DNA from: Mimachlamys varia
Lineage: Eukaryota; Mollusca; Bivalvia; Pectinida; Pectinidae
Direction of reading: 5' to 3'
DNA length: 64,000 bases
Assembly: GCA_947623455.1 (NCBI GenBank)
Contig: OX392535.1
Span: 38,464,688 to 38,528,687, forward strand
The position numbers and the translations under genes are program-made. The notes beneath the pieces are model-generated. The model had not been told where the DNA came from. It made no database searches and saw nothing but the letters and a program-made list of their open reading frames with translations. Of this stretch, positions 1 to 64,000 are shown piece by piece (the stretch's first letter is position 1; every line of letters starts with the position of its first letter).

Positions 1-300
1 ATCCGATTCGAAAAGAATTGTAGAGTCACGCGCAATATCATCCCAGAACGAGTTATCCGTGGACCGACATGAAAAGTCCTGTTTAACGCCGTATCGTTCC
101 ACTTTAAGCCCGGCCCCGGAGTTTTTTCGGTCATGTGGCTCTATTCTGATGGCATTTCGAGACGCCACACCGGCGTCCTCTGGGAAGTAGTTAAATGGTA
201 GGAGGAGGAATCCAACGTCCATCCCGGGGGTAGGGGTAACCGGGAGATCCTCGGTGTGCGGAATGTGGTGCATCCCTAAGGTCAGCCATGCCACAAGATC
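1..300 (-). CDS. Copper amine oxidase, C-terminal exon (partial, runs off window)
   Basis: Read on the minus strand from 300 down to 1 this gives 100 uninterrupted codons beginning DLVAW and containing the motif MHHIPHTEDLP, the conserved C-terminal signature of copper amine oxidases. By comparison with vertebrate AOC3 the first His of HIPH (about residue 703 of the joined protein) is the third copper ligand. The exon starts after a good acceptor (pyrimidine-rich tract, then CTCTAG at 306-301) in phase 0, matching the phase-0 end of the exon at 12845-14917; the join reads ...ILDE|DLVAW, as expected for the family. The exon continues past FNYFPED and a tail not recognisable beyond the family core. 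No stop codon is reached, so the protein end lies outside the window. The match to the family is strong; the join to the other exon is inferred from phase and the family alignment. Confidence 0.93.
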
Positions 301-419
301 CTAGAGGGATAAGATGTATACGTTAAGACAGGACATAGCAAAACATATACAGAATATTAGGTCAGGACCAGAATTTGATATTAACAGAATCCAAAGCTAC
401 TTTAGATATACAAAGTTAG

Positions 420-3400
420 ATAATAACAAATCTAAAAAGGTACAAAGTCACATAATCTCTAATTTTGAACTCTGCATTAGAGATGTATAAATACAAAGTC
501 ACATACTCTCTAATCTAGAGCTGTACATTAGCGATGTACAAAGTACAAGGTCACATATTTTCTAATCTAGAGCTGTACATGAGAGATGTATAAATACAAA
601 GTCACATACTCTCTTATCTAGAGCTGTACATGAGAGATGTATAAATACAAAGTCACATACTCTCTTATCTAGAGCTGTACATGAGAGATGTATAAATACA
701 AAGTCACATACTCTCTAATCTAGAGCTGTACATGTGAGATGCATAAATACAAAGTCACATACTCTCTAATCTAGAGCTGTACATGTGAGATGCATAAATA
801 CAAAGTCACATACTCTCTAATCTAGAGCTGTACATTAGAGAAGTACAAATACAAAGTCACACACTCTCTTATCTAGAGCTGTACATGAGAGATGTATAAA
901 TACAAAGTCACATACTCTCTTATCTAGAGCTGTACATGAGAGATGTATAAATACAAAGTCACATACTCTCTTATCTAGAGCTGTACATGAGAGATGTATA
1001 AATACAAAGTCACATACTCTCTTATCTAGAGCTGTACATGAGAGATGCATAAATACAAAGTCACATACTCTCTAATCTAGAGCTGTACATTAGAGAAGTA
1101 CAAATACAAAGTCACACACTCTCTTATCTAGAGCTGTACATGAGAGATGTATAAATACAAAGTCACATACTCTCTTATCTAGAGCTGTACATGAGAGATG
1201 TATAAATACAAAGTCACATACTATCTTATCTAGAGCTGTACATGAGAGATGTATAAATACAAAGTCACATACTCTCTTATCTAGAGCTGTACATGAGAGA
1301 TGTATAAATACAAAGTCACATACTCTCTAATCTAGAGCTGTACATGTGAGATGCATAAATACAAAGTCACATACTCTCTAATCTAGAGCTGTACATGTGA
1401 GATGCATAAATACAAAGTCACATACTCTCTGATCTAGAGCTGTACATGAAACATGTATAAATACAAAGTCACATACTCTCTTATCTAGAGCTGTGCATTA
1501 GAGAAGTACAAATACAAAGTCACATACTCTCTAATCTAGAGCTGTACATGAGAGATGTATAAATACAAAGTCACATACTCTCTTATCTAGAGCTGTACAT
1601 GAAAGATGTATAAATACAAAGTCACATACTCTCTTATCTAGAGCTGTACATGAGAGATGTATAAATACAAAGTCACATACTCTCTTATCTAGAGCTGTAC
1701 ATGAGAGATGTATAAATACAAAGTCACATACTCTCTTATCTAGAGCTGTACATGAGAGATGTATAAATACAAAGTCACATACTCTCTAATCTAGAGCTGT
1801 ACATGTGAGATGCATAAATACAAAGTCACATACTCTCTAATCTAGAGCTGTACATGTGAGATGCATAAATACAAAGTCACATACTCTCTGATCTAGAGCT
1901 GTACATGAAACATGTATAAATACAAAGTCACATACTCTCTTATCTAGAGCTGTGCATTAGAGAAGTACAAATACAAAGTCACATACTCTCTAATCTAGAG
2001 CTGTACATGAGAGATGTATAAATACAAAGTCACATACTCTCTAATCTAGAGCTGTACATGTGAGATGCATAAATACAAAGTCACATACTCTCTGATCTAG
2101 AGCTGTACATGAAACATGTATAAATACAAAGTCACATACTCTCTTATCTAGAGCTGTACATGTGAGATGCATAAATACAAAGTCACATACTCTCTGATCT
2201 AGAGCTGTACATGAAACATGTATAAATACAAAGTCACATACTCTCTTATCTAGAGCTGTACATGTGAGATGTATAAATACAAAGTCACATACTCTCTAAT
2301 CTAGAGCTGTACATGTGAGATGCATAAATACAAAGTCACATACTCTCTTATCTAGAGCTGTACATGAGAGATGCATAAATACAAAGTCACATACTCTCTT
2401 ATCTAGAGCTGTACATGAGAGATGTATAAATACAAAGTCACATACTCTCTAATCTAGAGCTGTACATGTGAGATGCATAAATACAAAGTCACATACTCTC
2501 TAATCTAGAGCTGTACATGAGAGATGTATAAATACAAAGTCACATACTCTCTTATCTAGAGCTGTACATGAGAGATGTATAAATACAAAGTCACATACTC
2601 TCTTATCTAGAGCTGTACATGTGAGATGCATAAATACAAAGTCACATTCTCTCTTATCTAGAGCTGTACATGAGAGATGTATAAATACAAAGTCACATAC
2701 TCTCTTATCTAGAGCTGTACATGAAAGATGCATAAATACAAAGTCACATACTCTCTTATCTAGAGCTGTACATGTGAGATGCATAAATACAAAGTCACAT
2801 ACTCTCTTATCTAGAGCTGTACATGAAAGATGTATAAATACAAAGTCACATACTCTCTTATCTAGAGCTGTACATGTGAGATGCATAAATACAAAGTCAC
2901 ATACTCTCTTATCTAGAGCAGTACATGAGTGATGTATAAATACAAAGTCATATACTTTCTTATCTAGAGCTGTTCATGAGAGATGTATAAATACAAAGTC
3001 ACATACCTTCTAATTAAAGCTGTACATCAGCGATGTATTAATACAAAGTCACATACTCTCTTATTTTGAACTCTTCATTAGGGATGTACAAAGTGCAAAG
3101 TCACTTACTCTTTCATATAGAGCTTTACATTAGCGATGTATAAATACAATGTCACATACCCTCTAATCTAGAGCGCTGTACATAAGAGATTTGAAAAGTA
3201 CAAAGTCACATACTCTCTTATCTAGAGCAGTACATGAGTGATGTATAAATACAAAGTCATATACTTTCTTATCTAGAACTGTACATGTGAGATGTATAAA
3301 TACAAAGTCACATACTCTCTAATCTAGAACTGTACATGAAACATGTATAAATACAAAGTCACATACTCTCTGATCTAGAGCTGTACGAGTTAGATGTATA

Positions 3401-3690
3401 AATACAAAGTCATATACTCTCTGATCTAGAACTGTACGAGTTAGATGTATAAATACAAAGTCATATACTCTCTGATCTAGAACTGTACGAGTAAGATGCA
3501 TAAATACAAAGTCACATACTCTCTTATCAAGAGCTGTACATGAGTGATGTATTAATACAAAGTCACATATTCTCTAATCTAAAGCTGTACATAAGAGATG
3601 TACTTGTCAAATACAAAGTCACATACTCTCTAAACTAGAGCTGTACATTTAGAGATGCACAAAAACTAAATCAGAAACTTTCTCATATCT
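420..3690. repeat. 51-bp minisatellite, roughly 60 copies
   Basis: Tandem units of 51 bp with core AAATACAAAGTCACATACTC followed by TCTNATCTAGAGCTGTACAT. Units differ mainly in the last dozen bases (ATGAGAGATGTAT, ATGTGAGATGCAT, ATTAGAGAAGTAC, ATGAAACATGTAT), and runs of the same variants recur in the same order (1320-1530 and 1770-1990), so larger blocks were duplicated. Copies degrade at both ends. Because 51 is divisible by three and most units lack stops on the minus strand, short 17-residue repeat frames appear; these lie inside an intron and are broken by variant units, so I do not call them genes. Confidence 0.97.
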
Positions 3691-4429
3691 AGAACGCTCT
3701 ATTACATACCTATTGCAATACAAAAGTCTTTTATCTAAAGCCATAAGGAATATAGAGTTTATACTTTCATTAACTAAACTTTAGAGAGTACACGAGCACT
3801 CTCTAGACTAGATATGTTAAAATATAGCGTTTTGATTTTTCTAAACCAGAGGCACATCTTCATCTATTAAGGGAATAAAGTTTAAGGCAATATTTTAAAA
3901 CATCCCTCCTGAGCGTATGTGCAGAAACATATATGATTCTGATACATTTATTTTCGTTCTTTTTTTTCATTTTTTTAAGTCAACATCTACAAATTGAAAA
4001 GAACTTTTTAATTAATAGAATGTAAAGACAGACATATTCTCTAAAAAAGAAGATTACAGAGTACGACCCTACATATAATGTCTTTACTATTCTAACTATT
4101 CGCCGGTAAAGTTAATCGATATTCGGCACAAAGATCAAAAGAAAATCAATTGATGTTTCAAAATATATAATCGGTAAACTTGTACAACATAAAGAAACAA
4201 ATACTTTCCTAATCAGAGGTATATGATTAAGGTCTAACAAAACAATCCTCAAATACTAAAATGTCAATACGGTTATATCGTAGCAATTTGAATATAATTG
4301 ACATGGACTGTGAACCTCACAATACATTCCTATATATTGGACTTTATCCTAGACAATATCTTATGGAACGGAATAAACTACACGAAAGTAATTTTCATAT
4401 CAAGCAAATTACATGATAATAAGTACGCA
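3691..4429. other. Unannotated intronic sequence
   Basis: AT-rich sequence with decayed minisatellite edge at its start; no coding, RNA or repeat structure recognised. Confidence 0.5.
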
Positions 4430-4690
4430 TACACATGTATGTTGTGATTGACAGTGATGACTCGGTTCTCACTTTGAGGACTTGATGTTTATTCGGATGA
4501 GACCAAGATTTACATGGCGGATGTCTTCGATGAAGCAGAAGACACTCTTTTGCAACACCTGTTCTTATTCTCTTGTACTCCTTTACAATAGCCTCCGTGT
4601 GGAATATGTACTTTTCTTCATAGTTCGTTTCTACTTTATTTGGTTTTGAGTTCGTATTAGAGTTTTGTTGACTCTGCGGTGTTACAACCT
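4430..4690 (+). mobile_element. Interspersed repeat family C, copy 1
   Basis: Shares with 15795-16285, 34545-35035 and (reversed) 27480-27650 and 42530-42750 a series of blocks: ATGACTCGGTTCTCACTTTGAGGACTTGAT-like start, GATGAAGCAGAAGACACT, an ACCTG(G)TCTTATTCT block, TTCATAGTT, and a TTGAGTTCG...GTTTTGTTGAC end. Non-coding; class unknown. Confidence 0.65.
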
Positions 4691-5174
4691 GTGACTTGAT
4701 ATACGGTACTTATCTTTATGACGATCGACATTTATACTGCTTTATGATAGGGTTATTATCTGGCAGTGTGACACGAACTACCAAGTGTGTCACGAGACAT
4801 ATGTGTATCACGATCCTTTATTTAATGTCCTTATATGGTAATATGTAAATTATTGAAGCATCATGCATTGATTTGAAAGCATGAATTATATCAGATAAAT
4901 TGTAACGAACATATATTATTTTGAAGTTAAATATAGGCATACATGGAACTTAATAATGCAAATACCACACAAAAACAATTTTATCTACCAGCTGGTATTT
5001 GTTTTCTTGGCTATTAAAAACGTTGCATAAATTATTTCTAAACAGAAAAATATATCATGGATGACTTTTATGTAGAGGAAATAGATTTAAGATAAAATAT
5101 AACACAACCAAACAAGATAGAAACGAACTCGAACTCTTGACTTGAACGGTCGCTGTAATTGACTTGGTCACAAG

Positions 5175-5972
5175 GTTAATGGGTATAATATGGACATTTT
5201 GTCTATAACTAAGGGGTATAATATAGACATTTTGTCTATAGTAAAGGGGTATAATATAGACATTTTGTTCATAATTAAAGGGTATAATAAAGACATTTTG
5301 TCCAAAATTAAAGGGTATATATGGACATTTTGTCTATAATTTAGGGGTATAATATAGACATTTTGTCTATAATTAATGGGTATATATGGACATTTTGTCT
5401 ATAATTTAGGGGTATTATATGGACATTTTGTCTATAATTTAGGGGTATAATATGGACATTTTGTCTATAATTTAGGGGTATAATATGGACATTTTGTCTA
5501 TAATTTAGGGGTATAATATAGACATTTTGTCTATAGTAAAGGGGTATAATATGGACATTTTGTCTATAATTAAGGGGTATAATATGGACATTTTGTCTAT
5601 AATTTAGGGGTATAATATGGACATTTTGTCTATAATTTAGGGGTATTATATGGACATTTTGTCTATAATTAAGGGGTATAATATGGACATTTTGTCTATA
5701 ATTAAGGGGTATAATATGGACATTTTGTCTATAATTTAGGGGTATAATATGGACATTTTGTCTATAATTTAAGGGTATAATATGGACATTTTGTCTATAA
5801 TTTAGGGGTATAATATGGACATTTTGTCTATAATTCATGGGTATAATATTGACATTTTGTCCATAATAAAGGGGTATAATATGGACATTTTGTCTATAAT
5901 AAAGGGGTATAATATGGATATTTTGTCTATAATTAAGGGGAATAATATGGACATTTTGTCTATTATTTGTTG
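5175..5972. repeat. 33-bp minisatellite, about 24 copies
   Basis: Unit GGGGTATAATATGGACATTT plus TGTCTATAATTTA, repeated about 24 times with few substitutions (ATATAGAC or ATATGGAC; AATTTA or AATTAA). The 33-bp period produces an 11-residue repeating open frame on the minus strand; this is a composition effect inside the amine oxidase intron. Confidence 0.97.
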
Positions 5973-6611
5973 GCTAGAATTAGAACTTGATACAATGATA
6001 TAATAACGTTATTAACTCGTGTATTATACTAAAAAATATATCATACTTTGTTGCTAAATATTGATATTTTTGTCATGTACCTGAAATTCAGGGGTACAGA
6101 CTTATTCATTTATAAAAAAAAATTAGTAAAATTAATATGTGTTACCATCTAGAAATGGCAACTTACCTTTGAAATACCAGAATTGTCTTCCTATTTCACA
6201 CAATAACCCAGCGCAGTGCGTAAGTATATGTCCAATATGGTGGTTAAACTGACAGGACTTTGGTTTAGTGAAAGTCGCTTATACCCTTGCACAGCATACC
6301 TACATTGGACAGGTTAAATGGGCTCTTAGATTAAACACAGCCTTTTCAGCTTAACAACCAATAACACATTTTACTGGAGAAATGTGACAACGGGACACAC
6401 TTCTAATTTTTCAAAGTTAGGTTTCCATTCCTGGATGGTTACACATGAAGTTCATGTTATTTTCAGTTATTTTAAAAAAATGATAAACTGAGCCTCTGCA
6501 GTTTTGATACTTGACAAAAATGTCAATGTGTTAGCAACAAAGTATTTTTTTTATTTCAAATCATCATTTTTATATACTCCTCTGCCATAGAAATGTCAAC
6601 GGGTCTGTAGA

Positions 6612-6966
6612 ATAAGGATGACGTAACACACACATGTGCTGCACCTTTTAAATTTAGTAATAGATACAGCATGCCGAAAAAATTAATCAAACTGCACCAC
6701 AGCTGTTTCATTCTCCAAGGACTCTTCAGGGATGCTAGGGGCCAAAAGGTGGGAATCCAAAATGTCTAAACTAATGTAGAAACAGAAGGGTCAGGTGCGT
6801 TAAACCCCTTTAATTAAATTTTAAAAATAAGTTTAGAAGTAAAATTAAACTAGTTCTGTATAATTTCAAATCGTGTACTACGAAAATGTGTATATTATAT
6901 ACCGTGCCACTACCCAAGTGATATTAACTGTGGCTATGGAGGCTCCAGTAAATCTCGGGGACTAAA
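6612..6966 (+). mobile_element. Interspersed repeat family A, copy 1
   Basis: About 350 bp with landmarks ACACACATGTGCTGCACCTT, ACAGCATGCCGAAAAA, CTAGGGGCCAAAAGGTGGGA, GGGTCAGGTGCGT, AAATCGTGTACTACGAAAA and CTGTGGCTATGGAGG. Further copies lie at 18392-18728 (-), 19889-20150 (+), 20484-20734 plus 21197-21242 (+, split by a SINE), 21335-21534 plus 25835-26000 (-, split by a 4.3-kb element) and 26125-26205 (-). No protein; a non-autonomous element of unknown class. Confidence 0.75.
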
Positions 6967-7004
6967 CAAACCACCAGCAGAGTCTGCCAATCCTAATCAT
7001 TAAA

Positions 7005-7095
7005 TATGACGTATCACACACATGTGCTGCACTTTTTAAATTTAGCTATATATACAGTATGCCGAAAAAAGGAATCAAACTGCCTATACAGCTGT
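7005..7095 (+). mobile_element. Interspersed repeat family A, 5' fragment
   Basis: Repeats only the first part of family A (ATGACGTATCACACACATGTG to ATGCCGAAAAA...CAGCTGTAT). The short open frame starting at 7059 lies on this fragment and is not considered a gene. Confidence 0.65.
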
Positions 7096-10000
7096 ATAAG
7101 ATTATTTTTAAAATTCCAAATTGTGGACGATATGTCCAAGCAATACACCTAAAGGGGGGAACTGTTATTATAAACAAACCGATTACAGATGAAAGCGTGA
7201 GATATTTTCATTCTTCATGTTTCCATGATATTGCTGAATAGGTTCGTCAACAATAAAAGTACAGCGATATATTTATCAATGGATATGTATGTGTAACCCA
7301 ATTTTCAACACTGTCATTGACCCGAGTGTATCACGGTTAGCTCGTGAAGTTGTTATACAGTCCGATAACAGGTAACTCAATGTCTCACAGTTGTGTTCGA
7401 TAAGAAACCGTAATAAGCACGTGAATCAATCCCGTGACTAGCATTTACTTGACCTTGACCTTCATCGGTCTCCATGCCCATACCAACACGGACAAAGGTA
7501 AACAATAGTTTTATCGTACGCAGATAACCCGTGAATTAAATTCATCTTAGAAGTTTCCTTTTTATCTGATACAGTTCATGGATTATTTAACGAATCAATG
7601 AATGAATTACTCCGTGTGGTACCTGTATCAAACTTCAAAGCGACAGGAGTAAATATTTATTGATTAATTGTTTTTATAAACTATCTCATTGGGATGGGAT
7701 GTTGGTCAAGTGTAGGTTAAATGATAAACAACCACGCCAAAAAGCGTCAACAAACTATCAAAAGGTGGCCGTAATCAGAAATCATAGTTATACAGCACCG
7801 TACTAAAAGTGGGTCAACTTTTTACAGTTTTGCTATATATTCGTTGTATTTGCAACAGTTACTATATTCAGCAAATTTTCCTAGCTTCGTCTAGGGATGG
7901 ATTTTGATAATATTTGGTATTTTATATAGAAAAATCAATAATTTTTTCTTATATTATTACTTTAATTTTCCGTTCTGTATTTCTGGAATAATACAGAATT
8001 ATCTACACTGCTAATTTACGTGTGAAGCCATTTTTCTGTATAAGGATACACTAAAATGACGTCAAAATGGCGTCAAACAAATTGGATATTGTAAATAAAT
8101 TATGATTTTCTTCGTCATACAAAACGAAAAAAGTGGCATTATTATGAAATGAAAAATCATTAAAATGACTCCTAAATAAAACCTTGAAGATTCATTGAAA
8201 AGTGTTTGAAATACAAAGAAAAAATAAAATAAATTGACTCCCTTTTGTCTTGGTACTGCCCTAAAACTCTTATAGCCTTTCGAGTTTATGGTTTTATTGA
8301 CCTAAATAAATATTGAAGTGGATCATGTGAATCCCCCACGTTGTCTAGTCTTTGTCGTAACATGCTGTGATGTCATAAATGTTATTGACGTGTTCTAAAA
8401 TTAAAGTTATGGTACCTCTATATACAATATTAGTGATATATTAGAATATTTAAACAACAATATTGACATTTGTCTGGCATTGGCAGTTATATAGTCTCTT
8501 TAAGAGCCCTGGCATTGATTGGATTTGCGTGCATCACGCGACACAATTCCAAGCGCATCAATACACCGCAGACCGGAACTACAATAGCAATCGCGTACTG
8601 TAAACAAACATGGCGGCTGCTGAAATATTACCGTTCGTCATAGTGAGACGTGGCAATATAATTGCAAACGCAAAATATTATTGAAAAGTAGTACAGCCAC
8701 ATAATTACGAAGGTCTACAATATTATGCAAAATGTACATTGTACATCGATGAAAACGAACTGTACCCGTAATCTCTGTCCAGTTATGGAGGAAAACAAAT
8801 AAAACTTTCATATAGTTTATAACCACTACCGTCTTTACACTGCATTGATCCACAGGAAGTCGTTACAAATTTCTAAAATAAGCTGATGTTTCCCACCTCT
8901 ATTCACTGATTGATAGGTTAGATTTCAGATATTTATGAGGAAACCTGTGTTCTGACACGTTAAATAACGTGTGCATTGTAGAACCTACCGACTGTAGGAT
9001 TCCATACAACCATCAATAAATTATAGCTTAGTTTCTTCACATATTCGAACTATTGTCTGCTCACAAATAACTCCCTCGAGAAGGCAAGGACCTGTCATGA
9101 AATTTGTTTCGGGTTACAAATCAAAAGAATAGCTCATATTTATCTTTCAATTTAGTTTTGTAATGATAAATTCAAATCGCCCTAGTATAGACAAATCATT
9201 ACATAATCGTATATGTATTCATACTGAATTCTTGAGTGAAATATAAATATTTATTGATTTTTGACAGCCAATCAGCACAATACCAGGCGCTGCTTTAACC
9301 AACGAACAATCAACCATTGGACGTCTGCCAGATTGTATTTATTGCCAATATAAATGAAATATGTGTGCGATATAAATCGAATGACGACTTTATCTGGCGT
9401 CGATATTGCATTAATGTTGACATAAGTTATAATCTGACTGACGTTCAGTGGTTATAATTACATTTCATAAAGTTTTTAATACATAATCATGCCATTTTTT
9501 GCCAATTTATGAATGTATTTGTCCTTACATGTTTACATACTCGAAGAGCTTTCTTGAGAGTCACCTTAAGGATAATTGTTAAGCTATAGTGCGTGTTATC
9601 TGAGGCGTCCTGCAAACTGTTAACGTTACGTAGGTTACCATGGCGCCAAATGACGTCATGTTCGTCTGCATATATACTACTGTGAATACAGTCCAGATTA
9701 ACATGGACTAATAAAAAGCCAACATGCTAAATGTAAATATATGTTTATGTTATGTCGATAGGACAGGTGTTCTTCAGTTTAAAGATAACATGTAAGATAC
9801 AAAAAAGGACATTAAAAGCAGAGAGAAATTAATAGTATTAAACTGCGTTAGCGTGGTATTTATCATCTACATGAATGACATAACTTTCCAAGTAAACATC
9901 ACACTGCGTATTGCAGTGCAGTGCTTAACCGAAAGCTATGAAATGAGTATTTAAGGATTAACTTTCTATTTTGTTTAGGTTATCGGGGAATAACTACAAT

Positions 10001-10917
10001 AGAACACGGGTAAATTAAATACACGGTTAAATTAAATAATCGGCGCAGCAGCCGGTTATGTATAATATACCCGTTTTTATTCTTATATTGACAGTATCTT
10101 TCTGTGAAATGTTTGTAACTTTTTTGCTCATTATAGTCCCATCTTCGGACACAGACTTCATTTCTAATGGCTTAATAGATGCAACAACATAAAGTTGCAA
10201 AAATCGTTGTAAGCTCCGCCCAAGTTTATTGTTGATGACGTCACACATTTGTGTTTCAAACTGGAGGATTTGCATAGCTCCGCCAACATGTATTGTTGTC
10301 GACGTCAAAGAAGTTCGGCACGTGTTCGAGTACAGTTATGCGGTGATAATGATAGTCTGAGGAACAATGGTTATCGAGTGAATATCTATACATTTCCACT
10401 GGACAAAGACTAGATGACTTATTTTCTAATATAATACATTTGAACATTATGACGTCATCATGCACTGTTCTTCATTAAATGTTTATAAAGTTGCACACGA
10501 GTGCATGATTCCTATTATAATACAAATGCATTATGTTTTCTAAAAGTATGATTTTTTTTGTCTAGAGTTCAAGCCAATAAATGTTGATTTTCTAATCAGC
10601 AGCATAGCCACGAAAAGCACCGTACTGACCCCTAAATATAAGATGTTTGTGTGACCCCAGAAACGGTGTTTAAAAGGCACATGGACAACAATACTTGTGT
10701 GATACGTCACTTCCGTTATGACGTATCGCTCACGTCAGTTCTTCGCTGACCTTCATCTTGTATTTTTAAATGTATCTCTATGTTGTGTTCAGTAGTGTCA
10801 AAACATCCTTCCTTAAGTCATCTTTTGTATAAAAAAAATATTCCGAGGAGCAGACCTGTGATAAACATATATACATGTAGTACACTTACGACATGTACTT
10901 AGTAACTAAACGCTACA
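7096..10917. other. Unannotated intronic sequence
   Basis: Mixed AT-rich sequence without recognised genes. A 35-bp imperfect direct repeat (AGCTCCGCC...TTGTTG..GACGTCA) occurs at about 10214-10250 and 10274-10310. The short open frames on the minus strand at 8638-8853 and 10027-10465 resemble nothing I recognise. Confidence 0.4.
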
Positions 10918-11195
10918 GAGCATTGTGTTTTAAAAACACAATGCTCCGTTGACATTGTCATCTGCAGTAAGTCATTTCGTCACAACATTGCACATACGCT
11001 TGTTGTGACGAAATGACTAAACGCACAGATAGGATTCATCTTGCTATCCAGCAATATTCTAGTGACCTTTATAGTTTCTTTACTTTATGCTCTTGAAGAA
11101 TTGATGACAGTTAACATTGTCTTCTACAGTAATTCATTTCGTTACAAAATTGCACATAAGCTTGTTGTGACGAAATGATTAAACACACAGATAGG
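10918..11195. repeat. Hairpin cluster with a 160-bp direct duplication
   Basis: Three hairpins: GAGCATTGTGTTTT/AAAACACAATGCTC at 10918-10946; AGTCATTTCGTCACAAC with its exact reverse complement around a 15-nt loop at about 10967-11015; and a diverged copy of the second hairpin at about 11130-11180. The surrounding sequence (GACA..TTGTC.TCTGCAGTAA before, AAACGCACAGATAGGA after) is also duplicated with a spacing of about 160 bp. Confidence 0.8.
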
Positions 11196-11202
11196 AAATA
11201 TC

Positions 11203-11531
11203 CTTGGTATCAAGGGGTTAAACTCACCTACGCTCTCTACACCCCTTGACTTGGTCGTGGCACGCTCAGGTAAAAAAGCACACTCAGGAAAAGAAACTGA
11301 CCAACCTCTTGGGTGCTTGTCTGTCTGTCTTTTGAAGATTACAAAGGAACTGCGCCGACTTCAAAACTTGTCAATTTTTACCGTTATGTGACCACGAGAT
11401 TATATGATGTTCATCAAAGAATCGAACCAGTCTTCTTGCTCCACTCTCGAGGTGAACTTACAGTTTTGCCATGATATATTCCCAGGGATGCAGAGAGCGT
11501 AGGCAAGCGCAACCCCTGGATATCGAAGATG
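11203..11531. mobile_element. Palindromic MITE family B, copy 1
   Basis: About 330 bp whose two ends are inverted copies: left ATCAAGGGGTTAAACTCACC and TACGCTCTCTACACCCCTTG; right CAGGGATGCAGAGAGCGTAG and CAACCCCTGGATATCGAAG. The middle carries TTTACCGTTATGTGACCACG, shared with copies at 19537-19870, 35611-35944 and 39140-39327. No coding capacity; a non-autonomous element mobilised by an unseen transposase is the simplest reading. Confidence 0.8.
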
Positions 11532-11651
11532 AGATAGAACTATTCAGGCTTTACGCCCACAAACTTTTACATTTAGGATTTTGGCAGAGGTTGATTGGCT
11601 GATACAAAAATCTGGTAGGTGACTTGTTAAACTACCACGAAAATCATGATA

Positions 11652-11993
11652 TTAAGAGCAAGCCCTAGAAAAACGAATCAACTGCGACATGTAAACACCA
11701 TGGTATGGAGAATCAGGGGTGTTACTATCAAGAAAGGGAAAGTTCACGATCGGAAAATCGAAATCGTCACGTTTATCATAAAGCTTAGTAGTAAGCTGAC
11801 CGTGTTGGTCATAGTTTAAGTGAAGACTGAGACAGGAAGCTGATGTAGGAGAGTATCTTGTGTCCTTAATCTCAAGTTCAGTAGAGTATATACGATCGAC
11901 TACGTCAGCAAAACTCTTGTTGTTTTTTGACAATACGTCGTCGATATACAAACGACTTACAAAACAGACTATTCTAGAGTACTTGCGACACCT
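11652..11993 (-). pseudogene. Fragment of a retroelement reverse transcriptase (YIDD box)
   Basis: On the minus strand this encodes LYIDDVLSKNN, then ELEIKDT, SLHLNYDQHGQLTTKLYDKR, DFPIVNFPFLDS and GVYMSQLIRFSRACS. This order (catalytic Y-x-D-D box, LHL strand, YDKRDDF, NFPF, SQLIR) matches an RT type I recall as widespread in bivalve and cnidarian genomes; I cannot assign its class without a search. The frame ends at a stop just after RFSRACS, where intact copies continue, and nothing recognisable precedes it beyond about 20 residues. It is a dead fragment next to a family B MITE. Confidence 0.75.
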
Positions 11994-12394
11994 ACCTCAA
12001 ACTACACCCTTACACCTTCTTTAAATAAAACATTACTACCGTGGTCAAATGTTCGATACCCCCATGTAGTCATATTGATAAATCGCCTATTGCGCATGCG
12101 CAGTGGATCGTAGGTTAGAATCCATCACGTGGTGTTATTCAAGATTCCAATGTCATTTACTCAATTAATAAACACAATACTTTGCACAGTTTTTTTCGGC
12201 AAATTATGAATTCAAGACAATATACGACCTATCTCCGGGAACTGTTATTCTTATCACTTGATTGAGGGGATGCGATATTCATGAAAAATTATCATATGGA
12301 ATATAATCCTGTCAATGATATAAATTTTCTTTCAAAAGAGTTTTTTCATAGCTTTTCAACTATTTCGCTCAGTGATATTTTACTCCAACCTATG

Positions 12395-12725
12395 ATGTTT
12401 ACGTTTCGAGTTGATTCGTTATTCTAGGCCTTGCTCTAATTATCGAAATTTTCGTGATAGACGTCGGTTGCTGACAAAAAAACTTACTACATTAGGAATC
12501 TAAAGGTGCAGGTTGATGAGAACTAAGCGAAAAATTAATGGTCGCCATTTTTGTCTTATTGAGATATACTTTGTATCCTTGTATGCATATTTGCTCTGTT
12601 CCTATTTTGCCAATAGTTGTATCGATTAAGAGTTCGGATCATGGTTTTGTTGGCATCTCTGTATTCTCTGATTTCTTGTTTGTTTGGTTTGTTTTTTTTA
12701 ATTTTATTGTTTTTTTTTCTTTGTG
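12395..12725 (+). mobile_element. Interspersed repeat family C, copy 2 (internally deleted)
   Basis: Starts GTTGATTCGTTATTCTAGG and CTTGCTCTAA, shared with 15795-15840, then jumps to the distal part of the family (CGATTAAGAGTTCGGAT...GTTTTGTTGGC...TATTCTCTGATTT). The GATGAAGCAGAAGAC block is missing. The small open frame here is incidental. Confidence 0.6.
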
Positions 12726-12844
12726 AACCTCCCAAATCTGTTTAAGGGGGGAAACGTCGGACAGTCGTTGCATATGAAATTGAGATTTCCGCTGTACCCT
12801 AACTGATATACATCTATAAATACAGATTACAAGGCAATACAAAC

Positions 12845-14917
12845 CTCGTCAAGAATAGAATCGTTGTCATCAAGAAAATCCTGGAATCTCACAACAGGGT
12901 TTGTTGTATCCAATGCGGCATACTGGGAGCTGCTGAATGGTTCCGTCTCCTTCCGGCGAGTCACTGCCATCTGATAGCGTGACCAAGACGCGGAAGGCTC
13001 ATTACCGTATCCTTCCGCCAATAGGGACTTTGTCATTCCGCGCGGCAACACGCGATACGACCTGTGTACGCCATATTTGTTGGTTGAGGCATTGTTGTAA
13101 AATGTAAGATACTTTGGTGAATTGAAATCATATTTGTAAGCAGCACTCAACTCATCTGGCTTTACGTCATGACTGAATTTGGTTTGGTGATATTTTTCCC
13201 CGTTGACTTTCGACCAATGGTTATCCACTGGGTCCGGCTTAATATCGAGAGTTGCAAAGCGGTTACTCGTACCCAGAACATCAAGGTCGACTTTGAAATG
13301 AATCAGATGATGGTGGAGACTTCCGACAATAAAATCGTTCAGACGGTATCCGTACGGACTCTCTTCCGGTCTGTAGAAGCTAGTAGATATAAAACCAGTA
13401 GAGACAACTCGAACTTCTAAAGCACCGTTTTGAAAAAAACGGAAGTCAATTATGTAATCGTAGTTCATGACGGTGAGGATGTTCCTAAAGACGAGAAGAA
13501 CGCTCTCCATCCCCTCATACGACGTCTGTGTTAGAGGTTCATAGTTGAAATGTCTGCGATGTGGATCTCCTGTGTTTAGTTCAAATACACAGAAAACATT
13601 TCGCGTAGTGAACGGTTCGTCGGATGTCTCCGTCAGAAACGAGGCATCGATGAATGTCGCGTGGGATGGACAATCTACTCCGGGCACGAGTGGACTAGCT
13701 TTCGGGCCAATCAGATCGCTAGAGTCGAAAAAATCCGCAAACATTTGAGCGGGGTTATTCGCCGAATAGAAAACGCACATCTCCTGTAGGCCTATCTCAT
13801 AAATGATTCGCTGTCCATCATACCGGATGTCGTAGACCTGTGGGCCGTACGCACTGGACATTCTGAAGTCAAATTGCCAGCGCATGTAGGTCACTTGATT
13901 GTATTGCACATTGTATCTCTTTCCATCTGGTTCCACTTGGGCAGGGTTTCTGAGAGGTTCGTCCCAGAACGGCTTACCGCGTTTTTCTGCCCTTGAGAAC
14001 GAAGTGTCATGATTTGGGTCAGGCCAAGATGATTGGGTGCTATTTATAAACACACGGGATTTCAAATCGTCTATTCCATCGTAGGTTGTACCTCTAAACC
14101 ACACCTTTTCAATAGCAAAATCTGAACTCACAGTTTTAACCAAAACAGCAAAGTCTAAATTGTTCAATAAATAGTTTTCTTTGTCACGACTTAGCCAGAA
14201 CCAAAACTTTCTAGTTTGCTCTCCACTGACAGCAGGTGACATTGAAGAGAAATAGGTGAGAATAAGACATTCGGAATCACAGTCAGAGAGAGCTGCACCA
14301 TAAAACGCATATATATGATCCCGGAGTTTCGTGTTGATTTCTTGCTCTGCAAAGCTTGTCGCCTTATCGTATTCAGCCATGTTAATAGGTCGTAGGATAA
14401 AAGGAACTGAAGAAGGTCTTCCAGGAACCTGTTTTATATACGTAGGGTTTGGAAGAGGACCAACTATTCTTTCAATAGCGTCAGGTGGATTTTTAGCACC
14501 TCGAAATATCGTCACAATTGCCTCCCTAGCTGGCTGTTGTCCTCCATTATCTAGATACTCTAATACGTCAGTCTTATTTGGAAGGTAGAGTTCGGCCAGA
14601 TAGCGGTAGTTGGTGTTGATTGTGTTATAGGGAGGCCGGGTGATGTTGAGGGATTCTTCCTGGGCTAGGTAAGACACAAGTCCTTGGATCTCAGCTTTCG
14701 TCAGGTCATGAAACACAGACGGCTCAGAGGGTTCGCCAAGTTGGACCTTACCGTGCTCCACGTATGGACGTTCATGTTCAGATGACTCGTTTTCCTTCTG
14801 GATTTCCGTCGCCAAGTATATTATCACGGCAAGGAATACCACTGACGTCAACAACAGGAACAAAGCCAGAAAGCGCCACCTGTTGGCTCGATCAACTTCT
14901 CCTTTTTCTTCGACCAT
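12845..14917 (-). CDS. Copper amine oxidase (membrane-anchored, semicarbazide-sensitive type), main exon
   Basis: Start chosen at the ATG at 14917-14915, four bases after an acceptor (TTTTTATTGCAG, AG at 14923-14922), so an upstream non-coding exon is implied. The 691 codons encode a short basic cytoplasmic tail, one membrane anchor (about residues 14-37, WRFLALFLLLTSVVFLAV...), then the amine oxidase N2/N3 and catalytic domains on the outside. Expected active-site residues are present: catalytic-base Asp about 398 (FFD), the topaquinone precursor Tyr 486 in MNYDY, and copper ligands His 535 and His 537 in GSLHHHLIHFKVDLDV. The third copper His is in the exon at 1-300. The family oxidises primary amines to aldehyde, peroxide and ammonia. 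The layout resembles AOC3-like enzymes. Exon end GACGAG|GTTTGT, phase 0. Reading past the donor adds only five residues before a stop. Confidence 0.97.
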
Positions 14918-15025
14918 TCTGCTGCAATAAAAAGTGAGTTTGTTATACAAAAGATATCCCGAAACGAGTTCATAAAATATCAAAATATCGAAAAGAGACA
15001 GCAAATGTGTTCTGCTGTTTTAAGG

Positions 15026-15340
15026 TCATCCGCGAAATCCAGGGGTGACGCTCACCCACGCTCTCCTCTACATCCCTGGAATATATCACGACACTACTGA
15101 AAGCACACTTAATCGCTAGCCTGATGCCTGTCTTTGGGAAATTGCAAAGGAGCCGCAACCGACTTCAAAGCTTGTCCATTTTTACCGATATGTGAACTGT
15201 TTTTGGTGTAAATTAAACAGCCTAACCATTATTCTTGCTTCGTCAACAAGGTGGCGTACACAGAACCTTCAGTTTTGCCATGACATATTACAGGGATGTA
15301 GAGATCGTAGGTGAGCATACCCCCAAGATATCGAGGAATT
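15026..15340. mobile_element. Palindromic MITE family B, copy 2
   Basis: Left end AATCCAGGGGTGACGCTCACC, right end GGTGAGCATACCCCCAAGATATCGAGG; internal CGACTTCAAAGCTTGTCC as in the other copies. It lies just upstream of the main amine oxidase exon, probably in its first intron or 5' flank. Confidence 0.75.
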
Positions 15341-15794
15341 CTTAAGGCCCTCCAAAACAGTATCTTATGTACTTTCTCAATGTTATTCGGAAGTAAAATG
15401 CAATAAAATTGAATGGAATGGAATAGAATTGAATCTAATAATAGGATCTACTTCAGATTGTGAATGCTTATTTTACAAAGGATAATATCTACGTCCAAAT
15501 TCATTATAAAGGTAGTATATGGTGTGTAGAAAAAAGAACTCATTGCTGCTGTGAATATCAAGAGATCAGTATAATCAATAAGTTTTGGTACCTTTCAGAT
15601 AATATCTGCAAAGGTCTTGTGTTTAACATGAAACAAATCTTGTTTGGATATTTCTGTCTACGTTATGCAGGTATAATTCAATTATTTCACATATATCTAG
15701 CTTCTAAGTTGTATAGTCGCCTTCTTGGTCTCATCGAGAAACATTTTGTATCGTTGTTTGATAAGAAGACTTTTTGAATATGCTCATCGCATGT
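15341..15794. other. Unannotated upstream sequence
   Basis: AT-rich; an open frame of 105 codons on the plus strand at 15460-15777 resembles nothing known and has AT-biased composition. No promoter motif could be assigned to the amine oxidase gene. Confidence 0.35.
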
Positions 15795-16285
15795 TGCAGT
15801 TGATTCGTTACTCTAGGGCTTGCTCTAAATCTAGTGATTTTCGTGATAAATATCGGCTGCGCTGACGACCAGACTAACAATACAGAGACTTGAGAGACAC
15901 GGCTTGACGGAGACTAAGGACACGTTTCATGGTAGCCACATTGGTCTCATTGGGAATTTGTTTTGTATCTTTGAATATGCTCATTAGTATTCATTAGTAT
16001 GCTAACATGTTGTGATTGATAAGAATGACTCGGTACCGTCTTTGAGGACTTGATTTTTACTTAAATGTGAACATGAAGCAGAAGACACTTACTCTTCTGG
16101 AACACGTGGTCTTATTCTATTTTTTGTACAAGTGACTGCATGTAAAAGAAAATCCCTTTGTTCATAGTTTACCCCTACGTTAATCGATTTTAAGTTCGGA
16201 TAATAGTTTTGTTGACTTTCAGTTATTTTCTCTGATTTTCCCTCTTAATCACAATTTTATCGATGTATTTTGTTTTCGAAATTTC
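15795..16285 (+). mobile_element. Interspersed repeat family C, copy 3 (longest uninterrupted)
   Basis: About 490 bp from GTTGATTCGTTACTCTAGGG to TTTCTCTGATTTT. It contains all landmarks: GTGATTTTCGTGATAAAT, TTGAGGACTTGATTTTTAC, GAAGCAGAAGACACTTACTC, TGGTCTTATTCT, TTTGTTCATAGTTTACCCC and AATCGATTTTAAGTTCGG. Best reference for the family in this window. Confidence 0.65.
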
Positions 16286-16971
16286 CAAGAGATACAGAAG
16301 CTTATTCCAATAATGATTTCTTTAAATTGTAACAATTTGAAAGTCATAACTATGTTGTAATCTTCAAACATGATTACAATTTCAGTTTCATCTGCAAATA
16401 TCCATTCTACACTTTTTAAGTTTCAAAGACGTTACATAATCAAAACTATTTTGATTCGTATTTTTGTCGGGTTTTTATGTGTATCATTTCTATGCTAGTT
16501 TAGCTGTCACTAAAAGATACTCCATGCCGTGTTTTTTTTTCTAATCTGCTAGATCAAGCAATAAAGTCAGAATATAAGATACACCATGAGTGTTCCGGAA
16601 GGCTGATACATACCTTTTAAAGGTACTTACTCATACATTACGTTTTCGCAGTTATATTTACGCGTTGCAGGATATAATTCACATCCTCGTCTTGGTAAAT
16701 GAACGCATCGCCTCACACTATCGCCATTTATTACCATACTTATATATGTTTTAAAAAATTGCCCTTTTATATCCAGCAAAAAAAACCCCACTATGATGTG
16801 AAATATTACTTTAATGTATACGCATCACTGTATATGATTTATAATGTCTACTTTATATTCACTGGACTGCAAAAAATTAATATGTTAAACACACAGTAAT
16901 TGTAAATAGTTAGCCAATTTGACACCAAAATACAGCTTACTGATCTGACACTCGACAGGTGTACGCATGTA
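16286..16971. other. Unannotated AT-rich sequence
   Basis: No supported feature seen on either strand. Confidence 0.35.
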
Positions 16972-17200
16972 CAGTGGAATACACCCCAGGTGACTTTGTG
17001 TTTGGTCGGTGGTCTGAGTAGTGAGGTGAAGCAAAAGTGGTATTTGAAACTTTTCAAAACTGGTCTTAATAGCGAGGTGGTCTTAATAGTGAAGCTTGAA
17101 ATACAAAGACATATAGAAGATTTTTTCGGAACAGAAATGAAGTGGTCTTAATAGCGAGGTGGTCTTAATTCTGAGGTGGTCTTTAAGCGAGCTTTCACTG
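16972..17200. mobile_element. Tc1/mariner- or pogo-like MITE with TA target site
   Basis: The element starts CAGTGGAA and ends TTTCACTG, with TA immediately outside each end (16970-16971 and 17201-17202). Internal subrepeats GTGGTCTTAATAGCGAGGTG recur. CAGTG termini with TA duplication are typical of Tc1/mariner and pogo-like elements. It is 229 bp and non-coding. Confidence 0.7.
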
Positions 17201-17677
17201 TACAAATAAAAGAATTGGAAAAAAACGCAGAATGATAAATACATTCTGGTTACATTTAACCTTTGTAGAAAAAACGAAACAAAGTTAATCCCAGACATTA
17301 GCTTCAAATTTTTAATTTTATGAACACTATACGATGCATATTTATCGAGTTGATTTCAGATTCTGACCTATGACGCCATAGTGACCATATTTCACAAGTC
17401 ACAATGAACCCGGTAATGTATGACCTACATTTTGAACAACCAATGGAAAAGATTAGGGTAGCCGGAACCCGTATGTTTGATGGTGAAAATAACAACGCAT
17501 GCTTGAGTATAATAATAAAAAGTTGCACATGATGCGTCGAAATAAAATATGCCAGTCATGAACAATTTCACAGTATGGGAAGACGTACCCTAAATCCAGA
17601 GATGGGTCCAGGGAAATAACTCGTAGCTGTTAGTGGTAAAGACTGTATACTTTATTGAGGCGAATTACGGAAAACGC

Positions 17678-17747
17678 CACCTTCACTAGCCAAGGGTTAC
17701 GATCCGCACACTTATCTTCATGATCTTAACCCTTGGCTAGTGAAGTG
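17678..17747. mobile_element. 70-bp foldback element with 9-bp target duplication
   Basis: Arms CACCTTCACTAGCCAAGGGT and, inverted, CACTTCACTAGCCAAGGGTT surround a short loop. The 9 bases GGAAAACGC occur directly on both sides (17669-17677 and 17748-17756), as expected for a recent insertion. Confidence 0.75.
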
Positions 17748-17756
17748 GGAAAACGC

Positions 17757-18391
17757 TCGTATGAAGGGTTTTTCTCAAAAGACGTGTCTCCATTAGATAT
17801 GCAGGCGACTGGGTAAACCTTTATCCACAATATAATCTAAATAGACACCATTATAGTCATAGAAAAATGAAATCAGCAAAAAAGATACTATTGACAGCGT
17901 TTCTCGTGCTCAATAATGAACAAAAAATTACATAAGGTATACAGCTCCATATATTTAACATATACTCTGAAGATATGAATCTACATTTGACATTTTAAAA
18001 AAAATTTAAGTGTACGTACGCTACATTTACTTTGTAAAAAGGTTTCAAGCTAATGGCATACAAAACTATATAGAAACCAACATGAAATTGATTTTGGTAT
18101 ATAACTATTTGAGTTCCACTTGGGTGATACGAATCTCTTCAACACTCAAGATCGACAATGAATTACCCTTTCACTACGGTAAACAGATCAGTGAATAGCA
18201 GGAGAATTGGAGAGAACTAATATAGGCTATGCCTGTTGTTTGATCCTTTTTCCATTTTGAAATAAAGTTTGTTGAAATGAATGAATAGCAAAGTCAAAAT
18301 GATTGATGTAATGTCGTAAGTACATGTACAGGGTGTTCCAAAAAAACCATGTCCAAAATGTGTACGGCTGTATCGTCGTCTCCCCTTCACA
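17757..18391. other. Unannotated AT-rich sequence
   Basis: Nothing recognised; 18320-18391 (GGGTGTTCCAAAAAAACCATG...) may be an extension of the adjacent family A copy. Confidence 0.35.
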
Positions 18392-18728
18392 TGATACTTT
18401 TGAGGTTTACTGGACCCTCCATAGCCACAGTTAATCTCATTTGAGTAGTGGCACGGTACTTAATATACACATTTCGTAGTACACGATTTGCAATTATACA
18501 GAACTAGTTTAATTTTACTTCGAAATTCATAAATTAAAGGGGTTTTACGCACCTGACCCTTCTGCCTCTACATTAGTTTAGACATTTTGGATTCCAACCT
18601 TTTGGCCCCTAGCACCACTGAAGAGTCCTAGAAGGACGAAACAGCTGTTTACTGTATACTGCTTCGGCATACTGTATCTATTACTAAATTTAAAAGTTTT
18701 AGCACATGTGTGTGTTACGTCATCTTTA
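18392..18728 (-). mobile_element. Interspersed repeat family A, copy 2
   Basis: Reverse orientation; full set of landmarks from TTTACTGGACCCTCCATAGCC to ACATGTGTGTGTTACGTCAT. Confidence 0.75.
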
Positions 18729-19536
18729 CAAACTCCCAATGCATTTGAGAGAATAGGTACAAAATAACGATGACGTCAATATGCCTTTTTATTATAGCAT
18801 CTTCGACATTGTCAAAATCATATAATCACCTTTTTTTTAAGATAAAAGTTGTTATTGCGGATTAAGTATCTGAGAAATAATGTCTGATGTTATAACTTCA
18901 TCCAATTAGGAGAAAAATAAGGATTTTTTTTATTAAAACGTGCAAAACAATTGCCAGAAACTTTAGAGTCGGGTGGAGCTTGTGATTGGTAAAAAAGGAG
19001 GACATCTTGAATACATCACATATTGCATGATGGGTCAAAATGACGTTGCATGACATTCTCTGAAATTTTCAATACTTGTAGAATTTTGTAATTTTTATTA
19101 AAAATAGCCAACCTGTAAAATTGATACTACTCTTTGATCTAATGACGTCATATTTTCATGTTCCATTGTTTTATTGTTTTTATAATGTCGAAAACTCGGG
19201 ACAAGTTTTTTGGAGCATCCCGTACTTACTATTGATACCAGTTAAGAAGAATTACACAAACATAGCGTTTACTTTTCACTTTCAGACTAGGAACTATTAC
19301 CTTGGCAGTGTGTTTATATATATAATGTAAATGGGTGATTATGACCTTGTGAGCGTAACATAACTAGTTTTCTAACACACTAGGTGAGTGAAATTCAACT
19401 CTCAGAGTATCAAATAATCATTACAACTGTTAAATAACTTTTTGTTTATACCACACGTGGAATAAACTCTAAACGCATTTTGATTGGCTGACATGACCGG
19501 AACAACAACTCGTTGTGTAACCTCTGTCTACTTCAT
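18729..19536. other. Unannotated sequence
   Basis: AT-rich, no feature supported. Confidence 0.35.
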
Positions 19537-19870
19537 CATGCTCGATATCAAGGGGTTACGCTCACCTACGCTCTCTACACCCGAGGAATATGTCATGGCA
19601 AAACTGAAGGCTCTGTGTGCGCCGCCTTGTTGATGAGGCAATCAAACTGCTTCAACCCTTTGATGTACATCAAAAGAATCTCGTGGTCACATAACGGTAA
19701 ATATTGACAAGCTTTGAAGACAAAATGTGAGTCCTTTGTAATCTTCAAGGGACGGGCATGAAGCCAAGCAATTGGTCAGTTTTGTTTTACCTGAACGTGC
19801 CTTCAGTTTTGCAGTGACATATTCCAGGTGTGTAGAGAGCGTAGGTGATTGCAACCTGGATATCGAGGAT
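19537..19870. mobile_element. Palindromic MITE family B, copy 3
   Basis: Ends CTCGATATCAAGGGGTTACG and (inverted) CTCGATATCCAGGTTGCAAT; inside these are inverted copies of CTACGCTCTCTACACC, ATGTCATGGCAAAACTGAAGG. One of the best preserved copies. Confidence 0.8.
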
Positions 19871-19888
19871 GCCCACAATGTGACATAT

Positions 19889-20150
19889 CTAAAGATCACG
19901 TAACACACACATCTTTTAAATTCAGTAATATATACAGTATACCGAAAAAAAATGAATAAAACTACGTCATACAGCTGTTTCGTCCTCCTGGGACTCTCAG
20001 TGATACTAGGGGCCAAAAAGTGGGAATCCAAAATGTCTAAACTAATATAGAATCGGAAGGGTCAGGTGCGTGAAACCCTTTTATTTTATGAATTTAGAAG
20101 TAAAATTAAACTAACTCTATATAATTTCAAAACATGTACCTAATATCTAA
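19889..20150 (+). mobile_element. Interspersed repeat family A, copy 3
   Basis: From GATCACGTAACACACACATC to AATTTCAAAACATGTACC; the 3' third of the family is missing. Confidence 0.7.
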
Positions 20151-20195
20151 AGTTATAACACACAGTACGTTTGTTTTACGCTTCAACAAAGTTGT

Positions 20196-20335
20196 GAGTC
20201 AAGGGTTAAATTATACCAGAGTCAAGGGTTAAATTATACCAGAGTCAGGGGTTAAATTATACCAGAGTCAGGGGTTAAATTATACCAGAGTCAGGGGTTA
20301 AATTATACCAGAGTCAGGGGTTAAATTATACCAGA
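20196..20335. repeat. 23-bp tandem repeat, six copies
   Basis: Unit GAGTCAGGGGTTAAATTATA plus CCA, six nearly identical copies; the first two read TCAAGGG. Confidence 0.97.
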
Positions 20336-20483
20336 GATTGATATGTAATATATTGGACCATAAATGATACTGATACCACATGGTCTATTTGTATGATGTT
20401 GTACTCTAAATTAAAAACCGAACCGTACATTCCAGAGGATGCCTTAGTGATAACCTGTATTTCTAGCTCTGAAAGATGCCGTA

Positions 20484-20734
20484 ATGAACATGCATGTGCT
20501 TCACATTTTATATCATCAAGTAATAGATACAGTATGCCGAAATATTTACTCTACCTCATCAGATGATTCGTCCGTCTAGGTGCCAAAAGGTGAAACTCGA
20601 AATTTTCTAAATTAATGTAGAAGCAGATACGGCAGATGCATACACCCCCTTTAAATGATGAATTTAGATAAAATAAAATAATACTGTATGATTTCAAATC
20701 GTGTACTACGAAAGTGTGTATATTATGTATATGG
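20484..20734 (+). mobile_element. Interspersed repeat family A, copy 4, left part
   Basis: From AATGAACATGCATGTGCTTC to GTGTGTATATTATGTA; the family continues after the SINE at 20738-21196, with TGCACCATGACACTACTCAAG to GTGGCTATGAAG at 21197-21242. The SINE therefore landed inside this copy. Confidence 0.7.
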
Positions 20735-20737
20735 GCG

Positions 20738-21196
20738 GATTGGTCGAGTGGGTAACACTCCGGCCTTCCATGCAGGCGGCCGGGGGCCGATCCCCGAAAT
20801 TGTCATACGCATAGAATATTCAGAGAAAGTGTTTTTCTCCTGACCACACAACTCCAACAACCCAGGTGGAGTATAAAATGGTCTGGGGTGGGTGTTGCAG
20901 TATCTGTGCTGTAGGATTCAAGTGAGGTGGCACTCTAAAAGATGTGGTTGGAGATTTATCTCCAGCACACACGCATACATACACACACATAGGGAGATTC
21001 TAGCCAGGTGGTATAGGACGAGGAGTTTGCGTCTGATAGGGCAGTTCCTGCGAACTCCTCAAAATTGTATATGAATTATGTGTTAATTGTAATGATAAAA
21101 ATCGTATATATGCGTACTGTAAAGCGCTTTAGAGTGATTTATGCTAACTAGATAGCTAGGGCGTTATATCAAATGTTGTTTATTTATTTTATTTAT
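20738..21196 (+). mobile_element. tRNA-derived SINE
   Basis: Head GGGCGGATTGGTCGAGTGGG contains an A-box-like TGGTCGAGTGG; about 40 bp later GGGGGCCGATCCCCG serves as a B box, so the head is a degenerate tRNA (RNA polymerase III promoter). The body ends GTAAAGCGCTTTAGAGTGAT...GGGCGTTATATCAAA followed by TTTATTTATTTTATTTATT. This tail type is shared by many invertebrate SINEs. It interrupts family A copy 4. Confidence 0.8.
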
Positions 21197-21334
21197 TGAT
21201 GCACCATGACACTACTCAAGTGAGATCTGTGGCTATGAAGACACGAGCAAACACTCTGAACAAATCTAACAGTGAACTTGGAGACAAACGAAATCGTACA
21301 ACTAAGGAATCGAGGACACCGTTTCATCTTGTCG

Positions 21335-21534
21335 TTTTCTACTTTTTAGTCCCCGAGGTTTAGTTGAGCTTCCATAGCCATAGTTAATCTCATTTGAGTA
21401 GTGGCACGGTATATTATATACACATTTTCGTAGTACACGATTTGAAATTATACAGAACCACTTTAAGTTTACTTCTAAATAAATAAATTAAAGGGGTCTT
21501 ACGCATCTGACCGAAGTGCTTCTACATTAGTTAA
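21335..21534 (-). mobile_element. Interspersed repeat family A, copy 5, first part
   Basis: Reverse orientation, from TTTAGTCCCCGAGGTTTAG to CTTCTACATTAGTTAA. It breaks exactly at TTAA (21531-21534) and resumes at 25835. Confidence 0.8.
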
Positions 21535-22885
21535 AGGATTTGTGCAACGATAAATGAAAATTTTATATTTGATAAAAGTATTATTGTTAAACCATAATAA
21601 CATGCCCTGACGATCGCGCGGGGTCTGGTTTTCTTACATTGACACGAAATTCGGGCCATACGCCTTGGACCTCTCAAGCGAAACTAGAGATAATGAGTTC
21701 GTCGGTCACGTGATCGCGTGACGTCATCTTAGTCCAAGGACTCCTCAATCTAACCTTACCTGGTTACATTCTTATATTAGGTCCGCTGATTACCGACCTA
21801 AAATACTGTAAGTTTGGCAACATTCAGCATGCAAGATACGTAGAGTTTACCTTGATATTTTATCCACATAAAAAAAAATGTTTATAGAGCTAAAGAATTA
21901 TTTGTCGCTTTCAGAGACGGACAAGTAGACATACCAGGGAAAGCGACATCAGCATAGAAAACATTGTCAACACGCATATGTTACTTCGACTCGAAAAAAT
22001 GTGAAATACAATCTAACTATCTAAAAATGCTATTGTAAATTCTATATGTATTCGGTTTAAATACGAACAAACGAAATCAGGACCCCATAAATATACATTA
22101 TATATTACATCATGTATATATTAACACGGTACAATTATGACAGGGAATTCACAGCATGAATAATAATATGTATCATGTCTTTTTACGGAATTAAATTGCA
22201 AGGTCGGGATCACGCTAGATAAATGTCAATATGAAAGTACTTATTTTCATTTATTTTACGTCAGCTCAGAAATGCAAACAATTTTAAGATGTGATTATTT
22301 TAGTTGTGGTACGGAACATTCCCATCTTCGATTTGCTTCAGAAAAACCGGACTTTCGATAGTATTCCCTTGTCGATCTCTGCGTGGGATAATTCGGGAAT
22401 TCGAAGAAGGAAATATCGCTTCTTTATTAATATTATAAGCTCCATGTCGGTGACAGTTTTTACCTATCCATCGCAAAGATTGTACTACCAACGTTTTTTT
22501 TCTAATTCATATTTTTTTCAATGAATACAAAATATACAATGTATGTATAGAGGGCGTAATAATGTACATCGCAATGTGCATTTAATTATTATCTGAGAGA
22601 ATTTGACAGGGTGTCAAGCTATTGTATACCTTTCTTAATGTGTTTATTGACCAGAAGTATGTACCGATCGTCTTTTTACCTCTACCGGCCGCCGCGCATC
22701 CCTTTGATATCACAGGTAAGTCATTTCACACCTGTGATGACCTCAGGGGTTATTTGCATTAGGTAACTAGCAAAGATGAAGCTGAAAAATTTATGAAATA
22801 TCTAAAGCTCACATTAATGATAATATTTTAAAAAAAGGTTCATTATTGTAACTCGGATATAGCCACCCTGGACGTTCGATCGACA

Positions 22886-22904
22886 CCCCCCCCCCCCCCC
22901 CCCC
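22886..22904. repeat. Poly-C tract (19 C)
   Basis: Uninterrupted run of C within the 4.3-kb element; length likely variable. Confidence 0.95.
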
Positions 22905-23721
22905 AACACACACAAATAAATAAAGATTTTACTGGAAAGTTATTATTCGGGTATTTGCTTTCTATAACCCACATATAAACATACAACCACGGACCTAGAT
23001 AGCAAAATCTAATCCAATTCCGTGATACATTTGAACACTAAATAAAACTAAATAAAATAATGTTGGATTTACATTTCATCCTATTTTCAGAATCTTGTAC
23101 GTGGAATTTTCAATACACCGTACAAGTACAAATTAGGCCCCGATTACAAACTATTTTACACGTACCGTAAAATGCGAAAATAATTTGGAGATAAACATTA
23201 ATTCTGGTTATTTTCGTCAAATTGGTATAAACATAAAGATGGTTGCCTGGTTTACTGTACGTGTGTATCGTTTTTATGACTCTGGTACGGGTTTCGTCGT
23301 CCTGACTGATGTCAGTATATATAGCAGTATAAAGGTAAAATGTCACCATCTACCTGTCTTATCCAGGTGAATTCACTGACCAATCAACTAATTAGTGTCA
23401 CGCCTGTGTTAGATCACTAATCCCCTGTGAATGGCACGCCCGTGATTGGTAATGTTTCGACGGTTCATTCCCACTCAGCCAACATCTTAAAACAACATAA
23501 CCTGTATTTAACTGGACAAATCTGAGTATAGTCTGTTTCAATATATTTACAAGTATAAATCACCTTTTCTTTTATTTCCAAGTTAAACTAAATAAGTCAA
23601 CTACAATAAAAGATACTTCGTAATTAAAAAAAAATGAAAAAGATACTTTGTGATTGAAAAAAATATAAAAGAATGATAAAAAAATTCATAATAAACAATT
23701 TCACCAAAAACATAATTATAC

Positions 23722-23754
23722 CACCGACTTTAGATTGCATAATCTAAGTCTGTG
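23722..23754. mobile_element. Micro-hairpin family 2, insertion a (33 bp)
   Basis: CACCGACTTTAGATT ... AATCTAAGTCTGTG. Flanked by a perfect 7-bp direct repeat ATTATAC (23715-23721 and 23755-23761). Confidence 0.75.
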
Positions 23755-23774
23755 ATTATACCATTATTTTTTAT

Positions 23775-23799
23775 CAGAGACGTATATTGTATGTCTTTG
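23775..23799. mobile_element. Micro-hairpin family 1, insertion a (25 bp)
   Basis: CAGAGACGTATA ... TATGTCTTTG. Flanks TTTTTTAT and TTTTTTAC agree at 7 of 8 bases, but the flanks are T-rich, so this duplication alone is weak. Confidence 0.55.
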
Positions 23800-24211
23800 T
23801 TTTTTACATTAAATCACGGAACTTTATTAAATGCTATTTAAGGCCGAAATTACGAATGTAAAATATATATAGAAACAATGAATAATTATTCACTCTAAAT
23901 TTTAGTGAACCAATTTGCACTTTAAAATTCTAATTTTAGGGTTTTTTTATTTTCTAATTTTCAAATAATCATCTTGTACTTAGACTGTAATAAACAACTA
24001 TATTTGTTTCATACTGGCAAACACTCAGATAACAGTTGGTTACCTGGAAAATGGTAGGAGATGGATTCATATTCGGTTCCAGATGGATTCAAATTTTTAG
24101 TGAAATTATTTTTATACATATATTCAAAACGTCATAAAAACCTTTTAAAATTTAACTTAGATGGTTTCAACTAAATACTGTTTTAAGCAAGGAAGAAGTT
24201 GTAAGTGCTCT

Positions 24212-24239
24212 CACGGACTTAGATTAGTCTAAGTCCGTG
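24212..24239. mobile_element. Micro-hairpin family 2, insertion b (28 bp)
   Basis: Arms CACGGACTTAGA and TCTAAGTCCGTG are perfect complements around a 4-nt loop. Perfect 7-bp direct repeat GTGCTCT on both sides (24205-24211 and 24240-24246). Confidence 0.8.
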
Positions 24240-24938
24240 GTGCTCTTGAGCTTCACAAATCAAATAAATTATGATCTGATGAAAAAATCAGTTACGTTGT
24301 ATCAATAATCAATCTATATGTCAAACTATTTTATTTCATTTTTAATAGGGGTAAGAACCGGAACAGTTGCTAGCAGGAAACATATATAAAGCATTGTAAA
24401 ATTAAACTGGCTTTCGAAAGAATTACTGGATAATGTTTCTATTTCATGTTAACAGCAAAATTACAATATCATAAACAATGTGTATCAAAGAATTATACTT
24501 GAACTTTGACTATTATGGGATTGAGACAAGTGATCAGGGCACCAGAGTATTTGTTCTAATTTATTTGTTTGTTCATTTTTATCTTTCATTTTGGAGATTT
24601 TTTATCAAAAAGTATGATTCAATGCATAGTAATGAAAGTAATTAATTCAAAAAATGAACTTATGAAAATATCTGTACTCAAATGAAACAAAGTTTATTCT
24701 ATACATTCTAAAACTTCTTAAGCTAGCGAATATTATAAATGCTGGAAATTTAAGGTATCATTAATAAAACAAAATCTAAGGTATTTTCCAAAGTTTAGAC
24801 AGTTTTTACTTAAACTTTATGAGGTTTAAACAAGAATTCCACAGAATATAATGCAATTACTGCCTGTGTGACCAACAGAAGAAAGATTATGAGACAGTTA
24901 TATGCACTTTTTAATTATGAAATGTTATTCATGTAAAC

Positions 24939-24972
24939 CAGAGACGTATAAAGCCATTTTTATACGTCTCTG
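24939..24972. mobile_element. Micro-hairpin family 1, insertion b (34 bp)
   Basis: CAGAGACGTATAAA ... TTTATACGTCTCTG, perfect 14-bp arms. Flanks TGTAAAC (24932-24938) and TGTGAAC (24973-24979) match at 6 of 7. Confidence 0.75.
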
Positions 24973-25834
24973 TGTGAACATTTCCTAAACATTTCCACTG
25001 GAGTTATAGACAAGTCTCTCCAAAAAAGGTAACACAAAGAAAACTTACAATGTATGAGTGATATCATGTTTCAATAAATGAAAATATAAAAGTCCCATCT
25101 TAAGTTCGAAACAGAATACAGTGTATTTTGAATCAAAATGGTCTGATTTTGTATTATATTATCAAGTTTTCAGAGCTTATCAATTTGTATGTATAGTTGA
25201 ACATGGCTGTTTTAAATAATTGTTTTACCTTGAGTCCTCCATATACACATTATATTTTTGTTGTAAATGTGTTTTCTCTTAACATCAGTTTTTTAAAAAA
25301 TGAGATAAAATAAATAAGTTAAAGTTCAAAATAATTCCACAGGTAAGTTGTTACCTGAGAATTAGACACTTTCCAAAAACAGACAGGGTGTCGATCTCTT
25401 GACTACTATATTCTTCGGGATGACGGACGAAATTAGCATTCAAATGCCCCACAAAACACCATTTTGGCCAATACAAGTTAAAAAGTATGCATGGACTTTC
25501 GTTTTAAAAAATATATTGTACGTATTGTTTGTACCAATATGTAACTATCACAACAATATTTGCTGTTATACACGTTCTACATATACAATGTTTATGTAAG
25601 CAAACAGTGTAATATGGCGATAGCTTGATTTTCTCGGACTAAGATGACGTCACGGGGGAGTGGCCTCGTTCTGGGTCACAAAATATGCATAATTTATAGG
25701 TCGGCGAAAATGACCTTATAATCGTGTCAATACAAAGTAACCAGACCACGCTTGCAAGATTGGGTGTTTGAATATGGTTTTAAAACATGACTTTTACCAA
25801 ATATAAAATTTTCATTTTTCGTTGCACAAATCCT

Positions 25835-26000
25835 TTAAGAAATTTTGGATTCCCACCTGTTGGCCCCTAGCATCACTGAAGAGTCCTAGGAGGACGAAAC
25901 AGTTGTATGAAGCAGTTTAATTCATTTTTTCGGCATACTGTATCTAATTTTTTACTAAATTTAAGAGGTGCAGCATATGTGTGTTTAACGTCATCATTGA
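25835..26000 (-). mobile_element. Interspersed repeat family A, copy 5, second part
   Basis: Continues copy 5 with TTAAGAAATTTTGGATTCCC, GTTGGCCCCTAGCATCACTG, TCGGCATACTGTATCTA and CATATGTGTGTTTAACGTCA. Confidence 0.8.
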
Positions 26001-26124
26001 AAATACATAACATTTATACAAAATACAGTTTAAAGGTATGTCAATTGGGGGATTAAAATGTATCATCTCCACAATGTTAAATATTGCATAACTGTATGAT
26101 ATGTATGAAAAAGCTGTATAGTGC

Positions 26125-26205
26125 AATTTACTTATTTTTTTCGACATACTGTATTTATTGCTAAATTAAAAAAGACATAGCACATGTGTGTTTAACGTCA
26201 TCTTT
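26125..26205 (-). mobile_element. Interspersed repeat family A, end fragment
   Basis: TTTTTTCGACATACTGTATT to CACATGTGTGTTTAACGTCA, about 130 bp after the end of copy 5; probably a second truncated copy. Confidence 0.6.
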
Positions 26206-26964
26206 AACAAAGTTGAAAGAAACTTCAATCTCCCTCTCAGCATCCGGGTCAAGTTCAAGTTCTTTTTTGACTTTCAGTCTTACGACTTATCAGTGTAAAC
26301 ATATAATATACAAGATATTTACACAAATACAAAATGTTAAATTGGCTACAGGAGAATGAACGATGCAATCGTATAATAGTAGCATTAATCATTAGGGTCG
26401 CTATATTAGGTTTTTATGATGAAATTATAGGAAAAATATTCATTGAAAATGAAAATAAAGAAAATAGCACATCATGTTTAAACTTGTGGAGTAGATTTAC
26501 AAATATTTTAGCAATGATAAAAAAGAAGATAAAAACTTACCTTACGTTGTATTTGTGGAGCTAGCCAATACAGCTCACGACTTTAACTGTAACACAAAAC
26601 GAAACCACACCGGGCTAATATGCACTATTTTTTTTACATTCACTGAACCGCGAAAGTATGTAATCGGCAAATCGTCTTCAAATCACTATTATAGAAAAGG
26701 ATAAATCACGATATCAGAGAGAAAACATTTCGAGTGCTTTTCTCAGGCGCAACACTACTGATCAATTTGCATTTAAATTGTGATTTTTTATTTAATATTC
26801 TCTACAGGGAGTTTCAATTTACATATTCTCTATGTTTGTATAACCTACATATGTTTAAATATAAAACACACGTGGGGCTTTACTTTGGGCAATTTTGATT
26901 CCCTTAATAGTCATTCACCGGAAACCGGGAGGAGGGAGGGGGGGATAGTTTTGCATTGTGTCCG
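26206..26964. other. Unannotated sequence
   Basis: No supported gene; a 76-codon AT-biased frame at 26334 is not recognisable. GGGAGGAGGGAGGGGGGG near 26926 is a purine-rich patch. Confidence 0.35.
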
Positions 26965-27340
26965 TCTGTCATTTCGCTATCTTGTCGAGGCTCTATCTCA
27001 TACATTACAAGTCACTGGTGGAACTTTATACTTGGTTTCATCTTGATTCCGCTGTGTAGCATGTATCAAAATTAGATCACTCTGACCTACATTTTGACTT
27101 TTGACCCACATAATTAAAATAGGTTTGTCCTGACCATATCTCATACACTATAATTCACTGAAACTTAATAATTGGGATACAGGTTCACCTTGGTAAGGCG
27201 GTGTGTCATGTATCAGAAGTAGGTTCCTCTGACCAAATTTTTGACCTTTTGACCTACATCAAAGAAGAAGTATGTCAGGGCTCTATCTATTACGCTCTTA
27301 GCCATTGAAACTTCATACAATTGTATCAAACTTTGGAATC
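26965..27340 (+). repeat. Diverged tandem repeat of about 145 bp, 2-3 copies
   Basis: The phrase GGCTCTATCTCATACATTAC...CACTG.TGGAACTT...CTGACCTACATTTTGAC...GACC.ACAT is repeated with modifications starting near 26985, 27135 and 27285. Similar ATCTCATACACTATA.TTCACTGAAACTT sequences are, from memory, common in bivalve genomes. Confidence 0.6.
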
Positions 27341-27479
27341 GGTTTAAATTGTTGAAGTTGACACATTCGTTGGGAGACTATAACTCGCCGAATGGTATTG
27401 TTTAAAATCGTTTCGTTTCTGAAAGACAAAAAAAATCAATTTTAATTATAGAAAACTGAAGTCCTTGTTGATTTGGGAC

Positions 27480-27650
27480 TGCTTCTAATCTCAGCTGGCA
27501 AAGAAAAAAAATAGAGAATATTAAGCGTCAACAAACCATAATCCCGATTCAAAATGGATTAAACTAGGGGCAAAATACGCAAAAAAGGAAAGATCCACAT
27601 GGAGACCCTCGTAAAAGTACAAGAGAATAGGACCAAGTGTTCCGGAAGAG
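27480..27650 (-). mobile_element. Interspersed repeat family C, copy 4
   Basis: Reverse orientation: AAATAGAGAATATTAAGCG, ATTCAAAATGGATTAAACTA, CACATGGAGACCCTCGTAAA, GAATAGGACCAAGTGTTCCG. Confidence 0.65.
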
Positions 27651-28113
27651 TTAGCGTTTAGTAAATTATATTAGTTGGTTGAAATAACACAACAAGTTCC
27701 ATATGATATTTTCAAAAAGTATCATACTGCATACTGACAATGACTGGATTCTGGAATGTACTATTCAAATTTTTGAAATCAAGCTAACAATGCTTGTATC
27801 ATATTGATATCATTTCAAACTGATTCCAGATATATACACGTAATACAATTTCAAAATGTATTCCTTTAATCGGTAAATGATAGTATTTCAGCTTGGATCC
27901 AATAATGTATCATCAGTGTATTTTTAATATATAAGCATGTGTTTCGTTCTCACAATTATATATACACTGACCCCTTGCTAAGTAACAGGCACACTGGGTT
28001 CTGCAATGTGTGGTCTACATGCAGCTGTTACCATGATTCATACTGGCAACTATAGTCTGTTTCTCTTTTCACTTGTTGATCAAACACAACAGTGCATAAC
28101 CATAGTTTTAAAG

Positions 28114-28491
28114 TTATACACTGAGTTTGTTTTGTACACAAACAAGAATTGAAAACTTAATTTGCAAGCTTTCGAAAACGTCTGCTTCCTTTGTCAAGCA
28201 AAGAGTACAATAGCCGAGTTTCGGTGTTCTCACCGCTGAAATAAGCTTACTACTCAAAATAGGGCGAGTCAGCTGTCAAAAACATAGCGCGACATTTCGT
28301 CCAAATGTACTCTAATACTACATATGGACAGGGGGACGGGTAAGATGTTTACCCATTATTTGCGGTCTTTGTAATCTTTGCTTGAAAAGGAAACATACGT
28401 TTTCGAAAGCTCGCAAATTAAGTTTTCATTTCTTGTTTCAGTACAAAACTCAGTATATATCACTCATACCAAACTGATGAATCTTATTCCT
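28114..28491. mobile_element. 378-bp inverted-repeat element with 13-bp flanking duplication
   Basis: Inverted arms: AACTTAATTTGCAAGCTTTC and GAAAACGT on the left (about 28155-28185) and ACGTTTTCGAAAGCTCGCAA and ATTAAGTTTTCA on the right (about 28397-28430); outer parts CACTGAGTTT...GTAC and GTACAAAACTCAGTATA also pair. The direct repeat CATAGTTTTAAAG lies on both sides (28101-28113 and 28492-28504). No coding capacity. Confidence 0.65.
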
Positions 28492-28504
28492 CATAGTTTT
28501 AAAG

Positions 28505-29308
28505 ATTTGTTTGTGAAACAATACAGACATGAATTAATACTATAAAAATTGTTGTGCCTTAGTCGCACACTCTCCCATAAAATGTCAAATGCACAAATTT
28601 CTACTCATAACACTTTTGCCACAAAACGATCATTTTGATGCATAGTACGGCTAAAGGTCCTCGGCAATCGTCGAGAGCATTAACCTACAGAGTTGTAAAA
28701 CTCTAAAATACAGTTCATTCATAACACGAAAAATAAATAAAGAAAGATTAAAGATAGGTTAATATGAATGCTTACTATTGTTAAGGTTTGGTAGTAAATG
28801 CCCTTCCCTCATTTTATAATCTCAAAGAGGAGCAGACGACCAAATCGTCTGCCTGAACTGGCATCCACAGCTCAGATCTTTCATTATGTGAGATAACAGT
28901 AATACATGTTAAATTCAACATTTTGCAGTGGTAGGACAAATTATTGTCGTTTAATTATAATTTCACAAGAAATATTACGAATTGTTATTTTAAAACGGAA
29001 TATGTAGAATTGTCCTTGCCAATGCAACTGTTAATCTGTATAGAACTTGTATTTGATTTTTTGAGTGACATAATTCCTCTTTTTTGATCACTTTGTTGTT
29101 ATTTTCTTTGTTTATAAGCACACATACATATACTGATCGTTGTTTACAAATATCTTAGAGCTATACAGCAGCGATATGACTTATCTAGGTATCCAACTCT
29201 AATTGGATTGGTCTGCTGGAGGTCAGAAAGGTCAATGGGGCTGTTTTTTGACATAAGGATAGACTATGTTCTAATCCTCACTGCTGGCATATGTATCCTA
29301 TTACTAGA
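28505..29308. other. Unannotated sequence before the G-rich array
   Basis: No supported feature on either strand. Confidence 0.35.
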
Positions 29309-32300
29309 CTAGCGGGGAGGGGGGGGGGGTTACACAGAGAAACTTGGGGGGAGGAGGGGGGGTTACACAGAGAAACTTGGGGAGAGGAGAGGGGGGGGGT
29401 TCCACAGAGAAACTTGAGGGAGTTGGGGGGTTACACAGAGAAACTTGGGGGAGTGGGGGGGGGGGTTACACAGAGAAACTTGGGGGGAGTGTGGGGGGGG
29501 GTTACACAGAGAAACTTGGGGGGAGGAGAGAGGGGTTACACAGAGAAACTTGGAGGGAGGGAGAGGGGGGTTACACAGAGAAACTTGGGGGGAGGAGAGG
29601 GGGGGTTACACAGAGAAACTTGGGGGGGAGAGGGGGGGTTACACAGAGAAACTTGGGGGGAGTGGGGGGGGGGGTTACACAGAGAAACTTGGGGGGAGTG
29701 GGGGGGTTACACAGAGAAACTTGGGGGAGTGGGGGGATACACAGAGAAACTTGGGGGGGAGTGGGGGGGTTACACAGAGAAACTTGGGGAGTGGGGGGGG
29801 GGGGTTACACAGAGAAACTTGGGGGGAGTGGGGGGGATACACAGAGAAACTTGGGGGAGTGGGGGGTTACACAGAGAAACTTGGGGGGGAGTGGGGGGGT
29901 TACACAGAGAAACTTGGGGGGAGTGGGGGGGTTACACAGAGAAACTTGGGGGAGTAGGGGGGTTACACAGAGAAACTTGGGGGGAGTGGGGGGGATACAC
30001 AGAGAAACTTGGGGGAGTGGGGGGGGGTTACACAGAGAAACTTGGGGGGAGTGGGGGGATACACAGAGAAACTTGGGGGAGTGGGGGGGGGGGTTACACA
30101 GAGAAACTTGGGGGGAGTGGGGGGGATACACAGAGAAACTTGGGGGAGTGGGGGGGGGGGGTTACACAGAGAAACTTGGGGGGAGTGGGGGGGATACACA
30201 GAGAAACTTGGGGGAGTGGGGGGGGGTTACACAGAGAAACTTGGGGGGAGTGGGGGGGGATACACAGAGAAACTTGGGGGAGTGGGGGGGTTACACAGAG
30301 AAACTTGGGGGGAGTAGTGGGGGGTTACACAGAGAAACTTGGGGGAGTGGGGGGGTTACACAGAGAAACTTGGGGGGAGTGGGGGGGATACACAGAGAAA
30401 CTTGGGGGAGTGGGGGGGGGGTTACACAGAGAAACTTGGGGGGAGTGGGGGGGATACACAGAGAAACTTGGGGGAGTGGGGGGGGGGTTACACAGAGAAA
30501 CTTGGGGGGAGTGGGGGGGGATACACAGAGAAACTTGGGGGAGTGGGGGGGGGGGGGGGGGTTACACAGAGAAACTTGGGGGGAGTGGGGGGGATACACA
30601 GAGAAACTTGGGGGAGTGGGGGGGGTTACACAGAGAAACTTGGGGGGAGTGGGGGGGATACACAGAGAAACTTGGGGGAGTGGGGGGGTTACACAGAGAA
30701 ACTTGGGGGGAGTGGGGGGGTTACACAGAGAAACTTGGGGGAGTGGGGGGGGGGGTTACACAGAGAAACTTGGGGGGAGTGGGGGGGATACACAGAGAAA
30801 CTTGGGGGAGTGGGGGGTTACACAGAGAAACTTGGGGGGAGTGGGGGGGTTACACAGAGAAACTTGGGGGAGTGGGGGGGGGGGGGTTACACAGAGAAAC
30901 TTGGGGGGAGTGGGGGGGATACACAGAGAAACTTGGGGGATGTGGGGGTTACACAGAGAAACTTGGGGGGGAGTGGGGGGGTTACACAGAGAAACTTGGG
31001 GGAGTGGGGGGGGTTACACAGAGAAACTTGGGGGGAGTGGGGGGGGATACACAGAGAAACTTGGGGGAGGGGGGGGTTACACAGAGAAACTTGGGGGGGA
31101 GTGGGGGGGTTACACAGAGAAACTTGGGGGGGAGTGGGGGGGTTACACAGAGAAACTTGGGGGAGTGGGGGGGTTACACAGAGAAACTTGGGGGGGAGTG
31201 GGGGGGGATACACAGAGAAACTTGGGGGAGTGGGGGGGGGGGGGGGTTACACAGAGAAACTTGGGGGGAGTGGGGGGGATACACAGAGAAACTTTGGGGG
31301 AGTGGGGGGGGTTACACAGAGAAACTTGGGGGGAGTGGGGGGGATACACAGAGAAACTTGGGGGGAGTGGGGGGGAGGGTTTACACAGAGAAACTTGGGG
31401 GGAGTGGGGGGATACACAGAGAAACTTGGGGGAGTGGGGGGGGGGGTTACACAGAGAAACTTGGGGGGAGTGGGGGGGATACACAGAGAAACTTGGGGGA
31501 GTGGGGGGGTTACACAGAGAAACTTGGGGGGAGTGGGGGGGTTACACAGAGAAACTTGGGGGAGTGGGGGGGGGGGTTACACAGAGAAACTTGGGGGGAG
31601 TGGGGGGGATACACAGAGAAACTTGGGGGAGTGGGGGGTTACACAGAGAAACTTGGGGGGAGTGGGGGGGTTACACAGAGAAACTTGGGGGGAGTGGGGG
31701 GGATACACAGAGAAACTTGGGGGAGTGGGGGGGTTACACAGAGAAACTTGGGGGGAGTGGGGGGGTTACACAGAGAAACTTGGGGGAGTGGGGGGGGGGG
31801 TTACACAGAGAAACTTGGGGGGGAGTGGGGGGGATACACAGAGAAACTTGGGGGAGTGGGGGGTTACACAGAGAAACTTGGGGGGAGTGGGGGGGTTACA
31901 CAGAGAAACTTGGGGGGAGTGGGGGGGGGGGTTACACAGAGAAACTTGGGGGGGAGAGGTGGGGGGTTACACAGAGAAACTTGGGGGAGTGGGGGGATAC
32001 ACAGAGAAACTTGGGGGGAGTGGGGGGTTACACAGAGAAACTTGGGGGGAGTGGGGGGGTTACACAGAGAAACTTGGGGGGAGTGGGGGGGGGTTACACA
32101 GAGAAACTTGGGGGGGGAGTGGGGGGTTACACAGAGAAACTTGGGGGAGTGGGGGGGGGGGGGGTTACACAGAGAAACTTGGGGGGAGGAGAGGGGGGGT
32201 TACACAGAGAAACTTGGGGGGGAGTGGGGGGGTTACACAGAGAAACTTGGGGGGAGTGGGGGGGTTACACAGAGAAACTTGGGGGAGTGGGGGGGTTACA

Positions 32301-33449
32301 CAGAGAAACTTGGGGGGAGTGGGGGGGATACACAGAGAAACTTGGGGGAGTGGGGGGGGGGGTTACACAGAGAAACTTGGGGGGAGTGGGGGGATACACA
32401 GAGAAACTTGGGGGAGTGGGGGGGGGTTACACAGAGAAACTTGGGGGGAGTGGGGGGGGGATACACAGAGAAACTTGGGGGAGTGGGGGGGGGGGGTTAC
32501 ACAGAGAAACTTGGGGGGAGTGGGGGGGATACACAGAGAAACTTGGGGGAGTGGGGGGGGGGTTACACAGAGAAACTTGGGGGGAGTGGGGGGGATACAC
32601 AGAGAAACTTGGGGGAGTGGGGGGGGTTACACAGAGAAACTTGGGGGGAGTGGGGGGTTACACAGAGAAACTTTGGGGGAGTGGGGGGGGGTTACACAGA
32701 GAAACTTGGGGGGAGTGGGGGGGATACACAGAGAAACTTGGGGGAGTGGGGGGGTTACACAGAGAAACTTGGGGGGGAGTGGGGGGGTTACACAGAGAAA
32801 CTTGGGGGGAGTGGGGGGGGGGGTTACACAGAGAAACTTGGGGGGGAGAGGGGGGGTTACACAGAGAAACTTGGGGGAGTGGGGGGGATACACAGAGAAA
32901 CTTGGGGGGAGTGGGGGGTTACACAGAGAAACTTGGGGGGAGTGGGGGGGGTTACACAGAGAAACTTGGGGGGAGTGGGGGGGGGGGGTTACACAGAGAA
33001 ACTTGGGGGGGAGTGGGGGGTTACACAGAGAAACTTGGGGGAGTGGGGGGGGGGGTTACACAGAGAAACTTGGGGGGAGGAGAGGGGGGGGTTACACAGA
33101 GAAACTTGGGGGGGAGTGGGGGGGGGTTACACAGAGAAACTTGGGGGGGAGTGGGGGGGGGTTACACAGAGAAACTTGGGGGAGTGGGGGGGGGTTACAC
33201 AGAGAAACTTGGGGGGAGGAGAGGGGGGGTTACACAGAGAAACTTGGGGGGGAGTGGGGGGTTACACAGAGAAACTTGGGGGAGTGGGGGGGGGTTACAC
33301 AGAGAAACTTGGGGGGAGGAGAGGGGGGGGTTACACAGAGAAACTTGGGGGGGAGTGGGGGGGGGTTACACAGAGAAACTTGGGGGGGAGTGGGGGGGGT
33401 TACACAGAGAAACTTGGGGGGGAGTGGGGGGGTTACACAGAGAAACTTG
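29309..33449. repeat. G-rich minisatellite, unit about 30 bp, about 135 copies
   Basis: Core TTACACAGAGAAACTTGGGG followed by G-runs broken by AGTG or AGGAGAG, with unit length drifting with the number of Gs. Units alternate between TTACAC and ATACAC over long stretches, indicating expansion as dimers. The plus strand has no stop trinucleotide in any frame over about 4 kb; this follows from the unit lacking TAA, TAG and TGA and is not evidence of coding. Runs of five or more G in every unit make the plus strand a strong candidate for G-quadruplex structures. Confidence 0.98.
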
Positions 33450-34544
33450 ACATACATGACAAGTAGACTGTAACAAAGTACATAGTGAAAAGGCCTAACA
33501 CAAAACCAAACTACCTATGGTCTCAAAGTTTATTTGATATTTACAGACCAATCAGCGCCACGATAATATTTATATATTGATTAAACTATCAAACAAATTT
33601 ACAATTGTTTTAGTTTTATTCGGTATAATTAAATATTTATGGCCCTCTATGTCGGGACGCATATCCAGAATTGTCTCCCTGGAAAAATAACCGTCTCAGG
33701 AAGGGCCATAATTGTTGAATATATATAGGCCTACAGGAACATAATATTATACAAATGATAAATAACTAAACCGGCTACACCCGTACACTTTCGAAGGGAA
33801 GACGCCAGACAAAACATGACCGTAAATACCATGGCTACTGAACCAGAGAAAAGTGGTAGGCCTAGATGTGACTTGCATGTTAAAGAAGAACGCACAAAAA
33901 AAAAACACATTTTGACGGTGTGAGGTATTCAGACACCATTCACCAATATGTAAGGTTAAAGTAAATCCTAACCTCATATGGCGCAATCCGATGGGTGTTA
34001 TTTTGAGTGTAAATGATATTTGACACAAACGAGAATCGCGTGTCGTCAATGTCAGTAATCTTGTATATGAAGGGTATCCGTGGTTTATGATGAATGTTGT
34101 GTTTTTAAGCTCTTTCAACTTGATAGCTTTTAGAAACATGAACTGTGTAAGACTCTTATATCGGTAACCGATAGCTTCGTTTTGGACGCCATTTTGTTCA
34201 TGAGAGTAATGTGACTTTTCCTGAAATGTCACGGGATAAGTCTTGTGATACACGCTATGTAAAGCACAAACTCACTATGTAGTCTGTTTCTAAGTTCAAT
34301 CTGCATGCCAAAAAACGTATCTACACTGAAACAATAAACCTTTCATAACAAGGGCAAGTCAATTTACATTATACAAGAAAATAATAACAACTATACAAAA
34401 TTAATTTAAGATATATTTTCTTCAAAAAATAAATCAAAGGTTTACCGTACAGTGAGTCAACACAATTACCAAAAAAAAACATCAATTTTATTATATAGCT
34501 ATTGTCGAATACAATGAAGATTTCATCATAAACAAAATCTTTGT
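33450..34544. other. Unannotated sequence with one unrecognised open frame
   Basis: The minus strand is open for 168 codons at 33747-34253, longer than most frames here, but the translation shows no domain, signal or family resemblance, and no splice context supports it. I do not call it a gene. ATTTATGGCCCT / AGGGCCATAATT at 33640 and 33710 are inverted. Confidence 0.35.
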
Positions 34545-35035
34545 GATTAAGAATGGTGAATCGGTTCCCACTTTGAGGACATGACGTGCACATGGCTTTG
34601 ATTTACATAGCGAGTGTCGTCGATGAAGCAGGAGACGCTTACTCTTCCAGTACACCTGGGCCCGTATTCATGAAACTGTTGTCATGCTCAAGCATGGATT
34701 GTGTGCTCAAGCCTGCTTTCTTGAAACTCACCTGAATCATGTTAGAGAGTCAAAAAGTCATTATTAATGTTGAATACAGCTTTCGATTTCATTCCTCTTG
34801 GACGTTGTACCAAAACTTTGACAAAATTAGATTGTTTAAATAATTTATAGCCATAACAAGAAAGCTGGCTTGAGCACAGAATTCATGCTTGAGCATGAGA
34901 ACAGTTTCATGAATACGGGCACTGGTCTTTTACAAAGGTCTCCATGTAAATCTTTACTTTGTTCATAGTTTGTCCCTATTTAATCGATTTTGAGTTAAGA
35001 CTATGTTTTTGCGGCGCTTCGATATTCTCTAATTT
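34545..35035 (+). mobile_element. Interspersed repeat family C, copy 5 (host of a nested foldback)
   Basis: Landmarks GGTTCCCACTTTGAGGACAT, CGATGAAGCAGGAGACGCTT, CAGTACACCTGG are followed after the insert by TGGTCTTTTACAAAGGTCTC, TTTGTTCATAGTTTGTCCC and CGATTTTGAGTTAAGAC. The family's ACCTGGTCTTATT block is split by the element at 34660-34920. Confidence 0.7.
34660..34920. mobile_element. 261-bp foldback MITE inserted in a family C repeat
   Basis: Perfect terminal arms GCCCGTATTCATGAAAC and GTTTCATGAATACGGGC; further in, CTCAAGCATGGA and its inverse pair again. CTGG/CTGG (or CCTGG/ACTGG) flank the insert, consistent with a 4-5-bp target duplication. A half copy is at 55248-55350. Confidence 0.75.
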
Positions 35036-35433
35036 TTTTTACTATACAAATAAACGAAGCACAAACTCTCACTGTTGACGAGACTTGGATTTGCCACAGA
35101 CTTCACAACCATTCTCATAGTTGGTCTTGAGTACCGTTTCAACAAATATGGCGGGGCTGTTAACACATTTGGGATCATGTTATGGTAAATTTGTCAGACT
35201 ATTTTATTACTGTTCTGGTGGAGCACGTGTTATAAAATGCATTGATTAGATCCATGAGGAAAAGCTCGGGGGAGGGGGGGGGTTATCTTACGGCATGTAA
35301 GCGACCTACATCCTGTAGGGTGAAGTGGGTGGTGCTGTAGGTTCTGGTCTGTTGACTGTTGTATTTATGTCAAAAATAGAAATATTATTGAGATTGTGTG
35401 TTCAGCAGTACATGGTGCTGAAGTGACCTTGAC
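35036..35433. other. Unannotated sequence
   Basis: No feature supported; a short G-rich stretch is at 35270-35283. Confidence 0.35.
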
Positions 35434-35565
35434 CACAGTTGCTTGAGTTTCTATCAGTAAATATTAAATATATGTGTGTGAAATGAGCCTCCCATTACAG
35501 TGGACCGCGGCTCCATATATATAAACATTTTTTTTTATATACTGACAGAAACTCAAGCAACTGTG
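35434..35565. mobile_element. 132-bp inverted-repeat element with 7-bp flanking duplication
   Basis: Left arm CACAGTTGCTTGAGTTTCTA (35434 on) and right arm reverse-complementary TAGAAA-type sequence ending GCAACTGTG (to 35565), about 28 paired bases. Flanks CCTTGAC and CCTTGAG match at 6 of 7. Confidence 0.65.
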
Positions 35566-35610
35566 CCTTGAGCAACAGTGAACATAATTACGCCGAGATA
35601 GACAACTGGT

Positions 35611-35944
35611 CATCCTGGATATCCAGTCGTTACGATCCCTTACGCTTCATATACCCATGGAATGTGTCAAAACTGAAGGCTCCGTGTCAACCTACTTTTT
35701 TGACGAGGCCAGAAGACTGGTTCGACCATTTGGTGTACACCAAAAGAATATCGTGGTCACATTGCGGTAAAACTGCCAGGCTTTGAAGTCGATTGCGGCT
35801 CGTTTGTAATCTTCAAAGGACAGACATGCAAGCCTAACCATTGGTCAGGATATTTTTAACCTGAGTGTGTCTTCAGTTTTGCCATAACATATTCCAGGGG
35901 TGTAGAGCGCGTAGGTAATCGTAGCCCCTGGATGTCGAGGATGA
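35611..35944. mobile_element. Palindromic MITE family B, copy 4
   Basis: Left CATCCTGGATATCCAGTCGT; right CCCCTGGATGTCGAGGATG; internal AAAACTGAAGGCTCCGTGTC and inverted GTGTGTCTTCAGTTTTGCC. Confidence 0.8.
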
Positions 35945-36784
35945 CAACTGTTTCTACATGTACAGCCTTCGCGAGACTAGACTCATATCATATTTCCCAA
36001 TTATCAAAAATTTTATTTTTATTCTCTTTTTTTTTTCATATTTTTTTTCAAACTTTGTTCAGCAACTTACATTTAAGATACAAGCCAAATATCATGGATC
36101 TAAGCCTTTCGGTATGACGTTTTTGAACCCCCATAACCTGTAATGAAGATCAAATTTATTTATTTATTTTTTGCGAACTTTGTTCAGCTCCTTCCGTTGA
36201 AGATACAGGCCAATATCATGGATCTAGGCCTTTCGGTTTTTTATAAATAGTCGCTTGAATGCGACCTTGAAGTAGGTCAAAGTTTTTTGGGGTTTTATGC
36301 ACTGACTCTTTTAAAATGGGTCGAAATCTTAAATTGAAACACCAATGTACAAATATGTAATAGTTATACTGATCAATCCGAAGAAAGTTCATCAAAATAT
36401 GTCTTAAATCGTTGCGGGGGGGTATATAAACAGATTCGATTCTCAGGGACCCTACATTAGTCTCTTACGATACTACACTGAGGTACAGCGGACTTACCCA
36501 ACACTATCAAAATTCATATTAACTTCAAATCAAACCATTTACCACATCTACACACGTGATCATGGTATAATGTTTGGTTATCTTGTCGTGTCAGGCAATC
36601 AGCAGCTTGTCTTCATTAGTTTGAATGTTTTACAATTTATCTTGAAGCATTTATCATCTTGATTACTGTTCAACTGACTAAGTATTTCAGAATAGCGCTC
36701 TTAATTTATGTTTATTTGTGTCCAAACATGGCGGTGTTGTAACGACCAATTTAATTCAGTAATAGTTTATCGGAACTAGGTCGA
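35945..36784. other. Unannotated sequence
   Basis: Contains an imperfect duplication: CAACTTACATTTAAGATACA...ATCATGGATCTAAGCCTTTCGGT near 36062 and a similar block near 36189-36235. No gene supported. Confidence 0.4.
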
Positions 36785-36880
36785 TCTTCGGCGACCAAAT
36801 AGCTTGGTGGTACAGTGCTCGTCTAGAGTTTGGAAGGTCCCGGGTTCGAACCCCGGTCTGAACGCTACATTGTTTTCTTT
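36785..36880 (+). mobile_element. tRNA-like SINE head
   Basis: TAGCTTGGTGGTACAGTGCT (A-box-like) and GGGTTCGAACCCC (B box) have tRNA spacing, but the acceptor stem does not pair, so it is a SINE head rather than a tRNA gene. A second degenerate copy with TCGTCTAGAGTTTGGAAGGT lies at about 37085-37135. Confidence 0.6.
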
Positions 36881-37274
36881 TTCTATTGCTGTTACAAAAT
36901 TGGCGAGATTGCCAGGTCTTTTTTACAGCATTGGGAGTAAGCTTTGCTAGGGGATACCCGAGCTTTGATTGTAAATAGTTGTCTTTGGGGGCGAAGACTT
37001 GCGAGGGAAAAAGATGGAAGAATACTACCTACATGTATACAACGTAAAATATGGCAGAACTGGACTGGATCTATTCTCAGTGACCAGGTAGATCAGTGTT
37101 CGTCTAGAGTTTGGAAGGTTCAAACCCCTCTCCGGCCATTGCATTTTTCCTTTCTCCTGATACAATAGTTATGAATAATATATAATGTTGGTGAGCATTC
37201 ATGCAATGCGCTCTTTCTTGACTTTGTTTCGCAAGTTGATAGTACAATCGAGCGTATAAATAGCTTAATGTTTT

Positions 37275-37526
37275 CACATATATATAATAAATAAACTTTA
37301 TTTGTTTCACAATAATTATGAAACAACCTATATTAAACACTCTTGTAAGCCCCGGATGTTAGCGCGCAAATGATCTTACTGTGGGAGGTAACCGGAGTAC
37401 CTAAAGAAAACCCACGTGATTGGGCAGGTGACCCCATACCTTTTCACGTCCGGTCGGGGAATCGAACCCCGGCCTCCATGCCGAAAGGCAGGTGCGGCTA
37501 TCCACTGCACCACTCGACCACCCATG
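37275..37526 (-). mobile_element. tRNA-derived SINE (second type)
   Basis: Read on the minus strand: GGTGGTCGAGTGGTGCAGTG gives the A box; GGGGTTCGATTCCCCGAC the B box; then GACGTGAAAAGGTATGGGGT, GTGGGTTTTCTTTAGGTACT, CCGGTTACCTCCCACAGTAA and a tail ending near AAACAAATAAAGTTTATT. The same type occurs at 54640-54866 and, decayed, at 38990-39120. Confidence 0.8.
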
Positions 37527-38164
37527 TTTTCATTTCATAATACAAAGCCTTAAAAAAATAACGTTTACCTTTCGTGGGCTCCTACTTGTTAAGCAAAATG
37601 TCTCCGGGCGCACATTAACAATAGTCCAAACTTGTCGTTGATTGGCAAAAATGTGTTAAAAAAAATCCATTTCAACCTTATAGATGTAACACCATAGCTA
37701 CGTTTCCAAGTCGTGCTCGTGATTATTCCTTATTCTTCCGAGGAACGGTTTGGGTGTTGCCATTTAAACCTTTGGTCTCGCTATCAGTGTTGATGTTAAG
37801 TTAATCTAAAAAAATCACATCCGGAAATTAATATATATATACACTGTACAGGGATCATTCTGACTTTAAAAACCTATGGGAGAATTTGAGGGATTTTATG
37901 GGATCAGCAAAATATTTATGAGATTTTTTCTTTATAAAGTAATACAATTTTGAATTTCAATGCGATTTTCAGGAAAAATATAGGTAAAAATCCCCAAATC
38001 TCGCCCCAAACTGATCCCTTTATATATATGTAAATATTGTGAGATTGAGGCTGGGTCAGGATACGGGTCAAAATCATATCTTCATTCGTCATTTGTGGTA
38101 TGAAGATATACAACAAATTTGCCCCAATTAGCATTTCAGCACCAATACATGTACAGTATAGACT
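37527..38164. other. Unannotated sequence
   Basis: No feature supported. Confidence 0.35.
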
Positions 38165-38285
38165 TGCTAATGTCCGACATATGTTTTTCCTAGGATAGAT
38201 CACACGAGTGCCGTGGCCGGGACTCAAACCCTTCGATCACGAGCCTGGCATCCTACCACTAGACCAGCGTGCCTCCCAATCGGTA
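38165..38285 (-). mobile_element. tRNA-like SINE head (third type)
   Basis: On the minus strand GGCACGCTGGTCTAGTGGTA and, after a short anticodon-like region, GGGTTTGAGTCCCGGCCAC. A and B box spacing is tRNA-like. A true tRNA is unlikely because the two ends do not form a full acceptor stem. Confidence 0.55.
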
Positions 38286-38989
38286 CGTTCAAGATAACTG
38301 GTGATGTATTGGTACATAGGTAGTTCCTTAAATAGAACGGACTTAAGTCGTTTCTAGACTTAAAATCATGAATATTTCATGTTATTGAACACATTTTCTT
38401 TAGAAGCGGTACCCCCTGCATGTCAACTGAAAGTAATGCACGTTATACAAGACTATTTGTAGATTTTGACTGAGCAAAGGAATTGTTTTTACTAAACACG
38501 GATCTATTAAATCGGTATCATGTCAGTTCATTAAGTGCTGTGTCTGATAAATAAACAAACTGAAAATAGCACAAACACAAGGAACGGCTCCTACATGCTC
38601 TCGTAGCACGTATATATGCATAAAATGTGAACTACCGACACATATTTTGATCCCTCGTCTTGCTTTCAGGAAACTTCCCAAACTGAGATTTGTGATCAAC
38701 TCAATCTAAAATCTTGAGTTCCGCAGCGTATTACCGAACAATGTATTATCAATTTTTTTTCAAGTTTACTTTCAAACGTTTTGTACATTATATTTTTTAC
38801 TTATTTTGCCAACACGTATAATTTGCTTTGCTTTATATATATATATGTATATTTAAATATAAAATACATATATATGTGCAATAGCAATGCTATATTGTAA
38901 GGAACCCCGGTGAAACCCGACCCCCGGGGCTCTATAGACGAGAAAAATAAATGTTTTATTCTTTACAAAAACATAAATAAATTAATTAA

Positions 38990-39120
38990 TAAAAACCTCA
39001 CTGCCTTTCAACAAGGCAGTCTGGATTTAATTCCCCGACCAGACGAGAAAAGGTATGGTGTCACATTCCCAACCATGTGGGTTTTCTCCTGGTACTCCGG
39101 TTACCTCCCATAATAAGACG
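38990..39120 (+). mobile_element. Decayed SINE of the 37275 type
   Basis: AATTCCCCGACCAGACGAGA, AAAGGTATGGTGTCACATTC, GTGGGTTTTCTCCTGGTACT and CCGGTTACCTCCCATAATAA match that SINE body; the tRNA-like head is degraded. Confidence 0.65.
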
Positions 39121-39139
39121 CTAATATCCGGGCCAATAC

Positions 39140-39327
39140 TCGACTTTAAAGCTTGTCAACTTTTACCGTTATGTGACCACGAGATTCTTGTTATGTACAA
39201 CAAAGGGTCGAACCAGTCTTCTTACCTCATCAACTAGGTGGCACACAGGGAGCCTTCAGTTTTGCCGTGACATATTTCAAGGGTGTAGAGAGCGTAGGTG
39301 AGCGTAACACCTGGATATTGAGGATGG
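39140..39327. mobile_element. Family B MITE, right half only
   Basis: Starts in the middle of the family (GACTTTAAAGCTTGTCAACT, TTTTACCGTTATGTGACCAC) and ends GTAGAGAGCGTAGGTGAGCG TAACACCTGG. The left arm is absent. A further terminus fragment CAGGGATATCGGAGAT is at about 39414. Confidence 0.7.
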
Positions 39328-39937
39328 TGTTATACCAGAGTGTTTTCTATTTAAGCCTCCTGTCGGGTCATCATGTTGATTTGACGATGGTACAATATCC
39401 CCAGGGCACCATACCAGGGATATCGGAGATGAATTCCACTATTTCAGGACGAATATAGCCAACTACTATTGAACAAATCTGAATATATATGATTAGTACG
39501 ACTGCTGAATTTCGGCAAAGTTCAAGTTCTGAAAAAAACTGCACTGTTCTTTAGAAGAATGATGCCTTTAATTTAATGGTATTTTGAACGAAACATGCGG
39601 TATGTACAATGTACTCAAGTTATACATTTCTGTGTGTCTGGGTGAATTAATAAAATCTTGCATATTGAAATTCTTAAAATCTTATAAGTGGTCAATGTAA
39701 AGATGTCATTTTATGATTCGAAAATCTTTACTTCGGAACCAAGGTAAAAACAGTCTAAGACCAAGTATGCGTATTTTATTCGACTTTTGATGGCCAAAGG
39801 GAAGTAACTGCGTTAACTTTGAAAGAGACGCTGGTGGAAAGATGAACTAGTCTACATGAATACGACAAATTGATGGTTGGGTAGGTCGTATAAATAAATT
39901 GAAAGTGACAATCCAAATAAACTTCACGAAGCTGTTT
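39328..39937. other. Unannotated sequence
   Basis: No feature supported apart from the family B fragment near 39414. Confidence 0.35.
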
Positions 39938-40012
39938 TTCATTTCTTTTCTTTTATTTCTTCTTATTCTTCTTCACTTCTTCTTCTTGTTCTTCTAATTC
40001 TTCTTCTTCCTT
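39938..40012. repeat. TTC-rich microsatellite
   Basis: Imperfect (TTC)n with interspersed TAT; polypyrimidine on the plus strand. Confidence 0.85.
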
Positions 40013-41104
40013 TTGTGTATTTATTTAAGCAGAAATCTTTCATTTGTTTGTTTTTTTTTTGTTTTTCGATATTTTCCCTAGTCTTTTCTTTAATATCCAT
40101 TTATAAAATAAGTTGCAACATAAATGTACAGCATTGACATATTTCTTTTACACGCTGAGGCTTTTACCAACAATTAAGAGCTTCGTGATAATAAGCCAAA
40201 CTGGTCTCCGACAAAATCGTTAAATATTTCACCTTATAGTCCTTAGAGGCCCGAATATGACTGGCACTTGCAGAATGTACTAGATAGAGTTCATCGTTTA
40301 TGGTTTACCAAATGTTAGGGACAAAATTAAATCTTTGATCGATATCAGAAATACGACCTGATACTCTATTGATAATTTAAATAATTAATGGCTCTACTTT
40401 CCTGGAGTCCTGGAGTCGGAACTGTGTGTGATTGGGCGCGCGACATCAGTAGATATATCTTGCGCCATGGTTGACGTATACAATCACCTTAGAAAATTTA
40501 AATTTAGGTTTGTGTCCATGTTCTTTTTAACCTGTTGAGAAATGCATCAACATGTTTTGAGTAAACGAAAGGACAAGGAGAATTTTTAGAAAGGAACAAA
40601 TTTTCTACACTTTTCTATCACATTCTGGATTTTAATATCAACAATGACCTTCTCCAACCTCTGGTAATGATACAGTGAGGAATGAATTATTAAGCGACCA
40701 GATGATAGATATGTTATAACAACACACATAAAGAGTGGTTGAGAATTGACAGTTAACACTGACGGAGTAGGGTGATGCTGATTTCAATTAATGGTAAGTA
40801 TATTGAAGAACGTTATTCATCATGAAAATATATACACATGTGTGTCTGTTTTTGTTGTAAGCAAAACATTTCAAAGAAAATAAACAAAGAAATGTTCCCA
40901 TCTCTAATTTTTCAAGATTTGGGGACATTTCATGTTCATGAAGAATTGCAATTATCTCGTTATCACGAGTTACCCAAGTCGTTATTACGAGATACGCTGT
41001 GTCATTATTACGAGATAAGCCGGGAGTCAGGAAGGATATCACAGGACGAAAAATTGCATTTTTATAGAACATATGTAGACAGTTTTGGCTATATTTGTTT
41101 ATTG
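40013..41104. other. Unannotated sequence
   Basis: Overlapping opposite frames at 40788-41170 resemble nothing. GTCGTTATTACGAGAT-like phrases at 40950-41025 recur at 42450-42510, an AT-rich dispersed repeat. Confidence 0.35.
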
Positions 41105-41108
41105 TTAA

Positions 41109-41314
41109 AGGGGCATCCCGCGAAAGCCTTAATGCCTGTTCTCGAATATACATGGCGTCTGCACTACTAGTTATATTTCCCTTCTATTCCAATATTCAAA
41201 GTCCAAAATGTCAATATTGACCACTTGCAAAATCGCATTCCTCGGGAAAGCGCGATAAAAATAGCGGTGATGACGAAAAATTATGAAAAAAACTTACTTT
41301 AGCAGGATGCCCCT
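41109..41314. mobile_element. 206-bp TIR element flanked by TTAA
   Basis: Ends AGGGGCATCCCGC and, inverted, AGGGGCATCCTGC; TTAA at 41105-41108 and 41315-41318. Same target signature as the 4.3-kb element at 21535, with a related first base pattern (TTAA-AGG) but a different arm. Confidence 0.65.
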
Positions 41315-42019
41315 TTAAACTCTAAAGATAACTTGAACTTGTCGCAAAAACAGTTTATATCACTGTATGAAGGCATGTGTTGTTCTAAAAAAGGCTTGTG
41401 TACCAATTTATTTTTTTTCTACATTATTAAGTCTATTTGACACGAATGTAGGAGGTGTTGCGGGTTTAGTAGTGACGTATGGGGATTCCATGCTGCCCCC
41501 ACTGTCGGAAACCCACGGTACCGGCTTGCAAATGTCAGAGAAATGTACCGTTGGTTTCCGACGATGTGCTGCCCCTGAATTGAGAGATACAAAAAGATTT
41601 TTGTAAAAATGTTCTTGGAGTAAAACAGCCGACAAACAATGCTATAGTATATTTTGAATTGGGGAGCTTGGGTGCCATTGGCCCTCCTCCGCAAATTAAA
41701 TATTAGTGTAAGTTAATATCTACCAATAATTGTATTTAAAAGGAATGTTATGAATATATGTACAACGAATGTGAGACCAATCCAAATTGTAAAAACGGGG
41801 TTACAAAAGTCAAACACGAGCTCATCTCATTAGGTATGATAATTTTGCGTCTCCCGGATCATCATAAATGTAAACAATATTTTATTTTATTGTAAAACAA
41901 CGTTTGTTAGACATTTTTGAGCAAGAGTGTGAGTATTTTTGTGCTTCGTCCCCTAATTTTGTATATACAGACTAATTGTAGATCATTTAGCACTGATTCA
42001 TTTCAAACCAATTCCTGTC
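41315..42019. other. Unannotated sequence with one inverted repeat
   Basis: GCTGCCCCCACTGTCGGAAA / TTTCCGACGATGTGCTGCCC form an inverted pair at about 41491-41575. No gene supported. Confidence 0.4.
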
Positions 42020-42170
42020 GATTACAAAAAGGCTATTGAAATATTACGTTTATCTTCCTATCGTCTCCTTATTGAAGCGAGCAGACACAGAAACAGTCCA
42101 CGGCAGCTGTGAACTTGCCCTGTGTGCCGAAATGACATTGAAGACGAATACCGTTGCATTTCATTTAAAT
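42020..42170 (+). pseudogene. LINE C-terminal fragment
   Basis: The plus frame reads EILRLSSYRLLIEASRHRNS, a stop, then CPVCRNDIEDEYRCISFKY. This resembles the C-terminal 'LR.S.H.L.IE.GRY ... C..C....EDE.HF' block of non-LTR retrotransposons. One in-frame stop and the lack of an upstream RT mark it as a fragment. Confidence 0.6.
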
Positions 42171-42529
42171 ATATCCCATGTATAACGATCTAAAATATAA
42201 ATATATTAAGCCATATCATATCATCTAAATCTCTCTGTCTTTAGATAAGTTCAACTTCTATCATCTGCCAATACGAAAGAATTATGTAATTTAGGAAAAT
42301 TTGTTTATTATGCAAATACATTAATTATGATCTAAATTTTTAGAAGATAATTAATTGCTGTAATAATGGAATGACCTTGATTAAAAATTGTTGTTTAATA
42401 CATTTTTTATCTATAAACTATAAAAGTTTTTGATCAGTAAAGAATTACAATTACAAGTCGTTATTACGATTAGTTTTCTCGTTATTACAAATTAAACTAA
42501 GTCGTTCTTACTAACCAGATTTTTTTCAA

Positions 42530-42750
42530 GGGTTAAAAATTAGAGAAAACCGAATCATTTACAAAATCTTAATCCGAACTCAAAATCGATTAAACTAGGG
42601 GCAAAATAGGAACAAAAGAACGATTTACATGGAGACCCTCGTAAAAATACAAGACAATAAGACCAGGTGTTCCAGAAGAGTAAGCGTATTCTGCTTCATC
42701 GACGACACCCGCCATGTAGATCGTGGTTACATCTAAGTAACGTCTTTCTA
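42530..42750 (-). mobile_element. Interspersed repeat family C, copy 6
   Basis: Reverse orientation: CGAACTCAAAATCGATTAAA, TTACATGGAGACCCTCGTAA, AATAAGACCAGGTGTTCCAG, CTGCTTCATCGACGACACCC. Confidence 0.7.
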
Positions 42751-42889
42751 ATCGGCTTTTATACATTAGGGAACATATCGGGCGAGTAAAATAATAATGT
42801 GTTTACTACTTCTATTTGTTTTAAAGAAATATATATGTATAATCCTGATATGTTTATCAATGTGTTGAACAGGAGCTTTTCGGAACATT

Positions 42890-42998
42890 ATGAAGCATGG
42901 TCACCAATCTTCGATGGGAATAAGATGTATGGCTGAATTACAGCAGGCCTGGAAGCTAATTTTGGTGGCAAATATTTTATTTCTCAAAGTTCAGACTG
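42890..42998 (+). CDS. Discoidin-PAN secreted protein, exon 1 (signal peptide)
   Basis: First coding exon of the five-exon gene 42890-62381 (joined CDS 828 nt, 275 residues). It encodes 36 codons plus one base. Three in-frame Met are possible (residues 1, 9 and 14); Met14 sits best before the hydrophobic stretch WKLILVANILFLKVQT, a typical signal peptide. An acceptor (GTTGAACAG, AG at 42871-42872) lies just upstream, so an earlier 5'UTR exon is possible. The donor is G|GTTCGT, unusual at +3/+4 but with G at +5. The phase-1 end matches the next exon, giving ...KVQT-A-PCNSS, a plausible signal peptidase site. This is the least certain exon: it has no homology support beyond its signal-peptide character and phase. 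Confidence 0.62.
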
Positions 42999-43237
42999 GT
43001 TCGTATCAAGTTTGTACAACATTCTGATGATTAAAATTGTCAAAAGAAATGTCCAAATCCGAATAAGGAAGTACATATGATTCAATAAGTTTAGTACTTT
43101 TCAAAGATTTTGAATTACATCCCCAATTTTCCATTTGTTAATTTCCAATACTTATTTTACTACTTTTGAAAACAATATGAAAGTATGACTCAAACAGCGA
43201 ATTATTTTACAGCGGTACCATTTAAAGACATTCAATT

Positions 43238-43325
43238 GTTATCCTCGATATCCAGGTGTTACAATCATATATTCCAGGGGTGGACGGAGCGTAGGTGAGC
43301 GTAACCACTGTATATCGAGGATAAC
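43238..43325. mobile_element. Family B MITE, deletion derivative (88 bp)
   Basis: GTTATCCTCGATATCCAGGT is joined almost directly to the right arm, ending GTATATCGAGGATAAC; the whole middle is gone, leaving a near-palindrome. It lies in intron 1 of the discoidin-PAN gene. Confidence 0.75.
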
Positions 43326-43688
43326 CATTTGATGACACCCTGAACATGGCAGAGTTCAAGCGTCAACTTCAGTGGCTGTAGTCTAACTATAGTACGATCG
43401 AACTCACTGTAGTTTTGTGCTTTGCGCATGTGTATAGAAACAAGAAGTACTATTTACAGTGAGCATGTCTAGCGACTATGAGTACAAACTACCAATTTAT
43501 TTTCGTCGGACTAAAGCAACTAGCGGTCTTCTGGGCATGCATGATTATTTAACAGCAAGACAGCGATTGGTTGACGTTTATACGCACGTGTAAACACATT
43601 AATTGTAACAGCCCTACTATAGTAAATAGTCGACGCTAGAATTCGGCCCATATCAGCCAGTAAAGAAAAAACTTATTTTGTAATCCAG

Positions 43689-43849
43689 CCCCTTGTAACT
43701 CGAGCCTCGTAACAGGACCACTTGGTGTAGAAGACCACGCCCTCACTGGACCATTACCTTACGGCCTCGACCCACGAACTCATCCAAAAGAGGCTAGGAT
43801 TGTTAACCCAGTTAAGTACTACCACGCTTACATAGGATACTACCTTCAG
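43689..43849 (+). CDS. Discoidin-PAN secreted protein, exon 2 (discoidin N-terminal third)
   Basis: Acceptor TTTTGTAATCCAG|CC, donor CTTCAG|GTAAAT. After completing the split codon it encodes residues 38-90: PCNSSLVTGPLGVEDHAL, then ...HPKEARIVNP and AYIGYYLQ. The first Cys (39), the PLGVED motif, the conserved EAR and the terminal YLQ are the opening of an F5/8 type C (discoidin) domain, where families usually read C..PLGME...I.....A.S......A.ARL......YLQVDL. It ends in phase 0, exactly where exon 3 continues VQLKKP. N40-S-S is a potential glycosylation site. The exon is only 161 bp, too short to stand out as an open frame. Confidence 0.85.
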
Positions 43850-44038
43850 GTAAATCATTATTTATATATTCTCGTACTTGTCTTGCACCATATACATTTG
43901 TTTTATGTACTCATAATATCACAACAAACATGTTTTTAATTATATCATTGAGAAATAAAGAAAAAAAATAGAAAGTTGGATCGTTTTGATATGATGTTGT
44001 TTGTAATATTGTTTTTAAAATGCCATTTTCTTTCTTTA

Positions 44039-44112
44039 CAATCGGGAAACGTCGGCACTTTCCGTATATGAATATTTTCTCGTTTACGGAAAGTGCCGAA
44101 GGTTCCCGATTG
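44039..44112. repeat. 74-bp hairpin
   Basis: Arms CAATCGGGAA..GTCGGCACTT TCCGTA and the inverse TACGGAAAGTGCCGAAGG TTCCCGATTG around an AT-rich loop. No clear target duplication. Confidence 0.75.
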
Positions 44113-44589
44113 TTATGAGTTATGTTGATGGTGAATGGTCTACAGGCGTCAATATCTTAGATATGGCAATACTAAGTCTTGTAACCTTATCAAAGAACAA
44201 ATACTGACATCTTTTATACGGTAATTAAAGGTTCGACATCTATTCAAGATACACCATATTTTCTAATTTTCAGTCTTATCACAATCTCTTTATAGTCCAA
44301 ATGTAAGAAAGTAAGGTCTTCTAGATTGAGAAAACATAAGGAAGGGATATCGATATAACATATAGTTAACAATTTCAACTAGGGACAGAAGCTTCGGACA
44401 CTTATTATTGTTACTGTATAACAGGTGATAAGCTAGGGCGGGGCAAGGTGAAATATTGATTAGATGATTATTTGAGAACATGATACACAAGCTGATGCAC
44501 ACGGAACTATTTTGCATATGGAGTGAAGGTTTTCGAATATATAAAAATTAGGAGCGAGATACCTGTTAGATGATAATGAAAACAAGCTT

Positions 44590-46065
44590 GACAAGGAGGG
44601 TCATAGGCCAGGACATGTCATGATAAAGGAGACCGAGGAGGGTAACAGGCCAGGGCATGTCTAGATAAAGGAGACCCAGGAGGGTCACAGGCCAGGGCAT
44701 GTCAAGATGAAGGAGACCCAGGATGGTCTCAGGCCAGGGCATGTCAAGATGAAGGAGACACAGGATGGTCTCAGGACAGGGCATGTCAAGATGAAGGAGA
44801 CCCAGGATGGTCACAGGCCAGGGCATGTCAAGATGAAGGAGAGAGACCCAGGAGGGTCACAGGCCAGGGCATGTCAAGATGAAGGAGACCCATGAGGGTC
44901 ACAGCCCAGGGCATGTCAAGATGAAGGAGACCCAGGATGGTAACAGCCCAGGGCATGTCAAGATGAAGGAGACCTAGGAGGGTCTCAGGCCAGGGCATGT
45001 CAAGATGAAGGAGACCCAGGATGGTCACAGCCCTGGGCATGTCAAGATGAAGGAGACCCAGGATGGTCACAGCCCTGGGCATGTCAAGATGAAGGAGACC
45101 CAGGATGGTCACAGCCCTGGGCATGTCAAGATGAAGGAGGCCTAGGAGGGTCTCAGGCCAGGGCATGTCAAGATGAAGGAGACCAAGGATGGTCACAGCC
45201 CTGGGCATGTCAAGATGAAGGAGACCTAGGAGGGTCACAGGCCAGGGCATGTCAAGATGAAGGAGACCCAGGAGGGTCACAGGCCAGGGCATGTCAAGAT
45301 GAAGGAGACCCAGGATGGTCACAGCCCAGGGCATGTCAAGATGAAGGAGACCTAGGATGATCACAGGCCAGGGCATGTCAAGATGAAGAAGACCCAGGAG
45401 GGTCACAGGCCAGGGTATGTCAAGATGAAGGAGACCCAAGATGGTCACAGCCCTGGGCATGTCAAGATGAAGGAGACCTAGGACGGTCACAGGCCAGGGC
45501 ATGTCAAGATGAAGGAGACACGGGAGGGTCACATCCTAGGGCATGTCAAGATGAAGGAGACCCAGGATGGTCTCAGGCCAGGGCATGTCAAGATGAAGGA
45601 GACCCAGGAGGATCACAGGCCAGGGCATGTCAAGATGAAGGAGACCAAGGATGATCACAGGCCAGGGCATGTCAAGATGAAGAAGACCCAGGAGGGTCAC
45701 AGGCCAGGGTATGTCAAAATGAAGGAGACACGGGAGGGTCACAGCCCAGGGCATGTCAAGATGAAGGAGACACGGGAGGGTCACAGCCCAGGGCATGTCA
45801 AGATGAAGGAGACCCAGGATGGTCACAGCCCTGGGCATGTCAAGATGAAGGAGACCTAGGACGGTCACAGTCCAGGGCATGTCAAGATGAAGGAGACCCA
45901 GGAGGATCAAAGGCCAGGGCATGTCAAGATGAAGGAGACACGGGAGGGTCACAGCCCAGGGCATGTCAAGATGAAGGAGACCCAGGATGGTCACAGGCTA
46001 GAGCATGTCTAGATGAAGGAGACCCAGGAGGGTCTCAGGCCAGGGCATGTCAAGATGATGGAGAC
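44590..46065. repeat. 42-bp minisatellite, about 35 copies
   Basis: Unit GTCAAGATGAAGGAGACCCA GGAGGGTCACAGGCCAGGGC AT with frequent variants (GATGGT, CTAGGA, CACGGG, AGCCCAGG, AGCCCTGG). Period 42 gives a 14-residue repeating frame on both strands; since the array is intronic in a well supported gene and edges are degraded, I do not call it coding. Confidence 0.97.
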
Positions 46066-46084
46066 CTATGTTTGGCGGCTGATT

Positions 46085-46245
46085 TCTGCCAACTCGCCTT
46101 TTCGCGTAATTTTAAAACGAAAAACCGCCGAATGGTGGGTTATCGCCTCGTAAATTTGACGCGAAAAGGCGAGAAAATGAACATGAAATTGTGCCGTTTA
46201 TTTATGTAAAAATCTCGCCTTTTCGTGTAATTTTTTCGCCTTTTT
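46085..46245. repeat. Inverted and direct copies of a CGCCTTTTCGCGTAATTTT motif
   Basis: CTCGCCTTTTCGCGTAATTT near 46094, its inverse AAATTTGACGCGAAAAGGCG AG near 46154, and a third direct copy CTCGCCTTTTCGTGTAATTT near 46214. It looks like a small foldback element abutting the LINE. Confidence 0.7.
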
Positions 46246-46374
46246 TTCATGAAAGTGCTTTACCCAGTGTAATTTTGTTTATACATGTTGATACAAGAAA
46301 ATGTTTTTGATATATTTTACAAAGTTAGGAAGTAAGATAATCTTGAAATTGTAAATATTGTTAGTTTTTATTAT

Positions 46375-46908
46375 ATGATATGTGTTGTAATCATGGTTTA
46401 TATTCTTGAAATAATTTTGCTCAGTGGAAATATTGAACGTAACCCAGGTCCCGAACAATCATTATTGCTTTCTGATTTGTCAATCATTCATCAAAATAAT
46501 ATATCATTAGTACATTATAATGTCCAGAGTTTATTACCAAAAGCTTATATCCTATTTAGTGAATTACACCAATACGATATTTTATCATTTACTGAGACGT
46601 AGTTAACGACTACTACAGTGTTATCAAATGAATTGATCTATCTTAAATACCATGAACCATTTATAAGATCACGGGCAAATATAATTGGTAAAGGCATAGC
46701 GGTGTATATAAATAAAAATATTTCAACATTTCGAAACTTAGAATTTGAAATTGTTTATCTTGAATGTGTCGGGATAGAATTACAGATAAATCACGCAGGG
46801 TACTTTCTACAGGCCGCCTAACTCAGGAAGTGAAACTTGGAACTTAATAGACCATTCTATTGATATGGTTACTAACTATATAGGCGGGTGATTTTAAAGA
46901 AAACCAAT
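46375..46908 (+). pseudogene. LINE (non-LTR retrotransposon), endonuclease N-terminal part
   Basis: Encodes LLSGNIERNPGPE, then ISLVHYNVQSLLPK and LHQYDILSFTET, the start of an apurinic-like endonuclease as in CR1/Jockey-type LINEs. The conserved Trp after TET has become a TAG stop (46600-46602). The frame resumes with FIRSRANIIGKGIAVYINK, then the YRPPN-like motif is hit by a stop (YFLQAA, stop, RPPNSGSE), and a one-base shift precedes GDFKENQL. At that point the element is cut by the 2,911-bp insertion. Confidence 0.85.
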
Positions 46909-46910
46909 TA

Positions 46911-49821
46911 CAGTTGAGTGTAAGCTAACCTTTACACCCTAATGCACTAGGAGTGCACTACGTTTAAACTACAGGTAAACTAGTAGTGCACTACGTCCAG
47001 CCAGGTGTGACCACAAAAACCCCTACAGGTAATGGGAAGGTCAATACCTACCTGTGTCCTTACCTGTACAGATGTAATATGATTTACCTGTACTTATGTT
47101 ATACTATTGAAATCATTAGTTTGTCAGTACTTCCTCATATAAGTACAAGAATGAACAATTCTGAGTTTATGCCAGAAGATATATATCATAATACTTTAAA
47201 TAAATTAATTAACTGCTGTCAAAATTTTAAATAAATAATAATTTAGATATACTAACTTATTATTCTTTTTAAAGAAGTAACAATGATTCTTTTCTATTTA
47301 AATATTTGTATTCTACAATTAAATTAAAAGGTATGTGTTCAAATAAAAAATGGTGTAACACATGTTTTATGTTGAAATTATTAAGTTAATCCTACTAAAA
47401 ATATATACAGAAAATAACGTTAACAACAGATTGTAATATAAATAGATATTAGAAGAACATATTCGTACTTAGTATAGTTGTTTCAATCACAAATTACTTT
47501 AAATATTTGACATTAAGAAGCTAGCTGTGCAATATCAGAGACGTACAAGGTTTTATACGTCTCTGGCAATACTACCTACATGTACCAGTATTAGTATTCT
47601 GTTTCACTATACACTCAGGTACAATGCATACGAATGAAAGGTTATATAAACATCAAGTACTAATATAAGAAAAGATTACTTTCACCAGAACATTTAAAGC
47701 CATTTCCTTCTTCATATCAAAATACCAACATACATCTACATGTAATCCAATTGACTGTAATCAATGTTATCATCATTAATCAATTAACAGGCTAGGGCCC
47801 TCAGGCCTTTAATCAGACTTGGCCAGTGATGGCTGTGGGGGAGAGGGAGGTGAGAAATTCACACCTGGCTAACTACAGACAGCCTAGGGGTGTCCCCTAT
47901 CTTGACCTCTGTATGTGAGGATGTGGCCCAGGCAGGTTAGGTACATGTACGTAATTATGCCTGGAGGGTAAAGGATTCTACCTGAAGATCTATATTTGTC
48001 CCTCTTAGTTAGATTTTATATAAGTCATTAGGTTGATTTAAAAGTACAATAAATGTGACTGGCATAGGCTTGACTTTGTTCTAAGTTAGGTTAATATAAC
48101 TGCATATTATTTATTTGTTGTATAATTAGTCTTACAATATAGAATTAATTAAAATGATTCCATTAAACTGACCTTGCTTTTCTTAAAATCATTATAACAT
48201 ATATGCATAAACCTTCAAGTCATATTTAATACAACCTGTAATTGCCTTCAATATTTAGGCCTAAATATTGGAAATGCATCATTTAAAAATACTTTTATAC
48301 TGATAATTAGAATAAAATTAAGTATAATGAATGCTAGGGACTGAGCCAGATAGTATATATTCTCTCCCATATACGTTCCTGATTACACCCAATATAAACT
48401 AGATAATTTTTCAACATTTAACAAGTATATATATGTAAATATTTAGAAATCGAAATGCGTCATTGGATTGTATTCAATCAAGTGTCATAAGATACTTGGT
48501 ATTTTAAGTTAATTATTAAGAAAACCAGAATCTGGTAAAGGACTGATATAGACTTACATTGTTGTCCAATTAAGTATTATTAATTTCAATGTTATTTTAT
48601 GTACTATCAATTTATAATTGTATAATTAAATGTTTTGAATGAAACAAAAAAAATGGATTAAAGTCCTCAAAATATCCACTATTTGAAGGAAAATATGTAA
48701 ATATCTAGATATATTCTCAAAGATTTTTAATTTCATATAAACTTGATAAACCCGAGTAAAAGTTAAATAAGTATTATCATATTTATGATCCTGGTCATAT
48801 CCAGCTTAGCTCTTTATTTATCAAATTTGACCAGTGATATTCAGATGGGAAATTCACACCTCAATTATGTCACTGACAGGCTTACGTCAGCAGGTGTTCC
48901 TAGACAAGGTTGAGACAGGTCAGGTAATTGCCTGAGGCCTGAGGGTCAAATCAAAACATCTGTCCCATACTGAACAATCTGACTAAATTTTAATTTATTG
49001 TTGTATTACTTTTTTTTAACTTCAAATTCTTATATTTATAATAACACTGTTGTATGTGGTGATATATATATATATAAATACCGATCTTAATATAAAAAAC
49101 AATTAAAAATAAAGATTATCAGAACTCTATAGCGCATTCATAAATATATAGATCTGAGGCATGAATGTATTTGATAAAAATATATATCTAGTTTAATTTA
49201 GTAATAAAAGAAAATGTATTTGTTATTTTCGCAATTAGTTTTTACAATATTTAAAAATATACTTCTAAACAAATTATAATCAATAGGTATTCCTTCAATT
49301 GCTCAATATACTTGATTGTAAATTGGTAAATTAATATAAAAAACCGTTAATAGTGTATATTAAATGAAATATAAGACATCAAAACTGCTAGATAAATATT
49401 AATTTTCTATTTTATTTATATGATGCATGCAAGAAATTTTTTGGGAAAATTGTAAGAGTAATTATCATGATTTCACAACTTCTAGTTTTGAAATGAAAGA
49501 AAAAATGTTGTTTGAGAAAAATAACTACATAAGATGCATATATAAACATTAAAGTTATAAATATTAACTAATGATAAGGCCAGCTTCAAAGTACCAGCAG
49601 ACGACAAAGGTGAGGTACAGGTAAAAATCACAGGTAGATGGATGGGACTGCCCATTCACCTGTAGGGATATTTGACCTATATGGGGTTCAGGGTGTAGTG
49701 CACTACTAGTTTACCTGTAGTTTAAATGTAGTGCACTACTAGTTTAAACGTAGTGCACTACTAGTTTAAACGTAGTGCACTACTAGTGCACTAGGTGTAA
49801 ATGTTAGCTTACACTCAACTG
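46911..49821. mobile_element. 2,911-bp TIR element with TA target site, nested in a LINE
   Basis: Terminal arms CAGTTGAGTGTAAGCTAACC and, inverted, CAGTTGAGTGTAAGCTAACA, with similarity for about 80 bp including TTTACACC, GTGCACTACGTTTAAAC and AGGTAAACTAGTAGTGCACTA. TA is present on both outer sides (46909-46910 and 49822-49823). The LINE reading frame before (…ENQL) and after (AINAGRVIDI) is continuous if one TA and the element are removed. TA plus CAGT termini suggest Tc1/mariner-like mobilisation. No frame over 82 codons occurs inside, so no transposase is visible. Two diverged copies of a block with CCAGTGAT...GAAATTCACACCT lie at about 47800-47960 and 48800-48960. Confidence 0.85.
47536..47565. 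mobile_element. Micro-hairpin family 1, insertion c (30 bp)
   Basis: CAGAGACGTACAA ... TTTATACGTCTCTG. Flanks GCAATAT (47529-47535) and GCAATAC (47566-47572) match at 6 of 7. It sits within the 2.9-kb element, making a three-level nest. Confidence 0.7.
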
Positions 49822-49823
49822 TA

Positions 49824-50511
49824 GCTATAAATGCAGGCCGTGTTATTGATATAATGTATAGATATAATTTTGTTCAGCTTGTTGATGAAGCTACTCATTT
49901 TACAGAACATTCATCTTCGCTCTGGGATATATTTATGACATGTAATGACAATTTTGTTAAAAAAGAAATGTTTGTGAATCTTTCTTACCAGCTGATGTCA
50001 GGTATTACTGTCCTGTATACGCTATCCTAGATATTGATCGAACTAAAATATATAACAATTTTGAAAGAATTTGGTTATACGATAAAGGAAACTATCATAT
50101 GTTTCGCGATGCATTGGATGATATTGATTGGACTGATGCATTTGGGAAAAAAAATAACTGTTGATGACCTCGCAATTTTTTTTAGCTCTTTTATTTTATC
50201 TGCTGCAACGAAATATATTCCGATTAAGAATGTGGCGGTAATAGTAATGAATCGCAATGGATGCACAATGAAATTAGGAAATTGATCAGGGCCCGGAAAA
50301 AATTACACAGGAAAGCTAAAACATGCAAAACCCATATAATTGGCAGCGATATAGACAAGCTAGAAATAACTGTGCTATTAGGGGGGCAAAAAAGGAGTAC
50401 ACTTTAAAATTAACTAATAAAATAAAATGTATGTCTACTTCATTACGAGACTGGTGGACACTAACACTTTCACTAATTTTTCAACCAAAAAATCGAACAT
50501 ACCTACATTGA
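49824..50511 (+). pseudogene. LINE, endonuclease C-terminal part and linker
   Basis: Reads AINAGRVIDIMYRYNFVQLV, then THFTEHSSSLWDIFMTCND, the conserved end of the endonuclease (HSSSLLD is normal). After frame changes come YDKGNYHMFRDALDDIDWTD AF, LSAATKYIPIKNV and WQRYRQARNNC...KKEYTLKL, the usual linker before the reverse transcriptase. At least three frameshifts are needed to read it. Confidence 0.8.
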
Positions 50512-50579
50512 CTCATGATAATATAAATTATGTAGTACTATTGAAAAGAAAAAGGTGATTATTTTCTAAGTCAGTCGAC

Positions 50580-51420
50580 AATTAATGACTCAAATGTCCC
50601 AGTCCCTGAAGATATACCTAATTTACCTAATAAACTAGAAACTATCATTATAACTGAACAGGATGTCAAAAATGCCATAAGTATGTTAGATATTTCTAAA
50701 GCTGCGGGTCCGGATAATATAAGTAATATTATTATTAAGAATTATTAAGGAAGCTGAAGTAGGAAGTATCATTACAAATCTCACTTAATTAATTATATAA
50801 CAAATCTTTAGACTGTGGTAGATATCCCGCTATTTGAAAAGTTGCAAATGTCACACCTGTATATAAAAAAGGTAATAAGTCTGTTGTGTCGAATTATAGA
50901 CGTATACCTTTAATAGATATTGTTGGTAAGCTAATGGAAAGTTGTATTTTTAAACATGTATATAATTTTCTTAGGGGCACTAATTTCTTCACCAAATATC
51001 AGTCTGGTTTCACACCTGGGAATTCGGCTATATATTAATCAGTTACTTGACATTAATAATGATACTGGGAGGGCTTTGGTAAAGAATTATAGCAGTATTT
51101 TGTGATATAAGCAAAGCATTTGACCGAGTTTGGCAAAGGGGTCTTATCTATAAGTTAAAATCTGCAAGTATTTCAGGAAAATTATTAACTTGGTGTGAAA
51201 ATTATTTATCAGATAGAAGTCAAAAAGTTGTAATAAATGGGATATCCTCAAGCTCTCAAAATATCAAAGCGGGTGTACGACAGGGTTCTATCTTAGGTAC
51301 ATTGTTTTTTCTTACATTATATTAATGATATTGTTGTTGACATTAAATATAAAATTAAACTATTTGCTGATTACACTGCATTATACATTATTGTTGACAA
51401 TCCTGTCACTACTGTTAATA
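50580..51420 (+). pseudogene. LINE, reverse transcriptase domain (inactivated)
   Basis: Recognisable in pieces: VPEDIPNLPNKLE, ITEQDVKNAISMLDISKAAG PDNI, VTPVYKKGNKSVVSNYRRI, YQSGFTPGNSA, KAFDRVWQRGLIYKLK, QKVVINGISSSSQNIKAGVR QGSILG and LFADYTALYI. The catalytic FADD box reads FADY, so one metal-binding Asp is lost. Several stops and frameshifts interrupt it. The order of motifs is that of CR1/Jockey-like RTs. Confidence 0.85.
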
Positions 51421-52402
51421 CTATAAATAACGATCTTTCTAAAATACAGACATGGGCAGACAAGTGGTTAGTGAAATTCAATCCGGACAAAACCAAAACA
51501 CTATTAATAAGTAGGAAAACTACACGAGTATATTATGATCCTATAACTATAAATAAAACTGATGTAACTAGAGTAAGTTCTCACAATCATTTAGGTGTAT
51601 TGGTCTCACATTGATTACATATTAAAGAAAACATTACCAAGATTAGCTGTACTTCGTAAACTAATAAACACTCTAGATAGAAATTCTTTTCAAACTATTC
51701 ATTTTGCTTTCGTTATACCAATTCTAGAATAATCAGATGTGGTTTGGGACAACATACCTAACTACATATGTCAAAACTTAGAAAATATTCAAATTGAGGC
51801 TGCCAGAATAGTAACAGGTGCAGCAAAACTGTTAAATATTAATCTATAATATAAAGATTTAGACTGGGATAAACTAGATAAACGGCGTGAAAATCATAAA
51901 ACCATACAATTTCATAAAATGTATCATAATAGTCCCTAGTAAAATATCAGAATGCCATAGTTCATAACACTAGACATTCAAATAATCAACATTCATTTAA
52001 CTGTAGAACTAAATTTTGCAAAGACTCGTTTTTAAACTCTTCAATACAATTTTGGAATGCATTACCATTAGAAGTTCGTGAAAATCTGTACGTAAATGTC
52101 CTTAAAAAATCTACAAAATATAAAAAATTGATTCCTTCGTATTTTAATACTGGATGTAGAAACTTACAAATATTACATGCAAGATTAAGATTAAAATGTA
52201 GTAATTTGAATCAGCATCTATTTATGAGAAAGTTAGAGTTAAGCCCCTTATGTAGATGTGGACTAGTCGAAAGTAATTATCACTTTCTTCTAATATGTAA
52301 CAAGTATACTAGAATAAGACAAAATACATGTACTTTAGATAGCCTAAACATTAACCTTACTGAAAATACCTTACTATGGGAAAGTACTGAATATACTCAC
52401 TA
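51421..52402 (+). pseudogene. LINE, thumb and C-terminal region
   Basis: Includes WADKWLVKFNPDKTKTLLIS, VIPILE, stop, SDVVWDN, NLENIQIEAARIVTGAAKL, and the C-terminal block NLQILHARLRLKCSNLNQHL, LSPLCRCGLVESNYHFLLIC NKY. The last 91 codons (52128-52402) are open. The region past the stop to about 53075, ending ATGACAAATGACAAATGATA, is probably the LINE 3'UTR. Confidence 0.85.
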
Positions 52403-53453
52403 AATGGTTTAGCTAAACCTCATTTGTATTAATACTCCTGAACGACCTTATTATTATCATTAAAATTGTAGTATTCTAAAGATATTTTTATCAAAGTTCT
52501 GTATAACATATACTTACATGTAATATACTACACTGGAGATATTCTATCATACGTGTATGAGTGGGTGAGGTAAAGCACTAGACACATGATTTCTAATATA
52601 ATGTGTTAAACATTAAACGTTACAAGTTTCAATTCAATTTTCACCACTTGTAAATATGTTATAAGTTGAACTTTATATTATTCAAATCAATATGTTGTTA
52701 TTTAAGGTGTCAACAGTCTCGAAGATTGTGTTTACCTGTAGTATATATTAGGGAGAGCAATTAACATAAACTCTAATCCCTGTGTAATAATATATGTATC
52801 AAATGTCATGCTTGAATTATAAAGTAATTGAATTGTACCTATCTTCAATTATTTGAATATAAGTGCAATTAATTGAGTATATGTTAATTTGGCTAGTACG
52901 TTATACATTGCGTACGATTGTATGTGACTTATGGACTTTTTTATTTAAACATATTTTATTGTAATATATATTCAATGGTAGTTGAGCACAAGTTTAACAA
53001 CTTATGTTAAGCCCTTTCCCTACAAATTATTGATACAATATTTTAAGATGACAAATGACAAATGATATAATACAGTATATATTAACCATGACTTAACATA
53101 CACACAGACAGACAGAGGGAGAGGGAAGGGGGAGGGAGGGGGAGGAGGGAGAAAAGAAGAGAGGAAAATGAGAGAGACGGGGGGGATAAATCATAATACT
53201 ATTGACACTCAAGTCAGTACAGAGCTATGGTTAAATAACAAAAATGACTCTCATAACCAATTTGGCTTAATATAAACGCCAGTGGCTTATGGAGGCCCTG
53301 CATTCTGTTCATGATCAAACTCATAAAGTGCAATGTGCATATTTATTTGACATATACAGTAATACCGTCGTTACCTTCCCACACAAATATTTATTTCGGG
53401 GACATAGTAATGAAATTTTTATTATTAAAGATTTATTATTACAATTTTCCAAG
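52403..53453. other. LINE 3' flank and intron end
   Basis: AT-rich; a purine-rich patch GGGAGAGGGAAGGGGGAGGG at 53118-53160. 53289-53453 is open in frame with exon 3 but precedes its acceptor, so it is intronic. Confidence 0.45.
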
Positions 53454-53600
53454 GTACAACTGAAAAAGCCATCTGTTATTACGGGATTTATAACACAAGG
53501 GAGAACGGGCAATTGGCAGTTTGTTACAGAATACAAAGTACAGTACAGTAACTATGGCACCACGTGGCAGAATATCACCGACAGTGACGGGAATGTGAAG
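53454..53600 (+). CDS. Discoidin-PAN secreted protein, exon 3 (discoidin middle)
   Basis: Acceptor ATTTTCCAAG|GTACAACTG, donor AATGTGAAG|GTGAGA; 147 bp, phase 0 at both ends. Residues 91-139: VQLKKPSVITGFITQGRTG, WQFVTEYKVQYSNYGTTWQ, NITDSDGNVK. The QGR, V..YKVQYS..G..W and D..GN features are diagnostic of F5/8 type C domains. N130-I-T is a potential glycosylation site. This is the best supported exon of the gene. The open frame extends 55 codons upstream through the acceptor without resemblance to the family, which supports starting the exon here. Confidence 0.94.
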
Positions 53601-54264
53601 GTGAGAAGACAATTCAAATCGTTAACCTGTGTCTCTATAACTCTATAATTTTTAAATCCATTTTTTTACTTCTTTGTACATGTATATCGCATATCAAATG
53701 AGCTATATAGAGATTATACAACGAGTGGTTGTTAGATAGGGAATTTATTTCATTCTCGTTAATCATTTTTTAATTTAAAAGTTACAAAAAACACGAGGTT
53801 GAATGGTCTTGAATGTATTTTGTAACTTTTAAAACAAGAAAGTTGAAGTAAGGCTGCTGGACACAAACTTATGGTTATGAAAATGAATTATTGACAAAAA
53901 ACACGAGAACCTTCCGGGCACTTGGATATAATTGTATTTTTTTTTTTTTTTTAATTCTTTAAAAAATTCTGCCTTTCAAAATGATTCCGTTCATTTAAAT
54001 GTTGGATTATTGTTACTGAAGTATTCACATACACACATACAGTGTGTATTTCTTGTCAAAATTACAGCAATTTTCACGAATATTTCTTTTGACCGTGACT
54101 TTTTGATAAAATAACAACCGTTCTCTGGCTTAAAGTGTCAATTGTAGATCCCATTTGAATAACATTTATTATCCTGAGCTATTGTGCGTAAACGCCGTTG
54201 CTGTTTTTTCATTTGATATGTGTGAAACATACTATAGTAGCATAGGACGAAGAACAGCGTGAAG

Positions 54265-54345
54265 ATTGTGTTGTTGCCTGGGCTCGAACCCGTATCGCTT
54301 GGCTCTTGGACAGCTCTATGTTTTACCGCTGTCAGATCATGAGTT
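54265..54345 (-). mobile_element. tRNA-like segment in the left arm of the palindrome
   Basis: On the minus strand TCATGATCTGACAGCGGTAA, GAGCTGTCCAAGAGCCAAGC and GGGTTCGAGCCCAGGCAAC, i.e. A and B box-like blocks. Its mirror copy is at 56100-56185 (+): TCTAGCTCAGCGGTAAACAA ... GGGATCGAGCCAAGGCAACG. Probably a SINE head that was present before the palindrome formed. Confidence 0.6.
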
Positions 54346-54639
54346 AGAAGGAAAATGAACACCCTGTATCTTAAGTTAATGTACAACTATTTGATCTCCG
54401 CTTTTAAGATGTGTTGGAACTCGAAAACCAAAAACAGGTTCTAATTGTCTGTAATGAGGGCCATTAATACCATTTGTAATGTACGTAGTGTGCTTCCACG
54501 GAGATCGCACCCTCGATCCATAGGTTCCTCGCCAGACGCTAGAAATTCCCTCTAGCTCGAAGCTAGAAATGTATCTTATTAATTAATCATGACATTGTGT
54601 ACAATTTAAATCTGCCACATTTAAACTTTATTTATTTTA

Positions 54640-54866
54640 CAACAATTATGAAACAAGCTATACAACTTATATTAATCACTCTTGTTGGCCGGATGTTAGC
54701 GCTCGAGGGGTCTTATTGTGGGAGGAAACCGGAGTACCCGGAGAAAACCCACGTGGTCGGGCAGGTGACCCCGTACCTTTTCACGTCCGATCGGGGAATC
54801 GAACCCCGGCCGCCTTGGTGAAAGGCAAGTGCGCTATCCACTGCACCACCCGACCACCCTATCGTA
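54640..54866 (-). mobile_element. tRNA-derived SINE (same type as 37275)
   Basis: Minus strand: GGTGGTCGGGTGGTGCAGTG, GGGGTTCGATTCCCCGATCG, GACGTGAAAAGGTACGGGGT, CACGTGGGTTTTCTCCGGGT, CCGGTTTCCTCCCACAATAA. Close match to the copy at 37275-37526. Absent from the mirror position in the right arm of the palindrome. Confidence 0.8.
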
Positions 54867-55247
54867 GTTAGGGAAAAAACCATGATATTATTTATGCTAG
54901 AACAGCGCAGTTAGAATAGTTTGTACATTTCCACTGCATTCAAGAGGTTTTCATCAAACGGAGAATACATGACATTTCATCAGTATAATGTACTAAATAT
55001 GAATACCGTGGAGTCAGCTATATTATTTTTTTTAGACCTTAATTTCCCAAAAGGCGCATGGGGAACCACCGGAAGAGCACAAAGTGTTTACAGATTCAAA
55101 CCCCGCGACGCTTCGCGCCACTTGGGGGTTTGAAAAAAATAATTAACGAGAGTGAAATTAATTCCATATCAAATAACCAATAGTCGTGTAACCTGTTTGT
55201 ACCACAATAATATTAGACTAAGTCGGAAGTGGCAGTGTTGTTTTCTG

Positions 55248-55350
55248 GGCCCGTATTCATGAAACCGTTCTCGTGCTCAAGTATGGATACTGTGCTCAAG
55301 CTTGCTTTCTTGAAACTCACCTAGATTTTGTCAAGATCCAAAAGTCAATT
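55248..55350. mobile_element. Half copy of the 34660-type foldback MITE
   Basis: GGGCCCGTATTCATGAAACC, GCTCAAGTATGGATACTGTG, CTTGCTTTCTTGAAACTCAC match the left half of the element at 34660; the right half is missing and sequence of the palindrome's right arm begins at about 55345. Confidence 0.7.
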
Positions 55351-56041
55351 GTTTTTTTCAAACCCCCATGGAAGCGGCGCGGGTTTTGAATCTGTAAAGA
55401 CTTTGTGCACTTCTGTTGCTTCCCCATGCATGAAAGCCTTCTGAGAAATTAAGGCCGCTTACGGTCTACAAAAATAACTGACTCCACGGTATTCATATTT
55501 AGTACATTATACCAGTGAAAATGTCATGAATTCTCCGTTTGATGAAAACATCTTGAATGCAGTGGGGATGTACAAACTATTCTTACTGTGCTGTTTTAAA
55601 TAGCCTGCCTGCAGAAACCCGTTCAAAATGGCTTTTTGTTGTCAAGCGTGCACTAAAACATGGCGTCACAAATTACGCTACAAACTCCCGCGTTTTTCTG
55701 ATGAAGGCAGGATCATGATTTTTTACTTGGCGGTACGTGAACAAATTAATAAAACAAAAATTTTAAAAAATATCATGGATTTCATCCTAAAGAAGATATA
55801 AATGTGGCAGATTTAAATTGTACATATGATTTTGAATTAAGATACATTTCTACCTTTGAGCTAGAGGGAATGTTTAGCGTACGTCTAGCGAGGAACCTAT
55901 GGATCGAGGGTGCGATCTCCGTGGAAGTACACTACGTACATTACAAATGGTATTCATGGCCCCCGTTGCAGACAATTAGAACCTGTTTTTGATTTTTGAG
56001 TACCAACACATTTAAAAAACGGAGAGCAAATAGTTGCACAT

Positions 56042-56063
56042 CAGAGACGTATAAATACGTCTG
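56042..56063. mobile_element. Micro-hairpin family 1, insertion d (22 bp)
   Basis: CAGAGACGTATA...ACGTCTG, with flanks TTGCACAT (56034-56041) and TTGTACAT (56064-56071), 7 of 8 matching. The mirror position in the left arm of the palindrome (about 54380-54400) reads AGTTGTACATTAAC without the insert, so this is a documented empty site. Confidence 0.8.
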
Positions 56064-56675
56064 TTGTACATTTACTTAAGATACAGGGTGTTCATTTCCC
56101 TTCTAGCTCAGCGGTAAACAATAAGGCTGTCCAAGAGCCAAGAGTTGCGGGATCGAGCCAAGGCAACGGCACAATCTTCACGCTATATATTTAACACACA
56201 TGTCAAATGGAAAAAACAGCAACAGCGTTTAGACACAACAGCCCAGGATAATAAATGTTATTCAAATGGGGTCTACGATCGACACTTAAGGCCAGAGAAC
56301 GGTTGATACTTTATCCAAAAGTCAAGGTCAAAAGCAATATTCGTGACAATCGCTGTAATTTTGACAGGATATATATGTGTGTAAATGATACTTCAGTGAC
56401 AATAAACTTTTAAGCGAACGGGATAATTCTGAACGGCAGAATTATTAAATGACTTCAAAAAAATATTATGATTATATCCAAGTGCCCTGTATGTTCTCTC
56501 GTGTTTTTTCACACACACACACACGCATACATACTATTTCCTTTCTACAAAAACAAAACAAAAACAAAAATAAACACACACATATATTCTCACAATAATT
56601 TCTTCTTGCATACATTCTTCTCATCATCAAACATCATCATCATTTTTTCATATAATCATCATTATTAATATTACG

Positions 56676-56729
56676 TGCATCATCATCATCATCATCATTA
56701 TCATCATCATCATCATCATCATCATCAAT

Positions 56730-56793
<64 letters not shown>

Positions 56794-56843
56794 ATTTCAA
56801 CATCATCATCAACATCATCATCATCATCATCATCATCATCAAC

Positions 56844-56876
<33 letters not shown>

Positions 56877-56877
56877 G
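56676..56877. repeat. (ATC)n trinucleotide microsatellite
   Basis: About 200 bp of CATCAT with single interruptions (TTATC, AATTTC, AACATC, AACTTC). Encodes poly-His, poly-Asp or poly-Met depending on frame; lies in intron 3 and is not coding. Confidence 0.97.
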
Positions 56878-57223
56878 TATATATTCCTGTCAAGTTGTGA
56901 CGACGTTATTGAACCACGTGATTTCCGGCCAAACTTCTCAACCAATCAAATGGCCGGAAGGTCATATGCCGCTAGTGGTATATAGCATATATTTATCCAA
57001 CAGTCAACACGTTTATAAAAATGGTCTGAAAGCGGAACATAACAGGGTATTGTGGTAGAAACATGGTTATCGAACCTGTACGAGGTGACTTGAGCTCAAT
57101 GTAATTTCTAGTCCTTCTCTGTAGAAATGCACTTACCCTGCTTTCATGAAAGCAGGTTAACGTGACCTCATGTATGATTCTATATTTTTTATGTCTGTTT
57201 TTACGGAAATCTTATGTCTGTAG

Positions 57224-57374
57224 CTATTTACCGGCAATATTGACGCTATTGGTTTGGCCAAGTCGATCCTAAATACTTCGATCACCGCTTCATACATCCG
57301 GGTAACCCCGACATCTTGGAACTATCATCTGGCTTTTCGTCTTGAAATCCTGGGATGTCCAATTATCCAACCTG
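57224..57374 (+). CDS. Discoidin-PAN secreted protein, exon 4 (discoidin C-terminal third)
   Basis: Acceptor TTATGTCTGTAG|CTA, donor AACCTG|GTAAGTAAGT, 151 bp, in phase 0, out phase 1. Residues 140-189: LFTGNIDAIGLAKSILNTSI, TASYIRVTPTSW, HLAFRLEILGCP, IIQP. The GN.D...., ITA.YIRV.PTSW and .RLEILGC motifs complete the F5/8 type C domain, whose Cys39-Cys184 pair brackets 146 residues, the normal length. N156-T-S is a potential glycosylation site. The donor is a perfect consensus and is the first unit of the minisatellite at 57371-61575. If this donor is not used the frame stops after two more residues (G-K). Confidence 0.94.
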
Positions 57375-60300
57375 GTAAGTAAGTACACGGTAAATAAGTA
57401 AACATGGTAATTAAGTAAACATGGTAAGTAAGTAATCATGGTAAGTAAACCTGGTAAGTAAGTAAACACGGTAAGTAAGTAAACCTGGTAAGTAAGTAAA
57501 CACGGTAAGTAAGTAAACATGGTAAGTAAGTAAACACGGTAAGTAAGTAAACCTGGTAAGTAAGTAAACATGGTAAGTAAGTAAACATGGTAATTAAGTA
57601 AACATGGTAAGTAAGTAATCATGGTAAGTAAACACGGTAAGTAAGTAAACCTGGTAATTAAGTAAACATGGTAAGTAAGTAATCATGGTAAGTAAACACG
57701 GTAAGTAAGTAAACCTGGTAAGTAAGTAAACATGGTAATTAAGTAAACCTGGTAAGTAAGTAATCATGGTAAGTAAACACGGTAAGTAAGTAAACCTGGT
57801 AAGTAAGTAAACCTGGTAAGTAAGTAAACCTGGTAAGTAAGTAAACACGGTAAGTAAGTAAACATGGTAAGTAAGTAAACCTGGTTAGTAAGTAAACATG
57901 GTAAGTAAGTAAACATGGTAATTAAGTAAACATGGTAAGTAAGTAATCGTGGCAAGTAAACCTGGTAAGTAAGTAAACCTGGTAAGTAAGTAAACACGGT
58001 AAGTAAGTAAACACGGTAAGCAAGTAAACATGGTAAGTAAGTAAACACGGTAAGTAAGTAAACATGGTAAGTAAGTAAACATGGTCAGTAAGTAAACCTG
58101 GTAAGTAAGTAAACATGGTAATTAAGTAAACCTGGTAAGTAAGTAAACATGGCTAATAAGTAAACCTGGTAAGTAAGTAAACACGGTAAGTAAGTAAACA
58201 TGGTAAGTAAGTAAACATGGTAAGTAAGTAATCATGGTAAGTTAACCTGGTAAGTAAGTAAACACGGTAAGTAAGTAAACCTGGTAAGTAAGTAAACACG
58301 GTAAGTAAGTAAACATGGTAATTAAGTAAACATGGTAAGTAAGTAATCATGGTAAGTAAACATGGTAATTAAGTAAACCTGGTAAGTAAGTAAACCTGGT
58401 AAGTAAGTTAACCTGGTAAGTAAGTAAACATGGTAAGTAAGTAAACATGGTAGTAAATAAACCTGGTAAGTAAGTAAACATCGTAATTAAGTAAACACGG
58501 TAAGTAAGTAAACATGGTAAGTAAGTAAACATGGTAAGTAAGTAAACATGGTAAGTAAACATGGTAAGTAGGTAAACCTGGTAAGTAAACATGGTAAGTA
58601 AGTAAACCTGGTAAGTAGGTAAACACGGTAAGTAAATAATCATGGTAAGTAAGTAAACCTGGTAAGTAGGTAAACCTGGTAAGTAAGTAAACACGGTAAG
58701 TAAATAATCATGGTAAGTAAACATGGTAAGTAAGTAAACCTGGTAAGTAGGTAAACCTGGTAAGTAAGTAAACCTGGTAAGTAAGTAAACACGGTAAGTA
58801 AGTAAACATGGTAAGTAGGTAAACCTGGTAAGTAAACATGGTAAGTAAGTAAACCTGGTAAGTAGGTAAACCTGGTAAGTAAGTAAACCTGGTAAGTTAG
58901 AAAACCTGGTAAGTAAGTAAACATGGTAAGTAAGTAAACCTGGTAAGTAAGTAAACACGGTAAGTAAGTAAACATGGTAAGTAAGTAAACATGGTAAGTA
59001 AGTAAACATGGTAAGTAAACATGGTAAGTAGGTAAACCTGGTAAGTAGGTAAACCTGGTAAGTAAGTAAACCTGGTAAGTAAGTAAACACGGTAAGTAAG
59101 TAAACATGGTAAGTAAGTAAACACGGTAAGTAAGTAATCATGGTAAGTAAGTAAACATGGTAAGTAAGTAAACTTGGTAAGTAGGTAAACCTGGTAAGTA
59201 AGTAAACTTGGTAAGTAAGTAAACTTGGTAAGTAGGTAAACCTGGTAAGTAAGTAAACACGGTAAGTAAGTAAACACAGTAAGTAAGTAAACCTGGTAAG
59301 TAAGTAAACACGGTAAGTAAGTAAACACGGTAAGTAAGTAAACATGGTAAGTAAGTAAACACGGTAAGTAAGTAAACATGGTAAGTAAGTAAACATGGTA
59401 AGTAGGTAAACCTGGTAAGTAAACATGGTAAGTAGGTAAACCTGGTAAGTAAACATGGTAAGTAAGTAAACCTGGTAAGTAAGTAAACACGGTAAGTAAG
59501 TAATCATGGTAAGTAAGTAAACATGGTAAGTAAGTAAACTTGGTAAGTAGGTAAACCTGGTAAGTAAGTAAACACGGTAAGTAAATAATCATGGTAAGTA
59601 AACATGGTAAGTAAGTAAACATGGTAAGTAAGTAAACATGGTAAGTAAACATGGTAAGTAGGTAAACCTGGTAAGTAAACATGGTAAGTAAGTAAACCTG
59701 GTAAGTAGGTAAACACGGTAAGTAAATAATCATGGTAAGTAAACATGGTAAGTAAGTAAACCTGGTAAGTAGGTAAACCTGGTAAGTAAGTAAACACGGT
59801 AAGTAAATAATCATGGTAAGTAAACATGGTAAGTAAGTAAACCTGGTAAGTAGGTAAACCTGGTAAGTAAGTAAACCTGGTAAGTAAGTAAACACGGTAA
59901 GTAAGTAAACATGGTAAGTAGGTAAACCTGGTAAGTAAACATGGTAAGTAAGTAAACCCGGTAAGTAGGTAAACCTGGTAAGTAAGTAAACCTGGTAAGT
60001 AAGAAAACCTGGTAAGTAAGTAAACATGGTAAGTAAGTAAACCTGGTAAGTAAGTAAACACGGTAAGTAAGTAAACATGGTAAGTAAGTAAACATGGTAA
60101 GTAAGTAAACATGGTAAGTAAACATGGTAAGTAGGTAAACCTGGTAAGTAGGTAAACCTGGTAAGTAAGTAAACCTGGTAAGTAAGTAAACACGGTAAGT
60201 AAGTAAACATGGTAAGTAAGTAAACACGGTAAGTAAGTAAACACGGTAAGTAAGTAAACATGGTAAGTAAGTAAACACGGTAAGTAAGTAATCATGGTAA

Positions 60301-61575
60301 GTAAGTAAACATGGTAAGTAAGTAAACTTGGTAAGTAGGTAAACCTGGTAAGTAAGTAAACTTGGTAAGTAAGTAAACTTGGTAAGTAGGTAAACCTGGT
60401 AAGTAAGTAAACACGGTAAGTAAGTAAACACAGTAAGTAAGTAAACCTGGTAAGTAAGTAAACACGGTAAGTAAGTAAACATGGTAAGTAAGTAAACACG
60501 GTAAGTAAGTAAACATGGTAAGTAAGTAAACATGGTAAGTAGGTAAACCTGGTAAGTAAACATGGTAAGTAGGTAAACCTGGTAAGTAAACATGGTAAGT
60601 AAGTAAACCTGGTAAGTAAGTAAACACGGTAAGTAAGTAATCATGGTAAGTAAGTAAACATGGTAAGTAAGTAAACTTGGTAAGTAGGTAAACCTGGTAA
60701 GTAAGTAAACTTTGTAAGTAAGTAAACTTGGTAAGTAGGTAAACCTGGTAAGTAAGTAAACCTGGTAAGTAAGTAAACACGGTAAGTAAGTAAACACGGT
60801 AAGTAAGTAAACCTGGTAAGTAAGTAAACCTGGTAAGTAAGTAAACATGGCTAATAAGTTAACATGGTAAGTAAGTAAACACGGTAAGTAAGTAAACCTG
60901 GTAAGTAAGTAAACCTGGTAAGTAAGTAAACACGGTAAGTAAGTAAACCTGGTAAGTAAGTAAACCTGGTAAGTAAGTAAAAACGGTAAGTAAGTAAACA
61001 CGGTAAGTAAGTAAACCTGGTAAGTAAGTAAACATTAGTAAGTAAGTAAACCTGGTAAGTAAGTAAACATTAGTAAGTAAGTAAACCTGGTAAGTAAGTA
61101 AACCTGGTAAGTAAGTAAACCTGGTAAGTAAGTAAACCTGGTAAGTAAGTAAACATGGCTAATAAGTTAACATGGTAAGTAAGTAAACATGGTAAGTAAG
61201 TAAACATGGCTAGTAAGTAAACATGGTAGGTAAGTAAACCTGGTAAGTACAGTTGTAAACCTGGTAAGTAAGTAAACACGGTAAGTAAGTAAACATGGTA
61301 AGTAAGTAAACATGGTAAGTAAGTAAACATGGTTAGTAAGTAATCCTGGTAAGTAAGTAAACATGGTAAGTAAGTAAACATGGTAAGTACAGTAGTAAAC
61401 CTGGTAAGTAAGTAAACACGGTAAGTAAGTAAACATGGTAAGTAAGTAAACACGGTAAGTAAGTAAACATGGTAAGTAAGTAAACATGGTAAGTAAGTAA
61501 ACAGGGTAAGTAAGTAAACACGGTCAGTAAGTAAACACGGTAAGTAAGTAAACACGGTAAGTAAGTAAACATGAA
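57371..61575. repeat. 17-bp minisatellite made of splice-donor copies, about 250 copies
   Basis: Unit CCTGGTAAGTAAGTAAA, with CCTG, CATG or CACG variants, occasional 13-bp short units (GTAAGTAAACATG), and GTAGG, ATTAAG or ATCATG variants. It starts exactly at the exon 4 donor (CCTG|GTAAGTAAGT), so the exon-intron junction itself is the first unit. Blocks of about 1.1 kb are duplicated (58640-59060 and 59745-60165). Long open frames on the minus strand occur because the unit has no stop in that direction; the plus strand has TAA in all three frames of each full unit. Confidence 0.97.
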
Positions 61576-62121
61576 TACGTCACGACCAAATACTGAATAG
61601 TTAGTAATTATAAGTGCAAATATATAAAATGTGAATTGAAAAGTGTTTAACTTTGTAACAGCCCTTCTTTGGAATACATAGCTGACTGTAATGATTTAGA
61701 ATAGCTGTACAATTATTAAAATCATGTTTTGATGACAATTCAAACAATTATGGCAGTTGACGTTACTAAAGTAGAAGCCACATTTAAAATAAAGTGATAT
61801 GCAGTACAGTGCTAAAATTGACTTTTCATTGGACTGTATGGATGTTTTTACTCTAAGTCAATATTACGTATGACGTCATAATCATTGCGACTTCACCGTG
61901 CCTCACTGTACATTCCATACTTTATCAAGATAGATATAATGCAATTTCAGTTTTTTGCAAACAAATTTGGCCAATATGGTGATATGCCTACCTGATAGAA
62001 TCTAAAATATTGACCTCGAGCTTCGCCATCGGTCATTATTGGAATCTACAAGGTCGGTGTAACACCATATTGACCTCACCATAATTGAATCTAACAAAGG
62101 CATTTATTGCTGTACATTCAG
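61576..62121 (+). other. End of intron 4
   Basis: Non-repetitive AT-rich sequence up to the acceptor TTATTGCTGTACATTCAG; nothing else recognised. Confidence 0.6.
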
Positions 62122-62381
62122 AACTACGCCACACTTGTTGGGAGGTACACTACGTCACATGGATCCCCAGTGAAGGCATTTTTAGTACAACAAGGGCCAA
62201 CATTGGCGAGTGTGGAAAGGAGTGCCACCGACGTGATGCGTGCCAGGCGTTCACCTTCAACCTTGAGTCTGGGCAATGCCAGGGACATCCGCCTTCTTCT
62301 GTGGTGAATGCAACAGCAATTGCAACTGCTGATGCACACAACATGCTTCGTGTTTTTAAAAAGAAGGAAGATTGTGCTTAA
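62122..62381 (+). CDS. Discoidin-PAN secreted protein, terminal exon (PAN/apple-like tail)
   Basis: Acceptor GTACATTCAG|AA; entering in phase 1 it forms Glu190 with the last base of exon 4 and encodes residues 191-275 to a TAA stop at 62379-62381. Six Cys (195, 220, 224, 230, 242, 274) lie in an arrangement C..(24)..C-x3-C-x5-C-QAFTFNLESGQC, which resembles a PAN/apple module; the family usually binds protein or carbohydrate ligands outside the cell. The match is by Cys spacing and the AFTFN strand only, so the domain call is moderate while the exon call is strong. N252-A-T is a potential glycosylation site. Confidence 0.88.
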
Positions 62382-62520
62382 AGACTAGTTTTGCAAGTGT
62401 GTTTCATTTTCCATTGCTGTTAACAGTGTAATATAGTGCAATGATATTGGACTTTGTAACTTTACTGTATATCGCAGTAAGTTTAGATTATGACCTATCG
62501 CGCATTTCATTTAAATATGT

Positions 62521-63440
62521 AAGTCGTCACTGTCAGCCATTGTTGTGTTGTCTGTTATATATCGTGATGTCAGACTGGACCCACAATGCCTTGTAGACGC
62601 GTCATTGCCAGCCATTGTGGTGTTGCCTGTAATATATCTTGTTTCAGACTGGACCCACAATGCCTTGTAGACGCGTCATTGCCAGCCATTGTGGTGTTGC
62701 CTGTTATATATCTTGTTTCAGACTGGACCCACAATGCCTTGTGGACGCGTCACTGTCAGCCATTGTTGTGTTGTCTGTTATATATAGTGATGCCAGACTG
62801 GACCAACAATGACATGTAAACGCGTTATTGCCAGCCATTGTTGTGTTGTCTGTGATATACCGTGATGCCAGACTGGACCCACAATGCCTTGTAGACGCCT
62901 CACTGTCAACCATTGTTGTGTTGTCTGTTATAGATCTTGTTTCAGACTGGACCCACAATGCCTTGTAAACGCGTCATTGTCAGCCATTGTTGTGTTGCCT
63001 CTAATATATAGTGATGCCAGACTTGACCCACAATGCCTTGTAGACGCGTCATTGTCAGGCATTGTTGTGCTGTCTGTGATATACCGTGATGCAAGACCGG
63101 ACCAACAATGCCTTGTAGACGCGTCATTGTCAGCCATTGTTGTGCTGTCTGTGATATACCGTGATGCCAGACTGGACCCCCAATGCCTTGTAGACGCCTC
63201 ACTGTCAGCCATTGTTGTGTTGTCTGTTATATATCTTGTTCCAGACTGGACCCACAATGCCCTGTAGGCGCCTCACTGTCAGCCATTGTTGTGTTGTCTG
63301 TTATATATCTTGTTCCAGACTGGACCCACAATGCCTTGTAGACGCCTCACTGTCAGCCATTTTGTGTTGTCTGTTATATATCTTGTTCCAGACTGGACCC
63401 ACAATGCCTTGTAGACCCCTCACTGTCAGCCTTTTTTGGA
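62521..63440. repeat. 74-bp minisatellite, about 12 copies, in the 3'UTR
   Basis: Unit CAGACTGGACCCACAATGCC TTGTAGACGCGTCATTGTCA GCCATTGTTGTGTTGTCTGT TATATATCTTGTTC with variants (CGTGATGC, AAACGCG, GACGCCTC). Short open frames on both strands through it are by-products. Confidence 0.95.
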
Positions 63441-63466
63441 TCAGGTGTGATGGTTCATGTGTCCCA

Positions 63467-63472
63467 AATAAA
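63467..63472 (+). terminator. Polyadenylation signal AATAAA (candidate 1)
   Basis: First canonical hexamer after the stop of the discoidin-PAN gene, directly after the repeat array. Confidence 0.5.
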
Positions 63473-63626
63473 TTGTTTATCAAGTTTTCTGTAAACAGCT
63501 TTCATGCCGACACCGACTACAGCAAATGTTGTAACCTTGTAATTTTCACTGTGGTATATATATAGTCTGTTTCATTCTCCCATGTTTATAAGCAGTATAT
63601 TGCCCGTCAGTAAAAGACTGTTTCAG

Positions 63627-63632
63627 AATAAA
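63627..63632 (+). terminator. Polyadenylation signal AATAAA (candidate 2)
   Basis: Second hexamer, followed by GT/T-rich sequence (TTTGGTATGTGCATTTTTTTC), the usual downstream context, so it may be the stronger of the two. Confidence 0.5.
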
Positions 63633-63650
63633 ATCGTTTGGTATGTGCAT

Positions 63651-64000
63651 TTTTTTCTTTCTTTGATGATTATACTAGGCTAACTTAAACATCAGTCTTG
63701 CTTGCATTCCCCACTAAGCCAGATCTGTTTGATGTGCTTATATCAGTGGTATATAGTGATCCATTTTATACAACCCGGAACATGTACATATATGATTTAA
63801 ATGACTAACGTCACAGCTTGTGTTGATTTACATGGAATTTTGAGTCTGTGCATCGAACTGCAGAGAAAATTTAATCGGATGCAAACTGATGTGAATCATC
63901 TCGGCGCGTCGTCAAATCAACGTTTAACGTTACACTCATCTTCTTCTGTTACAATCCAATCAAAACGTCACATTAATTTCCAATATCACGTCCATACTCT
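63651..64000. other. Intergenic end of window
   Basis: No feature recognised. Confidence 0.4.

Follow-up and report, generated by a model that had tools for sequence, protein, structure and literature searches.

When a tandem repeat lies directly against an exon and its unit contains a splice donor, two matters have to be settled, namely whether the repeat arose from that donor and what the copied donors do to the splicing of the host gene. Such a repeat follows exon 4 of a discoidin-domain gene of the scallop Mimachlamys varia, within the 64,000 nucleotides of contig OX392535.1 (positions 38,464,688 to 38,528,687, forward strand) that were analysed here as a whole and are referred to as the window. 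The sequence makes it quite probable that the array is a neutral minisatellite seeded at the exon 4 donor, the first copy of which is the one used by the spliceosome.

Host gene and exon 4 donor

The gene was modelled as five exons, and the features that define it are the following (a slash marks the exon-intron boundary throughout).

42890-42998, plus strand: exon 1, counted from a putative start codon; aligned with protein P0001 from the first Met, phase 1 donor
43689-43849, plus strand: exon 2, start of the discoidin (F5/8-type-C) domain; CAG acceptor, CAG/GTAAAT donor, frame and P0001 alignment
53454-53600, plus strand: exon 3, central part of the discoidin domain; Pfam F5_F8_type_C on the containing open reading frame, frame joining exon 4
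57224-57374, plus strand: exon 4, 151 nt long, with the last part of the discoidin domain; entered in phase 0 and left in phase 1
57375-57380, plus strand: exon 4 donor GTAAGT, within the first repeat unit; frame to exon 5, gapless fit to P0001
61574-62121, plus strand: unique remainder of intron 4, ending in the exon 5 acceptor; ATTAAA at 61715, AATAAA at 61788
62122-62381, plus strand: coding part of exon 5, PAN-like domain and stop codon; Pfam PAN_1 (E 7.7e-06), frame and P0001

Once joined, exons 1-5 give a single open frame of 275 residues with a terminal stop, all four introns being GT-AG and consistent in phase. The product is identical to P0001, a lactadherin-like protein of Mizuhopecten yessoensis, at 192 of its 275 residues, with no gap. 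Of 48 candidates in a protein search with exons 3-5, three were retained as relatives, namely two Mizuhopecten yessoensis proteins and one of Pecten maximus. As all three belong to scallops, a lancelet origin of the window, to which the amphioxus reports discussed below had pointed, was rejected. Pfam assigned both domains to the one protein encoded by the joined exons 3-5 (F5_F8_type_C with 62.6 bits against a cut-off of 28.2, and PAN_1 with 26.1 bits against 21.4). The gene probably encodes a lactadherin-like protein that combines an F5/8-type-C with a PAN domain. The model of a discoidin gene whose exon 4 ends at the donor between 57374 and 57375, as proposed in the earlier note, was upheld, since sequence and relatives agree: phase, domain content and the full-length relative all lead to the same boundary. 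Among solved structures, the matches included the C-type domains of factor VIII, factor V and neuropilins, and they added nothing to the picture of the array.

Structure and origin of the array

Intron 4 begins with the array, which itself contains a large internal duplication.

57369-61573, plus strand: 17-bp minisatellite (TRF and wrap-around alignment)
58641-60525, plus strand: internal block duplication, 58641-59422 against 59744-60525

TRF described it as 252.4 copies of a 17-base period, 86% of positions matching and 5% being indels, and the wrap-around alignment resolved 253 units, the final one incomplete, into 40 distinct forms. The unit is composed of ACCTG and three GTAA runs, one of which is lost in 22 units of 13 bp. 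The three main forms are AACCTGGTAAGTAAGTA (61 of the 253 units, starting with AACCTGG), AACATGGTAAGTAAGTA (54 units, AACATGG) and AACACGGTAAGTAAGTA (42 units, AACACGG). The copy number of about 250 previously attributed to the array is correct, but the units do not repeat the junction precisely, the exact form accounting for only 61 of the 253 and the very unit quoted, CCTGGTAAGTAAGTAAA, occurring 60 times. As regards growth, a block of 782 bases recurs at an offset of 1103 with 21 mismatches, so that a large duplication took part in it; self-BLAST gave alignments of 87-90% across much of the array and defined this duplication no better. On the minus strand, 81 pyrimidine-rich CAG/G acceptor-like sites mirror the CTG/GTAAG donors, and the open reading frames of up to 454 aa on this strand of the array were set aside as by-products of a stop-poor 17-bp repeat.

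The junction itself reads CAACCTG/GTAAGTAAGTA, and the first repeat unit begins six bases inside exon 4, at 57369, the exon ending at 57374. AACCTG/GTAAGTAAGTA is the sequence of this junction and also that of the most frequent unit, so that the unit carries exonic as well as intronic bases; the exonic bases shared are six (AACCTG), and the seventh (C) does not fit. Elsewhere on the plus strand of the window, the four main unit tails were found at 3 of 681 G/GT sites and at 3 of 3476 GT sites. Sharing of the exon tail with the unit is thus unlikely by chance (about 0.4%, a value that relies on only five informative bases). The array starts over an exon-intron boundary and its unit spans both sides of it, two of the features that characterise a junction-spanning minisatellite, or 'mirage'.

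Concerning the direction of copying, the proteins aligned across the junction are informative. No gap is needed for P0001 or P0002, and P0003 shows one of a single residue next to the junction. All four proteins share the Gln whose codon supplies the AA of AACCTG; it is followed by Pro here, and by Ser, Leu and Ser in the three relatives. The invariant Gln at the exon tail makes copying from exon to array more likely than the reverse. An origin of the array from the exon 4 donor, as had been claimed, is the best reading because the unit holds bases from both sides of the junction, and we consider it likely, the direction being what we infer from the aligned relatives. It would have begun when the junction of exon 4 and intron 4, at which a short GTAA run was already present, was duplicated in tandem; slippage and block duplication would then have enlarged the array, which would now evolve neutrally.

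The competing origin, in which an unrelated GTAA-type minisatellite arose within the intron and came to meet the exon by chance or through conversion of the exon tail, draws on the richness of the window in such repeats, since arrays with a unit of at least 17 bp and at least 24 copies number five and occupy 13.8 of the 64 kb (21.6%). With three GTAA runs beside ACCTG in the unit, the repeat could go back to a GTAA microsatellite, and the Pro at the exon tail is absent from the three relatives. Nevertheless, such an origin would leave the exonic bases of the unit to the small chance given above, and it would have the array begin within the exon although some 550 bases of the intron stay outside it. 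On balance this origin is very unlikely, and growth from the exon 4 donor is preferred.

The kind of structure has already been described, contrary to the earlier note, which knew of no standard description, and the scallop array is a new and very large addition to it, in a mollusc. As presented in the accessible text of the reports on amphioxus, the 'mirages' of Adh3, the globins, TnC and PGBD5 are minisatellite-like tandem repeats of exon-intron boundaries, many with copied splice signals, which are unstable in length and reportedly do not interfere with regular splicing (PMC3087553, PMC3902484; the second adds the PGBD5 case and cites TnC). The scallop array resembles them in both the repeated boundary and the copied signals; it differs in consisting of approximately 252 copies of a 17-bp unit, whereas the globin BflGb6 has a unit of 150-160 bp that is present 3 or 6 times, and the units of Adh3 measure 10-72 bp. 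In man, the VNTR of ABCA7 intron 18 repeats a 25-bp unit, the first two bases of which are the exon 18 donor, between 12 and about 427 times. VNTR length leaves the retention of one unit (apparently about 2%) unaffected, while skipping of exon 19 rises with it (PMC5954066, accessible portion). Like the scallop array, this VNTR starts at the donor GT, adjoins the exon and reaches hundreds of copies, but its unit is derived from a C-rich region, the accessible portion making no mention of exonic bases, which the scallop unit includes. Moreover, the effect of length on splicing has been measured in ABCA7, as exon 19 skipping, whereas the scallop array is known from its sequence alone. The minisatellite of human IFI6 (6-16) provides multiple donors, and two of its downstream units reportedly function in this way (Turri 1995, as cited in PMC4526556).

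No case closer than these was found in the accessible parts of PMC3618361, PMC2572611, PMC12783039 (intron minisatellites of earthworms), PMC4039745 (intronic minisatellites of C. elegans) or PMC2812944 (tandem repeats altering human gene structure). Likewise, there was no scallop junction-minisatellite among the literature matches listed, as judged by titles and the starts of abstracts, most subscription papers being outside reach. The present array extends junction-spanning minisatellites to a probable mollusc case, and lends support to the view that a minisatellite can originate from a splice donor.

Copied donors and splicing

On its plus strand the array contains GGTAAGT 226 times, the real donor included, and GTAAGT 408 times, whereas the remainder of the window has 3 and 12 of them, respectively, so that 225 G/GTAAGT donor-like copies lie beyond the real donor. 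This makes the locus an extreme natural case for donor choice among equals behind a single exon. The consensus CAG/GTAAGT was found 0 times on this strand of the array. When duplexes were calculated with the 5' end of U1, the values were -14.0 kcal/mol for a perfect site, -10.7 for the real donor and -9.6 for that of exon 3, the main G/GTAAGT forms lying between -10.7 and -10.9 kcal/mol. Among the 709 GT sites of the array, 221 besides the real donor are calculated to pair with U1 at least as strongly as it does, and 225, the real donor counted, to match or exceed the exon 3 donor. The array copies equal the true donor in calculated U1 pairing, yet they are not perfect sites, and the description of the intron as carrying some 250 perfect U1-binding sites is an overstatement.

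The consequence of choosing any of these copies can be read directly from the frame. Past the junction it runs GGT AAG TAA, an in-frame stop met at once, and any donor further down is for this reason truncating, whatever the copy number. The product would then end after the discoidin domain, without PAN, or the mRNA would decay. Transcripts with premature stops are subject to nonsense-mediated decay. The downstream donors of IFI6, in contrast, are said to yield protein isoforms (PMC4526556, accessible portion).

Selection on the copied donors was assessed by comparing changes in the seven donor-core columns of the unit with those in the ten others, leaving out all gaps and the common variants A/C/T at column 4 and T/C at column 5, both outside the donor core, an omission which makes the rest look less variable. 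Distinct changes numbered 10 in the core against 9 in the rest (P 0.35), or 10 against 12 when the main variants of columns 4 and 5 were added; counted by unit form, they were 17 against 19 (P 0.50). For changes seen at most four times, the copies were 16 in the core and 9 in the rest (P 0.025, towards more donor change, with units that are not independent). Nothing here indicates that the copied donors are under selection, the core being no more conserved than the rest in counts that treat non-independent units and omit the most variable columns. The role as donor decoy or U1 sponge suggested in the earlier note finds no support in these counts.

Two further explanations give the array a function, and a third refines one of them. 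The array could be a length-dependent brake, its downstream donors competing with the real one or the joining of exon 5 being disturbed, so that truncated or decaying mRNA would scale with copy number. The 221 array sites that match the real donor in calculated U1 pairing and the TAA awaiting every one of them fit this explanation, as does the unusual openness of the RNA of 57340-57600, none of whose 200 shuffled versions folded less well. ABCA7, with one-unit retention and length-correlated skipping of exon 19, and IFI6, with its two active downstream units, offer precedents in the accessible text (PMC5954066, PMC4526556). Against it, the donor core is no better conserved among units, the ABCA7 length effect concerned skipping of the next exon and not unit retention, the next exon being here seemingly the last and stop-bearing, and the amphioxus arrays are reported without disturbance of regular splicing (PMC5954066, PMC3087553, PMC3902484, in their accessible portions). 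Taken together, a brake is unlikely. Somewhat more doubtful still is its extension to a variable splicing rheostat, in which every downstream unit would be a 'poison' donor and the copy number, varying among individuals, would set the share of protein that retains PAN.

Binding of U1 is also known to protect transcripts from early polyadenylation (telescripting), and the array might be a platform for U1 snRNP that shields the intron in this manner or keeps the RNA nuclear. The dense U1-like sites are indeed followed by ATTAAA and AATAAA in intron 4, at the positions listed above. However, the argument is one of motif counts, two poly(A)-type signals are unsurprising in an AT-rich stretch of about 550 bases, and the donor core is conserved no more than the remaining columns; such a platform is highly improbable. 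The reading of a neutral minisatellite therefore keeps our preference, and under it the spliceosome would take the first, exon-proximal donor and mostly bypass the 225 donor-like copies downstream, any use of which would add the in-frame TAA, with loss of the PAN domain or degradation of the mRNA. Nevertheless, neither neutrality nor bypass is to be assumed, because ABCA7 splicing shifts with array length and IFI6 reportedly uses downstream units.

Surroundings of the array

The larger arrays in or near the gene are a 42-bp repeat in intron 2, a CAT repeat in intron 3, the 17-bp array in intron 4 and a 75-bp repeat past the stop codon, and only the 17-bp array touches a splice site. The CAT array, (CAT)66 at 56678-56876, lies about 350 bases before exon 4, which is thus placed between two tandem arrays. 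The 75-bp array (12 copies, 62525-63438) starts 144 bases past the stop codon and precedes an AATAAA at 63467, so that it may form part of the 3' UTR. Intron 3 also contains a large imperfect inverted repeat at 54402-56018, with 8 arm pairs of 25-137 nt that are 77-92% complementary and nested over 1.6 kb, probably a fold-back element; an extra stretch in one of its arms, at about 54690-54860, bears some resemblance to tRNA-derived SINEs.

Intron 2 holds, between 46336 and 52400, pieces of a probable non-LTR retrotransposon, with a Pfam RVT_1 match above the cut-off at 51083-51322 (E 1.4e-08) and none for 46336-46599 and 50838-51035. Further away in the window, a 32-bp G-rich array of 125 copies (29314-33449) coincides with a plus-strand open frame of 1391 aa (29291-33466) that has no Pfam match, and an open reading frame of 725 aa on the minus strand, at 12827-15004, was identified through Pfam as that of a copper amine oxidase (E 5.2e-94).
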